From Bacteroidota bacterium (lineage in GTDB: Bacteria; Bacteroidota; Ignavibacteria; Ignavibacteriales; Ignavibacteriaceae): a stretch of DNA of 64,000 bases. A program made the position numbers and the translations under genes. The notes below the pieces were generated by a model. It was given only the letters and a program-made list of their open reading frames with translations. It ran no database searches and was not told the origin of the DNA. Within the stretch, counting starts at the first letter, position 1. Each line of letters starts with the position of its first letter. Shown piece by piece: positions 1 through 64,000 of this stretch. The DNA lies in the NCBI GenBank assembly GCA_022564295.1, contig JADFLR010000005.1, positions 1-64,000 of the forward strand. Reading direction: 5' to 3'.

Positions 1-511
1 TATTGGGGCCCTTATAATAATAGACTAAATATTTTGTTTTTAGAGAATTATATATCCTTAATGTTTCATCGATGTTATCCAATGGTATTTGACTTATTTG
101 AATTGAATAGCAATAATTATCTGTTAGTATAGAGGAATTGATATGTAAATTATCCTTTGGGGAACTTACAGGATTTTTATTTTTTTCACTACCTATAACC
201 AGAATGATAAATACAAATAATAAACTATAAAATTTCATTCAAATCTCTAAAATATAAATATTCGCCAGTTTAATATAGTCTTACCAAACAGCGTTGCCGC
301 TAACCGGCAGCACAGCTTGCCCGCCATTTCCCGATTTATCGGGAGAAGGCAGGAACAGCAATGCCATTAACCGCAGCTACTCTTTATTTATAAAAATATT
401 TCTTAGAACAGGCTACCTTAAATAACAACTTTATTTTGTACGCACAACTTAATAATTACACAAAAGCCGAAAGTGAATGCTCAGTCGCCTTGAGCAACTT
501 GTTATAACGCA

Positions 512-2029
512 TCATATATAGTTAGAAATAAATTCCTTAATTCTATCAACGGATAACTGTGATATACTTTTTACATAAATATGCATTCCAGTTATTTGAA
601 TTTCTCTCTCGATTTCACTGAACTCAAAAGCAAAAGGTTCTATTCTTTCGGATCTGACAAGAGCTGAATTTGTATTAAATGATGTGTACCATTCTCCGTA
701 TATGTCATTTGGATTTTCTAATAAAACCAAATTAAATCCACGTTGATCGTTTGCTTTTACGTGACCCCAAGCGACAATATTGCGATTGTATAATTTAGGA
801 ACTCTTAATTCTCTTTTAATAAATGATCTGCCAAAATCACTGACTTCAAATTCCTTCCAAAATTTTTCCTCAATGATAACATCTAATTCTATTATAATAA
901 TTTGGGAATAATTGTTTGTTATAATATAGTGTAAATCGTGACCTCCTTCTTTAATGTTAATTGTTATTCCATCAGATTTTTGTTTAAGCTCATTTATAAA
1001 TATCTCAATTGGTTCAACAATCTCATTCTTTAGCTGGTACTTGACCAGTTTTTTTAATGATTTGATTTCTTCCTCTCTTTTTTCCCTTTTTAATCTGGCT
1101 TCGGTTGCTGCTTGATTCTCATCTGACTTTCTTGAAATTATAGATTCTATCAGTGGTGAATCTTGACTATTCGGCAAACTTTCCTTTGCTAAATTATTTT
1201 TAATATCTTCCCAATTAGTAAATCGTTGAGATGCTTTCTTCTCTATCATTTTGAAAATTGTATTTACAAAAACATTACTTAACTCTGTGTTAGTTGTTTT
1301 AGGACTTTTTGGATTTTGATAAAAATGTGCTTCTTGCCATTCTGTATAATCTCCCTTTGTAATAGTGAATGGATGAGATAAACAAGCTAACTCATAAAAC
1401 ACAAAGCCCATTGAATAAATATCCATCTGAATCGTATTTTTCTCGAAACGCCATCCTTCAGGAGCCATAAAGGGTAAGCAACCAATCCCTTTAAATGTTG
1501 ATGTTCGAGTGCTTTCAGTGACAATTTTAGATAATCCAAAATCACTAATCTTTAAAGTGTTGCCATCAAATAGAATATTATCAGGCTTAATATCGCGATG
1601 TATTAAACTATTATTAATCGCATTCATTCCATCGCAAAGTTGATTAAACATTTTCAACAATTCTGAATTGCTAAAAAAATCACTATTAATTTTTCGTTCA
1701 TTAATCTTGTCATCAAGAGTACCGCCATTAGCGTATTCCATAATTATGTACAAGGGTAATTCTGGGTATAATAATCCATCGTGAAAATAGTAGTATTTAA
1801 TAACGTTTTTATGAGAAACCTTTTGAGATAATCCACCCTCATTGATAAAAGAGTTAAGAACATTATCACTCACAAATGGCGATTGAATTGTCTTTAGTGC
1901 GAAGACTTTATTTTTAGATTTGTGGTTAATTTTATAAACATCCCCAAAACTTCCATTACCTAAAAATTCTATTACTTCATACTCATTTTTCTTTCCATCA
2001 TAAAATATTGATCCAGATTTTACTATCAT
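512..2029 (-). CDS. Eukaryotic-like Ser/Thr protein kinase with uncharacterised C-terminal extension
   Basis: Kinase motifs GNGSFGDVYK (P-loop), HRDIKPDNILF, SDFGLSK, APE; about 200 aa C-terminal extension of unknown type. Confidence 0.93.
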   Translation of the reverse strand: MIVKSGSIFYDGKKNEYEVIEFLGNGSFGDVYKINHKSKNKVFALKTIQSPFVSDNVLNSFINEGGLSQKVSHKNVIKYYYFHDGLLYPELPLYIIMEYANGGTLDDKINERKINSDFFSNSELLKMFNQLCDGMNAINNSLIHRDIKPDNILFDGNTLKISDFGLSKIVTESTRTSTFKGIGCLPFMAPEGWRFEKNTIQMDIYSMGFVFYELACLSHPFTITKGDYTEWQEAHFYQNPKSPKTTNTELSNVFVNTIFKMIEKKASQRFTNWEDIKNNLAKESLPNSQDSPLIESIISRKSDENQAATEARLKREKREEEIKSLKKLVKYQLKNEIVEPIEIFINELKQKSDGITINIKEGGHDLHYIITNNYSQIIIIELDVIIEEKFWKEFEVSDFGRSFIKRELRVPKLYNRNIVAWGHVKANDQRGFNLVLLENPNDIYGEWYTSFNTNSALVRSERIEPFAFEFSEIEREIQITGMHIYVKSISQLSVDRIKEFISNYI

Positions 2030-2255
2030 AATCTTTCTCTATGTTTGCGTTATAACATATTATTAACCTGCAAGAACATCACTTCAATTTTAGTAATATC
2101 CTGCAGAAATATTGTTCTTAAATTATTCATCTCCGACTAATCCTTCACCACCAAAAATCAGGTCATTCCCCATCCAGTATTGTAGTTATTGAAAGGGGCT
2201 TCATCTTTGCATTTCTACACTCGGTAGAAATGTATAACATAATACAAATTGGTAT

Positions 2256-2343
2256 TAAACTCAATTGTTTACATCCGCCCGGGTGCGGTAAGACTCAAAA
2301 TGCACAAACCGTTTTGAAGTACAGTTTTAGTTGCTTTGGCAAG
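2256..2343 (-). pseudogene. Decayed duplicate of the argS 3' end (24 codons, stop and 13 nt 3' UTR)
   Basis: Gapless alignment by eye to 2827-2914: 75/88 identical; translates LAKATKTVLQNGLCILSLTAPGRM* versus argS LAEATKIVLQNGLGILGVTAPERM*. Confidence 0.85.
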
Positions 2344-2370
2344 CGACAGGCTATTAAAGATTTATGGCTT

Positions 2371-2497
2371 CTCCGTTCGCTTCGACTACGCTCAGCAAAC
2401 GTAATGTTATTATGTGTATTTATATTTCGGCTACGCTCAGCAAACGAAAAATTATAATCTGCTTTAATACAGCTTGTTGAGCGAAGTCGAAACAAGC
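2371..2497. repeat. Intergenic repeat units (TTCGRCTACGCTCAGCAAACG x2, plus inverted TTGTTGAGCGAAGTCGAAAC)
   Basis: Direct copies at about 2379-2401 and 2426-2446 and an inverted relative at about 2474-2492. Confidence 0.7.
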
Positions 2498-2506
2498 TAC
2501 CTTAAA

Positions 2507-2818
2507 TTATTTTAACCATCTTTTGTAATGGCTTGTATTTTTGCATTCAGCATATTTGTGTAACTTATCAACATCTCTTTCAATCAAAGCTTTTTTCTTT
2601 TTATGACTCCATCCTTGAACTTGTTTCTCACGGTAAAATGCTTCATCAATTCTTGAAAATTCTTCAACATAAACAAGTTTAACGGGTAAACGTTTTTTTG
2701 TATAATTAGCACCGTGTGAGTTTTGGTGCTCCAAAAGTCTTCTTTCCAATTCTTTTGTACTTCCCGTGTAATAAGTCCCATCAGCACATTCAAGTATGTA
2801 CATATACCCGATACTCAT
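2507..2818 (-). CDS. GIY-YIG nuclease domain protein
   Basis: YMYILECADGTYYTGSTKELERRLLEHQ... GIY-YIG signature. Confidence 0.92.
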   Translation of the reverse strand: MSIGYMYILECADGTYYTGSTKELERRLLEHQNSHGANYTKKRLPVKLVYVEEFSRIDEAFYREKQVQGWSHKKKKALIERDVDKLHKYAECKNTSHYKRWLK

Positions 2819-2839
2819 AATACATTTAAACTCAATTGT

Positions 2840-4468
2840 TTACATCCGCTCAGGTGCAGTAACACCCAAAATACCCAAACCGTTTTGCAGTACTATCTTT
2901 GTTGCTTCGGCAAGAGCTAACCTTGCTTCGGCTAATTTCTTTTCGCTTCCAAGTATTCTGCAAAACGTGTAAAATTTATGGAATGCCGCTGCAAGCTCTT
3001 CCAGGTAAGAGCATATCCTGTGCGGCTCAAAGTTCTCAGAAGCATAAAGTATCTCTTCTTCGTATTTATTTAACTTTTTCAGTAATTGCTGTTCCTCTTC
3101 CTTTACAAGCAAGTTCAGGTTTTCCACAGAAGAAATAATGTTCTCTTCCACAACAGTCCTGAGAATTGAGCAAATCCTTGCGTGTGCATACTGCAAATAG
3201 AAAACAGGATTCTCATCAGACTGCTTCTTCGCAAGTGTTAAATCAAAATTCATATGTGAAGAAGTGTTTCTCATATTAAAAAAGTAACGCACAACATCGC
3301 TGCCCACTTCATCAACCAATTCATCAAGTGTAACATAATTTGCTTTACGAGTTGACATCTTCACCACTTCCCCATCTTCAAGAATGGTTACGAATTGATA
3401 TATAAGTACCTTTACCTTGTCCGTATCATAATCAAGGGCTTTTAATCCAGCAAGAACATCGGGATAAGCTGCGGCATGATCAGAACCGAAAACATCAACA
3501 ATCAAATCGTATCCTCTATCAAACTTTGTAATATGATATGCAATATCAGGTAACCGGTAAGTCGGCTCGCCAGATGATTTAACAATAACTTTATCCTGTT
3601 CACCGCCCAGCTTGGTAAATTTCAGCCAGACTGCATTATCTTTTTCATACGATAAGTTTTTCTTATTAAATGTACTTAAGAGAGCTTCAATTTTTCCTTC
3701 CTCGAAAAGAGTATTTTCATTAGAGAATGTATCGAATTCTAATCCGAGTAGTTTCAACGATTTTTTAATATCATTAAAGATCACCCCTTCGGCTTTCTCT
3801 TTAAATTTTCCTTCCGGATTTTCATTCTTTAATGAATCACCAAATTCCTTAACCATTTCCCCCGCTATTTCTTTAATGTATTCTCCCTGGTAGTAATCTT
3901 CAGGGAAATTAATTTTTTTACCCAACAACTGCAAATACCGCTGTTTCACAGAATCACCTAACACACGCATTTGTCTTCCGGCATTGTTAAAGTAATATTC
4001 CCTTTCAACTTCATAACCTATTGCTTCAAGCATATTTGCAACAGTATCTCCGATCACTGCATTTCTTCCATGTCCTACAGTTAGGGGTCCGGTTGGATTC
4101 GCCGAAACGAATTCTACATTTGCCTTCTTACCTTTGTACTTATCTGTTCTTCCGTAATTTTCTTTTTGTGTTAAAATATTTTCTATCACCTTTGCCATAA
4201 ATGAAGGAGTAAAAAAGAAATTGATAAAACCAGGTCCGGCAATCTCAATTTTTTGAATTATATCTTCATCATATTTAAGGTTCGAAATAATTTCTTCAGC
4301 GATTTGTCTTGGATTTTTCTTTAACTTTTTTGTGAGCATCATCGCAACATTGCACGAAAAATCTCCATGTGAAATTGTTTTTGGTATTTCAAACATCAAT
4401 TCAACATCAGATAAAAATGTTAACTTCTGCGATGCTTCTTTAAATATTTTTTCTAAATAGTTTTTCAA
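2840..4468 (-). CDS. argS: Arginyl-tRNA synthetase
   Basis: VEFVSANPTGPLTVGHGRNAVIGD, C-terminal GLGILGVTAPERM. Confidence 0.98.
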   Translation of the reverse strand: MKNYLEKIFKEASQKLTFLSDVELMFEIPKTISHGDFSCNVAMMLTKKLKKNPRQIAEEIISNLKYDEDIIQKIEIAGPGFINFFFTPSFMAKVIENILTQKENYGRTDKYKGKKANVEFVSANPTGPLTVGHGRNAVIGDTVANMLEAIGYEVEREYYFNNAGRQMRVLGDSVKQRYLQLLGKKINFPEDYYQGEYIKEIAGEMVKEFGDSLKNENPEGKFKEKAEGVIFNDIKKSLKLLGLEFDTFSNENTLFEEGKIEALLSTFNKKNLSYEKDNAVWLKFTKLGGEQDKVIVKSSGEPTYRLPDIAYHITKFDRGYDLIVDVFGSDHAAAYPDVLAGLKALDYDTDKVKVLIYQFVTILEDGEVVKMSTRKANYVTLDELVDEVGSDVVRYFFNMRNTSSHMNFDLTLAKKQSDENPVFYLQYAHARICSILRTVVEENIISSVENLNLLVKEEEQQLLKKLNKYEEEILYASENFEPHRICSYLEELAAAFHKFYTFCRILGSEKKLAEARLALAEATKIVLQNGLGILGVTAPERM

Positions 4469-4725
4469 TTTTGTTAATAGATTATTATTGGATTTTTATT
4501 TCCGAGGTACAAAAATAAGCAATTAAGGAGAGGATTGGAAAAATCAGTAGTTTTGATTATATGATGGGTGGTTAATCAAATTGTCATTCAGGAAGAATCC
4601 TGTTAATACTAGTAAATAATTTTATTAATGATCGTCATCGTAATAACAAGTTTCCGTCTGAATGACCGATAGGCAGACCTGCACAATCGGCAGGTAAACT
4701 GAATGACGTAAGTTTTTTTAGAAGC

Positions 4726-5094
4726 TCAATTAGTGCTTTGTGAATAAGCTGGATCGGATAGTTTTTCTATTTCAGCATCTCCCCAAAGTTTTTCCAGATT
4801 ATAAAATTCCCTCGATTCCTTTTTGAATACGTGCACAATAACATCAACATAATCGAGCAGAACCCAGTTTAATGCCTGGTATCCTTCTCTGTGCCAGCAC
4901 TTTATTCCATCGTCTCTTAGCGATTTATCAACATCATCTGCAATGGCTTTTACCTGCACATTAGAATCTGCTGAGCAGATAACAAAATAATCGGCAAATG
5001 ATGTAAGCTCTTTTAAATTAATTATTATAATATCATAACCTTTTTTGTTAAAAATAATATCGGTAATTTTTTTTGAAAATTCTTTTGAGTTCAA
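4726..5094 (-). CDS. rsfS: Ribosome silencing factor
   Basis: LTSFADYFVICSADSNVQVKAIADDV...WVLLDYVDVIVHVF: RsfS/YbeB family. Confidence 0.95.
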   Translation of the reverse strand: MNSKEFSKKITDIIFNKKGYDIIIINLKELTSFADYFVICSADSNVQVKAIADDVDKSLRDDGIKCWHREGYQALNWVLLDYVDVIVHVFKKESREFYNLEKLWGDAEIEKLSDPAYSQSTN

Positions 5095-5104
5095 TTTCTA
5101 CTCA

Positions 5105-5584
5105 CTAATTGTTTTGAAATAATTGTTTATAATCTTTACCAATTATTAATGTAACATCTAAAAAATAATTTTTATTCTTTTGATCAATTACCTGTTTTTT
5201 ATCAATACCAATTACTTCTGCCAGGTATTCTGCATTAATAATGTTTCCTGTTCTATCAATAACTATGGAATTATCAATTTTAAACGTTCTGTAGTTGCCT
5301 GTATTAACTACATCAAAATTTTTCTTTCGAAGAGAATCTGTAAACATATCCGCAATACCGTCAACACCGCAGCCGTTTAGAACTTCAATCTGCATATTTT
5401 TTTTATGCTTAACTAATTTATCAATTTCAGAATTCTCTCCAAACACATTCAACTTACTTAGAAGAGAATATCCTAAAAATAAAATAAGAATGGAAAGAAT
5501 AAAAATTGAAATGTTTAGAAATAGATTAGTTGAACGATGCAATGTCCTTTTTTCGGCTTGAACTGTTTCGGGTTTTTCTTTCAC
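5105..5584 (-). CDS. LytR C-terminal-domain membrane protein
   Basis: Single TM, then IEVLNGCGVDGIADMFTDSLRKKNFDVVNTGNY typical of LytR_C. Confidence 0.8.
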   Translation of the reverse strand: MKEKPETVQAEKRTLHRSTNLFLNISIFILSILILFLGYSLLSKLNVFGENSEIDKLVKHKKNMQIEVLNGCGVDGIADMFTDSLRKKNFDVVNTGNYRTFKIDNSIVIDRTGNIINAEYLAEVIGIDKKQVIDQKNKNYFLDVTLIIGKDYKQLFQNN

Positions 5585-5619
5585 TCAGTCTTCTTTACAC
5601 CTGCTTACATAAATTAAAA

Positions 5620-6123
5620 TCATCTTTGAAAAACCGATTCGCCACCCGTACTATTACGATAAAATGGGTTTCCATAAAACCCGCTTCCCGATCCAAAATA
5701 AGAATTGTAATAAGGTAGATTGCTATACTGAATTGAAATTTGCATATCCTTGAACGGATAATAATTGATCGCTGCCCTGCTGATATAGATTCCGTTTATA
5801 TTGTTTTGAAAATTTTGACCAAATGAACTGTAAGGAGAATAAAGTATGCTTACATCCATCTGTACATTTAGATTGCTCATCAGCTTATAAAACATACTAT
5901 TTGTGTAACTTCCCAATGAGGTGCCGTATCCGCCAAAAGATGTATAGGAAAGAGAAAACGAATGCCTCATCCGGAAATTTTCAGAATTTAAAAATCCAAA
6001 TGCAAACCCTGAAGATTGATCAACAATGCCTTCCTTAACTTTCGGTTGATTCAAACCATCGTCCCTGAATTGACCGAATGCAGAAAGCGAAATAACGATT
6101 AATATTAAAAATAGTTTTGTCAT
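5620..6123 (-). CDS. Secreted/outer-membrane hypothetical protein
   Basis: Start re-assigned to M19 of the track ORF (MTKLFLILIVISLSAFGQ signal peptide). Confidence 0.65.
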   Translation of the reverse strand: MTKLFLILIVISLSAFGQFRDDGLNQPKVKEGIVDQSSGFAFGFLNSENFRMRHSFSLSYTSFGGYGTSLGSYTNSMFYKLMSNLNVQMDVSILYSPYSSFGQNFQNNINGIYISRAAINYYPFKDMQISIQYSNLPYYNSYFGSGSGFYGNPFYRNSTGGESVFQR

Positions 6124-6275
6124 TTGAAACTTATAAATGTGCATAAGGATAATATATAAATCCATCTCTAAAATCAATGGTAAATATAGTTAACAAATCT
6201 ATCTCAAAAAATCCCGAAAAATCCTCCTTTGCCCTTGATTAAATGAAAATGTGTGTTATATTTACACAATAATTT

Positions 6276-6371
6276 ATGAAAAAGAATAGCAAAACATATT
6301 ATCGTTCATTTTCATCCGTAAATATTAATGGATGGTGGTGGGGAATAACGAGCATTAATATGTCCTGGTGA
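6276..6371 (+). CDS. trpL: Trp operon leader peptide MKKNSKTYYRSFSSVNINGWWWGITSINMSW
   Basis: 31 codons directly upstream of trpE with three tandem Trp codons (6333-6341) and a fourth at 6366-6368, followed by a terminator hairpin. Confidence 0.9.
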   Translation: MKKNSKTYYRSFSSVNINGWWWGITSINMSW

Positions 6372-6395
6372 TTCTGAGTAAATACTAATTTTTTC

Positions 6396-6430
6396 AAACC
6401 CTTCTCAGTACACTGGGAAGGGTTTTTTTA
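6396..6430 (+). terminator. Attenuator terminator of the trp operon
   Basis: AAACCCTTCTCAG-TACA-CTGGGAAGGGTTT (13-bp stem, one G:T) followed by TTTTATT. Confidence 0.92.
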
Positions 6431-6442
6431 TTATCTGTAGAG

Positions 6443-7924
6443 ATGGAAATGGATTTCAATATATTTAATTCGTTAGCAAAAGAATATAACCTAATTCCTG
6501 TTTATGAATTAATGACAGCTGATATGCTTACCCCCGTCATTGCATATTTGAAGATCAGGCAAAAAGGCAAGTATAATTTTCTTTTAGAATCTGTTGAGGG
6601 TTCGGAAAATCTTTCAAGGTATTCTTTTATTGGAAGAAATCCTGCTTATGTTTTCAGCAATAAGGGTGAATTAATTACAATTAGAAACCAAACAAAGGCA
6701 TCACAGATAAACAAAAGCATTTTTGATTTTATCAGGCAAGAGTTGAAAATTTACCGGCATCCAATTATAGATGATCTGCCCGATTTTACCGGAGGAGTTG
6801 TTGGTTATTTTGGTTATGAAAATTCTTCGCTGATTGAAAGTGTATTGAAAAAAGAGATGAAAAAAACCGATCAGCCGGATTCTATTTTTGGTTTTTACGA
6901 TACTATACTTGCATTCGATCATTTTAAACATCAAATAATACTTATAACAAATGTTAAGATTGAAAATGATACAAACCTCAAACAAGAATACGAAGCCGCA
7001 AAACAAAGACTATCCATTCTTAAAACTGAATTACAAAAGCCTTTTACTTATTCATCCGACTTTAAATTAACAAACAAACTGCAAGAAGATTTTGATCCGA
7101 CTGAGTTTTACAAGCAGGTTGAATCGGGTAAAGAACATATTTATGAGGGTGATATATTTCAGATTGTAATTTCAAAAAGATTTTCAGCAAGATTTTCAGG
7201 TGATCTTTTAAATGTTTACAGAGCTCTTAGAATTATTAATCCATCTCCCTATATGTACTTTCTCGAATTCGAAAATGATTTTTCTGTAATAGGAACTTCA
7301 CCTGAAGACCTGCTAAAAGTGAAGAATGGTGTTGCCCAGGTTCTACCGATTGCAGGAACAAGAAGACGGGGAAAAACAAATGAGGAGGATCTTGCATTAG
7401 AAAAAGATTTAATGAAAGATGAAAAAGAATTAGCCGAACACACGATGCTTGTTGACCTTGGAAGAAATGATCTTGGAAGAGTTTGTAAATACGGAACTGT
7501 GAAAGTTACTGAGAATATGAAAGTCCATCGTTACTCACACGTAATGCATATAGTATCGAAGGTTGAGGGCATTATATCTGATGATAAAGATTCAATTGAT
7601 GCACTTAAATCATGCTTCCCTGCCGGAACAGTAACCGGGGCACCGAAAATCCGTGCAATGCAACTCATAAGCAAGTATGAAAAGTCTGCCAGAAATGTTT
7701 ATGCTGGTGCGGTTGGTTATTTTGATTTCTCAGGCAATCTTGATATGTGCATCGCAATCAGAACATTGTTTGCAAAAGAAAATACAATTTATTGGCAGGC
7801 AGGTGCAGGTATAGTTGCAGACAGCAAACCAAACCTGGAAGCAAAGGAAATAAAAAATAAATCGGCAGCATTAGTTAAAGCGTTAAAATTTGCAGAGGTA
7901 TTGGATGAAAATTTTAGTAATTGA
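6443..7924 (+). CDS. trpE: Anthranilate synthase component I
   Basis: PIAGTRRRGKTNEED, SCFPAGTVTGAPKIRAMQ, QAGAGIVADS. Confidence 0.97.
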   Translation: MEMDFNIFNSLAKEYNLIPVYELMTADMLTPVIAYLKIRQKGKYNFLLESVEGSENLSRYSFIGRNPAYVFSNKGELITIRNQTKASQINKSIFDFIRQELKIYRHPIIDDLPDFTGGVVGYFGYENSSLIESVLKKEMKKTDQPDSIFGFYDTILAFDHFKHQIILITNVKIENDTNLKQEYEAAKQRLSILKTELQKPFTYSSDFKLTNKLQEDFDPTEFYKQVESGKEHIYEGDIFQIVISKRFSARFSGDLLNVYRALRIINPSPYMYFLEFENDFSVIGTSPEDLLKVKNGVAQVLPIAGTRRRGKTNEEDLALEKDLMKDEKELAEHTMLVDLGRNDLGRVCKYGTVKVTENMKVHRYSHVMHIVSKVEGIISDDKDSIDALKSCFPAGTVTGAPKIRAMQLISKYEKSARNVYAGAVGYFDFSGNLDMCIAIRTLFAKENTIYWQAGAGIVADSKPNLEAKEIKNKSAALVKALKFAEVLDENFSN

Positions 7925-8471
7925 TAACTACGATTCCTTTACGTACAATCTTGTTCAGTTGTTGGGTAAAGAAGTAAGTTCGATCATCGTTAAGCGAAAT
8001 GATAAGATTACAGTTAAGGAAATCGCAAAATTAAATCCGGATAAAATACTTATTTCACCGGGACCCGGTAAACCGGAAGATTCAAATGTATCCCTGGCTT
8101 GCATAAAAGAGTTTGGAAGTAAGCTTCCTATTCTTGGAGTATGTTTAGGTCATCAGGCAATAGGAATAGCTTTTGGCGGAAAGGTAATTAAAGCGCCAAA
8201 ATTAATGCATGGTAAAACATCGCTAATGAATCATGATAAAAAAACGATATTCAAGAATATCCCGCAAAAATTTAATGCTACACGATACCACTCATTGATA
8301 ATTGATCATGATTCTTTGCCTAGTGAACTAGAAATTAGTGCTCGTACGGATGATAATGTGATAATGGGAATTAGACATAAGACATTTCCAATCGAAGGAA
8401 TTCAATTTCATCCGGAATCGATTTTAACAGATGAAGGTAAAAATATTATTAGCAACTGGGTTCAATTATGA
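7905..8471 (+). CDS. trpG: Anthranilate synthase component II (glutamine amidotransferase)
   Basis: MKILVIDNYDSFTYN, PGPGKPED, GVCLGHQAIG, IQFHPESI; start moved to 7905, overlapping the trpE end. Confidence 0.96.
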   Translation: MKILVIDNYDSFTYNLVQLLGKEVSSIIVKRNDKITVKEIAKLNPDKILISPGPGKPEDSNVSLACIKEFGSKLPILGVCLGHQAIGIAFGGKVIKAPKLMHGKTSLMNHDKKTIFKNIPQKFNATRYHSLIIDHDSLPSELEISARTDDNVIMGIRHKTFPIEGIQFHPESILTDEGKNIISNWVQL

Positions 8472-9487
8472 TAAAGAAAATGCTGCTAAAATTAATAGAT
8501 GGTAAAAATTTAAGTCTAGAAGAATCTACAAATGTGATGAATGAAATAATGACCGGGAAAGTGAACCCTTCTTTGCTGTCGGGAATATTAGTTGCATTAA
8601 AATCGAAAGGAGAAATAGCAGAAGAAATTGCCGGTTTTGCTTTAGCCATGAGGGAGAACAGCATCAAACTTAATAATACAGATGATAATGTAATAGATGT
8701 TTGCGGAACAGGTGGTGATAGTTCCGGAACTTTTAATATCTCAACTGCTGCAGCGTTTGTGGTTGCAGGTGCAGGAGTAAAAGTAGCAAAGCATGGCAAC
8801 AGATCGATTTCAAGTAATTGTGGAAGTGCGGATGTTTTAACCGAGCTTGGTGTGAATATTAATCTGCCTGTAGAACAATCTGCAAAAGCACTTGAAGAAA
8901 TTGGAATAACATTTTTATTTGCTCCTAAATTTCACCCGGCAATGAAACATGCAGCACATGTTAGAAGAGAATTAGGGATGAAAACCATTTTTAATTTACT
9001 TGGTCCGTTAACAAATCCTGCAGGAGTTAAAAAACAGATCATCGGAGCATACAGTGATAATACGGTGAAATTACTTTCACAGGCAGCACACTATCTTGAG
9101 TTTGATAAAGTATGTTTTTTATGTGCGGGGAATAAGTATGATGAAATTATTCTCGATCAAAAAACAAAAATGATAGAATACAACAATGATGGTTTAACCG
9201 AAACAGAAATAAGTGCTGCAACTTTCGGTTATCCGGAAGTTAGTGTAAGTGAGATTCAAGGTGGAGATGTTAAAGACAATGCTCAAATAATTTTAGAAAT
9301 ATTTAAGAACAAAAATCGCAATGGTGCATTTCACACAGTCTGTGCAAATGCTGCGGTTGCACTTTATTCAGCAGGTGTTTCCGATGACCTGAAGAAGTGC
9401 AAAAATGCTGCTGAAGAATCAATATTAACAGGTGCGGCGTACAATAAATTGAAAAGTTTGATTGAGATTGGAAATGCTGCAGAGTAA
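8468..9487 (+). CDS. trpD: Anthranilate phosphoribosyltransferase
   Basis: DVCGTGGDSSGTFNIST, GNRSISSNCGSADVLTELG. Confidence 0.97.
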   Translation: MIKKMLLKLIDGKNLSLEESTNVMNEIMTGKVNPSLLSGILVALKSKGEIAEEIAGFALAMRENSIKLNNTDDNVIDVCGTGGDSSGTFNISTAAAFVVAGAGVKVAKHGNRSISSNCGSADVLTELGVNINLPVEQSAKALEEIGITFLFAPKFHPAMKHAAHVRRELGMKTIFNLLGPLTNPAGVKKQIIGAYSDNTVKLLSQAAHYLEFDKVCFLCAGNKYDEIILDQKTKMIEYNNDGLTETEISAATFGYPEVSVSEIQGGDVKDNAQIILEIFKNKNRNGAFHTVCANAAVALYSAGVSDDLKKCKNAAEESILTGAAYNKLKSLIEIGNAAE

Positions 9488-9502
9488 AATTAGAAACGCG
9501 GA

Positions 9503-10297
9503 ATGAACATTTTAAATGAAATATTAGAAGTGAAGAAAAAAGAGGTCTCCGATTTGCGAAGAAAATATTCATTATCATCTTTTACTGAAACCGAGTTTTT
9601 TGAAAAAGAGACTTTAAGCTTTTATAATTCACTTAAAGATAAATCTGAAATGTCTGTAATTGCCGAAATAAAAAAAGCAAGTCCGTCTAAGGGAACAATA
9701 AAAGAAGATTTTGATCACATAGCAATTGCTAAAACATATTTTCATAATGGTGCAAATGCTGTTTCTGTGCTTACCGATGAAAATTTTTTTAAAGGTAAGC
9801 TTGATTATTTAAAAGACATTGCAAGTTTTAAAAGTCTTCCGCTATTAAGAAAAGATTTTATAATTGATGATTATCAAATTTTTCAATCAAAAGCATTTGG
9901 TGCAGATTTTATTTTACTGATAAGTGAAATTCTTTCAAAAAATCAGATAGCCGAATTAACTCATGCCGCCTATGAAATTGGATTGGAAGTTTTGCTGGAA
10001 CTACATTCGGAAGGACAGTTGAATAAAATTGATTTTAATCTTAACAAACTGGTTGGTATTAATAACAGAAACTTAAACGATTTTTCTGTTGACTTAAATA
10101 CCTGTATCAATATTTCTCACTATCTGCCTGAAGGTGTAATGGTTGTTGCAGAATCCGGTATAAACAAAAAATCAGATGTTCAATTACTTAATAAAAGTAA
10201 CATCGATGCAATTCTTGTCGGAGAATATTTAATGCGCAGTGAAAATATTGATGCTGCCTTAGTGCAATTAAAAAAGTGGTGCCGAAATGAAAATTAA
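9503..10297 (+). CDS. trpC: Indole-3-glycerol phosphate synthase
   Basis: VIAEIKKASPSKGTI, LRKDFIIDDYQ, GINNRNL, VAESGI. Confidence 0.97.
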   Translation: MNILNEILEVKKKEVSDLRRKYSLSSFTETEFFEKETLSFYNSLKDKSEMSVIAEIKKASPSKGTIKEDFDHIAIAKTYFHNGANAVSVLTDENFFKGKLDYLKDIASFKSLPLLRKDFIIDDYQIFQSKAFGADFILLISEILSKNQIAELTHAAYEIGLEVLLELHSEGQLNKIDFNLNKLVGINNRNLNDFSVDLNTCINISHYLPEGVMVVAESGINKKSDVQLLNKSNIDAILVGEYLMRSENIDAALVQLKKWCRNEN

Positions 10298-10901
10298 GAT
10301 TTGCGGTATTACGAATATAGAAGACGCTTTGGCTGCTGAATCCTTTGGAGCCGATGCTGTGGGTTTCATCTTTTATAAAAAAAGTAATAGATATGTTTCA
10401 CCAGAGCAAGTAGAGCATATTATAAAAACTTTATCGCCTTTTACAACAAAGGTTGGTGTTTTTGTTAACGAAACTTTTGAGATAATTAATAAAATATCCA
10501 AACAAACAGGGATTAATGTTGTGCAGCTTCACGGAGATGAAAATTTGCATATTATGAAAAGTATTTTGCTACCTGTCATAAAAACTTTTCGGGTTGATGA
10601 TAACTTTGATTACAATAAGTTAAATCAATATCAGGAATATTCAATATTGCTCGATGCTTATTCCGAAAAAAATTACGGTGGAACCGGTAATAAATTAAAC
10701 TGGGAGAAAATCCCTTTTAAAATAAAAAATAAAATTATTCTTGCGGGTGGAATTTCATCAGATAATATTGAAATCATTTATAAAAATATAAATCCGGCAG
10801 CAGTCGATCTTTCTTCTTCCCTGGAAAAAACGCCTGGCAAGAAAGATAAAAAGAAGATGGAAAAGTTTTTTAACAAAGTAAACTTAATAAGGAGACAGTA
10901 A
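10287..10901 (+). CDS. trpF: Phosphoribosylanthranilate isomerase
   Basis: MKIKICGITNIEDA, VQLHGDE, LAGGISSDN. Confidence 0.96.
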   Translation: MKIKICGITNIEDALAAESFGADAVGFIFYKKSNRYVSPEQVEHIIKTLSPFTTKVGVFVNETFEIINKISKQTGINVVQLHGDENLHIMKSILLPVIKTFRVDDNFDYNKLNQYQEYSILLDAYSEKNYGGTGNKLNWEKIPFKIKNKIILAGGISSDNIEIIYKNINPAAVDLSSSLEKTPGKKDKKKMEKFFNKVNLIRRQ

Positions 10902-11941
10902 TGCTGATATTAATGGATCTTAATGCTCCAAGAGAACACATTGAGAAAGTAAAAAAGAAAATCGTTGCTAAGGAATGCACACCGCACGAAATTCCCGGCT
11001 CACGTAAGCTTGCGATCGGTATAACAGGACCTTCGGGTAATCTTTCCATTGAAGATTTTTTAGGAATGGATTCTGTTGATGAAGTACTTCGTGTATCAAA
11101 ACCGTACAAACTGGTTGGCAGAGAAATGAAACCTGATGATACGGTAATTGATTTTGAGAATGCTTCAATCGGTGGAGAGAAACTTACAATTATTGCCGGA
11201 CCATGTTCTGTTGAAAGCAAGGATCAGATATTTGAAGTTGCCGGCTCACTTAAAGAACTGGGAATAAAATTTTTACGTGCCGGAGCATATAAACCTCGTT
11301 CAAGTCCGTACTCTTTTCAGGGATTGAAGGAAAAAGGCATCGAATATCTTGCAGATGTTAAGAGGGAACTTGGAATGAAAATCGTTACTGAAGCAAAAGA
11401 CACACACACATTACCTTTGATAGCTGAAGTTGCTGATATAGTGCAGATTGGTGCGAGAAACATGCAAAATTTTTCACTCCTTGAAGAAGCGGGAAAGATC
11501 AAAAATCCCATCCTTTTAAAAAGAGGTTTGGCTGCAAAGATGGAAGATTTATTAATGAGCGCCGAATATATTCTATCTCAAGGAAACTACAATGTTATTC
11601 TTTGTGAAAGAGGAATACGAACCTTTGAAACCCATACACGAAACACACTTGATTTAAATATTGTTCCTGTAATAAAAAAACATTCTCATCTTCCAATTAT
11701 AGTTGATCCTTCACACGGTGTTGGCATCTGGGATAAAGTAACTCCGATGGCAATGGCTGCCGTGGCTTGCGGTGCCGATGGTTTAATGATTGAAGTACAC
11801 TCGCATCCTGAGGAAGCTCTTTCTGATGGGTTTCAATCTTTAACGATCAAGAATTTTAAGAATCTCTTAGAGAAAATCGAAAAGATTGCTTCGGTAGTAG
11901 ATAAAAGGATAGACAATGAAGAAATCCAGATCAGCAATTGA
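10901..11941 (+). CDS. aroF: 3-deoxy-7-phosphoheptulonate synthase
   Basis: [41 protein letters not shown]; ferredoxin-like N-terminal domain. Confidence 0.95.
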
Positions 11942-13124
11942 AATGCCTGATAGCAGAGGAAAGTTCGGAAAGTATGGTGGAAAATTTGTTCCTGAAACTT
12001 TAATCGCTCCGTTAAAGGAACTTGAATCAACTTACTTATTGATGAAGAAGGATAAACAGTTCAAGAAAGAGTTGATGCAGCTTCATAAAGAATATTCGGG
12101 AAGACCGACTCCACTTACTTTTGCAGATAAATTAACTTCATATTACGGCAAAGGAAAAATTTATCTTAAACGTGAAGATCTTTGTCATACGGGCGCGCAC
12201 AAAATCAACAATACTCTCGGTCAAATTCTGCTCGCAAAAAAATTGGGTAAAACAAGAATAATAGCTGAAACAGGTGCAGGACAGCATGGTGTGGCGACTG
12301 CTACGGTGTGCGCTAAATTTGATTTGGATTGTGTTATTTACATGGGCGAAATTGATATGAAAAGGCAGGAACCAAACGTCTTCCGAATGAAGCTTTTGGG
12401 AGCTGAAGTTGTTAGTGTGAAATCCGGCAGTCAAACATTAAAAGATGCTACAAATGAAGCAATAAGAGATTGGGTAACAAACGTAACAGATACACATTAC
12501 ATAATCGGTTCTGTTGTCGGTCCTCATCCTTATCCAATGATGGTAAGAGATTTTCAGTCTATAATTGGATTGGAAACCAAAAAACAAATTATTGAAAAAG
12601 AAAATAAAGAACCTGATTACATTATTGCCTGCGTTGGCGGCGGAAGTAATGCAATAGGAATTTTTTATCCTTTCATTAATGGTAAGGTTAAACTAATTGG
12701 TGTGGAAGCTGCTGGTTACGGTTTGGATTCAAACAAACATTGCGCGACTTTAACTCTTGGCAGAGTAGGAATTTTTCATGGGATGAAAACATGTCTTCTT
12801 CAAACAGATGATGGGCAGATTTCCGAAGTTCATTCAATTTCCGCAGGACTCGATTACCCTGGCGTTGGACCTGAACATAGTTACTTAAAAGATAATTTTT
12901 TAGTTGAATACGATTCCATAACAGATGACGAAGCATTAAGTGCGGTAAAACTTCTTGCACAAACTGAAGGAATAATTCCAGCATTAGAAACCGCTCATGC
13001 TATAGCATACCTCGAAAAACTTTTACCTAAAACTAGTAAAGATGAAATTATTGTTTTAAATGTAAGCGGAAGGGGTGATAAAGATCTTTCAATTATAATG
13101 GATTCATACGGGGATAAAATTTGA
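11916..13124 (+). CDS. trpB: Tryptophan synthase beta chain
   Basis: [41 protein letters not shown]. Confidence 0.98.
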
Positions 13125-13912
13125 AATCAAAAATTTCGAAATATATTGAGGATAAAAATACGAAGGGAGAAAAAATCCTTTCGGTTTTTTTAACTTCCGG
13201 TTTCCCCGAAAAGGATCATTTTGTTGAACTTGCACTAAATGTTTTAGCTGCCGGTGCGGATATGCTTGAGATCGGTTTTCCATTTAGCGATCCCATAGCA
13301 GACGGACCAATTATTCAACAGTCATCACAAACAGCTTTGAGCAATGGAATTGATCTCCTTAAAACATTGAAGTACGTTAAAGAGATTAACGAGCATACTG
13401 ATAAACCAATTATTCTTATGGGATATGCTAATCCTTTATTGAGTTACGGCTTAGAAAAGTTCGCAGATGATTCGAAGAGAATTGGAGTTGATGGATTGAT
13501 TGTTCCCGATATTCCGCTGGATGAATATGATAACTTTTTCACATCCAAATTTGATGGGACAGATATAATTCTTTTAATCACTCCTACCACACCAATCGGA
13601 AGAATAAAAATGATCGATGATAAAAGCTCGGGATTTGTTTATTGTGTAAGTGTTATTGGCATTACAGGCGCCCTAAAAACAACAGATACAGATAATCTTC
13701 AATTTATAAAAAATGCTTATGAACAATGCACAAACAACAGAGTTCTTGTTGGTTTTGGAATTTCATCCGTTGAAGATGTAAAATATTATAAGCCGCATTG
13801 TGACGGTGTAATTGTAGGCAGCGCTGTTATTAAATCACTAATGAATGATAATAGCAAATATCAGAAAACATTAGAGTTGGTTCGTAATTTGAAAAGTGGT
13901 TTGATAAATTAG
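13121..13912 (+). CDS. trpA: Tryptophan synthase alpha chain
   Basis: [39 protein letters not shown]; starts with TTG or GTG-type position as given by track. Confidence 0.96.
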
Positions 13913-14020
13913 TTCTATATTTTTAGTAATGAAAAAGATATTGTCATTCAGCAGGAATCTTCTTATTTAACTTGAATAACCAAATAATTTAGTAACTCAT
14001 ACTACGTCAAAGTTGTTTTT

Positions 14021-14148
14021 GAATTGCCATGCCCTTTAGGGCGTGGATTAAAAATACCTTAAATTTCTGGTCTTTAGTCTAAAACAGTGTGGGCTAAAGC
14101 CCAGAGTTAGTAGTTTCTCCAGCCACGACTTAAAAGTCGTGGCAATTC
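14021..14148. repeat. REP/BIME-like palindromic intergenic element
   Basis: GAATTGCCATGCCCTTTAGGGCGTGG ... TGGGCTAAAGCCCA ... AGCCACGACTTAAAAGTCGTGGCAATTC: three hairpins with inverted ends GAATTGCCA/TGGCAATTC. Confidence 0.8.
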
Positions 14149-14602
14149 ACTTCACCTTAACGATTATCTCAACTTCTACAGCAGAATCAGCAGGCAATTC
14201 ATTCACACCAACAGCACTGCGAACATGCTTACCTGATTCTCCAAATATTTTCCCCAAAAACTCTGATGCACCGTTCGCAACTTTGGGTTGATCTGTGAAC
14301 CCATCGGCGCTGTTCACAAAAACTGTTACTTTCACAATTTGCTCTATCTTGTTCAAATCACCTATTTCACTTTTTATGGAACTTAATCCATTCAGTGCAC
14401 ATAATTCTGCAGCCTTTTGCCCTTCTTCAATTGTAAGGTCAAATCCTATCTTTCCGCTGTACATTAACTCTCCGTCTGCAAACGGAACCTGACCAGAGGT
14501 ATAAACATAATCACCTGTTCGGATTGCAGGAATGTATGCTGCAAGAGGTTTCGGAGTTTCCGGAAGTGTAAAGCCAAATTCTTTCATTTTTTCTTCTACC
14601 AT
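14147..14602 (-). CDS. ridA: RidA family protein
   Basis: YVYTSGQVPF, RSAVGVNELPADSAVEVEIIVKVK. Confidence 0.93.
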   Translation of the reverse strand: MVEEKMKEFGFTLPETPKPLAAYIPAIRTGDYVYTSGQVPFADGELMYSGKIGFDLTIEEGQKAAELCALNGLSSIKSEIGDLNKIEQIVKVTVFVNSADGFTDQPKVANGASEFLGKIFGESGKHVRSAVGVNELPADSAVEVEIIVKVK

Positions 14603-14691
14603 TTTGTTACCTAAAAAATTAATATTAAACTGTTTTTATATAAATTTGCACACAATTTAAAATAATTATGTACCGTAAAGGAAATTGATAA

Positions 14692-15456
14692 ATGACTGAA
14701 TCTAAATTTAATGAATTCGTTCAGATAGTAAAAAGACTTAGAAAAGAATGTCCATGGGATAAAGAACAAACAAATGATTCAATTAAGGCAGCAACAATAG
14801 AGGAAGCGTATGAAGTTGTTGATGCCATTGATAATAAAGATTACGATGAATTAAGAAAAGAACTCGGCGATCTTTTACTGCACGTAGTTTTTCATACGGT
14901 AATTGCAGAAGAATCAAATCATTTTAAGATTGATGATGTAATAGACTCTATTCAAGAAAAACTTATACGGCGCCATCCTCATGTTTTTGGAGATACAAAG
15001 GTTTCAGGTTCGAGTGAAATATTAAAAAACTGGGAGGAGATAAAACTAAGCGAAGGAAGAGCGAATCTTCTGGATGGTATGCCTCCCTTACTTCCTGCAT
15101 TGCAGCGGGCACATCGCATACAGGAAAAGGTTTCTAAAGTTGGTTTCGATTGGGAAAAGAAAGAAGATGTTTGGAAAAAAGTGATTGAAGAAATTGAAGA
15201 GATGCATCAATCGGAAAAAGATGGTACTCATGATGAACTTGAGAGTGAAATTGGTGATGTGTTTTTTGCTCTTGTAAACTATGCGAGATTTTTAGGAGTA
15301 AATCCTGAAAACGCTTTAAGGAAAACAAATAAAAAGTTTATAAAAAGGTTTGGCTATGTTGAAAAGAAGATAACGGAATCGGGAAGAAAATTATCTGAAT
15401 CTACACTTGAGGAAATGGATAAATATTGGGAAGAAAGTAAAAATATTGTTGATTGA
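14692..15456 (+). CDS. mazG: Nucleoside triphosphate pyrophosphohydrolase
   Basis: RKECPWDKEQTNDSI, EEAYEVVDAI, ELGDLLLHVVFH. Confidence 0.96.
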   Translation: MTESKFNEFVQIVKRLRKECPWDKEQTNDSIKAATIEEAYEVVDAIDNKDYDELRKELGDLLLHVVFHTVIAEESNHFKIDDVIDSIQEKLIRRHPHVFGDTKVSGSSEILKNWEEIKLSEGRANLLDGMPPLLPALQRAHRIQEKVSKVGFDWEKKEDVWKKVIEEIEEMHQSEKDGTHDELESEIGDVFFALVNYARFLGVNPENALRKTNKKFIKRFGYVEKKITESGRKLSESTLEEMDKYWEESKNIVD

Positions 15457-16416
15457 TTATTTATTATTTCCGTTGAATTTATCATAAGCATCAATTATAT
15501 CTTTAACTAACCTGTGCCGCACTACATCAGAACGATCGAAATAAACAAAGGAGACACCTTTTATATTCGATAAAATATCGCGTGCCTGTACCAGCCCGCT
15601 TACCTGCTTTGGCGGAAGGTCTATCTGCGTAATATCGCCGGTTACAATCGCTCTTGAATTAGCTCCCAATCTTGTGAGAAACATCTTCATTTGCATAGCC
15701 GTTGCATTCTGAGCTTCATCAAGAATAACAAAAGCATTGTTCAATGTTCTTCCTCTCATATATGCAAGCGGAACAATTTCTATAATCCCTTTTTCAAGGT
15801 AAGAACGTAGTTTTTCGGAGGGAAGCATATCGTCCAGTGCATCGTAAAGAGGTTTAAGGTAAGGATCGATTTTTTCTCTGAAATCGCCGGGAAGAAAACC
15901 AAGACTCTCTCCTGCTTCCACAGCAGGGCGTGCCAGAATGATCCTTTTTACTAATCCTTTTTTTAACGAGGATATTGCGAGAGCAACTGCCAGGTATGTT
16001 TTGCCGGTTCCTGCAGGACCTATTGCAAAACAGATATCGTTTTTGGTTGCTGCCTCAACATATTTTCTTTGTCCGGAAGTTCTTGCTTTAATTACATCGT
16101 GCTTGGTGTATAACACAATTGAATCATATTCCTGCTCATCAATTATTACCTTCCCCTCAATAGTTAAATTCAAGATGGTTACGACATCATCCCCTGTTAA
16201 CTTGCCGCTTGTGTTAAGCACGTAAGCCATTTCTTTAAAGATTTTCTCTATCCCTTCAACTTCTTCAATCACTCCCTTTATAAAAACATTTTCACCGCGA
16301 ACAGTTATCGAAGCGTTGAATCTATCCTCAACAATTTTGAGATTGGAATCATTCATTCCCAATAATGAGAGCATATCAACATTATCTAATACTATTTTTT
16401 TTTCTACTGCCGTCAT
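15457..16416 (-). CDS. phoH: PhoH family ATPase
   Basis: AIGPAGTGKTYLAVA, ILARPAVEAGESLGFLPGDFREKIDPYL, ILDEAQNATAMQMKMFLTRLG. Confidence 0.96.
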   Translation of the reverse strand: MTAVEKKIVLDNVDMLSLLGMNDSNLKIVEDRFNASITVRGENVFIKGVIEEVEGIEKIFKEMAYVLNTSGKLTGDDVVTILNLTIEGKVIIDEQEYDSIVLYTKHDVIKARTSGQRKYVEAATKNDICFAIGPAGTGKTYLAVALAISSLKKGLVKRIILARPAVEAGESLGFLPGDFREKIDPYLKPLYDALDDMLPSEKLRSYLEKGIIEIVPLAYMRGRTLNNAFVILDEAQNATAMQMKMFLTRLGANSRAIVTGDITQIDLPPKQVSGLVQARDILSNIKGVSFVYFDRSDVVRHRLVKDIIDAYDKFNGNNK

Positions 16417-16437
16417 TTGTAGTTCGGGTTTAAATAA

Positions 16438-16472
16438 AAAAACCCTTATCAGAATACTGACAAGGGTTTCTT
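16438..16472 (-). terminator. Intrinsic terminator of the LysM-protein gene
   Basis: Minus strand AAACCCTTGTCAGTATTCTGATAAGGGTTTTTTTATTT. Confidence 0.8.
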
Positions 16473-16506
16473 CTTAAATTTATATTTAACCAAAGCTAAA
16501 AGAATT

Positions 16507-17193
16507 TTATTGAACCGGAGCTGGTTTATAATTTTTTCTTAACTTTGCGTATTTAGACTTCTCTTCCTCAGAAAGTGGTGGAACTTTAAATACCTGATCA
16601 GGATAAATTAAATCCGGATTTTTAATCTGGTCGCGGTTTGCCTTGTAAATTATCGGCCAGGCAAAAGCGTTACCGTAATGTTCTTTTTTCTTAGCAATAC
16701 CCCAAAGATGGTCTCCTCTTACAACTTTGTAAGAGATTACATCCGGTTTTTCAACCCATGCATCAAGAGCTTTTTGCATTTGAACATGAACTTTCTGGAA
16801 GAATTCAGGTAAAGCACTGATCTTATTCATTTTTAAAGCATCAAGATCAGCTTGTCTGTCTTTTTTAGGTCCTTCTTTTCTTCTGATTTTACCGTCTAAT
16901 TCGTTAACTGCATTTCTGAAGTTATCTACGTCTTCTCTTGTAGCACCAACTAAAGCATACAGTTCATCAATGCATTCATCTGGTGATTGAAGACCTGATT
17001 TTTGTGCATTAAGATTGTCTATATCCGATTTAAGAGCATCAATCTCATTTAAGAGAGATGTTTTCTTCTCGCCCAAACGGGTCATTTCCGCTTGCCATTC
17101 TTCTTCGGTCATTTCTCTTTCCTGTGCAAAGGATACAACCGATAAAAGAAGAACAAGGGAAAGAAGGCTTAGAATATATTTTGTGAGTTTCAT
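16507..17193 (-). CDS. LysM-domain secreted protein
   Basis: Signal peptide; coiled coil; YKVVRGDHLWGIAKK...YKANRDQIKNPDLIYPDQVFKVP. Confidence 0.88.
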   Translation of the reverse strand: MKLTKYILSLLSLVLLLSVVSFAQEREMTEEEWQAEMTRLGEKKTSLLNEIDALKSDIDNLNAQKSGLQSPDECIDELYALVGATREDVDNFRNAVNELDGKIRRKEGPKKDRQADLDALKMNKISALPEFFQKVHVQMQKALDAWVEKPDVISYKVVRGDHLWGIAKKKEHYGNAFAWPIIYKANRDQIKNPDLIYPDQVFKVPPLSEEEKSKYAKLRKNYKPAPVQ

Positions 17194-17238
17194 TTATTTT
17201 CTCCAAAATTGATTAAATTATTAAAAACCAACTAACTA

Positions 17239-17514
17239 TTATTTGGGTAACTTTTCTAAGTTAGCCCTTGTTTCTTCTTTTTGCTTGTTGCATTCAGCAA
17301 GCTTCCGATTTATTTCGGATATTTCAGCTTCGAGAGAAGCTCTTTCGTCTTTCAAGGTATTTGCCTCGCTCTCAAGAGATCTCACTTCAGCTGTTAAAGC
17401 ATCAAGTTCTGCAAATTGAGCCTCGCTAACACCTCCGCATCCGGCAAGCAAGGATGCGCTCAGTATAAGAGCACCAGCAACCACCGGAATTTTGAGTGCT
17501 TTAAGTAGGTTCAT
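17239..17514 (-). CDS. Coiled-coil lipoprotein
   Basis: Lipobox LLAGC, heptad-rich remainder. Confidence 0.75.
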   Translation of the reverse strand: MNLLKALKIPVVAGALILSASLLAGCGGVSEAQFAELDALTAEVRSLESEANTLKDERASLEAEISEINRKLAECNKQKEETRANLEKLPK

Positions 17515-17678
17515 ATGTTCCTCCTAAATTAATTAATTAAAATACAGATTATTTAATAATCAGCGTTTATTGTAGTTTGTCTACAAACTTAGTTTCCATA
17601 AAATGTATTATTTTTGGATATGATATTTAGTGATTTTGATTGAAATAAACAACTATTTGAGCTATGATTAATTAAAAA

Positions 17679-18389
17679 TCACAATAATCTTTTCTCTACA
17701 AAGCTGGTAAAAGTGTCCCCTGCTATAATTATGTGATCAAAAACCGGAATATCCATAATTTTACCTGCATCAACTATTTTTTTTGTAATTGAGATATCTT
17801 CGTTACTTGGTTCAGGATTTCCGCTTGGATGATTATGAATTAAAATTATACTTGCCGATAAGGAATCGATTGCCACTTTAAATATTTCACGCGGATGAAC
17901 AACACTTGAGTTTAGATTGCCAATTGAAATTGTTTCGTTCTTAATTACTTTATTGGCTGAGTTAAGGCAGACCACTATAAATTTTTCTTTTACTTCATCG
18001 CGCAAAATGGGTATAAATATTTCTGCTATATCATTTGGTGAAATGATTTTTTTATTTGAAAATAATTTCGATTGTGATTGAATTCTCCGACTCATCTCAA
18101 AGGCAGCTAGCAAAGTTGCTGCTTTATCTTTGCCTATTCCTGCTTCTTTTGTTAATGAATCCAAAGACCTAGACGCAAGATTGAAGAGATTCTTTTCTTT
18201 GTTTATTATTTCATGCGCAATGGTTAACACAGATTTTCCCTTCATACCTGTGCGTAACAGAATTGCAAGTAATTCTGCATCACTTAAATTCTGAGGACCG
18301 CGAAGAATCAGTTTTTCGCGGGGTCTGTCTTCAAGAGGTAAATCTTTTACGCCTAAAATATTTTCACCTTTTAATTTCCCGAGTGAAAT
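17679..18389 (-). CDS. radC: RadC/JAB-domain protein; N-terminus extends beyond the track ORF
   Basis: C-terminus VHPREIFKVAI...ILIHNHPSGNPEPSNEDI; upstream in-frame conserved GVKDLPLEDRPREKLILRGPQNLSDAELLAILLRTG reads before the first ATG (18245). Start shown is a non-canonical ATT and is uncertain. Confidence 0.85.
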   Translation of the reverse strand: MSLGKLKGENILGVKDLPLEDRPREKLILRGPQNLSDAELLAILLRTGMKGKSVLTIAHEIINKEKNLFNLASRSLDSLTKEAGIGKDKAATLLAAFEMSRRIQSQSKLFSNKKIISPNDIAEIFIPILRDEVKEKFIVVCLNSANKVIKNETISIGNLNSSVVHPREIFKVAIDSLSASIILIHNHPSGNPEPSNEDISITKKIVDAGKIMDIPVFDHIIIAGDTFTSFVEKRLL

Positions 18390-20140
18390 TTTTCTATAAG
18401 CTCGAACACACCGTCCCGGTATCTAACGATGTTCAAAAATCTATTTACACGATTTTCATCAAATGATATATTATTGTGATAACCGTTACTAACCATACCC
18501 GAAAGAATTTTATTTTTAATAGCCAATCTGCCTGGCACAATATTCGCCATTACTGTTAACAAGTATTTTGCAACGTCATATCCGTAAAGAACATTTCTGC
18601 CGGGGTCTTTCCCATACACTTTTGAAAATCTCTCGCTGAATTCCTGGTAATCATTATCATTAAAATCAATAAAATAATCCGATGAGAATGTAAGCATATT
18701 GCTGAGCCCCGGAGCAGATTCAAAACCTCTTGCAGAAAACCAATCCTGATTTCCAAAAATCGGCAAGTATAATGAGTCCTGTCCCATCTGTGATAATATG
18801 GCTGTAGCATCAACTTTGTCTGCTAACGGTATATAAATTCCCTGAAGAGTATCGGGTGCTTCTAGAAGTATATCAACAGCAACTATTCTTGAAATAGGTT
18901 CGGATAAAGAAAAAGAATTACTTTTATATGTTTCTTTTACTTTTATTGTACCGCCGAGTTTTTCAAATTCTTCTATAAAAGATGCTGCAATTAATGGTGA
19001 ATAACCATCAATTGAATTTAACACTGCCATATTTTTCTTGTTTTCAACAAAGAAGACATACTGCGCCATAATTTTGCCTCTTACAGCAAGTGGAGGATTT
19101 GCCTGAAAGAAATTTTCGCTAACAGCAGTTAAATCATTATCGGTTGCAGTTGGTGAGATTATCAGTAGATTGGTGCCATTAAATGTTTTAATTGTTACCC
19201 TCACCTCATTACTGAATATGGGACCCAGTATTACTTTGATAGAAGAATTGCTTCCAAGCTCGTTTCTTATTTCATTTATTTCATCTTCATTGTTTTTTGT
19301 ATCCCTGATGATAATTCCAATTTTAACATCTCTACCCTTATTGAATTCTGCTACGGCAAATTTAACACCTTGCAATATTTCATCCGCTGCAGCAGAAGTT
19401 GGATAATCGTTCTCATCATTCTGTAATGGAAGCAATACACCAATATATGATTTGCCACCAGATTCTTCATCAGGTACTATGGGATTATCATAAAGATTTT
19501 TTGCTTCTGCTGACTCTTCTGATGAAGGATACTTTTGTAAGATTTGTGATAATGTAACGAGTGCGTTTTCTCTTTCTTTCTCTTTAAAATATGATTTTGC
19601 GAGCAAGAGCAAAAGATATGGTTTAACTTTATCGCTGGTAAATGAATCACTTAATTTTTTAAGGTCTGAAGAACTGAGATAGTTTCGTGCAATTTTTTCA
19701 CCTATGTCTTTGGCATCCAAACGGTATAATATTGATTTTGTTCTTGCAATTAAAAATGCAATTTCCTTTAATGCATCATAATATTCGTAGTTATCAAGAT
19801 TTAATTTTACAAAAAGTATTCTTATTTCTTCGGTGTATTTACTTGAAGGATAATTCTCCAAAAACTCTGTAATTAATTTCCATGCACCTTCATATTCTTT
19901 TTTCTCAATAAGTATTTTTATTGTGAAAAAATATGCTGCGGTGGTTTTTGAATTCAGATCGTACTCATTTATTATTTTCTCAAAACCTGAAAGGGCAGAA
20001 ATAAATTCCCTTGCATCATATAATTTTACGGCACGTGAAAATTCAGTGTCTATTTTTTTCTGATTCACCTGCGCCAAAGAGCTTATGGAAAAGAGAAAAA
20101 ATATTAAAGCTAGTATTGAGAGTGAAAAGTTTTTAAACAT
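18371..20140 (-). CDS. TPR plus type-1 periplasmic binding-fold protein (LppC/ABC substrate-binding-like)
   Basis: N-terminal TPR-like repeats; IGVLLPLQNDENDYPTSAAADEILQGVKFAVAEFN...GPIFSNEVR. Confidence 0.8.
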   Translation of the reverse strand: MFKNFSLSILALIFFLFSISSLAQVNQKKIDTEFSRAVKLYDAREFISALSGFEKIINEYDLNSKTTAAYFFTIKILIEKKEYEGAWKLITEFLENYPSSKYTEEIRILFVKLNLDNYEYYDALKEIAFLIARTKSILYRLDAKDIGEKIARNYLSSSDLKKLSDSFTSDKVKPYLLLLLAKSYFKEKERENALVTLSQILQKYPSSEESAEAKNLYDNPIVPDEESGGKSYIGVLLPLQNDENDYPTSAAADEILQGVKFAVAEFNKGRDVKIGIIIRDTKNNEDEINEIRNELGSNSSIKVILGPIFSNEVRVTIKTFNGTNLLIISPTATDNDLTAVSENFFQANPPLAVRGKIMAQYVFFVENKKNMAVLNSIDGYSPLIAASFIEEFEKLGGTIKVKETYKSNSFSLSEPISRIVAVDILLEAPDTLQGIYIPLADKVDATAILSQMGQDSLYLPIFGNQDWFSARGFESAPGLSNMLTFSSDYFIDFNDNDYQEFSERFSKVYGKDPGRNVLYGYDVAKYLLTVMANIVPGRLAIKNKILSGMVSNGYHNNISFDENRVNRFLNIVRYRDGVFELIEKFHSGN

Positions 20141-21047
20141 CGGAAGCCAATTTATTGTTAAGAAGATCGTTGGTTTTACCTTTTCCTTCTAATGCTAATT
20201 TATTTTTCGGATCTAATTTTATTGCAGTGTTGTAAAAATTTAATGCTTCAATCAGCTTACCGGATTTCAAATAAGCATCAGCAATGTAAATATAATCATT
20301 CGAGGTTATATCGTCTTTCAAATCGATATGTTTTTCAAAATATTTTTTTGCTTTATTATAATTATCAAGATTCAAATTAATTTTACCTGCCCATTCATAC
20401 AGAACAGCTTCTTTTTTATTAAGCTCAATACCTCTATTAATTGAGTCGGAGCTGTGGGTGTACATTTTAAGATAATAATATATTTTGGCGATTATCAACT
20501 GCAGTTCCCAGTCATCATCATACATTACCTCAGCTTTCTTTGCATATTTTAGTGCATTCTCATATTTGTTTAATTCAAGTTCAAGCTTTGCTAAAATAAG
20601 ATATGCTTCGTGTATAAGTTCCGGCTCTTCATCAGAAATAATAAAACCGAGTAGATGCACTTTTGCTAATTCGTAATTATTTAGATAAAAATAACAGTAA
20701 CCTGTTAAATATGAAGCAAATGGATCTTCGATGGATAAACTTAGAAGTAAATTCAGCGCTTCATCCCATTTTTTATTGTGCATTAAAAATTGAATGTAGT
20801 AAAGTTTTATCTCGTAATTATCGGGTTGCCTGTCTAATATCAACTTCAAAATTTTTTCCGCACTTTTCTTCTTCCCCTTTAGCTGATAAATATCGGCAAG
20901 ATTAATATACGATTCGTGAAACTCCGGAAATTCATCAATGAGCAATTGATATACTTGAATTGCATGCAAATACTTTCCCTGTGCTTCAAATTCTTTAGCG
21001 CTTTTTATTTTATGTTGAAATTTGTAACCCAATTTATTCCCATTCAA
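20133..21047 (-). CDS. Tetratricopeptide repeat protein
   Basis: Repeated TPR helices ([33 protein letters not shown] etc.). Confidence 0.85.
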
Positions 21048-22575
21048 TTGTTGCGGGCGGTTTTGAACTTATATCGTAAACAACCCTGTTAATTCCTCTT
21101 ACTCTGTTAATTATTTTATTCGAAACATCTGCAAGAAAATCATGTTCGAACGAAAACCAATCAGCCGTCATTCCGTCGTGCGAAGTTACAGCTCTTAAAG
21201 ATAAAACATATTCGTAGGTTCGAGAATCACCCATAACGCCAACAGTACTTACAGGAAGTAATACGGCAAATGCCTGCCAAATTTTATTGTACAACCCTGC
21301 TTCTCTAATTGCAGAAATAAAAATATCGTCTGCCTCTCGTAAAATGTCAAGTCTTGGTTTGGTTATTTCACCAAGCACTCTTATTGCTAAGCCGGGTCCG
21401 GGAAAAGGATGCCTTTGAACAAGCTCCTTATCAATTTTCAATTCCTTTCCAACTTTTCTAACTTCATCTTTAAATAAATCGCGGAATGGTTCGATTAATT
21501 TTAGATGCATTTTCTCAGGTAAACCACCAACATTATGATGCGTTTTTATAGTTGCCGATGTTCCATTCACAGTAACAGATTCAATTACATCAGGATAAAG
21601 CGTACCCTGAATGAGGAATTTTGCATTCTCAATTTTCGTTGCTTCTTCCTCAAAAACTTCAATGAAAGTTTTGCCGATTATCTTTCTTTTTTCTTCGGGA
21701 TCAGTAACACCTGTTAATGCAGAGAGAAATCTTTCCGATGCATCAACATGAATATGATTCAGGTTTAGTTTTTCATCAAAAAGTTTTCCAACCTTTTCAC
21801 TTTCATTTTTTCTCATCAAACCATTATCAATATGTATTGATATCAGATTATCACCGATTGCCTTCTTCACTAAAACTGCTGCGACGGTTGAATCAACACC
21901 TCCGCTTAAAGCACAAATTGCTTTATCAGTTCCAACAATATCTCTGATAGAATTAATTTTCTCATCAATAAAATTCTTTGGTGTCCAATCTCCTGTACAT
22001 TTACAAATATTGAGAAGAAAATTATCGATTATTTTCTTTCCGTCTTCAGTATGAACAACTTCCGGGTGAAACTGCACACCGTAAACACGTTCATATTCAT
22101 TAGAGATTGCACAAATTGGTGAGTGATCTGATTTACCCAAAATTTCAAATCCCTCAGGTAGTTCGGTAAGATGATCGCCATGACTCATCCACACAATAGA
22201 ATTGTTTTTTACATCTTTGAAGAGATCCGTACCATATAGAATGCGAATTTGTGCTTTCCCATACTCTCTGTTTTCAGCTTGTTTAACTTTTCCGCCGTAA
22301 TGCAAACACAATAATTGAAGACCATAACAAATGCCAAGAACAGGAACTTTTACATCAAGGATTGCCGGATTAAGTTTTGGTGCATCTTCATCATAAACGC
22401 TTAAAGGTCCGCCGGAAAGAATGATACCCTTTACATTTTCATTTTGAAAGCAAGAAACATCAAAATCATGCGGATAAACTTCGGAATAAACATTTGCCTC
22501 TCTTATTCTTCTTGTTATCAGTTGTGTGTACTGCGAACCGAAGTCGATAATGATTATGGTTTCGTGACCGCTCAT
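21034..22575 (-). CDS. guaA: GMP synthase (glutamine-hydrolysing)
   Basis: [35 protein letters not shown]. Confidence 0.98.
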
Positions 22576-22610
22576 TGCAAATTAAAATAATTATCTAAAC
22601 AAAATTGTAA

Positions 22611-22637
22611 AAAAGAAAACCCGCAAAAACGGGTTTA
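22611..22637 (-). terminator. Intrinsic terminator after gcvH
   Basis: Minus strand AAACCCGTTTTTGCGGGTTTTCTTTT. Confidence 0.8.
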
Positions 22638-22705
22638 GATATTATAAGTTAATATTCGGGTTAGACTAAACAAAATTAACCGTATTATAATTACTGTTCT
22701 TATTG

Positions 22706-23083
22706 CTAACCTAATAATTCCTTGTAAGCTGCGCTGTCTAATAAAGCATCTATTTCTGAAGTATCTGCTATTTCAACTATTAACATCCAACCTTCTCCGT
22801 AAGGATCAGTATTTATTAACTCCGGTGAATCAATAAGTGCGGTATTAAGCTCGGTAACTTTTCCGGAAAAGGGACCGATAAGATCACTTACTGTTTTAAC
22901 AGCTTCAATTGTTCCAAAGGGTTCGCCTTTTATTATATCTGAAAGATCAGAATCGATGTCAACATATACTATGTCGCCAAGTTCACCCTGTGCATAATCA
23001 GTAATTCCGAGTTTTACGATGTTGCCATCAACGGCAATCCATTCATGATCTTTTGAATATTTTAGATTGTCAGGTACATTCAT
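22706..23083 (-). CDS. gcvH: Glycine cleavage system H protein
   Basis: KYSKDHEWIAVDGN, FGTIEAVKTVSDL, LINTDPYGEGWM. Confidence 0.97.
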   Translation of the reverse strand: MNVPDNLKYSKDHEWIAVDGNIVKLGITDYAQGELGDIVYVDIDSDLSDIIKGEPFGTIEAVKTVSDLIGPFSGKVTELNTALIDSPELINTDPYGEGWMLIVEIADTSEIDALLDSAAYKELLG

Positions 23084-23116
23084 AATTCCCTCTTTATAAA
23101 GGTTAAATATATTTAG

Positions 23117-24454
23117 TTAAGTTAATTCAAAATTTTCTAAAAAGCTTGTATCAAATTCTCCGGAAAGAAATTTTTTATCTTTAAGCACTTTTATATGAAA
23201 TGGAATAGTTGTTTTTATACCTTCCACGGTAAATTCCTCTAACGCCCTTTTGCCGCGAGCTATAGCGTGTTCTCTGTTTTTTCCCCAGACAATTAACTTT
23301 GCAATAAGCGAATCATAATAAGGCGGGATTGAATACGATTGATAAATATGAGAATCAATCCTTACTCCAAACCCACCCGGATAATGAAGTGATGTAATTT
23401 TACCGGGAGAAGGTCTGAAATCGTTATATGGATCCTCAGCGTTAATTCTGAATTCAATACTATGCCCAACGGGTTTTTGAGGTTTTGTATCCACTTTCTC
23501 GCCGGCAGCTACTTTAATCTGCTGCCTTATCAAATCAACATCGTACGCCATTTCAGTAACAGGGTGTTCAACCTGAATTCGTGTGTTCATTTCCATAAAA
23601 TAAAAGTTCTTATCTTTATCCATAAGAAACTCAACAGTGCCTGCGCCTTCATAGTTTACCGATTTAGCACCGAGCACCGCAGCTTCCCCAATTTTTTTTC
23701 TCATTTCACTATCGATTGCAGGTGATGGCGCTTCTTCAATTAATTTTTGATGACGACGCTGCACGGAACAATCTCTTTCACCATAATGATAAACATTGCC
23801 AAACATATCACCCATAATTTGAATTTCAATATGCCTTGGGTTTTCAAGAAACTTCTCAATATAAATAGCCGGATTTCCAAAAGCCGACTCAGCTTCAGTA
23901 CGAGCCATTTGAAAAGCTCCATCAAATTCTTCTTCCTTCCAGACTATGCGCATTCCTTTTCCGCCGCCGCCTGCCGATGGTTTAAGAATTACGGGGTACC
24001 CGATTTCCGCTGATAGTGTTTTTGCTTCATTAACGTCTTCAATAATTCCATCACTGCCGGAGATAACAGGCACGCCGTTCTTTTTCATCGTAACCTTGGC
24101 AAAAGCTTTATTGCCCATTGCATTTATCATTTCAGGCGATGGACCGATAAACTTGATATTTGATTCCGCACATATTTCTGAAAAGTCGGCGTTCTCTGCC
24201 AGGAAGCCATAACCGGGATGAATTGCATCCGCACCGGTTATTTGTGCTGCAGATATTATCCCGGGAATTTTTAAGTAACTATCTTTACTAAGGGGTGGTC
24301 CGATACAAACTGCTTCGTCAGCAAATGTAACGTGCAGACTCTCCTCATCAGCTTCGGAATATACTGCAACAGTTTTTATTCCTAATTCTTTACAAGTGCG
24401 GATAACTCTAAGAGCGATTTCGCCGCGGTTGGCGATTAGTATTTTACTGAACAA
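23117..24454 (-). CDS. accC: Acetyl-CoA carboxylase biotin carboxylase subunit
   Basis: [48 protein letters not shown]. Confidence 0.98.
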
Positions 24455-24478
24455 TTGTCTCTCAGTTTTAAAATGATT

Positions 24479-24955
24479 TTAATTAGGCTCAATAAAAAAC
24501 AAGGGTTGATTGTATTCAACCGGTTTTCCGTTCTCCACAAGAATTTTAGCAACTTTGCCGCTAACATCACTCTCAATCTCATTCATCAATTTCATTGCTT
24601 CAACAACACATAATACTGTTCCGGGAGAAACCGAATCTCCCACTTGAACATACGAATCTGCATCCGGCGCTGGTGCTCTATAAAATGTACCAACAATTGG
24701 TGAATTGATCTCGTGAATATTACCGGTTGGCTCTTTGCTTTTTTCAGCAGGAGCCTTTTCTCCTTTAATCGCTGCTGGAGATGCATGGCCTTCAACCAAT
24801 TCTGTTTGAACGACCATTTGAGGTTGGAAGTTTGCCTGGTTATTTCTTATCTTTTTGGCAACCTTTATTCGTAAGCCGTCCTCTTCAATTTCCAAATCAG
24901 TAATACCACTTGTATCAACAATTTTAACAAGTTTTCTGATTAAATTAAGATCCAT
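24479..24955 (-). CDS. accB: Biotin carboxyl carrier protein
   Basis: INSPIVGTFYRAPAPDA, CVVEAMKLMNEIE. Confidence 0.97.
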   Translation of the reverse strand: MDLNLIRKLVKIVDTSGITDLEIEEDGLRIKVAKKIRNNQANFQPQMVVQTELVEGHASPAAIKGEKAPAEKSKEPTGNIHEINSPIVGTFYRAPAPDADSYVQVGDSVSPGTVLCVVEAMKLMNEIESDVSGKVAKILVENGKPVEYNQPLFFIEPN

Positions 24956-24970
24956 AATAAATCCTTATAA

Positions 24971-25534
24971 TTAAGATTTTACTCTCTCAACATATTCGCC
25001 CGTCCGCGTATCTACTTTAAGTGTATCATCAGCATTGATAAACAGCGGGACGTTTATTTGCACGCCGGTTTCCAATTTTGCAGGTTTAACTGCGCCTGTT
25101 GCTGTGTTCCCCTTAAAACCGGGTTCTGTTTCAACAACTTTTAGCACAGCAAAAACTGGTGTATCAACCGAAATAATTTCAGTGCCGTTAAATAAGATTT
25201 CTACCTCTTCACTTTCCTTAAGAAAGTTAACTGTATCGCCAAATACTTCCACAGGAACATTTATCTGTTCATAGGTTTCGTTATCCATACAAACAAGCGA
25301 GTCGCTTTCTCTGTATAAGTACTGATATTTTTTTCTTTCAACTCTAACAATCTCTATCTTTTCACCTGCTCTGAATGTATTGTCCAGAACTCTGCCGGTT
25401 TTTAAGTTTTTAAGTGTACTGCGAACAAAAGCACCTCCCTTACCGGGTTTTACGTGCTGAAATTCTACAATACTATAAAGATTGTTTTTAAATTTGATTA
25501 TTAATCCGTTTCTAAAATTTGAAGTATCTGCCAT
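24971..25534 (-). CDS. efp: Elongation factor P
   Basis: FQHVKPGKGGAFVRSTLKNLKTG, VDTRTGEYVERVKS. Confidence 0.98.
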   Translation of the reverse strand: MADTSNFRNGLIIKFKNNLYSIVEFQHVKPGKGGAFVRSTLKNLKTGRVLDNTFRAGEKIEIVRVERKKYQYLYRESDSLVCMDNETYEQINVPVEVFGDTVNFLKESEEVEILFNGTEIISVDTPVFAVLKVVETEPGFKGNTATGAVKPAKLETGVQINVPLFINADDTLKVDTRTGEYVERVKS

Positions 25535-25781
25535 AAAATTCTTTTAAGTATTTGTTTAAACTGAATAAAAAATAGATATTAAGCCACCGAAAGTCAAGAA
25601 TAACAATTGATCATTTACATTATGAAACAATATAGTGGACTATCTAAAAAGCTGTTGATAACGTTTTATCATGCTGCGTCTGTCGGAATATAATTCATTC
25701 TTTAATGTTTTTATTTCCAGTTTGCAAGGGAATAACACAAATTAAAAATAATGTGACTGGCTCTGTGTACAGTCTCAATTA

Positions 25782-26477
25782 TTATTTATTTAGTTCAACC
25801 AATGCAAGGTATTTATCCACCTGTTTTCTTGCTTCCGAAGTTGCATAATCTTCTTTTATCTTTTCGAGTAAAATTTTCGCTTCTTCGGTATCGCCGGCAT
25901 TATAATAATTAACAGCAGCGTCTAAAAGATAATCAGGATTTTGTGCGTTAATTTCTGCCGCACCGGCAGCTTCGTTATAAAGATCTGCTGCTCTTTGATA
26001 ATCCCTTTTTGCAGCGTAATAACCCGCCATACCTGCAAGTGCCGAAGCTTTATAAATATCAATGCTTCCGCTGTAATCTTCGTAATATTTAAATGCTTCT
26101 TCGTAATTGCCAAGATAAGAATAAGCGCCTGCAAGATAAATTTTTGCAGTTTCACCATTTTCGGTGCTGCCAAATTCTTCAACAACTCGTTTTAAACCGA
26201 TGATATTAGTTCCCTGTCTGCCTTCAATTGCTTCGAGGTACGAACCCGAATCAAAAATTTGCATTACACGCGAAAGATGTAAACCGGCTTCATCATTTGC
26301 CGCTTTCTGCTGATTGACATAAAAATAAGCAGCAAAAGCAGCAACTATTAATATACCGCCGTAAAGAACTATCTTGCTTTTATAGTCTTCATAAAAATTT
26401 TCAACCTTTACCATTAAGGAAACAAGTTTATCTTCTTTAATTTCCTTTTTTGAAAGTTTTTTCTTCTTTGTTAACAT
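25782..26477 (-). CDS. Membrane-anchored TPR protein
   Basis: Single TM then TPR-like repeats. Confidence 0.75.
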   Translation of the reverse strand: MLTKKKKLSKKEIKEDKLVSLMVKVENFYEDYKSKIVLYGGILIVAAFAAYFYVNQQKAANDEAGLHLSRVMQIFDSGSYLEAIEGRQGTNIIGLKRVVEEFGSTENGETAKIYLAGAYSYLGNYEEAFKYYEDYSGSIDIYKASALAGMAGYYAAKRDYQRAADLYNEAAGAAEINAQNPDYLLDAAVNYYNAGDTEEAKILLEKIKEDYATSEARKQVDKYLALVELNK

Positions 26478-26576
26478 TCACAAATCCTTTACAATGTTTT
26501 ATCTAATAATTAGAAAAAAGAGTACAAAATTAACATTTAATTTTGGAATCTCCCAATACAGAAGGGGTAAAACTCG

Positions 26577-26650
26577 TACGCCCAAGAGGATTCGAACCTC
26601 CAACCTTCGGAACCGGAATCCGACGTTCTATCCAGTTGAACTATGGGCGC
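26577..26650 (-). tRNA. tRNA-Arg (anticodon CCG)
   Basis: Cloverleaf read by eye: GCGCCCA acceptor, TCGGA-TTCCGGT-TCCGA anticodon arm, GGAGG-TTCGAAT-CCTC T arm. Confidence 0.95.
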
Positions 26651-27121
26651 ATAAACAATTTCAACAGGTAAAATAATACCTATTGGTTAATCCATCCAGC
26701 TTTTCCATGTCTTATCAGGATTAAGTTTACCTGCTGTCGATGATTTGTCAACGAAAGCACGCTATAGGAACTAATTTAATAATTAGTTTTTTGAGTTTCA
26801 AACATAAACATTTCTATTGAACTGTTCCATTTAATTCAGAAAACCTAAAGATTGATAATTAAAGAGTTCACGTTTTCTTAAAAATAACTGGTTTATCTTC
26901 AATTTATGATGATGAACAATCTCCAGTAATTTTTACCGAATCACACGCATCTACTGATTTTTATCACTACAAAATCTGCTTTCTCATCAACAGGGTTAAT
27001 ACGCCAATTGGTGTAATAATTGATAAATCCCTAATTGCGAATGATATGAATACTGAATATTTTACCCCGATTTTAGTTAAAAATGTAATGTTTTACAATA
27101 AACTTACGAAAGGATAATACA

Positions 27122-27325
27122 ATGGGAATTTCTATTAACAGAGCAGCTGTGGGTACTTACCGTGATATTTCTGGCAAAAGCAGAAAATATAATTATTATG
27201 ATTCAATTCAATCAAACCTGTTAGAAAAACTGGATCAAATTCAGAAGAAAGACCTGTTTTTTATTCTTTCCGTTAACTCTTTTGGAATGTTTGTTATTCT
27301 TTACTTTTTACTATACTTATTTTAA
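27122..27325 (+). CDS. Small membrane protein, unknown
   Basis: 67 aa with C-terminal hydrophobic helix; AAGGA upstream. Confidence 0.45.
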   Translation: MGISINRAAVGTYRDISGKSRKYNYYDSIQSNLLEKLDQIQKKDLFFILSVNSFGMFVILYFLLYLF

Positions 27326-27382
27326 TAATATTAATAAGACAAGAGGTAGCTGTTAATCCATAGCTACGCAAACTTCGGTTTC

Positions 27383-28100
27383 TTACTTATCGATAAATCC
27401 GTAACTTATTAAAAGCAAACTCTGATCCTGGATAAGACCGATTCCCGGAGCATAAGTTTTAAATTCCCTTTCGAATCTATTAAGAGCTGTGCCTTACTTT
27501 AGTTTTAAGACGGTCGGTGAATGTACTTGCAGATGTTTCGAGAACTTCATCAAGAGTAATGATCTCAGCCCGATCCATAGCTACTCCCAGCGCAACTTCC
27601 TGGTAATACATTAAACCCACTTTAGGTTTTCCAGCCATTATTAGACCGGGCATTGCACCGTTTATACCAGCCAGCCACGCACCTTTATGATTGACTATTT
27701 CTCCATCGCTGTAAAAATCAACTTCTTCTCCAAAGTAAAACACATCTCCGGTTTCATTATCAATTTCAAAGATATTTCTTGCAACTTCATACAACTCATC
27801 GTTTTTAAATTCTCTTTCTTCAACTACGCGCGTTATAAAACCATCAACTTCTTTTGTTTCATCAAGCACCGTTATTACTAACTTTGCATCTGTCATTCCT
27901 AAAAATCCTGTTGAGCCCTCAAGAACAATCTGGAAACCCGGTTCCAGAATAAAGTAATCGTTTCTTCCGCTTGATACCAGACTGCGGTTTGAAATATCAA
28001 AATTGTTTTTATAAGACGAGTTCTGGGCATCAACATATCCTGTAGAAAAAATTCCAATTATCATAATAAATGTAGTTACTACCTGAATTATCTTTAGCAT
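27383..28100 (-). pseudogene. Frameshifted paralog of the 38385-39218 secreted protein
   Basis: Track ORF stops at 27480; the other frame continues EFKTYAPGIGLIQDQSLLLISYGFIDK*, aligning to ETFKTHAPGVGLLGEDTLELVAFGYN of the paralog. Start re-assigned to M62 (signal peptide). Confidence 0.75.
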
Positions 28101-28171
28101 ATTCTCTTCTTTGGTATTACTAGATAAAGCTATTAATTTAATGGTGAAATTAGAAACAAAAATAAAAATAT

Positions 28172-29029
28172 CTAAGGCAATAATGAAAACATTATTCCTA
28201 TTTCGGATGCAAAGTCGGTTGCTTTTGAACTTACACCTATCCCTGTACTTGCTTTCAACAAAACGCTCTGAGTGATAAACCATTGAATCTCTGGTACCAA
28301 TGCTACCTCGTCCTCAGAACCCTCAAGCATAACAAATAAACGAAAACTGTTTGAAATTCTTTTTAAATATTCGAGAGCATATTCACCGGGCTCGACTTTT
28401 TTTTCACCAGCATCATATTCAAAAGCCAACCGAAGTGTGATAGTTCCAAAATTGAATCCTTTGATTACACCAGCACCTAATTTGAATTCCCAATCGCTTG
28501 TACCGATTAAACTATGCTTATCACCTGTTGGGAATACGTACTCGAAGTAATTAAAAAATTCTGGCACACTTGGGTTCTCATGATTCCAACGCCACCTGAT
28601 CTGTCCCTCTACATCGCTTATGCCAGATTCGGTAAACTCTGATTCTAAAGATGAAGTATCATTCTCAGACTTTGTTAAAGTAGCAGTAATGACTCCAGCC
28701 TCAAATTCTAATGCTAATCTATCGGATATACCATATCCCAGAAATATTAAAAACTCATTTGCTTGGTATTGTCCCCTGAACTCTTGCATAGATGGAAGAC
28801 CAAAATCAAATGGTTCGTATTCCATATTGCTATCATAATAGTATTCATAAAAAGGATAGACAAGTAATTCACCATCTCGAACATAAGTACCGAATATTGA
28901 CATTGGAATTCCGGTACCCCGATCCTGCAGGTAATCCGGAATCTCCTCCTGCGCAAAACTCACTATGGGTTGAATCAGCATTGCTGTTAAAATAAGTTGA
29001 AGTATAAGGATGATAATTTTGATTACCAT
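28172..29029 (-). CDS. Outer-membrane beta-barrel-like protein
   Basis: Signal peptide; alternating amphipathic strands. Confidence 0.65.
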   Translation of the reverse strand: MVIKIIILILQLILTAMLIQPIVSFAQEEIPDYLQDRGTGIPMSIFGTYVRDGELLVYPFYEYYYDSNMEYEPFDFGLPSMQEFRGQYQANEFLIFLGYGISDRLALEFEAGVITATLTKSENDTSSLESEFTESGISDVEGQIRWRWNHENPSVPEFFNYFEYVFPTGDKHSLIGTSDWEFKLGAGVIKGFNFGTITLRLAFEYDAGEKKVEPGEYALEYLKRISNSFRLFVMLEGSEDEVALVPEIQWFITQSVLLKASTGIGVSSKATDFASEIGIMFSLLP

Positions 29030-29299
29030 TTTGAACTTCCTTCTTAGCTGAATTTAAATCATTATAAAATAAGATAATAAAATGACATTGCTTCCGGTTA
29101 ATTCTAAAACATGATTAAAAAAACGAATAAGACTATTAATCGCTGCACGAAAAAAAAATTGAATGAACGATTGAATCCGAGGCTGATCAAAACCTTTTTA
29201 ACATTGTTTATAAATGTTTGAAGCTATGCCACAATCATTCAATATGTAATTTAGACAGTTACCCTCCTGATTAACTCCCGCAGTATCAACATAATAATA

Positions 29300-30001
29300 T
29301 TACTCCTCTCCGGTAGTTATAAAAGAAGTTTCAACAAACGAGCTGTTTCCATCTTTAGCAACCGTACCTATAGACAAAGTATATTCCAAACCGGATTGTA
29401 GAAAACCTTCAGGCACACTAAACTCAGTTACACTTCCAGGTAGCTTTACAAGAAGCTTAACATCCAATTCATCCTGATCAATTTCAATGATGTAAGCCGC
29501 CAGGTTTTCAACAGGAGTCCATTTTATTGTCAGCCGCTCTATTATCACATCTTCTTCATCAGCACCTGGCTGAAGAATGAAAACTGTAGCGGGTAAATTG
29601 TGATTCAATGTAGACTCACTGTAGAATTCTTTTCCGTTTATTGAATAACCACTAAATTTATAAACCCCCTCAGAGTAAGCTGATTTTAATCCATCAACAT
29701 CTTTTGGTTCAGGAGATTCAAACCGGAATTGCCGTATTCCTAATGTTGAAGAATCGGGAGCCATAAAATCGATAACGGTGCGCCCATCCGGAGAAACAAC
29801 TGTGAGCATTGCAAGCCCTTCATCATCACCCTTAACTTCGAATACAACTTCGACATCACCATCAGTTTCATTCTGTTCGAAGCGAATGTTTGCAGTTTTA
29901 AAAGGTTTCGACAAATCTCCTTCACGGCTAGCCTCCTGTGAAAACCCGGACGCACTAAGAAGAAAATGAATCCATATAAAAACTAATAATCGTTTTGTCA
30001 C
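29300..30001 (-). CDS. Secreted hypothetical protein, fibronectin/Ig-like C-terminus
   Basis: Signal peptide; VERLTIKWTPVENLAAYIIEIDQDE...EYTLSIGTVAKDGNSS. Confidence 0.6.
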   Translation of the reverse strand: MTKRLLVFIWIHFLLSASGFSQEASREGDLSKPFKTANIRFEQNETDGDVEVVFEVKGDDEGLAMLTVVSPDGRTVIDFMAPDSSTLGIRQFRFESPEPKDVDGLKSAYSEGVYKFSGYSINGKEFYSESTLNHNLPATVFILQPGADEEDVIIERLTIKWTPVENLAAYIIEIDQDELDVKLLVKLPGSVTEFSVPEGFLQSGLEYTLSIGTVAKDGNSSFVETSFITTGEE

Positions 30002-30028
30002 TCAAAATTCCTCCTAATTGAAAAATAG

Positions 30029-31195
30029 TTAGAAATCAAATTGCAATTGAACCTGAAAGATATTGTTATCAATTTCCTTCGTCCCCTCCTCTTTTTTAAA
30101 TGTATAATCTACTGCTAACTTAAGCTTCTGACTGTGTATATAATAATTAAAACCAATACTTGTCCATTTTAATTTATCAAATAAGTCAATATTACTCGGA
30201 TCAACTTCCTGATAACGGACGACAAACTCTACCTTGGGAAGAAAGAGATAACCAGCCTGAACATAGAAACCAGATCCGTCAATATCACTACTATCTGCAT
30301 CTGTATCTTGTGTGTACATATCATACTCTGCCTGAGCGGTAAAGGGGCCCATATTAAAAAAGAGATCCACGCCCAATGCATAAATGCTAAAACTTTTGTC
30401 ACTAATCCTTGGATCTTCTGCCTCTGTGAGGTAAGCAGCATTTCCACCGATTGATAATCTCTGCCCTTCACCTATATAAGAACCCCAGTAATCACCATAT
30501 CCGTCCGGTTTTGCAGGATCCAAAAAATCATAAACTAATCGTCCTGAGGTCAAAGCTCCATTCGATGATCTGGCTAACTGTGTGGTATCAATACCGAGTG
30601 TCTCGAACTGTACATTATCGAATACACCAAAACCATACGAAAGATGACCACCTAAAGGACGTCCATGTAGAAGTAAACCAACTGTATTGTCTGCAAATCC
30701 CAAAACTGTTAGTGCACCTTTAATCAGACTTCGATCCATCAGTAGTAATTTTGAATCGGAAGTTAATGCGTCCCTCGAAAAGACAAAATCATACAATCCA
30801 GCACGAAGATTTATATCTTTTGCAAGATTAAAATTCAACCACGCATTCTCAACCTGTGCTTTTGGTGTTTTATTAAACCGACCAACATTATCAAGCTTAA
30901 CTTCAAAATAATATTTACCTAATCCAAAAAAATTACCCCCACCCTTCATACGCAACCTGCGTATAAAGAAATCATTATTCTTATCTATCTCATTGTATTC
31001 ATAACGGGTTTGAATACGAAGCCCCGGTGTAAATGTAATGTCTCCTTCTCCATCAGGTGTTACGTATTGGGACTGTGCCTGTAAAGGGATTGCAGTTAAA
31101 AAGAATCCCAGAATTGCCAGCATAATGCCAACAACACTAACTAAAAACTTTATTCCGGGCTTATGTGATTTATGAGAGCAGTATATTCCCTTCAT
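30029..31195 (-). CDS. Porin (phosphate-selective porin O/P-like)
   Basis: Start moved to M28 with signal peptide; FFIRRLRMKGGGNFFGLGKYYFEVKLD, C-terminal FQVQLQFDF. Confidence 0.75.
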   Translation of the reverse strand: MKGIYCSHKSHKPGIKFLVSVVGIMLAILGFFLTAIPLQAQSQYVTPDGEGDITFTPGLRIQTRYEYNEIDKNNDFFIRRLRMKGGGNFFGLGKYYFEVKLDNVGRFNKTPKAQVENAWLNFNLAKDINLRAGLYDFVFSRDALTSDSKLLLMDRSLIKGALTVLGFADNTVGLLLHGRPLGGHLSYGFGVFDNVQFETLGIDTTQLARSSNGALTSGRLVYDFLDPAKPDGYGDYWGSYIGEGQRLSIGGNAAYLTEAEDPRISDKSFSIYALGVDLFFNMGPFTAQAEYDMYTQDTDADSSDIDGSGFYVQAGYLFLPKVEFVVRYQEVDPSNIDLFDKLKWTSIGFNYYIHSQKLKLAVDYTFKKEEGTKEIDNNIFQVQLQFDF

Positions 31196-31300
31196 TTTTG
31201 AATCTCCTTTTAAATTATTATTGGTTAGATCAAGACGATGCAGGGATGGCGAAAAAATATTCGCCATCCACAGCATATTATTTTTAATATAAAATTCACA

Positions 31301-34300
31301 TCATCTATTATTAATATTAACAACTTCTGCTGCCTGCTTAGCACCAAAGCGTAAATACAGAGGAGGAATAATAAGCAGGTTGAGTAATGTAGAGGTAACT
31401 AATCCACCTAATATTACCACAGCCATTGGATGTTCTATCTCATTACCGGGGATACTGCCCGCAACCACAAGTGGAAGTAATGCCAATCCGGTTGTGGTTG
31501 CTGTCATCAATATAGGTGCGAGACGTTCCTTTGCACCGCGCAATACGAGTGAAGTACCAAAAGTTTCACCTTCATACTTTTCCAGATGCTGAAAATGATT
31601 GATCATTAAAATTCCGTTTCGTGCGGCTATTCCTAGAATGGTTAGAAATCCTACAAGAGAACCTAATGAAATGACACCGTCCCCTAAATATGCTGCGAGC
31701 ACTCCACCCACAAGGGCGGAGGGAAGCAATATAAATGATAAAGTTGACAGCCGTACACTTTTGAAGGATGTGTGAAGAAGAAAGAAAATACCAATAAGAG
31801 CAATAACTGCATAAATCAACATTTTGTTTGCAACGGACTCACGTTCAGCATACTCTCCAATCAATGTTGGATAATATTCGTGCGGGAAATCAACTCCTGC
31901 AAGTGCAAGTTTAACATCGGCTACAACAGAGCCAAGATCCCTTCCCTTCACATTACCACCAACATCAATTTTTCGGGTAAGATTTTCATGTTTTATTACG
32001 TTCGGAGTTGGTCTGATTTGTACATCTGCTACATCTTCCAGATGGATATAACCCCCACCGGGTATATCAATCAGGAGATTACGAATATCAGTCAGACTAT
32101 TCCGTGCTTCCGGAATACTCCAGACATTTACATCATACGTTCTGTGAGCAATATGAATGTCTCCCATCTCTTCACTAGCTACCAAAGTTGTAGCTGCCCT
32201 ACGAACATCCCCTGGTTTAATACCATAAAATGCAGCTTTTTCCAGATCCACCTTTACTTCAATTTGTGGAACTTCTTCCTGGAATTCAATATGCAAATCA
32301 ATCAATCCGTCAATTTCCTCAAGAGCTTCTTTAACATCATTTGCTTTTTCACGGAGCATATCTAATTCAGGACCATAGATACGTACTGTAACTGCCTCAT
32401 GTGTTCCTGTTAGTACCTCCCTTATTCTTTCTTTCAAATAAGTAAGTACATCGCGATAAAGTCCGGGATACCCGTCAACCGTTGCCTGTATACTATTTAT
32501 AGTCTTCTCATAATCAACTTCCGGATCAACGCTGATCCAATTCTCACCGAAATACATACCGACTACTTCATCCATTATCAATGCCTGCCCAATATGAGCG
32601 CCAAAATTTCGCACGCCGGGAATTTCGCGTAATTCCTTACTGGCGGCAATTGTTATACGGTTCATTTCAGGCCACGATGTTCCGGGCTTTGTAAGCCAGT
32701 GCATTAAAAAGTCTCTTTCCTTAAATGAAGGAAGAAGAGACTGACCAAGCTGCGGTAAAACCAGCATACCTGCTAATACGATAACACCGACTGTTACATA
32801 GGCAGACCGCGGTGTATTTACCACACGAGCGAGAACTGCACTGTAGATTTTGTGAAGAATTCTTATGAGAGGAGATTCTCGCTTTTCTAGTGGAACATTT
32901 CGTAAAAGTATGTAACTCAAAGCCGGTGTAATTGTGAGTGCTACAACCATAGAAGCCAATACGGCTAGTGAGTAGGAAAGAGCAAGTGGTGTAAAAAATG
33001 CACCGGAAAGTCCACCCATCGCAAAGACCGGAAGTACGGCCACAACACAAATTAAAGTTGCAAAGATAATGGCATTACGTACTTCGAGCGAGGCTTCAAG
33101 GATTACCCTTCCAATCGATACCTTTCCACCTTCTAAACGATGCTGGCGCAATCGCCTAACAATGTTTTCAACATCAACTATAGCATCATCAACCACAGCA
33201 CCGAGAGCGATAACAAAACCGGCTAAAACCATTGTGTTGATAGTTGCTCCCTGGATGAAAAGTACAAAGCCTCCGGCAATTAGTGAGAGAGGAATTGCGA
33301 TACAGCTTATTAATGCAACACGCCACTCATAAAGGAAAATAAAGAGAATCAATATTACTAATATACTTGCAATAAGTAATGCACTTGAAAGGTTATCAAT
33401 AGACATCTTTATAAAGGTTGCCGGTCGAAAAATTTCAGAATCTATATCAATACCTGGTAACCCCGGACGTAACGCATCCAGTGCTTCTTCTACACCTCGT
33501 GTTACTTGCAAAGTGTTACCCCAGGGAAATTTTTCTACGATTAGCAGTAAACCAATATCATCGTTAATTATAGCATCTCCTATCATCGGTTGATGATCTA
33601 TAACTACTTTGGCTACATCCCTTAACAGAAGCGTCTTACCATCCTTTACCCTTAGAACCACATTGCCAAGATGATCAGGGTTTACCTCATCGGACTTGTA
33701 GATGAGAGGTAAAACATGACGGATGGAGAGTCTTTGATTTGGTGTATCGATCCAGCCACCCGTACCAATATGATGCCCATCTGAAAACTGTAACATTCCA
33801 ACATTCAGGGCGTCTGCAGTTGCTTTCTTAACCTCGTCAAGCGTAACCTGGTGTTTTTGAAGCAGTTCCGGAACTACCTCTACCTGAAGCATTTGAATCC
33901 TTTCGCCCCAAATAGCCACATTAGCAACACCGGGCACGGTCATCAATCTTTGCCTTATCGTCCAGTAAGTAATCATCGAAAGGTCGATTACTGAAAGTGA
34001 ATCTGATGAAATCCCTATTTTCATACATCGACTGGTTGCAGATAGAGGGGGCAGAATTATTGGAGGTGAAGCCCAGGTTGGTAACCCGGGAGTAATCAGG
34101 GAAATACGCTCCTGTACCATTTGCCGTGCAAGCATCAAGTCAGTATTAGTTTTGAAAATCATCTTAATAGCAGATAACTGGGGAACAGATTTTGAGCGCA
34201 TAACATCTAAACCAGGTATTCCTTGCAGCGATTGCTCAAGTGGTATCGTAACCAGAGCTTCAACTTCCCCGGGTGATAGTCCGAGGCAGGGGGTCTGAAT

Positions 34301-34444
34301 TTCCACTAAGGGCGGCGAAAACTCTGGGAACACATCCACAGGCATATTATTAATCTGAGCGATACCGAAATAGAGCATTACCGCGGCAATTGCTATTACC
34401 AGGTAACGAAATCTCAGGCTCGTGCAAACAATCCATCGCATCAT
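31301..34444 (-). CDS. RND transporter permease, CusA/CzcA-like
   Basis: MPVDVFPEFSPPLVEIQT, VIALGAVVDDAIVDVENIVRRL; two repeated RND halves. Confidence 0.95.
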   Translation of the reverse strand: MMRWIVCTSLRFRYLVIAIAAVMLYFGIAQINNMPVDVFPEFSPPLVEIQTPCLGLSPGEVEALVTIPLEQSLQGIPGLDVMRSKSVPQLSAIKMIFKTNTDLMLARQMVQERISLITPGLPTWASPPIILPPLSATSRCMKIGISSDSLSVIDLSMITYWTIRQRLMTVPGVANVAIWGERIQMLQVEVVPELLQKHQVTLDEVKKATADALNVGMLQFSDGHHIGTGGWIDTPNQRLSIRHVLPLIYKSDEVNPDHLGNVVLRVKDGKTLLLRDVAKVVIDHQPMIGDAIINDDIGLLLIVEKFPWGNTLQVTRGVEEALDALRPGLPGIDIDSEIFRPATFIKMSIDNLSSALLIASILVILILFIFLYEWRVALISCIAIPLSLIAGGFVLFIQGATINTMVLAGFVIALGAVVDDAIVDVENIVRRLRQHRLEGGKVSIGRVILEASLEVRNAIIFATLICVVAVLPVFAMGGLSGAFFTPLALSYSLAVLASMVVALTITPALSYILLRNVPLEKRESPLIRILHKIYSAVLARVVNTPRSAYVTVGVIVLAGMLVLPQLGQSLLPSFKERDFLMHWLTKPGTSWPEMNRITIAASKELREIPGVRNFGAHIGQALIMDEVVGMYFGENWISVDPEVDYEKTINSIQATVDGYPGLYRDVLTYLKERIREVLTGTHEAVTVRIYGPELDMLREKANDVKEALEEIDGLIDLHIEFQEEVPQIEVKVDLEKAAFYGIKPGDVRRAATTLVASEEMGDIHIAHRTYDVNVWSIPEARNSLTDIRNLLIDIPGGGYIHLEDVADVQIRPTPNVIKHENLTRKIDVGGNVKGRDLGSVVADVKLALAGVDFPHEYYPTLIGEYAERESVANKMLIYAVIALIGIFFLLHTSFKSVRLSTLSFILLPSALVGGVLAAYLGDGVISLGSLVGFLTILGIAARNGILMINHFQHLEKYEGETFGTSLVLRGAKERLAPILMTATTTGLALLPLVVAGSIPGNEIEHPMAVVILGGLVTSTLLNLLIIPPLYLRFGAKQAAEVVNINNR

Positions 34445-34501
34445 GGCGAACCTCCTTTGTATTTAAAAATCCAACAATTCATAAAAAACCTCTATCTAAA
34501 T

Positions 34502-34939
34502 TTAATGACCTATTTCAAATTCGGTACCGTATATTTCAGCAACACCTATAGTTGCGACTAAAGTACCAACTGGTGGACCATCATTAAGAAATACTTTGTC
34601 ACCCTCAATGTAATCAACATCAACAACATACCTGACAAATACACCAGACTGCGGGCTTGTATATACCCAGGTTTGTCCCTCCGGTCCATAAAGTAATGCT
34701 GAATAAGGTACAACCTTTCTCGGAAGCGAATTATTTACTTCAATAACTGCTGTGGTTTGAACGCCTATGCGCTCCATTGCCCTTTCCGTAAAAGTCACAC
34801 GACTAAAATCCGATCCTTCGATCTCCTCCACATCGGATGGATGTTCGAAGTGGTAGGATCCTTCCTCTTCTTGGCAAGCCCAAAATTGCAGAACTGCAAG
34901 AACGAGTAAGGCAACTATCCATCGATTTTTTTGTTTCAT
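34502..34939 (-). CDS. Short RND periplasmic adaptor-like lipoprotein
   Basis: LQFWAC lipobox; VPYSALLYGPEGQTWVYTSPQSGVFVRYVVDVDYIEGDKVFLNDGPPVGTLVATIGVAEIYGTEFEIGH resembles the C-terminal part of RND adaptors; only 145 aa. Confidence 0.75.
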   Translation of the reverse strand: MKQKNRWIVALLVLAVLQFWACQEEEGSYHFEHPSDVEEIEGSDFSRVTFTERAMERIGVQTTAVIEVNNSLPRKVVPYSALLYGPEGQTWVYTSPQSGVFVRYVVDVDYIEGDKVFLNDGPPVGTLVATIGVAEIYGTEFEIGH

Positions 34940-35009
34940 TGGTAACTCCTATTTAATTTATTATCATAAATTTTATTTATTATTTTCATTTTAAATTTTC
35001 TAATTGAAC

Positions 35010-38000
35010 TTATTCCGTAGCCAATATTACCTGACCCAAATCCAATTCAGGTTGTGGGTCTGCACCAAACATTAAATACATAGCCGGCACACCCAACAGG
35101 GTGTACAATGTTGATGTAACAAGACCACCTAAAATTACTATTGCTGCAGAGTGTACGATCTCGAGTCCTGCTATATTTCCAAACAGAGCCATTGGTAAAA
35201 CAGCAATAAATGTTAGTATTGCCGTTGTTAGAATTGAAGTAGACCGATCACGAGTTACCTGCTGAATAAGCTCCGGTCCAAAAGATTGCTTACCAATACT
35301 TTCAAAAGTCCGGTAGTTATGAATAAGTAGAATATTGTTTCTAACAGCAATGCTAAATACAGTTACAAATCCAAGAATGGAACCGAGTGAAAGAAGACTG
35401 CCGGAACTGAACAATGTGATAATAATACCACCTACAAGTGCCATAGGTAAAGTCAGGAAAGTAGCAGTTGCTAATTTCCAGCTTCTAAAGACAACCTGAA
35501 GAAGGAGCAATATCAAGATTGCTGCGGCAATTGCAAAACTTAGGATGCGTTCCTTAGCAGCTAACCTTTCCGCGTATTCTCCTAATAATTCCGCTCTGTA
35601 CTCCAGAGGAAAGTCAAATTCACTTATAATACGATTAATGTCGGCTGATATACTTGAATAATTACCACCGTTAATTGTTGCGCTAACATCTACATAACGA
35701 ATAACTGATTCGTGCTTAATATTGGTAACACCAGGAACAATACGGATATCAGCTACATTTTTTAATGGTATAGAACCCATTGTTGGTGTATTTATTAATA
35801 GTTCGTGTAAGCTTGTAAGACTGTGTCGTGTTTCAGGTACACCCCAAACTACTACATCAAAAACTTTCTGTTCTTCAAATAAATTGCCGACTAATATTCC
35901 GGATACCAAAGATGTCGATTCACGACGGACATCTCCTGGTTTAAGCCCATAATGTTTGGCTGCTTCAAGATCGACCTCAATTTCTATCGTAGGCTCTTCT
36001 TCATGATAAAGAACTTTGGATTCAATGATGCCATCGACATGGGTAAGAAGATTTTTTATTTCTTCTGCCTCGCTTCTTATCATACCAAGATCTTCACCAT
36101 AAACTCTAACTATAAGTGATTCATCCGTTCCTGATAGCTCTTCTCTAACTTTTGATTGCAGATAGGTAAGAACCTCATTTGACAAACCCGGATAGCCCTG
36201 TACAACTTCCTCAACTGAAGAAACAGTCGATTCATAATCGGCTGAAGGATCAATACTGACCCAAATCTGTCCGGAATTGATATTTGTTACTCTGTCTGAT
36301 AAAACTGCTCTTCCAACATGTGCACTTACATTACGCACACCGGGAATTGAACGCAGTTCGTTGCTTACAAGAATGGCAATCCTAGTCATTTCAGGATGTG
36401 ATGTGCCTGAAGGACCATCCCATCGAACCAACAAATCCATCTCGTTAAAAACAGGTATTACTGAATCTTGCTTGAGGAACATTGACGCAATTATGCCAAC
36501 AACTATGATTGCACATACAGTTAAAAATGCAGTGCGTGGAATTCGCGTTGCCCACATAAATAAAATATCGTATACCCCTTTTAAAGCTTTTGTAATTGGG
36601 GAGTCTCCGCTTTGAGATGATGTATTTTTTAATAACAGTAGACTTAAAGCCGGAGTTACAATAAGTGCCATCACAAATGAAGCGGCTAATGCCAAAATGT
36701 ATGATGATACAATTGGCTGATAGAATGCACCTGACATACCCTCTAGAAAGAAAACAGGCAGCATGACAAGTACTATGATCAGTGAGGCATATATAACCGG
36801 GCTGCGCATTTCGATGGAAGATTCGTAAATAATGGTAGCAAGGTTTTTGTCACTGCCTTCATCACGATGCTGCTGAATCCTCCGTTTAATGTTTTCAATG
36901 TCGATTATTGAATCATCAATTATCAAACCGATTGCAATTATTAATCCTGCAATTATCATCATATTTAGAGTTATCCCCTGAAGATACAGTACTGTAACAG
37001 CCGTAATAATTGAAAGTAAAATTGTCACGATGCTGATCAACGCAGATCTCCAATTTAGGGAAAGGGCAAAAAGTGCTAGTATTAGAAGAAGTCCACCAAT
37101 GAGTAATGTTGTTGTTAGGTTACTGGTAGCCACCTCCAGGAATGTTGCCGGTCTAAAAAGCGTAGAATTTATATTCAAACCGGAGAGACCTGGCTGTAAA
37201 TTTTTTAATGCTGATTCAACTTCAGCAGTTACGTTTACGGTATTAGCCCAGGGAAATTTTTCAACAATAAGCATAAGGTTTGGTGATTCATCTACTATTG
37301 CATCTCCAATGAGAGGTTGATGTTCCTCCACCACTTCGCTTACATCACCAAGTCGCAGCGAGGTACCATCGACAACCACTTGAGCAAGTTGCTCTGGAGT
37401 TGAAATCGGTAAAATATGACGGATACCAAGTCGTTGGTTGGGAGTATCAAAAAAACCACCTGTGCCGGGTGTTGATGCCTTTAAATAACTTAATGGAGAT
37501 ACCCAGAGAGCATTTCCTGTTGTCTTAATTATTTGATTTAATGTAACTCCTTTTTTCTCTATTTTTTCGGGATCAACCAGAACCTGTAATTGACGTTTGC
37601 GTTGTCCCCAAATGGATACATTTGCAACACCGGGTACACCCATCAAACGTGGAACTATCGTCCAGCGGGCAAGAACTGACATATCGATTAGAGAAAGTTC
37701 TTCCGATGATAAACCGATCATTAAGACACGACTTGTTGACGACAGGGGATTAAGCATTGCCGGTGGTTTCGAGACTCCGGGCAACGCAAATATTGATACA
37801 AGTCGTTCCTGTACCATTTGTCGTGCTTTCATAATGTCTGTGCCTTGCTTAAAAATAAGAACAATAGATGAAAGTCCCGCAATTGATTCAGAGCGGATTT
37901 CTTCAACCCACGCAACACCATTGAGCATATCTGCTTCCATTGGTGTGGTAATCAGGGCTTCGATTTCTGCTGCGGAAAGACCCAGTGCTTCTGTTTGGAT

Positions 38001-38144
38001 TTCCACATAAGGACGGGAGAATTCAGGCAACACATCCACTGGAATACTAGTAAGTTCTGTAATACCAAATATTATCAGTAACACAGCAACTGTAGCTATC
38101 AGGAGTCGTACCTTCATACTCGCAATAATAATTCTTTTCATCAT
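35010..38144 (-). CDS. RND transporter permease, CusA/CzcA-like (second copy)
   Basis: IPVDVLPEFSRPYVEIQTEALGLS, IIAIGLIIDDSIIDIENIKRRI. Confidence 0.95.
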   Translation of the reverse strand: MMKRIIIASMKVRLLIATVAVLLIIFGITELTSIPVDVLPEFSRPYVEIQTEALGLSAAEIEALITTPMEADMLNGVAWVEEIRSESIAGLSSIVLIFKQGTDIMKARQMVQERLVSIFALPGVSKPPAMLNPLSSTSRVLMIGLSSEELSLIDMSVLARWTIVPRLMGVPGVANVSIWGQRKRQLQVLVDPEKIEKKGVTLNQIIKTTGNALWVSPLSYLKASTPGTGGFFDTPNQRLGIRHILPISTPEQLAQVVVDGTSLRLGDVSEVVEEHQPLIGDAIVDESPNLMLIVEKFPWANTVNVTAEVESALKNLQPGLSGLNINSTLFRPATFLEVATSNLTTTLLIGGLLLILALFALSLNWRSALISIVTILLSIITAVTVLYLQGITLNMMIIAGLIIAIGLIIDDSIIDIENIKRRIQQHRDEGSDKNLATIIYESSIEMRSPVIYASLIIVLVMLPVFFLEGMSGAFYQPIVSSYILALAASFVMALIVTPALSLLLLKNTSSQSGDSPITKALKGVYDILFMWATRIPRTAFLTVCAIIVVGIIASMFLKQDSVIPVFNEMDLLVRWDGPSGTSHPEMTRIAILVSNELRSIPGVRNVSAHVGRAVLSDRVTNINSGQIWVSIDPSADYESTVSSVEEVVQGYPGLSNEVLTYLQSKVREELSGTDESLIVRVYGEDLGMIRSEAEEIKNLLTHVDGIIESKVLYHEEEPTIEIEVDLEAAKHYGLKPGDVRRESTSLVSGILVGNLFEEQKVFDVVVWGVPETRHSLTSLHELLINTPTMGSIPLKNVADIRIVPGVTNIKHESVIRYVDVSATINGGNYSSISADINRIISEFDFPLEYRAELLGEYAERLAAKERILSFAIAAAILILLLLQVVFRSWKLATATFLTLPMALVGGIIITLFSSGSLLSLGSILGFVTVFSIAVRNNILLIHNYRTFESIGKQSFGPELIQQVTRDRSTSILTTAILTFIAVLPMALFGNIAGLEIVHSAAIVILGGLVTSTLYTLLGVPAMYLMFGADPQPELDLGQVILATE

Positions 38145-38384
38145 AATCTGGCCTCTGTTAATATTTTATGAAATAATAATTAACTCATTTCTATCCTTTT
38201 ATTTCTCAAACACTCATTATAGTGTGAGATTAAAAACGTTTTAGAAAACCTCGTAATCGTACTTTTCCTGCCCCGGTACATCTAAACAGGTTTTCAGATA
38301 ACTTCAGTGCCAACTGCATAACATCAACAGGTACAGGAAACTATTAAATTTTATCACCGACAGTACATCGGTGCATCAAACATA

Positions 38385-39218
38385 TTACCTTAAAAAGATT
38401 ATTTCTCCCTTGTACTGCGGTATCAGCTTTCCTGTTTTCCTATCAAATATATTATAACCAAACGCGACCAATTCAAGAGTATCTTCTCCAAGCAGTCCTA
38501 CTCCGGGTGCGTGGGTCTTAAACGTTTCTGCACCTTCCGGCTCACTCCAGTTGGTTTCACGTACTCTTACACAATCTGTAAATGTGCCTGCCGGTGTTTC
38601 TATTGTTAGTCCCATTTCCCAATTTTCCGCACGTTCCATAGACATTCCTTCTGCCATTTGCTGATAGTATCTTGCTTTCAGCATAAAGCTTCCCGGCATA
38701 AAAATACCTGGCTTTGCTAAACCATTCTTATCGGGCTCCCCTGCGTGCCATGTTCCGTCGTGACTTTCTATTTCAGTACCGTCGTCATTGTAAATATCTA
38801 CTTCATCACCAAAATCATAAAGATCTCCTGTTTCCTTACATAATGCGAAGAAACCTCTTGTGAACTCTTTCGGTTTGCCATCAGCCCATTCCAGTTCCTC
38901 TATTACCCTGGTTGTTACCCAACCTTCATCGGGAAGATAGAACATACGTGTTTCATCAAGAACAGTATGCACAAAAACGACATCTTCTCCGTCCTCCACT
39001 CCTTTGAGAACCATCTGATAGCCGGGTCTGAGAATGTAATAAGTGTTTTCTCCTTCATCGATAAATGTGCAATCCTGTGTCCGGAACTGATCAGTATATC
39101 CGGTTTCCTCATCTACCGCCTGTGCCATAACCAGACCGCTAAAGAATGTTAGACAAGTGAATGTTACAATTGTGAAGACCAATTCTTTTTGGCCAAACTT
39201 GTTCAATTGTGATTTCAT
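38385..39218 (-). CDS. Secreted hypothetical protein (paralog of 27383-28100)
   Basis: Signal peptide; YYILRPGYQMVLKGVEDGEDVVFVHTVLDETR...TPAGTFTDCVRVRE. Confidence 0.7.
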   Translation of the reverse strand: MKSQLNKFGQKELVFTIVTFTCLTFFSGLVMAQAVDEETGYTDQFRTQDCTFIDEGENTYYILRPGYQMVLKGVEDGEDVVFVHTVLDETRMFYLPDEGWVTTRVIEELEWADGKPKEFTRGFFALCKETGDLYDFGDEVDIYNDDGTEIESHDGTWHAGEPDKNGLAKPGIFMPGSFMLKARYYQQMAEGMSMERAENWEMGLTIETPAGTFTDCVRVRETNWSEPEGAETFKTHAPGVGLLGEDTLELVAFGYNIFDRKTGKLIPQYKGEIIFLR

Positions 39219-39291
39219 TTTATTTACTCCATTTTTGTTAAGAATTATTAGTTAATTAGTTTAAGATTTAACTGCATAAGTATTTTTAAGT

Positions 39292-41607
39292 TTAAAACCG
39301 CCAGGTGTACTGAACTTTAATTGGCATTTCATTGGATATGAATTGCCAGCGCTCTTCATCCGACCTTCTTATCTCGTTGTGATTATAAACGATGAAAATA
39401 TCTCCAAACGGATGGAACGTCCATCTCAGCCGGTTATTAGTGCCTAATTCCTTGCTTTGTGTATCATACTGTGTAAGACTGCTTATTTGCAGATCCGATG
39501 AAAAATTGATTTCTATCCGTATCCCAAATAATTCTTCCGTGAATTCCTTCGGTTCGAGGATAGGCTCTTCTTCTTCTTCCTCCGGTTCAAAATCTTCAGG
39601 CAGTGAGAGCATATTACCTAAATTTTTCTCCATTGAAAGTTCCAGTGTAAAGAATGCTGAAGGTTTAAACGCCAGGGTTGCTTCGATTGTGCTCAGATCA
39701 CCATTATAGTAATCACCAAATTCCCACAGAATCCCCCCGCTGATTATACGTTTTTCAGCCAGCCTTCCACCTACATAATACCGCAGCCACTCATAGGACC
39801 CTGCAGGTATGTCAACATCAGTCGCAATTTCAAAGGGCTCTCTTGGTCTGTCTCCTGCCGGTATAAAACCGCCCGAGAACTGATCACCACTTTCAAATAG
39901 CCAGTCAAGTGGTTTAATATCCCCTTCATAACTTTCCCACGTTGAATTATTGCGGGTGTTATAAAGAGTAAAAGATAATTCGTGTGTCATCTGGCGAACT
40001 ATTTGCCAGTTAGGACGAGGTTTATACTCACCGGTAATATCCCATATATGAGTGTTGTTACGTGGTAAAAATCCGAGAGAAGGATCGAAGCCATCCCCAA
40101 GGTGAAGGGTTGAAAAATTAAGGTCAAACAAATCGTTGGGGTAATCAATTCTAAAACCATAAGAAGATTTATCGCCGGTTAGATCTTCACGATCATTAAG
40201 TAATCCCCATACGCCAATGAGAAAGTTCTTTTCATCCATAAAATTTGAGGTTCTGTAAACAAAGTCAACACCGGCTGTCCATGCGTCGGATCGACCAAGT
40301 TGATCTCCGAATGTACCGATAGCTCCAACTGATGATTCTTCTAATATATTTTGTCTTACACGGAAAGAGCCCATTGTTGTCTGAGGTATATGAATCTTTA
40401 TGTCTTCATCGATATCACCTATCTGCAGACTATCTATTCTACGGGTGTTTACAACTAATGCTCCCAGATTAGTTTCACCTACACGTCCCTGAATTTTGGC
40501 ACCTACATTTATTGGTACTTCTCTCAGGTCATCCTCGCCCTTGCCGATAAGACCAATCCTTCGGCTGTAGAACGGAATAAGGTTGTCTTCATCTAAACCC
40601 AAACCAAACTCAAAAATATCAGATCCTCCCAGAAAGAATGTTCTTTTCTCAGGGAAGAAAAGCGGGAAACGTGTTAAGTTGATCCGCCGGACATCTACTT
40701 CTGTTTCAGCAAAATCAGTATTGATAGTGAGTGCAGATATGAGATTCGGTCCTAGTCTTTGAGTCACATCAAGACTAGGTTCAAGCTCGTATTCAGTATC
40801 TTCCAAACCTGTTTTATTAGCTCTTCCAACTAAAGATGGACGTACGCTTAAACCAAAACCGAAATCGAATTCCGGCAGGTCTGTGATAAGCCCTGCACGA
40901 ATTGTTTGGAACACTTCAAAATCTCTTTTGGCTCCGGACCAGCGGCTGGTCTCTTGCAATCGCTGAACTCGTCTTTGTACATTAAATCCCCATTCGGTAA
41001 GATCTTTTTCAAAACTAAGACTATTAATTGGTATCTTAATTTCTACATACCAACCATTTTCATCACGTGAAGTTTTAGCTTCCCAAATTGCATCCCAATC
41101 ACTATTTACATCCTCGCCCTGTTCAATTACTAAACCATCGAAACGTGCACCATCGGGATTGACTGCAAATACATAACCTGAACGACCGTCGAGAAAAGTA
41201 TCAAACACGATTAGAATATGGTCTTCCGATTCGAGGTCGGAATCACGTGCTTTAGAGAATGATACGATTCCATCCGGGTCTTCATCGAAACACCTGACAG
41301 CTATAATTATATCGCTCGTATTTGTAAATACTTTGATGATCGTCTGTCCGGCAGGTTCACCGCCTTCTTCCGGTTCTATTGTTATAAGATTGGCAATGGA
41401 ATCTATAGCAGTTTCCCACTCTAATAAATTAAATATTCCATCAAATGTAAATTCAGGGGTAAGTTCACTTACTTGAAGAGTGGGCTTTGCACCCAAAGTT
41501 TCCTCTTCTTCCTCTTCTTCCTCTTCTTCTTGCGCAAACACATGGCTTGCCAGCAATAAAAAGATAGCGATGGACGGCAACCAAAGAATAAATCTAATAG
41601 ATCGCAT
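39292..41607 (-). CDS. DUF5916-like outer-membrane protein with carbohydrate-binding (CBM9-like) N-terminal domain
   Basis: FDGIFNLLEWETA, GRSGYVFAVNPDGARFDGLV, SDWDAIWEAKTSRDENGWYVEIKIPINSLSF; poly-Glu after signal peptide. Confidence 0.8.
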   Translation of the reverse strand: MRSIRFILWLPSIAIFLLLASHVFAQEEEEEEEEEETLGAKPTLQVSELTPEFTFDGIFNLLEWETAIDSIANLITIEPEEGGEPAGQTIIKVFTNTSDIIIAVRCFDEDPDGIVSFSKARDSDLESEDHILIVFDTFLDGRSGYVFAVNPDGARFDGLVIEQGEDVNSDWDAIWEAKTSRDENGWYVEIKIPINSLSFEKDLTEWGFNVQRRVQRLQETSRWSGAKRDFEVFQTIRAGLITDLPEFDFGFGLSVRPSLVGRANKTGLEDTEYELEPSLDVTQRLGPNLISALTINTDFAETEVDVRRINLTRFPLFFPEKRTFFLGGSDIFEFGLGLDEDNLIPFYSRRIGLIGKGEDDLREVPINVGAKIQGRVGETNLGALVVNTRRIDSLQIGDIDEDIKIHIPQTTMGSFRVRQNILEESSVGAIGTFGDQLGRSDAWTAGVDFVYRTSNFMDEKNFLIGVWGLLNDREDLTGDKSSYGFRIDYPNDLFDLNFSTLHLGDGFDPSLGFLPRNNTHIWDITGEYKPRPNWQIVRQMTHELSFTLYNTRNNSTWESYEGDIKPLDWLFESGDQFSGGFIPAGDRPREPFEIATDVDIPAGSYEWLRYYVGGRLAEKRIISGGILWEFGDYYNGDLSTIEATLAFKPSAFFTLELSMEKNLGNMLSLPEDFEPEEEEEEPILEPKEFTEELFGIRIEINFSSDLQISSLTQYDTQSKELGTNNRLRWTFHPFGDIFIVYNHNEIRRSDEERWQFISNEMPIKVQYTWRF

Positions 41608-42006
41608 TTTTTTGCCTTACGTTTTTTTTTGATCCGTGCAACTTATATAAGTCACTGAAGTTTAAGCATTGCTCTTTGTACTAACACAAATATTTATGTC
41701 TGCTACAGACTTAAAAATTTATGTTTAATACTGTATAAATAGAATAAATTATATTACTCTCGGAAAAAATATCGGAATTAAATTGGTTGGTTTTCCGGTT
41801 TGAATAATTAGCCATAGTAAGCACGAACTAATTCATTTAATTGAAAATACTTATGAAAATAATCTCAAGGTAAATGAATTAAGAAATTGGTAACTATTTA
41901 TAGAGCAGAGACATAAAATGAATTAATAACTTAGATTCATTATTTCCAGGTTTTTACTGATATGTTTAATCCAACACGGTTCTATTAGGTTTAAACTTTT
42001 TGCAGT

Positions 42007-42231
42007 TTATTTTTTAGGGATTTTATAGGCAGGTATTCTTGCGGCGATTTTTTTTTGAGTTTCCTTATTGATTGATCGGGCTATACTCTTGTTTTGTTTT
42101 CTGTAAAAATTCAACAGCTCAAATTTATCTTCGTTTCTCTCAATGTATTTTCTCTTATTTTGCCGGATAATTTCATTGAAAAATACAAAGTTGAATATAT
42201 CGAGCTCGGTGATATTTGTTTTTATAGGCAT
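42007..42231 (-). CDS. Small basic hypothetical protein
   Basis: Open reading frame only. Confidence 0.4.
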   Translation of the reverse strand: MPIKTNITELDIFNFVFFNEIIRQNKRKYIERNEDKFELLNFYRKQNKSIARSINKETQKKIAARIPAYKIPKK

Positions 42232-42301
42232 CGTGATAATTGAGCGCTGTTTTAGAATAGTATATTATCAAAAATCAGTAACTCGGAAAATGTCTTTTAA
42301 A

Positions 42302-43303
42302 TTACCTTAATTCTTTTGCAATTTTACTTTTTAGTTGCTTCAGAAGATATTCAAGAATATTGTGATATTTTTTCTGGTATTCTTCTTTTGTGAGTCCACT
42401 TATGTAGGGTGCTAAATATTTGTACAGGCATGGATTGACACCCCCGTCACCGAGATCTGCAGCTAATGTTTTTAAAGCACACTTAAAGCTTTCATATTCT
42501 TCAATAGTTAATTTACCATTATCCAGATACGAAGATTTCAGCTTTTTCTCGGTATACGAAAGGGCAATATTGAGAATCTCACTAATTTCAATTTTATCTG
42601 AGATATCATTAACATAATCTGAAGATAAATAATCTGAGAGATTGATATGTTTTAGTCTGAAGATTAGTTCATTTAAAGGTATGGCAGGAAAATATTGTGT
42701 TTCGGTTTTTATAAAATAGAATAATGATTTTAAGAGAATTTTACTTTCATAAAATAAATATGTTGGTATTTTATAAAATTCATCATCGGTTATAACAATC
42801 CAATTTATATTTGAATTCTTTGGCTCAGTTATATGAACTTTGCCAAGATAACTTACTTTTTTATAACCTCCCGTACGGATAAGATAATTAACTGAATCCA
42901 GTATTCTCGAAAAAAACGGATCGGACTCACGTAACATACGGGAGATATGCTGTTCCATGCGGTTACTGATTATCTTGTTGAGAAAGAATAGCGATTCGTT
43001 TTCGGAGTTAATTGGTGGGTTCCAGTTTCTTATATCATCAACTATGTTGAAATGATTATTATAATTTGCATTCTTAAATAAAGGTGCAATCGCTTCAATT
43101 GCAATCTCTTCAAGTGTGTCTTGGTTGGAGTTGACTAAATTTTTTATTCTACTATAGCGATGATTTAAATAAGACTCACCAATTTTGAACAGCCGCTCAA
43201 TAAAATTGTTCAACTCCCCTGTCGTGTATTCACCATCACACAACTTGGTAAAAAAACGATAGTAAGAATAGTCTTTTTCTAAAACCCTCAAGAATACCTC
43301 CAT
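42302..43303 (-). CDS. Hypothetical protein
   Basis: 333 aa ORF with typical composition; no family recognised. Confidence 0.6.
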   Translation of the reverse strand: MEVFLRVLEKDYSYYRFFTKLCDGEYTTGELNNFIERLFKIGESYLNHRYSRIKNLVNSNQDTLEEIAIEAIAPLFKNANYNNHFNIVDDIRNWNPPINSENESLFFLNKIISNRMEQHISRMLRESDPFFSRILDSVNYLIRTGGYKKVSYLGKVHITEPKNSNINWIVITDDEFYKIPTYLFYESKILLKSLFYFIKTETQYFPAIPLNELIFRLKHINLSDYLSSDYVNDISDKIEISEILNIALSYTEKKLKSSYLDNGKLTIEEYESFKCALKTLAADLGDGGVNPCLYKYLAPYISGLTKEEYQKKYHNILEYLLKQLKSKIAKELR

Positions 43304-43538
43304 TAAAATTCCTATACATAAAGAATATAAAAATATATTTATTAAATGCTATAAATATTTTAAAGACGAAAAAAATAATTTTGCGAAAAGTGTATCATGT
43401 GTATCATTAAGGTACATCTTAAAATGCTGAGAGGATCAATGCTTGGATTGAAAAAAGTGGTGGAAAGAAAGGGAAAGAATGCAATATTTGCTTCCTCATT
43501 GTACGCCGGAATGACTCGCTCGACAAGTTCGTGACAAT

Positions 43539-43580
43539 CTTCGGAACCGGATTCCGACGTTTTATTCAGTTGAACTACGG
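43539..43580 (-). pseudogene. tRNA-Arg(CCG) fragment (D arm and anticodon arm)
   Basis: 38/42 identical, ungapped, to tRNA-Arg positions 26605-26646; T arm absent. Confidence 0.85.
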
Positions 43581-43672
43581 ATACGATTGAATAATATTTT
43601 TCTTAAGTAGTATAAAAACAATTAATTAGCCGTAACTGTTCTATTTATTTGTGCAAACAATTATTAAAAAAA

Positions 43673-43879
43673 CTAATCCGATTCAGCTAATTTTTCTAAT
43701 AATTTTAATCTAACATCAGCAGCATCAAATTCAGATTTATCAAAGTAGGTGTGAACTAAAAAGATATGATATTGTAATACATCAAGCATTTCTTTTACAT
43801 CGGGCTTATCGCTAATTTCTCCCTCATAAATTAACTTTGTGATCTCTTTATTGGTTTTATGAAGCATTTGTTCTATCAT
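43673..43879 (-). CDS. Small hypothetical protein
   Basis: 68 aa ORF adjacent to the YgjP-like gene. Confidence 0.5.
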   Translation of the reverse strand: MIEQMLHKTNKEITKLIYEGEISDKPDVKEMLDVLQYHIFLVHTYFDKSEFDAADVRLKLLEKLAESD

Positions 43880-43912
43880 AATTTTCTTTCATTCATTTTA
43901 TTTAAGCTACTA

Positions 43913-44632
43913 TTACCACATTCCAATTCTATAATCTTTTAATTTTCTATCAACAGTTTTAGCGTTACCGTAAATTTTATCCAATACATCCCAAAAGTTT
44001 TTGCTGTGGTTATGTTCCATTGTATGAGCAAGTTCGTGAAGGATAACGTAATCAATCAAATCTTCAGGTAATACCATTAAGTGCAGACTAAAGTTTACAT
44101 TTCCTTTTTTAGAACAACTTCCCCATCGGGACTTAATGTTTTTTATAAAAACTTTGTTGTAGTTGAAATTATGTTTTGCAGCAAGCTCGTTTACTCTTGC
44201 GGGTATGTAATTTTTTGCTTCTATTCTTAATGCTTCTTCAATAACTTTTCGAATAAAAAACTGTACTGATTTATGTGCAACTTCTAAGTGCCCAGGATAA
44301 AGTATTTTAATCTCTCCACCGGATATGCTCGCAGTTATTTCCTTACCATCCGTTTTGCTGAAGATAAGCTTATGTTTTTTTATACGGAAATTTGTGTTCT
44401 CATCAAACACTGTGTGTCTTCTCTCTGCGTTTTTAATTTTTTCCTGATGTTTTTTTATCCAATCAATTTTATTCTGCACCACACATTCTGCTTCTGCAAA
44501 ACTGATCTGAATTGGAAAAGAAACTCTTACCTCTTTAAAGGGTTTAATTGTTATACTTATATATTTTGCACGCCGGTTTTTAATGAATTGTATGCTGCCT
44601 ATATCGGCAATTTGTATTTTTTTTGAAACCAT
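43913..44632 (-). CDS. YgjP-like metallopeptidase domain protein (DUF45)
   Basis: KSRWGSCSKKGNVNFSLHLMVLPEDLIDYVILHELAHTMEHNHSKNFW. Confidence 0.93.
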   Translation of the reverse strand: MVSKKIQIADIGSIQFIKNRRAKYISITIKPFKEVRVSFPIQISFAEAECVVQNKIDWIKKHQEKIKNAERRHTVFDENTNFRIKKHKLIFSKTDGKEITASISGGEIKILYPGHLEVAHKSVQFFIRKVIEEALRIEAKNYIPARVNELAAKHNFNYNKVFIKNIKSRWGSCSKKGNVNFSLHLMVLPEDLIDYVILHELAHTMEHNHSKNFWDVLDKIYGNAKTVDRKLKDYRIGMW

Positions 44633-44671
44633 CAGGGACAGGACAATATAGAATAATAAATCAACATTTTA

Positions 44672-45721
44672 TTAAACTCCAATTCTTATGTGGTTTGAGT
44701 AAATCCATGCCTTTTTGTGTATGTAAACCTCTACTCTGTACACACCGTTTCTTTCGATAATAAAATCAGCGCAAGTATCGACAGTGTCGGCTATTTCTTC
44801 CCCATTTCTAATAAGTTTTATTTCTGCTTCCTTAACAGGAAGTAAAACACGAAGTTTAATTTTATCGGTGCGGTTTATATAATCTCCCATCTGATAAATT
44901 TTATCATCAGCTTCAGCAAAAAATCTAAATCCCTTAGAATCGGCATGATAATCGTTTGCAAAAAAACATTTGCCATCAGCCAAAGCATTATAAATTGTTT
45001 TTTTAGTATTTCGAATTGACTCTTCGCTGTTGTCACGTATAAGTTCATTCTTTAATAGTATATGTGTTCTGATAGATTTGAAAAGAACTTTGTATGGAAA
45101 AATCTCAACTTCTAAAAACCCTAAAAGATTATATTTGTGAGCGTGTGCATCAACTCCGCCAATTCCCACAACTTTACGTTTTAGATTTAATTCATCCCAA
45201 AGTTTTAAAGTTTCTTTCTGCGGTGCGGTAATAGTTCTTAAGGGATGAAGAAATGCCTGATATTTATTATCTTCAGTTAAGTTTTCCATCCATTCGGACA
45301 TATGATTCCAAATCTCAATTCCGTTAAAGTCTTCGGTGTCCCATTCAATCCAGGGATAAGGAGGATGTTCTTTCATATGCTGTCTTTTTTCATGCGGATG
45401 AGCCAGGAAACCTATTCCCCCATCTTCTTTTATTTTTCTTACATACTCTTTTGCTGAAGTTCTTGTTGAGTATGTTTTATTTATTCCGAATGCCAGGTAA
45501 TGATTTTTATTTTCCTTATCGTTAATCTCGCTTCCAACCAGGCATAAAGTATTTCCATACCAGTTTTCATAACCTTCGTCCAAAGCCCGCAAGGTGTTAT
45601 GGTCTGTTAAAATTATATAATCCAATCCGACCTCATCGGCAAACTTTGCTATTTGCGGAACTTCTCCGGAACCATCGGAAAAAACCGAATGCATATGTAT
45701 TGCGCCTATATATTCAAACAT
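44672..45721 (-). CDS. PHP-domain metal-dependent phosphoesterase
   Basis: AIHMHSVFSDGSGEVPQIAKFADEVGLDYIILTDHNT. Confidence 0.9.
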   Translation of the reverse strand: MFEYIGAIHMHSVFSDGSGEVPQIAKFADEVGLDYIILTDHNTLRALDEGYENWYGNTLCLVGSEINDKENKNHYLAFGINKTYSTRTSAKEYVRKIKEDGGIGFLAHPHEKRQHMKEHPPYPWIEWDTEDFNGIEIWNHMSEWMENLTEDNKYQAFLHPLRTITAPQKETLKLWDELNLKRKVVGIGGVDAHAHKYNLLGFLEVEIFPYKVLFKSIRTHILLKNELIRDNSEESIRNTKKTIYNALADGKCFFANDYHADSKGFRFFAEADDKIYQMGDYINRTDKIKLRVLLPVKEAEIKLIRNGEEIADTVDTCADFIIERNGVYRVEVYIHKKAWIYSNHIRIGV

Positions 45722-46012
45722 TTTTATCGTAAAAAATGGAGAGTAAAAATAGAAATAAAATTATTATGCTAAAAGCCAAAGTTATTGTCTAAAAAGGTTT
45801 TAGCTAATGAAAGTGTGTTCAAAATAAAGTTGCACAACCGTTTGTTACATTAAACCTGACTTGCTTGCTGCAAGCAGGTTTTTCGGGAGAAGTATCTCAA
45901 AGAATAAAAAACTGGAGATTCTTTATTCGGCAATTGACGGAATTAGAATGACATATCTAACTTTTGCAATACGCACTTATTTCGTTTGATAATTAGCACA
46001 CAACAAACCTTT

Positions 46013-46406
46013 TTAAAACCGATAAGAAAGATTTACTAATATCCTTCCTGAAGAATATTTGCTCTGAAAAATTCCTTCGTAAGTGAAGTTAATATAAACA
46101 GGTTTAAGCAAACGCGTATTAATGTTGAACGAAACTGACTGTTGTGTAATACCTTCAATGTTTTGAGTAAACTGGTATTTAGTATTCCTGTATCCTAAGG
46201 AAAGTCCAACCCCCCAGCTAAGGTCTTTGTAAATTCTCAATCCCCAATTAGTACCCGTTACATAACTGCTGTATAAACGAGTATATGAGAAAGTCATTCC
46301 GGAATTAATTATAGGGACAATTGAATAATTTACATAACCACCGTAATTGTTCGATGGTTTGATATCGCCAGGTTTGAATCTATATTCGTAATTAACTTCT
46401 TCTTGT
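46013..46406 (-). pseudogene. C-terminal fragment of an outer-membrane beta-barrel protein
   Basis: Frame open from after a TAA near 46404: QEEVNYEYRFKPGDIKPSNNYGGYVNYSIVPIINSGMTFSYT...RILVNLSYRF; no start codon or signal peptide. Confidence 0.6.
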
Positions 46407-47135
46407 TAATACAATCTCAATTTTAGCAGATTTTATAATGCCTTTTCTTACAATTTTTGGAAGACCAGCTAATTTCAGATCTTTTTTCATTTTCCGCAAA
46501 ATTCTTCTTATCTTGATAAAATCATTTGGAATAAATGACATAGCTTTAACAAATGAGAATTCCCTGTAACGTTCGGGAGAAGTTTTTACTTTGAATTCAT
46601 CTAATGTTTTCGCATCAAAATCTATTGCTTTAGTTACTTTGCTTGCAAGATTTTCTCTAAGATCATTCATGGCATTAATGCCCATTTCCTGTCCCTGAAT
46701 TGTTCTTGGAATTTGGACATAAATAAACCTGCCAACCACACCGCTTAATACGACCAAAACCATACTCCAAAAACTAACAGAAACAATTCCTCTTAACTTA
46801 AATGCAGTATGATAAAGAACTAACATGGGACCAACAGTACAAAGAAAAATATGTAATTCCAACCAATGTTTTAAAAAACCGAACTTAAAAAACCATTTAA
46901 CCCTTTTTCTAATCATATAGATTGAAACACCCACTATCATCATCAACGTTCCAATTATGCCAAAACCATGTCCCCAATCGCCACTAGGTTTTAATAATGT
47001 ATGCTGAGAATTAAAAAACCTTTCCTCTAATGGTGTCGAATAATAATCGTAACCATTGAGTGCCAGCAATACCATAACAGCTGCACCAACAAAAAAGAAC
47101 GATCCGACATAAATTTTATGTGGAGTTTTATTCAT
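46392..47135 (-). CDS. Multi-TM membrane protein (b-type cytochrome/ferric reductase-like, tentative)
   Basis: Several TM segments with spaced His residues. Confidence 0.6.
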   Translation of the reverse strand: MNKTPHKIYVGSFFFVGAAVMVLLALNGYDYYSTPLEERFFNSQHTLLKPSGDWGHGFGIIGTLMMIVGVSIYMIRKRVKWFFKFGFLKHWLELHIFLCTVGPMLVLYHTAFKLRGIVSVSFWSMVLVVLSGVVGRFIYVQIPRTIQGQEMGINAMNDLRENLASKVTKAIDFDAKTLDEFKVKTSPERYREFSFVKAMSFIPNDFIKIRRILRKMKKDLKLAGLPKIVRKGIIKSAKIEIVLTRRS

Positions 47136-47264
47136 AAAGGGTTTATCTGTTCATGACACATTAGCATAAGTTCCAGTAAGATTAAAAAAGGTGACGAGTA
47201 AAAGATGTCTTAATACTTACTGGGTTGAGAAGCGGCGAATTGCCGGTTTGTAGTAAATAGGTTT

Positions 47265-47564
47265 TCAGATGATTTTATTGAGGGTGAGATACCTGGTTGA
47301 ATGCTCCATAGTGAGGTCATTTAGCTTATTGATAAGTAAGTTTATTCGTTCGTCGTCGTTATCATCAAAAGCATCAAATGCTTCTTCCGATTCGAAAGTA
47401 TATTGTTCCTGGTATTGATTTTGTTTTCCCTTAACTCTAAAAACAGAGTAATCTTCCAAACCATCCGCGTTTAATAAGTTTTTTAGTTCATTTACTACAC
47501 TAAGGAATTCTTCTTTATTATTTTCTTTTAACTCGTATTGAATTGTGAAAATGACCTTCGACAT
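47265..47564 (-). CDS. Hypothetical protein (small alpha/beta, monooxygenase-like fold possible)
   Basis: MSKVIFTIQYELKENNKEEFLSVVNELKNLL. Confidence 0.55.
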   Translation of the reverse strand: MSKVIFTIQYELKENNKEEFLSVVNELKNLLNADGLEDYSVFRVKGKQNQYQEQYTFESEEAFDAFDDNDDERINLLINKLNDLTMEHSTRYLTLNKII

Positions 47565-47579
47565 TTGTTCTCCGTATAT

Positions 47580-48404
47580 TTAACTAAATAAGTTTATAGA
47601 TATCTCTCCTTTAAAAACATCTTTTACAGGTCCGGTGAGAGAAACACTTTTGTAATCCGAACCATCAACCATAAAACTAACAACCAATTCGTCTCCTCCT
47701 TTTGTGTGCAAAGAGACCGGGGGCTTAATTCCAAATTTTATATTTCCAATAATAGCAGCAGCCACAGCACCTGTTCCGCAAGCATAGGTTTCATCTTCCA
47801 CGCCTCTTTCATAAGTGCGGATGAATATCTCCTTGCCGGTTGTTTCAATAAAGTTTACGTTTGTACCTTCAGGAGCAAAACTTTCGCTGTAACGAATTTC
47901 CTTCCCAATTTTTATAACAGGTACATCATCAATATCATCCACAACAATTACAACATGAGGTGAACCCGTATGAAGAAAACTTGCCGAAATACCAGATCCT
48001 GCAACATCTAATGAAATGTTTTCTTCAATATTTTCAGGCGGTTTCATATTGAATTTGATCAAACCGTTATTCAACAACTCGCCGGTGTATTCAATTTCGT
48101 TCGATATAAAAGAAACATTATTTGATTTCGTTTTTCCAGTATCGACAGCAAATTTTATCGAACATCTTGCACCGTTTCCGCAAAGCGTGCCCGTAGAACC
48201 ATCAGCATTAAAATAATCCATAGAAAAATCAAATTTTTCACGATCACTAATAATAATTATTCCATCAGCACCAATCCCGTTTCTGCGGCTGCACAAACGG
48301 CTGATTACATTAATTGTAAGAACAATTTCCGGGTTTTGGGCTTTATCGATTATAATAAAATCGTTGCCCGCCCCGCTCATTTTTACAAAGGAAATATTCT
48401 TCAT
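47580..48404 (-). CDS. dapF: Diaminopimelate epimerase
   Basis: MSGAGNDFIIID, LCGNGARC, ETYACGTGAVAAA. Confidence 0.97.
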   Translation of the reverse strand: MKNISFVKMSGAGNDFIIIDKAQNPEIVLTINVISRLCSRRNGIGADGIIIISDREKFDFSMDYFNADGSTGTLCGNGARCSIKFAVDTGKTKSNNVSFISNEIEYTGELLNNGLIKFNMKPPENIEENISLDVAGSGISASFLHTGSPHVVIVVDDIDDVPVIKIGKEIRYSESFAPEGTNVNFIETTGKEIFIRTYERGVEDETYACGTGAVAAAIIGNIKFGIKPPVSLHTKGGDELVVSFMVDGSDYKSVSLTGPVKDVFKGEISINLFS

Positions 48405-48560
48405 TTCAGATGTTCAATTTACCCCAATACTAACTTGTTTTCAATGTATTAAGTAATAAAAATAAATTTAATCGAATGATTGAAATATCAGATTTAATAT
48501 TTTAAGAAAGGGATAAATGAAATGCGGAGCCACAATAAATAGCAACTCCGCAAATTAATT

Positions 48561-48920
48561 TTAGTTTTGAGAGAAATTCTTTACAAGAGATGCAACTTGC
48601 TGCGCTTCTTTTGAGTTATATTCAAATGAAAGTTTTTTATAATTTACAAGGTCTATAATTGTTCCGATTAGACAAAGACCGGCAGTTAAAAAGTACAATA
48701 TTCCCATTCCAACCTGGTTGAGAATAAATCTTTGAATTCCTGCGATGCCCATCAATCCAAGCAGAGTAAGTATCATAATTGTAGTTGGATCTTTTCTACG
48801 CGAACTATAAACAGACGCAAATTGCTGCGCATGTTCGTCATCAAAATCTTTAATTAACTGCTGAACATACATTAATTCTTCGCCTTCAAGATAAGGCATT
48901 AGTTGCAAAATGTTTGCCAT
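48561..48920 (-). CDS. TM2-domain protein
   Basis: GLMGIAGIQRFILNQVGMGILYFLTAGLCLIGTIIDLV. Confidence 0.85.
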   Translation of the reverse strand: MANILQLMPYLEGEELMYVQQLIKDFDDEHAQQFASVYSSRRKDPTTIMILTLLGLMGIAGIQRFILNQVGMGILYFLTAGLCLIGTIIDLVNYKKLSFEYNSKEAQQVASLVKNFSQN

Positions 48921-49260
48921 AATTACTCCAGTTGTTTTTTAGTAATTGAATGATTCTTATAATTAATACAGTAAGTGCAAGTAAACCAAGAGGATGAGAT
49001 AAAAAAGAGTTGTAAATTTCTCCCTGAAAAATAAATGAAATTGAATTACCCAAACCGCAGCCGGGACAAAAATCGAAACCTAAATTATTAATCGGGCATA
49101 TTGCAAAATGAGTTTCGCCGGGAGTATGTAAAAACGCTAAATACAACAATGCGCCAATCCAGATTGCCGCTTCCAAGCCAATTATTTTAGGCAGCAATAA
49201 TAACTTATTAAAATAATTATTTGTTGGAAACCGCAGTATTTTTGTTTGTGTTATTTTCAT
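48886..49260 (-). CDS. DUF2752 membrane protein
   Basis: CPINNLGFDFCPGCGLGNSI...SHPLG. Confidence 0.85.
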   Translation of the reverse strand: MKITQTKILRFPTNNYFNKLLLLPKIIGLEAAIWIGALLYLAFLHTPGETHFAICPINNLGFDFCPGCGLGNSISFIFQGEIYNSFLSHPLGLLALTVLIIRIIQLLKNNWSNYGKHFATNALS

Positions 49261-49433
49261 TGTGCAGAAGGATAGTTAATTATGGCTTTTAACTTAGTCA
49301 ATGAAAAATAAGAAATCAATTATAGTTTGATGAATGGCAGGATTTTGGAGGCGAATGACACCTTGTGTAATGTGAAATTAAACATCCAATATTTACTAAT
49401 TGATTAGGTAACGATTGCATCAAATTAGGCAAT

Positions 49434-49470
49434 AAAAAAAGGGCTAAACATATTTAATGCTTAGCCCTTA
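49434..49470 (-). terminator. Intrinsic terminator of the pilin-like cluster
   Basis: Minus strand AAGGGCTAAGCATTAAATATGTTTAGCCCTTTTTTTATT. Confidence 0.8.
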
Positions 49471-49491
49471 AGAAAAAACTAAATTATGTAT

Positions 49492-50706
49492 CTATTCTAA
49501 CCACGATACGATCTCCATTTCACCAGTTCCGGGATATCCTGGAGGAGATGCTAACATTAATCTTTCATCGTACTTATAGCTTCTATTAAAACCCCAAATA
49601 TTGCCCCAAACAATGACACCAATTTGTACCCTTCTTTTATTTTGAATTCCACCATATAAATTTATAAAACCATTTGGTTGTGTAAAACTCGACCATCCGG
49701 CACCAAAACCACCTTCTTCGGCATATATTGAGGCATGTATATTGATGTCTGAGCTGTTTGCTAAATTATCTGCAATTAGAACACTTTTCTTTGCTACAAT
49801 ACCTAACATATCTGTTGAGTTAGGGTCAATTCTAGGATCGTTATAATAAACAATATCATCATCTAAGTAGATACTCCCTTTTGAACCTGTTCCCGTACAG
49901 CCAATAGTATATCGTCCTTTTACAGTACCCTTAATCCTCATTGTTCCGTTATTAACGAATATTATTCCATTGGGTGCAAAGCTTTGTGCGAGTACCGTAG
50001 AATCCGGATCATTTGCAGCGTATCGATATTTCAAACTATCACCTGCGAACGTAATATAAACAGTATCCATCCCATTAAATCTATGCCCATCCGAGATAGC
50101 CAAATTGCTTAGATCATTAAGCCCACTACTTGGGAAAGCCAGACTTACACCTGCTTCGTAACCTCCATAAAAGTATGGGGCATCCAGAGCCGCAGACTGA
50201 TAATTATGAACTCCGGTTTTTGTTGTGGCTTTTCCATAAAATACGGGATGTCTATAAGCGTTAATCCTACCTTCCGAGTGAAATGGACCCCAAATAGTAT
50301 CTTTATAACTCCAATATAGATACCCTGGATCATTTATTGAGAGATAAGCAAATTTTGAAAAACTACTCGGCTTAAAAATAACCTCAACAGTTTTTGTTAT
50401 GCCTCTGTAGGTTCCTGTAGTTGTTAATTTTTTGATATTAAGAAACGGATCCACAACAACCACATTTCCATTAAGTAAACCGCCATCAAATTCTACATCG
50501 GAAAATCCTTGCTGCCAGTTATCATTTAGAAAAATTTCGTTGGCAGCCAGGTTTGCACCAGTAACAGCAATATTATATGCAATGGTTCTAGCGTGATAAT
50601 CAACCATGTTCTGTACAGAACGGTTTGCGACATTATTAGCATTGTAACCCATAACAAGAAACAATGCACTAAAACCAAGAACTAAGATAAAAGCTAATTT
50701 ACCCAT
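49492..50706 (-). CDS. Membrane-anchored surface/pilin-like hypothetical protein
   Basis: N-terminal hydrophobic helix MGKLAFILVLGFSALFLVMGYN; beta-rich remainder. Confidence 0.6.
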   Translation of the reverse strand: MGKLAFILVLGFSALFLVMGYNANNVANRSVQNMVDYHARTIAYNIAVTGANLAANEIFLNDNWQQGFSDVEFDGGLLNGNVVVVDPFLNIKKLTTTGTYRGITKTVEVIFKPSSFSKFAYLSINDPGYLYWSYKDTIWGPFHSEGRINAYRHPVFYGKATTKTGVHNYQSAALDAPYFYGGYEAGVSLAFPSSGLNDLSNLAISDGHRFNGMDTVYITFAGDSLKYRYAANDPDSTVLAQSFAPNGIIFVNNGTMRIKGTVKGRYTIGCTGTGSKGSIYLDDDIVYYNDPRIDPNSTDMLGIVAKKSVLIADNLANSSDINIHASIYAEEGGFGAGWSSFTQPNGFINLYGGIQNKRRVQIGVIVWGNIWGFNRSYKYDERLMLASPPGYPGTGEMEIVSWLE

Positions 50707-50717
50707 TATACTACTCC

Positions 50718-51317
50718 TTATCTGTTACGAAGATTTTTGGCTGCTAATCTTATCTGTCTCCAAAACGCTATTGAATACTTTTCGTCATAAGCTGCAACAT
50801 CTTCAACTGTTAAATCTATTTGCATTGTATATATCTCGCCCGGAACAGCAATAGGAAAGCTGATAGGATTACCAAGAACATCAAAAAAGGTTAAATTAAA
50901 CTGAGTTACTCCTAAATTTACACCAACCGGGACTTCGCTATTAACAACTCTGTATAAAAATCTATCTCTGGGATTAGGTGTGCTCAGTAATTCACTTGTA
51001 GGACCTAAGTAGTAATGCATGGTATCTACATTACCATCAGAATCTACATCTGTTAAATATTTTATACTGGTTGAATCCGCTGAAATTATTGCCCGAGTTG
51101 GAATTGGAATTTGCTGCCAATCTTCACAGTAACCAATCTTTCTAAAATCGTGTTCGAGAACTTGTACAATTGTCGCTAAATTTGTTTGTGCAATTAACTC
51201 ACCAGTTCCTGTATAAGTATTTTCGACGGCATTGCCATTTATTTGAGCCAAATTAATCATTAAAATTCCGCCGATAATCATTGACCCAAGTATATCTAGT
51301 ATAACGCTAATACCCAT
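50718..51317 (-). CDS. Pilin-like membrane-anchored hypothetical protein
   Basis: N-terminal helix followed by DSTSIKYLTDVDSDGNVDTMHYYLG. Confidence 0.55.
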   Translation of the reverse strand: MGISVILDILGSMIIGGILMINLAQINGNAVENTYTGTGELIAQTNLATIVQVLEHDFRKIGYCEDWQQIPIPTRAIISADSTSIKYLTDVDSDGNVDTMHYYLGPTSELLSTPNPRDRFLYRVVNSEVPVGVNLGVTQFNLTFFDVLGNPISFPIAVPGEIYTMQIDLTVEDVAAYDEKYSIAFWRQIRLAAKNLRNR

Positions 51318-51326
51318 TTTTATCTC

Positions 51327-51821
51327 CTATCTGAAATACCAATAACTATATATTGATGATTGTGTAATTGTATCTTTCATAAACGGACTTGAAACCTGAA
51401 TAACAATTTTCTTATGCCAGGTTCTTGAATTGTATTTTACTTTAAGATTGTTCGGGTGGATATAGTATACCTCACAATAAACTTCAAACACAGCGGAAGG
51501 CATTGATGAGTCAACCCTGGTATATCCATCAAAATCATCAAAGTCGTTAAATGTTTCATAAGTTTCACCATTCCCAGGTCCTAAGTTTGATGCAGGAGTC
51601 AGTTGAGTAGTGTTAGTAACGGTATTTGTATCAGTTTTTGTATCAAACGCAAGACTTTTTGCTTCTTCTATTATCGATGTTATAATTGAAGTTGCTATTA
51701 CACCATATTGAGCTTCTGCACGAATAGTATCCGTTTGGAGGTTGTTTGTGTTAACTCTCAACATCAAAGTTGATAAAAGTATCAGCGCTCCTATTGTTAA
51801 CATCATTTGTCCCGTATTCAT
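51327..51821 (-). CDS. Pilin-like membrane-anchored hypothetical protein
   Basis: N-terminal hydrophobic helix; co-oriented, 9 bp from the next gene. Confidence 0.55.
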   Translation of the reverse strand: MNTGQMMLTIGALILLSTLMLRVNTNNLQTDTIRAEAQYGVIATSIITSIIEEAKSLAFDTKTDTNTVTNTTQLTPASNLGPGNGETYETFNDFDDFDGYTRVDSSMPSAVFEVYCEVYYIHPNNLKVKYNSRTWHKKIVIQVSSPFMKDTITQSSIYSYWYFR

Positions 51822-52033
51822 TTAGCCTCCTGGCAAAGTTCTATATCAATGTTTTTCGTAACGGATAATTGATTCTCCACAGACATACCTTCTTTTTCAG
51901 GTAGTTTAACACAGTTTGGTGAATTTGATTGATGTGTGAATTGTGTTTCGGGTGAAGTTAGTAGGAAAGAATCATCCGCACACCCCACCGGAAGAAGTGC
52001 TGAAAGCAGCAAAGTGGTTTGTATGGTTTTCAT
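51818..52033 (-). CDS. Small putative lipoprotein
   Basis: LLPVGC lipobox; overlaps the next gene by 4 bp. Confidence 0.5.
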   Translation of the reverse strand: MKTIQTTLLLSALLPVGCADDSFLLTSPETQFTHQSNSPNCVKLPEKEGMSVENQLSVTKNIDIELCQEAK

Positions 52034-52656
52034 TTTTACTCCAAGATATTACGAATACTTTAATTACTTAGTTGAAATAGCCTAAGTCGAGCATCCATCT
52101 TACCAAAGAGCGTTAACAGGAACTTATATTATTTATTCCTTTTCAGTTACTTTTACACAAGGACAATGCCATCATTAGTTAGTTGTAAAAATTTGATTTT
52201 TTGTATAAAATCAACGATTACCTCAAAATTAGAACTACATTAATTGTATCTAATTAATAATGTGTCCCAAAGAGAAACAATCAAACTGGTGTAATCAGTT
52301 GATATCCAACTCCGTTTATTGTAATGGAAATGTTAGCCACGAAAAGCAATATATCTTTAAGAAAACAAACAAAAGGATATAATTGCAGAACTAAATAATG
52401 ACAAAGGAAAATTGCAAAACCCGTGCCATATTCAAAACTATTGTGGTAAAATTTCAAGAATCAAAAATAAAACCATTATTTAGTTAAGTTTTAATACAAA
52501 AAAATGGCTTTTGAACAAATTTTTAGTATGAGACTTCTGAAAAATAACTTGGTGATAAACCTTTCATTTTAAGCCTGCCGTCGAAAAACTACAACCAGCA
52601 GGTAAGCTCAGCACCACTATTATGATTAAATATTTCACAAGTCTTCGTTTACCAAG

Positions 52657-52681
52657 TGGAGGTGGCGGGAGTCGAACCCGC
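52657..52681 (-). other. tmRNA (ssrA) 3'-end fragment: putative att site
   Basis: Minus strand GCGGGTTCGACTCCCGCCACCTCCA; only the T arm and acceptor strand are present; integrase begins 92 bp away. Confidence 0.75.
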
Positions 52682-52772
52682 TCTAAGTGATTGTAATTAC
52701 TTCAGCTTACTAAGATTGATGGTATTATTGATGAGTAATTCATCTAAACAACACTTACCCAGGTCGCTTTAG

Positions 52773-53786
52773 ATGTACTTATCAAAAAGAATAAACGGTT
52801 ATTATTATATCTATTATAAAGATAAGTATGGAAAACATCAAGGTATCTCTACAAAATCAAAACTTAAAAGTGATGCTCTCGAATTCCTTACTAACTTCAA
52901 ATCAGAACTAAAAAAGAAAGAGCATCAAAAAGTAATTCCAATACTCCTTGATGCTTTTAGGAAAGAGTTTCTAAAACATTCTGAAGCAATTCATTCTCCT
53001 AAAACAACTAAGACATTTATCACAACATTTAGATACCTTCAGGAGTTTCTGGGTAATATCTCTTTAGCGGAGATTAAAGAGAAAGACATCAAGGCTTATA
53101 TTGATAACCGTATAACCTCTGCCTCAGTTTATCAGGCAAGAAAGGATTTAATCAACTTAAGCAGTTGTTTCAATTGGTCAATATCAGAAGGATATATTTT
53201 AACTAATCCTTGTAAAAATGTTCCGAAGGTTAAGGTACCTCAAAAGATGCCTGTATTCTTTAGCAGAAAAGAATTTAACAAGCTTCTGGAAGTAATAGAC
53301 AATCAAGACTTAAAAGACCTTATCACCTTTGCTGTTAATACTGGCTGCAGACAAATGGAATTACTTACAGCTGAATGGAATCAAGTTAATTTTGAGCAAA
53401 GTTTGCTTATACTTGATAACCATAATCATGTTACTAAAAGCAAAAAAATCAGGTCAATCCCTTTGAACAAAACTGCAGTTGAAGTTTTATTGAGACGTAA
53501 GGAACTCAACTCATACAATCAAAACATATTTATTCACAAAGGAAGGGCACTCATACCTAAACGTGTTCAAAATAATTTTAGAATATATATTAAAGTTGCA
53601 GGTCTTAATCCTAAATTAAATTTTCATTCGCTTCGTCATACCTTTGCAAGCTGGTTAGTTCAAATGGGAGTTTCAATTTATGAGGTTAGTAAATTATTAG
53701 GGCATTCAAATATAAAAACAACTGAAATTTATTCTCATTTAAGAACTGAGGATTTAATGAAATCAGTTAACCTATTAAATAACTAA
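52773..53786 (+). CDS. Tyrosine recombinase/integrase
   Basis: NTGCRQMELLTAEW, HSLRHTFASWLVQMG, LLGHSNIKTTEIYSHL. Confidence 0.95.
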   Translation: MYLSKRINGYYYIYYKDKYGKHQGISTKSKLKSDALEFLTNFKSELKKKEHQKVIPILLDAFRKEFLKHSEAIHSPKTTKTFITTFRYLQEFLGNISLAEIKEKDIKAYIDNRITSASVYQARKDLINLSSCFNWSISEGYILTNPCKNVPKVKVPQKMPVFFSRKEFNKLLEVIDNQDLKDLITFAVNTGCRQMELLTAEWNQVNFEQSLLILDNHNHVTKSKKIRSIPLNKTAVEVLLRRKELNSYNQNIFIHKGRALIPKRVQNNFRIYIKVAGLNPKLNFHSLRHTFASWLVQMGVSIYEVSKLLGHSNIKTTEIYSHLRTEDLMKSVNLLNN

Positions 53787-53907
53787 AGCAGTAAAGCATT
53801 AAACCAAGTTATTTAATATCCATTACTTGCCAATTGTTAAGTATATTTTTCTTGCCTAATCACTCTTTATATCTTAGCTTGCATTTAGAAAAAAAATGGG
53901 AATTGAA

Positions 53908-54258
53908 ATGAAAACAAAATGTAAATCTATACTTGTAATGAGTTTTCTGCTTTTTGTTCTTTTTATAGTTCGCTGTGCTCCTGCTCCTACAACCACAACA
54001 CTTATAATGTTTGACAATGAAATCTATCCACCAACAAAATCTTCCAAAATAGTTCTATATGAAAGAAGATTAGAACTACCAACAAAATATGTGGAAATTG
54101 GAACAATCAAGTTTACAGGGAATCCGAATTTGAATGACATTAAAACGCAAGCTGCAGAAAAGGGTGCAATGGGAATTATTCTGGACGGTAACAACTATAT
54201 TCTAATCAGATTTGAACAAAAATTGGAGGAGGAGTCTAATGAAACTAAGACTATATAA
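53908..54258 (+). CDS. Putative lipoprotein
   Basis: Start at M5; FIVRCAPAP lipobox. Confidence 0.6.
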   Translation: MKTKCKSILVMSFLLFVLFIVRCAPAPTTTTLIMFDNEIYPPTKSSKIVLYERRLELPTKYVEIGTIKFTGNPNLNDIKTQAAEKGAMGIILDGNNYILIRFEQKLEEESNETKTI

Positions 54259-55195
54259 GCTCACTTTTATACTTGTACTATTTCTCAATTTTTCTATTAA
54301 CTCCCAAACAGATGGTGAAAGCAAATATCTCGAAATGAAAAACTGTTTTGTATTAGGGTTAAGCGAAAAAGGACTGGAAATAGCAATTGAATTATTAAGT
54401 AGACCAGAATATGCTGATGTAAAAGAGGAGACTGTCTTTTATATAGCTGAATTTTTCTTCGTTGTAGGATTAGGAGCCAAAGAAATTGATATCCACAACC
54501 TTAATAAAGCATACACTTATTACAAAGTCTATAATCATGATTATCCAAATTCAGTTTATACAGATGTTGTAAATAAAAGACTTCATACATTAGAATCTTA
54601 TTATGGAGATTGGATAACGTTCAGAAACCTTTATGATATCATAGAGAATGAAGCACTTATTGTGGAAAAAAAGTTATCATTTGCTACAAAAAAACTATTT
54701 TGGTTTTCAAATCCAAATCTGTTTAAATTTTTCTCCTATACTGAATCTGAACAATCATCAATTGAACTATTAGATAGGTATTTTGATGAAATAATTGTTA
54801 ACCATCCGGATTTTGAAGTTTATGCTTATTATTATAAAATACTTGCTCGATTTTCTAAAATCAGGGGTAGAAGTTTAGTTAAGGAAGGACTTTTAGATTT
54901 AAATGTTGATAAATTTCAACTACATCTTAATGTAGAAGAGCTTACAGATAAGGGATTTAAGTTTCGTATTGAACTGGAAGAAATGCTAAGACCATTGAGT
55001 GAAAAGCATCCTAATCATCCTCTTGTGCTTAATTTACATTTAATTTACGCAAATTATTTTAAACTTATAGATGATGAGAAATTTGATTCTTATACAAAAA
55101 AGCATTTAGAATTTGTGGTGCAAAACGAACCTGACAAAACACACCCTCGATATCTGATGGCAAAGGAATTTCTACTAAGTAACAAGTTTCAATAA
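54239..55195 (+). CDS. Secreted helical/TPR-like hypothetical protein
   Basis: Start at M10 behind GGAGGAGG; signal peptide. Confidence 0.6.
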   Translation: MKLRLYKLTFILVLFLNFSINSQTDGESKYLEMKNCFVLGLSEKGLEIAIELLSRPEYADVKEETVFYIAEFFFVVGLGAKEIDIHNLNKAYTYYKVYNHDYPNSVYTDVVNKRLHTLESYYGDWITFRNLYDIIENEALIVEKKLSFATKKLFWFSNPNLFKFFSYTESEQSSIELLDRYFDEIIVNHPDFEVYAYYYKILARFSKIRGRSLVKEGLLDLNVDKFQLHLNVEELTDKGFKFRIELEEMLRPLSEKHPNHPLVLNLHLIYANYFKLIDDEKFDSYTKKHLEFVVQNEPDKTHPRYLMAKEFLLSNKFQ

Positions 55196-55263
55196 TTTTC
55201 TTATCTCAAAATTTACTATTTTTTACCTATCAAATAAACTAAAATCTTGCATAGGGAGCGAAT

Positions 55264-55581
55264 ATGACCAGGCCGGAACGTGCAATGCAAATCTGGCAAG
55301 TCCTTCTAGGATTAGCTTACAACAGACAAACAATCACCTATGAAACATTGGCTGAACTCATAGGAATGGGTAATATTTCTGTTGCTTTAACCCAACCCCT
55401 TGAATTATTAATGAACTACTGCAAAGAGAATGACCTTCCACCTATTACAATATTAGTTGTGCAAAAACATTCTGGGATTCCAGGTCAGGGACTCACTACA
55501 ATAGAAGAACTTAACAAAGACAGAGAAAAAGTTTTTAACTATGAGTGGTTTAAGTTAAAACCTTTATCTTTAAATGATTAA
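55264..55581 (+). CDS. Small wHTH-like protein, distantly MGMT/Atl1-like (tentative)
   Basis: IWQVLLGLAYNRQTITYETLAELIGMG...LPPITILVVQKHSGIPGQG. Confidence 0.6.
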   Translation: MTRPERAMQIWQVLLGLAYNRQTITYETLAELIGMGNISVALTQPLELLMNYCKENDLPPITILVVQKHSGIPGQGLTTIEELNKDREKVFNYEWFKLKPLSLND

Positions 55582-55830
55582 GGATAATATTAAAAAGATT
55601 ATTTCTGTTCAGGGTTTTTAAATATTTTTTTTATCACATCTAAATTAAATCCTCTAAAGAAGCATTCAGTTTTCTGCCAATTTACAATAGAATAGTTCTT
55701 TTTAAAGCATTAAATCACATAATGAATTTTAAACTATTTGAATTCAATAGTGTTGCATTGATACTTTCGTCTATTTTTAGTAAATTTCAGCGTCTTGGTA
55801 AAGTTTATCGAGACGAATGATTAAAATAGA

Positions 55831-55981
55831 TTCTTGGTATTAAAGTAATATTGAGAAGAAAGGAGTTTTAGAATGCACTCAAGATGCCCCCCATAGAGTT
55901 ATATCTATAATAAATTCAACTAATTTCAATCAACATTTATTCTTGGTATTATTTAATATCGAGAGAAGGAGTATAAAAATG
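55831..55981 (+). promoter_or_regulatory. Duplicated leader upstream of the GHKL gene
   Basis: TTCTTGGTATTAAAGTAATATTGAGAAGAAAGGAGTTTTAGAATG (55831-55875) versus TTCTTGGTATTATTTAATATCGAGAGAAGGAGTATAAAAATG (55940-55981). Confidence 0.7.
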
Positions 55982-57493
55982 TTTACATATAAAGCAAATT
56001 CAATAAACCTACCTAATCCTGCCAAACTATTAGATTCATTAAGGTCAACTGGATATGATAATTACAATGCTCTAGCAGATATCATTGATAATTCCCTTGA
56101 TGCCGATGCTAACAAAGTCATCATTGATATCTATCAAGAAAAAGGTGATTTTAAAATAATTATTGCTGATGATGGTAAAGGAATGGATTTACATGTTCTC
56201 GATGAAGCATTGAAACTGGGCTCAGAAACTGATAAAGATTATCAGTCGGATTTAGGAAGATTTGGTATGGGTTTATCAACAGCAAGTCTTTCTATGTGCA
56301 GAAGAACTGAAATTATCACGAAGGATAAATCAGGTAAATTGTTAAAGTCTGTTACAGATTTAGATTGGGTTAAAGAGTCAAATGAGTTCAAGAAATATCT
56401 TGGCGAAGTTGATAATGATGATATTGATTTATTTAACAGTTATCTAAAAAATTCTGAAAGCGGAACAATAGTAATTTTCTCTAAATCAGATAGAATACAA
56501 AACACAAATACAACCGTATTCACAAATACGCTAAAGAAACACGTTGCACGAATATTTCGAAGGTTTTTAGAAGCGGGAAAAGTAATAATTATTAATAAAG
56601 AGAAAGTTCAACCATTTGACCCATTAATATTAAATGATAGTAATACCCGAGTTTATAGTGATGAAGAGTATGAGATAAAAATACAAAAGGGTGATAAATA
56701 TTATGAGGATACAATTAGAATTAAATTTGTAATCGTTCCCAACTATGGTTATTCAGGAAACAGAGATAAAGGGATAAATTATCAAAATCAGGGTTTCTAT
56801 GTAATGCGAAATCAAAGAGAATTATTTGCAGGTAGTAATCTTGACGGGATTTATACGAAGGATGCTCATCTCAACAGATTTAGAGCTGAAATATATTTTT
56901 CAGGTTCGTTGGACGATTTAATGGGTGTACATTTTACAAAGAGAAGCATCAGTATCGACCAAGCATTACATGATAAGATTAAAGAGTATTCTAGAGGACA
57001 AATAACAGAAATACAAAAAATTGCTGATAGTGAGAGACCAAAAAGTGAAAAAGTAGTTTCACATAGTAATTCTGAGAAACTAATTTCTAAAAAATCAAAA
57101 CTATTAGTTAAACCTCCTGCAGAAGAAGAACCTAAGAGAGAAACGGATGGTAAAAAAAATAAAAAAGAACCTGATTCTAAAGATAGAAAAAGAGACTTTG
57201 TTGAAAGGCTTAGACTAATCTGCAAATTTGAAGAACGTTCAATGGAAAAAGTTGGCCCTTTATATGCTCCATCAATGGAAGGAAAAAAAGTTATTATTAC
57301 CTGGAATAGTGACCATCCGTTTTACAAATTAATTGTTGAGAGGAAAGAAGATAAAACATTTGTGACAGCATTGGATTTCTTGATATTTTCATTTGCAAGC
57401 GCAGAACTTAAATCTGTAAATGATGAGAATGTATCTTTGCTTGAAGGTATTAGGCAGTATATGTCTCAAAATCTTCGAGTATTAGTAGATTAA
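55979..57493 (+). CDS. GHKL-type (Hsp90/MutL/MORC-like) ATPase
   Basis: ALADIIDNSLDADANKV, IIADDGKGMD, DLGRFGMGLSTASLSM; start moved to M13 behind AGAAGGAG. Confidence 0.9.
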   Translation: MFTYKANSINLPNPAKLLDSLRSTGYDNYNALADIIDNSLDADANKVIIDIYQEKGDFKIIIADDGKGMDLHVLDEALKLGSETDKDYQSDLGRFGMGLSTASLSMCRRTEIITKDKSGKLLKSVTDLDWVKESNEFKKYLGEVDNDDIDLFNSYLKNSESGTIVIFSKSDRIQNTNTTVFTNTLKKHVARIFRRFLEAGKVIIINKEKVQPFDPLILNDSNTRVYSDEEYEIKIQKGDKYYEDTIRIKFVIVPNYGYSGNRDKGINYQNQGFYVMRNQRELFAGSNLDGIYTKDAHLNRFRAEIYFSGSLDDLMGVHFTKRSISIDQALHDKIKEYSRGQITEIQKIADSERPKSEKVVSHSNSEKLISKKSKLLVKPPAEEEPKRETDGKKNKKEPDSKDRKRDFVERLRLICKFEERSMEKVGPLYAPSMEGKKVIITWNSDHPFYKLIVERKEDKTFVTALDFLIFSFASAELKSVNDENVSLLEGIRQYMSQNLRVLVD

Positions 57494-57517
57494 TCATATA
57501 ATATGGATGCAGCTGTA

Positions 57518-57702
57518 GAAAGCTGCATCCATTGAAGGTTCAATCTGGACTATATGTATTTTCTTCGGATGGAAGCAACTAAATCAAGTTCACATTCATA
57601 AACACCTTTATCTCTTTTACCTACTAATACATTCTTTCTAACAAAATATCCATGTTACTCATACCATTCTGCTACTAACTGTTCTAAATAATTTGATGCC
57701 AT
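57518..57702 (-). pseudogene. Remnant of a PD-(D/E)XK-like nuclease-type protein
   Basis: Minus strand MASNYLEQLVAEWYE*HGYFVRKNVLVGKRDKGVYECELDLVASIRRKYIHIVQIEPSMDAAF, in-frame TAA and truncated C-terminus. Confidence 0.65.
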
Positions 57703-57896
57703 CTAAATTTCGTTTGTTAAATTACTTACATCTAAAATTACTATTTTTAAATTAATATATAACCATTTTTAATCATTTACATTTCTACGGGAAGATTATG
57801 AGAAATTACATCCCACTGAGTTTAATGATTTACTTGTTGCATTACCAAACTTATTAGAATGATTAAGACAAAAATAGTTTTCGTTCTTAACAATCA

Positions 57897-58610
57897 ATGA
57901 GGAAATTTATTAAAGAAATATTGTCGAAATTTCCTAAATCAATCTGGTGGTTAGCAGGGGGTGTTCTGTTATTCTCATTAATTGATAAAATTATTACTAC
58001 CATACGTGATGGGGAAACATTAGTAGTGACTGAAGGATGGTTGTATTTACTTTTAATGTCGGGGGTGTTAATTGTAATAGGATTATTTATTAGCATATTC
58101 AGAATCGCTTATAAAAATTTTCATCAAGATAAACCATTCGAAACTCCAATTTATGTGCCCAAAAGCCTTAAAAATTCAAAAATGCTTCCTCATCATATTG
58201 ATTTATATGAAGAAAAGGATTCATCTTATGAATTCACAGTTAAAGCAGTACGCAGTTTTCATCCTGAGGATAATCCTGGAGTGGAAAGATTTCTTAAAGC
58301 AATAACTATTAAACCAATCCTTTGTAGTAAATGTAAAAATGAATTGGCTGAAGTCTCTAGTGATTTTCCTAGGGATATAGTATATAGCTGTCCCCAGTTC
58401 ACTTGCGAGAATCATCTCAAAATTAAATTAAAGAGAAATCGATATGAATTATTCATTAAACAAATTATGTTTCAAATTATTAGTGACATCCGAAAAGATT
58501 ATAAAAAATATTGGCAATTGTATGTAGACAAGTATAATGAGCTTACTAAAGGTAAATATGATGATTATTATGAACCCCTTAGTTTTAACGACTTGAGGTT
58601 TTATCTATAA
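57897..58610 (+). CDS. Two-TM protein with cytoplasmic Cys cluster (zinc-ribbon-like)
   Basis: Two hydrophobic helices; CSKCKNEL...YSCPQFTC. Confidence 0.6.
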   Translation: MRKFIKEILSKFPKSIWWLAGGVLLFSLIDKIITTIRDGETLVVTEGWLYLLLMSGVLIVIGLFISIFRIAYKNFHQDKPFETPIYVPKSLKNSKMLPHHIDLYEEKDSSYEFTVKAVRSFHPEDNPGVERFLKAITIKPILCSKCKNELAEVSSDFPRDIVYSCPQFTCENHLKIKLKRNRYELFIKQIMFQIISDIRKDYKKYWQLYVDKYNELTKGKYDDYYEPLSFNDLRFYL

Positions 58611-58644
58611 TAAAAATATTGATAATGCTGTCTGCCAAGTTGAG

Positions 58645-59361
58645 ATGAATAAAAAAGTAAAACAAAAATATTATAGAGATGCTATTAATCACCTGTCAGG
58701 AATCATTTCTTATATCAATGAAAAAAAGCAGGAAGAGGATAAACCAGACAAACTAACTTTTTTCTTAGGTAGGTTTTATTACATAAATGAAAGTGGTGAA
58801 AATAAAACAGGATTACTCAATGATGGATTACTCCTTTTACCATTCGTGGGTAGGTTTGTAAATGGAGTTACTGCTGATATCAATCCTAAACCGACAACTC
58901 ATAACATAGATGATATTCTAAAATTTTGTATAACCATCAGGGATTCTTTAGCCAAAGAATTAGAGAGGTTGAATAGTACAGGAGAAGGAGTAACTACGGA
59001 ATTATCTAATATGCTTTTGAAAAAAATTGATAAATATTTTGAATCAAAGATTATTTCTCCAATGATTGAAACTGCTACCGATAACGCTAAAATTCTCATA
59101 CCACAATTTCTAAAAAGTCCCATCGAAGAATTAAATTCAGACATTCGAAGGTGGTATGAGAACAAGCAAAAAGCAATTAAGACTAAAATAAAAAATCGAG
59201 TTGGAGATATATACGACAATCTTGATAAATCACAAAAGAGCAAACAATCCAAAGCTGATTTTGCAAGAGAAGTATTTCCACATATCAAACATAATGAAAA
59301 GAGTGGAAGCGATAATTCAATAGACTGGAACGCTGAACAGTTAATTAAAATGCTTACATAA
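58645..59361 (+). CDS. Hypothetical protein
   Basis: 238 aa ORF, co-oriented. Confidence 0.55.
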   Translation: MNKKVKQKYYRDAINHLSGIISYINEKKQEEDKPDKLTFFLGRFYYINESGENKTGLLNDGLLLLPFVGRFVNGVTADINPKPTTHNIDDILKFCITIRDSLAKELERLNSTGEGVTTELSNMLLKKIDKYFESKIISPMIETATDNAKILIPQFLKSPIEELNSDIRRWYENKQKAIKTKIKNRVGDIYDNLDKSQKSKQSKADFAREVFPHIKHNEKSGSDNSIDWNAEQLIKMLT

Positions 59362-59395
59362 ATTTCTAAAACTATTGACTCCTATATAGATTCTC

Positions 59396-59428
59396 TCCTA
59401 CTAATTACCTACTAAATACCTACTCTTT
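59396..59428 (+). repeat. Three tandem 11-bp repeats (WCCTACTAAWT)
   Basis: TCCTACTAATT / ACCTACTAAAT / ACCTACTCTTT. Confidence 0.75.
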
Positions 59429-59496
59429 GATTACAAACCTTTGTTCAATTTTCCGTTCATTGATATTGTAAATACAATGTTTCTACAAGGTTTAAA

Positions 59497-59643
59497 ATGG
59501 ATAAAAGAACAAAATTTTTAATAATCCGATTACGCTCTCAAGAGAAAAAAAAGCTTTTTGAGTATGCGAATTCTGTTGATACCAGCGTAAGCGTACTGAT
59601 TCGTAAACTAATAAGAGTAACAATTACAAAAAATAGCCGGTAA
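59497..59643 (+). CDS. Small ribbon-helix-helix-type DNA-binding protein (missed by ORF track)
   Basis: MDKRTKFLIIRLRSQEKKKLFEYANSVDTSVSVLIRKLIRVTITKNSR*. Confidence 0.75.
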   Translation: MDKRTKFLIIRLRSQEKKKLFEYANSVDTSVSVLIRKLIRVTITKNSR

Positions 59644-59696
59644 GTGCGCTAATATATACCGGCTATAATCACATAACAATTTATGATACAAGTGTA

Positions 59697-60119
59697 ATGC
59701 GCAACAAAGATAATATAACACTTCGCTTAATACAACTACAGCCAAAGATTTATAAAGTTCGGCTTCAGCTTCCTACAGAAACACGTTTTATTGGTGCAAT
59801 TAACTTTACTGGTGATGGTGTATACTATAAAAAAATCAAACTCTCCATACACGAATTCCATAAGACTTCATCAGTTGGTTTTTGTTATGACCTGCTTAAC
59901 AATTACGAATTTAAATGGATTAAAGTCTTTACAGACAATAGAGTGCTGGAGACTTCCAGAAGATTTGTTCTTGAGCACGGTACAATTAAGCAGTTCTATA
60001 GCAAGAATTTAGAAAAACAGATTTTTTTAAAACTTAATCTGTTTGGTCGTGACCGAGCAGAACAATGGGAAAATAATAATGGTATCCAAACAAATTTATT
60101 TGAAGAGGTATTGATATGA
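59697..60119 (+). CDS. Hypothetical mobile-element protein
   Basis: 140 aa ORF overlapping the next gene start by 4 bp. Confidence 0.55.
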   Translation: MRNKDNITLRLIQLQPKIYKVRLQLPTETRFIGAINFTGDGVYYKKIKLSIHEFHKTSSVGFCYDLLNNYEFKWIKVFTDNRVLETSRRFVLEHGTIKQFYSKNLEKQIFLKLNLFGRDRAEQWENNNGIQTNLFEEVLI

Positions 60120-60358
60120 CTTGTATGTGGCAGGAAATTAAGGGAGAACCTTACTACCGCTTTCAAACAGATGAACCAAAAATTGCTGCTAAGCTTAAAC
60201 GAAGAAAACACTTTGAACAATGTAGCTGGGGTCTAAATTGTCCCCATTGGATTTTCGTTTCACGCTATACAAGACCGTCCAAGGCTCGAAAGGCTCTTGG
60301 GATACTTACGGGTCGTCCCCTTAAAAAAGATAGCGAGGAAGACGTTTATTTCTCTTAA
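60116..60358 (+). CDS. Hypothetical mobile-element protein
   Basis: 80 aa, ATGA overlap with the preceding gene. Confidence 0.55.
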   Translation: MTCMWQEIKGEPYYRFQTDEPKIAAKLKRRKHFEQCSWGLNCPHWIFVSRYTRPSKARKALGILTGRPLKKDSEEDVYFS

Positions 60359-60413
60359 AACGTTCCCTATTTGTAGTTAAAAATCAATCCTCAACAAAAA
60401 TTTATGTATACAT

Positions 60414-62015
60414 ATGGAAAATAATTTACCTATCGAATCGCTTCCCCGGGACGCCCGTGATTTCTTTGAGGAGCGTGCGGCAATATTTGAGTTTGATGCT
60501 GGCTTAGATAAGCTGACTGCTGAAAAGTACGCTCTTGCTGAAACAGCGAAAATATTCAGCTTACAACAACTTCAGTTAATTAATAATGGTAAAAACGATA
60601 TGTCCGAAACAAACAATAATCTGAACCCCGTAGAAATTTCCCCATATGCACGAAAAGCCTTAGAAGAGACTGTAACTTTAAGAAAACTAAATATCGCACA
60701 AGATTTTATAGATGGTATTTTGTATTATGGCATTAAGCTGAATGAAAAATCATTATTAATTTCATCTAAGCGAGAATTCTTTTCAGTTGAGGAAGCTATG
60801 GAGAAGCGCTTTAAACTTATAGATATTGAGGTTGAGAAGAGCAGATTTTCAGTTAGTGGCATTAAATCTTTCTTGAGTGGAGATGAGGTCAATCTTTATA
60901 AATTGTTCAATGGCATTAGAAGCTACATTAAGAGTTATATTATTCTTCCATCTGACTCACTTTATGATTTACTCGCTCTGTGGGTGATGGGAACATATGT
61001 ATTCAGGATTTTCCGGTATTTTCCATATATACATCTATTAGCTGAAAAAGGTTCAGGAAAAACTTTACTAATGGAGATTCTGTCCCCTGTTTGCTTTAAT
61101 GGGGAAATTTCTGTTAGTAATACTACAGCAGTAATCTTTCGTGAAGTTCAAGCACTTTCACCTACATTATTTATTGATGAGGCTGAAAAATTGTATAGGC
61201 GTTCATCAGAAGCAAATACTGCTATGTTGGAAATTTTACGAGGTGGTTATAATATCAGTGGAACAGTTAAGAGATGTGATAAAGAAAGCCATAAGGTAAA
61301 AAGTTATAGTTGTTACAGCCCAAAGATGTTTGCAAGTATTTCTGATATAGAAGATGTTCTCGGTGATAGAGCTATTAAAATTAGAATACTAAGAAAGACT
61401 GAATCGGAGAGCGTTGACAATTATATGGAAACTCAATCAGTTCTTCAAACACATGAGAAAATCCGAACTTCTCTTTACAATTTTGGACTCAATTTTGCAC
61501 CTACAATCTTTGAGAGATTTTCTCAATTCAATCTGGAAGATGAGAATTATAGGCATTTAAGGAACAGAGAAATGAATTTATGGTGTCCTTTATTAATTTT
61601 ATCATCTATGGTAGATGACTATTCTGAAAATTCTTCTGATAATATTACAAGCAATAATTTAATTCAGCTTTCAAAAGCAGTTGTTGCTGAAAAACAGTAC
61701 GAGGATTTTACAGAAAATCAAACTGTAGTCGTTTCAAAAACAATTTTAATTATGCTTAATGATATCCAGCCAACAAAGACTGAGGACTCATCATTTTTAT
61801 ATGATACCGATGCTACGTATTCTTATTTTATTGAGCAGGAAGGCTTTGATTATTTAACATCAAAAACACACTTCTCAAGAATATTAAATAAGACCTGCAA
61901 AATAAAAACAAAGCCATACGATGGGAATAAAAAATCTAAAAGAGCATATGTTATTAATAAAGAAGAAATAGAAGATGTGCTTAGCCGTTATTCGAAAAGA
62001 GATTTAGAAGAATAA
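60414..62015 (+). CDS. P-loop ATPase, primase-associated/replication helicase-like
   Basis: Walker A LLAEKGSGKTLLME, Walker B PTLFIDEAEKLY; resembles DUF927/DUF3631-type mobile-element proteins. Confidence 0.75.
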   Translation: MENNLPIESLPRDARDFFEERAAIFEFDAGLDKLTAEKYALAETAKIFSLQQLQLINNGKNDMSETNNNLNPVEISPYARKALEETVTLRKLNIAQDFIDGILYYGIKLNEKSLLISSKREFFSVEEAMEKRFKLIDIEVEKSRFSVSGIKSFLSGDEVNLYKLFNGIRSYIKSYIILPSDSLYDLLALWVMGTYVFRIFRYFPYIHLLAEKGSGKTLLMEILSPVCFNGEISVSNTTAVIFREVQALSPTLFIDEAEKLYRRSSEANTAMLEILRGGYNISGTVKRCDKESHKVKSYSCYSPKMFASISDIEDVLGDRAIKIRILRKTESESVDNYMETQSVLQTHEKIRTSLYNFGLNFAPTIFERFSQFNLEDENYRHLRNREMNLWCPLLILSSMVDDYSENSSDNITSNNLIQLSKAVVAEKQYEDFTENQTVVVSKTILIMLNDIQPTKTEDSSFLYDTDATYSYFIEQEGFDYLTSKTHFSRILNKTCKIKTKPYDGNKKSKRAYVINKEEIEDVLSRYSKRDLEE

Positions 62016-62019
62016 TAAA

Positions 62020-62248
62020 AGTGTAATTAAAACCTTTATTTTAAGAAAATTATGATAACTATTACACTTACATTTTGATATTGATAACGGAGTCAAGTTC
62101 TCTTTAATCTACCTAAATTGAACAACGCATATAAAATTATACTCTGTTACCTTTATACTACTTATAAAGTGTAAGTGTAATTTTGTATAAAAATTGTTTG
62201 AATATAATTTATAATCCGAATAATTGTTATTACACTTCTGGTTACACT
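62020..62248. repeat. Iteron-like cluster: AGTGTAAT in alternating orientation
   Basis: AGTGTAAT at 62020(+), 62061(-), 62174(+), 62229(-); partial copies at 62168(+) and 62242(-). Confidence 0.75.
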
Positions 62249-62502
62249 TTATTCAACTCCTCCTTTATCAAGTCCCAATTATTTCCATATATCAATACAG
62301 GAGATAATTGCTAATAACATTAAATTATAATAAGTTGTATATCAGGAGATGTTATCCCCTGCCACTTTACTTCTTTACCGGCAGGGGGGAATGTTAAGAG
62401 TTGGCAAGCAGGCATTAAAGGAAATTTATTTCAGTCCAGGTAACATTCATTGATATAATACTGATATGCTGCAAAATTTTTTAACGTTTGAGGAGGAATG
62501 AT

Positions 62503-62985
62503 ATGCCTAAATTATTTGGAACATTTATAATAATTTTCTTATGCGGAAGTTATTCAACTGCACAAACCCTATCAGATATATTCTGGGAGTCAAATGCTTA
62601 CCCAGAAAATTTTACCCAATATCATCGTCAAAGCAAAATTCAATATGAAGATATATTTCAACGATGTTTTGATACCTTGTTTCGTGATTTTTCTAAATAT
62701 AGGCGAGAAGAATTGAAAGAATGTGAGCAAAGGCCATATTGGGATGAATACTTATTGTGTATTGAAGAGGATATTGCTGTTCTGATGCTTAGCTGGCTCA
62801 AGAGTATTGACAGAACACTATATGAGCATGTTCCCTGGGAAGAGACAATCTATGGGAGTATTATGATTGAAGCAAAAAAATCATTGTCTCATCGTTCATG
62901 GATAGACCATATACGTTCGCTGCATTCCTCTATAGAAGAGCAATTGAAGCCTTGGAATTATTTTGGTTGTACACCCGTCTGGTAA
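62503..62985 (+). CDS. Secreted hypothetical protein
   Basis: Start at M6; signal peptide MPKLFGTFIIIFLCGSYSTAQ. Confidence 0.55.
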   Translation: MPKLFGTFIIIFLCGSYSTAQTLSDIFWESNAYPENFTQYHRQSKIQYEDIFQRCFDTLFRDFSKYRREELKECEQRPYWDEYLLCIEEDIAVLMLSWLKSIDRTLYEHVPWEETIYGSIMIEAKKSLSHRSWIDHIRSLHSSIEEQLKPWNYFGCTPVW

Positions 62986-63030
62986 GATTAAAATTCTTTC
63001 GAAGAGATTAAAATAGTTTTAGAAAAGAAT

Positions 63031-63120
63031 TCTTCAGAAAATGAAATTTCAGAACTTGATATTGTTGCATTTCAAGTCTATGATGCGTTGGGAAGTGAGA
63101 TTGCAACACTTGTAAATAAA
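63031..63120 (+). pseudogene. Fragment of a type IX secretion C-terminal sorting domain
   Basis: NSSENEISELDIVAFQVYDALGSEIATLVNK; no start codon in frame. Confidence 0.6.
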
Positions 63121-63362
63121 GCAAAACTATTAAATATTTTAATTGACAATCAGCAAACTATCTTTCTACAGTATAAGAATTGATTTGAATACCAAGTTTT
63201 AATAGTGTTATACATAAAGAAAGAAATCCATAATTACTTTTCTTTCGATTCTCAGTGCATGGGAACTTTATTTTGTCTATGTTTTAGTAGTGATATCCTT
63301 ACTTCGATATTAATTTCATTTTTTATGACACTTTTTTCTGCATTTAACCTCTTTTCAATTAT

Positions 63363-63641
63363 ATGGCTTCAAAAGAATTAAAGGAAAAAATAGAAGCAGT
63401 TAAGGAATTGACCGAAATTTTTAAAGTCGAAAGAATGGTCTATTTGGGGGTTACCATAATTGCATTATTAATGCTATTAGGGAGTGCCCTTTCTTTAATA
63501 ATTAAAGGAGAAATTGGCATTGCTGAATTAGGATTACTATTTGGTTCTTCTGGTATGATTACTTACTCTACTGGTAGGTTACTCTTTATGTGGAATGAAG
63601 CATTAAAGCTTTTATATTCATCAAAAAATTCCAAGGATTAA
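63363..63641 (+). CDS. Small two-TM membrane protein
   Basis: 92 aa, two hydrophobic helices. Confidence 0.5.
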   Translation: MASKELKEKIEAVKELTEIFKVERMVYLGVTIIALLMLLGSALSLIIKGEIGIAELGLLFGSSGMITYSTGRLLFMWNEALKLLYSSKNSKD

Positions 63642-63656
63642 AACTTGGAAAATTCA

Positions 63657-64000
63657 ATGGAAAAATACAGAAAGAATAGAATCCTAAATGCTTTTCTATC
63701 TATTGTAGGTTTCATTATTATCATAATATCTCTTCTCTATTCATATTTTCAGCTTTCAAATGCAGAAGATGAGCTCACTAAAAAAAGAATTCAGATAGAT
63801 AGTTTAAATACAATAAATGATTCACTTAATAATAGTGTTGAAGAATTAAAACTCACACAAAATTCTATCTTAGATTTTTTAGTGTCAGTTACTGGTGAAC
63901 GAAACATAAGTATATTAAACTCGTCGGTAGATTGGAATGAGATTCAAAGTGAAATATTAAATTTGTCATCTGGTAACAGAAAAGATGCAATTCTTTTTGC
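63657..64000 (+). CDS. Membrane-anchored coiled-coil protein (truncated by window end)
   Basis: MEKYRKNRILNAFLSIVGFIIIIISLLYSYFQLSNAEDELTKKRIQIDSL... Confidence 0.55.
   Translation, partial: MEKYRKNRILNAFLSIVGFIIIIISLLYSYFQLSNAEDELTKKRIQIDSLNTINDSLNNSVEELKLTQNSILDFLVSVTGERNISILNSSVDWNEIQSEILNLSSGNRKDAILF

Follow-up and report, generated by a model that had tools for sequence, protein, structure and literature searches.

Positions 6276 to 6430 of the window (the whole 64,000-nt stretch of DNA analysed here) very probably constitute, on the plus strand, a ribosome-mediated transcription attenuator of the trp operon. This assignment, made from sequence and calculated folding, is based on a conserved ORF with Trp codons directly upstream of trp genes, an intrinsic terminator before the first gene, and an antiterminator which, by calculation, excludes the terminator, its strand being masked by a ribosome at the leader stop and free when the ribosome stands at the Trp codons. 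The region can adopt three mutually exclusive helices, all displaying compensatory changes in 35 relatives, and the covariation signal was lost in all three when the partner strands were slid by 1-3 columns. An attenuator had already been proposed at this place in the initial annotation, and this reading was supported here, except that the anti-antiterminator helix had been missed.

The leader ORF (6276-6371, plus strand) starts with ATG at 6276, encodes a peptide of 31 aa (MKKNSKTYYRSFSSVNINGWWWGITSINMSW) and ends with a TGA stop codon at 6369-6371, located inside the antiterminator strand; it is conserved in the family. Its predicted sensor is a run of three Trp codons (6333-6341, plus strand), and 39 of 45 family leaders carry WWW or a longer run. 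Both the leader and its Trp run had been placed correctly in the initial annotation, which also pointed to a terminal Trp codon. The latter does occur at 6366-6368, yet it was found in only 2 of the 45 family leaders, those of the window and its closest relative, and is thus incidental; its candidacy as a second sensor was rejected. At this position, TCC TGG TGA retains the antiterminator pairing of ACC CAG TGA by means of G-U pairs. The first controlled gene is trpE (6443-7924, plus strand; TIGR00564 above cut-off), whose true start is probably 6449 rather than 6443, since the closest relative has a TGA between both candidate starts. It is followed by trpG, trpD, trpC, trpF, a DAHP synthase gene, trpB and trpA (7890-13912, plus strand), completing the trp operon. 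The DAHP synthase gene lies at 10901-11941, between trpF and trpB, so Trp attenuation would extend to the enzyme that opens the entire aromatic pathway. Among the named trpE loci, those nearest to the trpE of the window belong to Ignavibacteria.

Of 80 genomes from the same GTDB family, 48 yielded a trpE gene, and 47 upstream regions were analysed; codon counts were based on 45 extracted leaders and covariation on an alignment of 35. A strict automatic test, requiring an ATG-started leader with WW followed by a strong terminator within 90 nt, was passed by 43 of the 47 regions, as compared to none of 1,880 dinucleotide shuffles and none of 47 reverse strands. The four failures comprised two loci (L058 and L066) having WWW leaders and a hairpin that differs or is weaker, and two (L039 and L068) having short ORFs with two separated Trp codons and a hairpin. 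In the rest of the order, leaders with at least two Trp codons, often in the form WAWWW, were present at all 23 loci examined. Within the class, families outside the order with such leaders were f7, f14, f20, f24 and part of f5, and none were detected at trpE in f10, f18 and f19. WWW leaders also occur in several other Bacteroidota families. Conservation of the Trp codons and hairpins among relatives, the absence of which would have spoken against the initial annotation, was confirmed by the alignment.

Upstream of the leader, a promoter-like element is formed by TTGATT (6235-6240) and TATATTTA (6257-6264, to be compared with the Bacteroidota -7 consensus TAnnTTTG), separated by 16 nt (6235-6264 as a whole, plus strand); relatives exhibit TTGAC and TATATTTGCA at equal spacing. 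At 35 of 45 loci, the distance from the end of a TAnnTTWR element to the leader ATG is 8-13 nt, in most cases 10-12 nt. Because transcripts of Flavobacterium johnsoniae start 4-5 nt past the -7 element (PMC6847099), transcription is predicted to begin at about 6269-6270, which gives the leader a predicted 5' UTR of no more than 6-7 nt. Among the 5' UTRs of Bacteroides thetaiotaomicron, those with fewer than 10 nt make up only about 3.7% (PMC7366714). A start downstream of 6371 had been named as incompatible with attenuation; the predicted start lies upstream of the leader.

The terminator (6396-6425, plus strand) is a 13-bp hairpin with arms 6396-6408 and 6413-6425, a UACA loop and an adjacent T-run, exactly where the initial annotation had placed it. 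Of three terminator-like sites in 5500-7000, a region for which the shuffle mean was 1.0, it is the strongest. In the 35 relatives, 99.3% of cells are paired and 7 of 12 pairs have changed on both sides; region 6270-6432 folds 5.5 SD better than its dinucleotide shuffles. Could this hairpin be an ordinary terminator, or belong to an RNA-protein switch (TRAP-like, T-box or riboswitch) next to an untranslated small ORF? Bacteroidota lack Shine-Dalgarno sites, which makes translation unreadable from sequence. However, the position and number of Trp codons are conserved across otherwise diverged leaders, there was no Rfam match to a T-box or another switch, and the interval from the promoter element to trpE contains no gene that an ordinary terminator could serve, so that this explanation is extremely improbable. 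A further terminator-like hairpin occurs in the window at 16437-16472 (AAACCCTTGTCAG/CTGATAAGGGTTT), between an upstream gene and a minus-strand PhoH-like gene. It resembles the trp terminator and was matched by our covariance model, without a leader ORF.

The antiterminator strand (6363-6378, plus strand), identified by covariation and pairing energies, reads UCCUGGUG-auu-CUGAG and pairs with CUCAG-ua-CACUGGGA, 6363-6370 facing 6411-6418 and 6374-6378 facing 6404-6408. The pairing of GGTG-ATT-CTGAG (6367-6378) with CTCAG-TA-CAC (6404-6413), as first described, is exact but incomplete, for the helix reaches further outward. In relatives, the strand is often ACCCAGUG plus UUGAGA, with CACUGGG(A) and UCUCAG as partners, and 82% of cells are paired in the 35 aligned leaders, 7 of 13 pairs having changed on both sides. 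The region of the leader stop is thereby predicted to capture the terminator loop and 3' arm, together with the top of the 5' arm. An E. coli-type wiring, in which only CUCAG of the 5' arm (6404-6408) is taken and complementarity to the loop and 3' arm arises incidentally, can draw on the inner helix CUGAG/CUCAG, which exists and covaries (double changes in 4 of 5 pairs), and on sister family f41 of the same phylum, where pairing is with the 5' arm. Yet this inner helix alone is worth only -3.5 kcal/mol in the window. Averaged over 74 class loci, pairing of the segment downstream of the Trp codons with the loop and 3' arm amounts to -11.8 kcal/mol (-6.5 when shuffled, -9.1 when swapped), as opposed to -5.3 kcal/mol with the 5' arm alone (-4.4 when shuffled). 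Pairing chiefly with the 5' arm was thus not found over these loci, and such a wiring appears unlikely. Capture of the loop and 3' arm extends in some members of the order to 12 unbroken pairs, as with UUCCCGGUGAAU and AUUCACCGGGAA of L077, and its details vary: at L061-type loci, the ungapped antiterminator helix as drawn scores poorly. In f41 the situation is reversed, with 5'-arm pairing at -13.6 to -18.6 kcal/mol. The f41 loci (L227-L238) have a different type of trpE leader (..WWWP....SG..), whose conserved CAGUGGG pairs with the terminator 5' arm CCCACUG, which is the classical wiring.

The third helix (1:2) joins strand 1 (6289-6301, plus strand), written in leader codons 5-9 as part of a conserved (G/E)(T/S)YY motif, to the leader end (6356-6368, plus strand). 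Both strands were identified by their compensatory changes, and the second overlaps the antiterminator strand, which this helix is predicted to mask. In the window, mainly an 8-bp core pairs (ACATATTA, 6294-6301). Across the 35 aligned leaders, its 13 pairs are 83.7% paired and 8 of them have changed on both sides, with variants such as CTGAGTCAT with ATGACTCAG, TATCG with CGATA, and CATATCA with TGATATG. Cells with double changes numbered 44 in the 1:2 helix and 22 in the antiterminator, against 18.1 and 7.0 in shuffles, respectively, counts that overstate the evidence because relatives share ancestry. Strands from the same locus pair better than strands exchanged between loci, and at L061, L065 and L067 the antiterminator and terminator strands have been replaced together; of all this evidence, the joint replacement seen in L061 and its relatives suffers least from shared ancestry. 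Reading the Tyr codons of the motif as a second sensor, through which an operon including DAHP synthase would also respond to tyrosine, might explain the fixed place of the motif in 36 of 45 family leaders and the presence of DAHP synthase within the operon. The same bases, however, show covariation with the leader end in the manner of an RNA helix, and the second Tyr codon is AAC, CGC, CGT, CAA or TTT in several loci. The GTYY motif was therefore rejected as a tyrosine sensor, a role that is very unlikely, in favour of the RNA helix, which explains it better.

Taken together, these elements suggest how the switch would operate. Transcription would begin a few bases before the leader ATG, allowing early loading of a ribosome. 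With ample charged tRNA-Trp, this ribosome would reach the stop codon (6369-6371) and cover the antiterminator strand; the terminator (6396-6425) would then form and transcription would stop before trpE. When charged tRNA-Trp is scarce, a ribosome stalled on WWW (6333-6341) would leave 6363-6378 free to pair first with the emerging CUCAG of the 5' arm and next with the loop and the first half of the 3' arm, so that the terminator is blocked and the operon would be read. In the absence of translation, codons 5-9 would pair with the leader end and mask the antiterminator strand, leading to termination by default; this 1:2 helix may also pause the polymerase. Folding with ribosome masking, the check proposed along with the initial annotation, is in agreement with this scheme: as calculated, only the terminator forms with the ribosome at the stop, the antiterminator is favoured on the growing transcript with the ribosome at WWW, where RNA is free from about 6352, and the 1:2 helix and the terminator form together without a ribosome. 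When the transcript is lengthened while the ribosome stays at WWW, the antiterminator comes out as the optimal structure at most 3' ends between 6414 and 6420, and the terminator overtakes it only once 6421-6425 have emerged. At full length, the terminator is favoured (-19.4 versus -14.7 kcal/mol), even with a stalled ribosome. Since the terminator is the more stable structure at equilibrium, switching has to depend on kinetics. Given the geometry, with the end of strand 1 lying some 30 nt 5' of the Trp codons, a ribosome stalled on WWW would be expected to hold strand 1 away from strand 2. From these data we infer the start site, the ribosome positions and the kinetic competition, as well as a response of read-through to charged tRNA-Trp, leader translation and tryptophan.

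In the trp attenuator of E. coli, the Trp codons are located within strand 1, and it is the 5' arm of the terminator that pairs in the antiterminator. The system described here shares with it (RF00513) a leader with Trp codons, a stop codon in strand 2 and mutually exclusive anti-antiterminator, antiterminator and terminator, but differs by a strand 1 that ends well before the Trp codons and by an antiterminator that takes mainly the loop and 3' arm. The Rfam model RF00513 (Trp_leader) gave no match above its gathering score in the window, and other Rfam leaders searched at relaxed thresholds (His_leader, Phe_leader, L10_leader and others) produced weak matches far below cut-offs. The Bacteroid-trp motif (RF01692), listed by Weinberg et al. 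2010 (PMC2864571), is associated with the same phylum and likewise combines a WWW leader before trpE with a terminator; in the two members examined (L255 and L256), the leader-stop region also seems to pair with the loop and 3' arm. Its leaders are shorter, of about 14-18 aa after the ATG used. With a gathering score of 49 bits, RF01692 had no match in the window, none above cut-off in the 80 family genomes and, in the genome carrying the window, none even at E <= 1. In a phylum-wide sample of 148 genomes it matched 11, each of them from family f39, and the control, Bacteroides ihuae, was positive. Actinobacterial trp attenuators, with repeated UGG codons, a terminator and GC-rich triples (gGCC-rGCy-GGCC), resemble this one in having complementary triples with one strand serving two helices, but belong to another phylum and contrast with the ACCCAGUG and CACUGGG pairing found here (PMC1262725). 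No paper on this element was found in the open-access literature. The function is thus of a known kind, the sequence family is absent from Rfam, and the wiring is somewhat unusual.

Our covariance model also matched other leader attenuators in the family, where genes were named from a profile scan where scanned and otherwise by eye. No second Trp attenuator was retained in the genome carrying the window, the matches examined being a Cys leader, plain terminators or coding sequence; a listing of TGGTGGTGG in this genome gave 44 sites. The Cys leader (MNSHNYIDLSCTCCSKSNRGKDSYI; L214, contig C13, 27646-27777) is followed by a terminator and by a gene that is beta-carbonic anhydrase-like by eye, with no NCBIfam match in the stretch scanned. 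Two loci (L217 and L221) have Cys-rich leaders (TCCCLSS... and NCCCCCKTC) and a terminator before cysteine synthase, and their leader end GGAAGGGC pairs with the terminator 5' arm GCCCTTCC. In genus g5 of the same family, seven loci (L206-L211 and L218) display leaders with CCCC and MMM, such as MKNKIVNIKKELNHKAMCCCCMMMCRSSRKDTA, plus a terminator; 21-47 nt separate this leader terminator from the beginning of a SAM riboswitch (RF00162), which seems to have a terminator of its own. These tandem arrangements (MCCCCMMM leader plus RF00162), which precede the gene for O-acetylhomoserine sulfhydrylase (at L207 and related loci) or cysH (at L206), seem to constitute a two-input switch combining Cys/Met-tRNA with SAM. 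A His leader (MKTTNLYHHHFHTCSRARWK) with a terminator precedes hisG in two genomes of the window's genus (L212 and L213), and a WWWW leader (MKIIKQTANISKMTQNWWWWSKELRCLP) precedes a second, trpB-like gene (by eye) in another genus of the family (L219).

It is conceivable, though we advance this only tentatively, that Ignavibacteria possess a distinct attenuator architecture on nearly leaderless transcripts, combining capture of the loop and 3' arm with a third helix whose 5' strand is written in N-terminal codons; that related leaders serve Trp, His and Cys; and that Cys/Met leaders in series with SAM riboswitches act as two-input switches of sulfur metabolism. The present data extend covariation-supported trp attenuation to a Bacteroidota order beyond the reach of the phylum's Rfam model. 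They also suggest that members of a single phylum connect the same Trp sensor to the 5' arm of the terminator in some cases and to its 3' arm in others, a contrast well suited to studying how termination is decided by folding during transcription. Finally, with a predicted 5' UTR of so few nucleotides in a phylum devoid of Shine-Dalgarno sites, early coupling of translation to transcription becomes testable.
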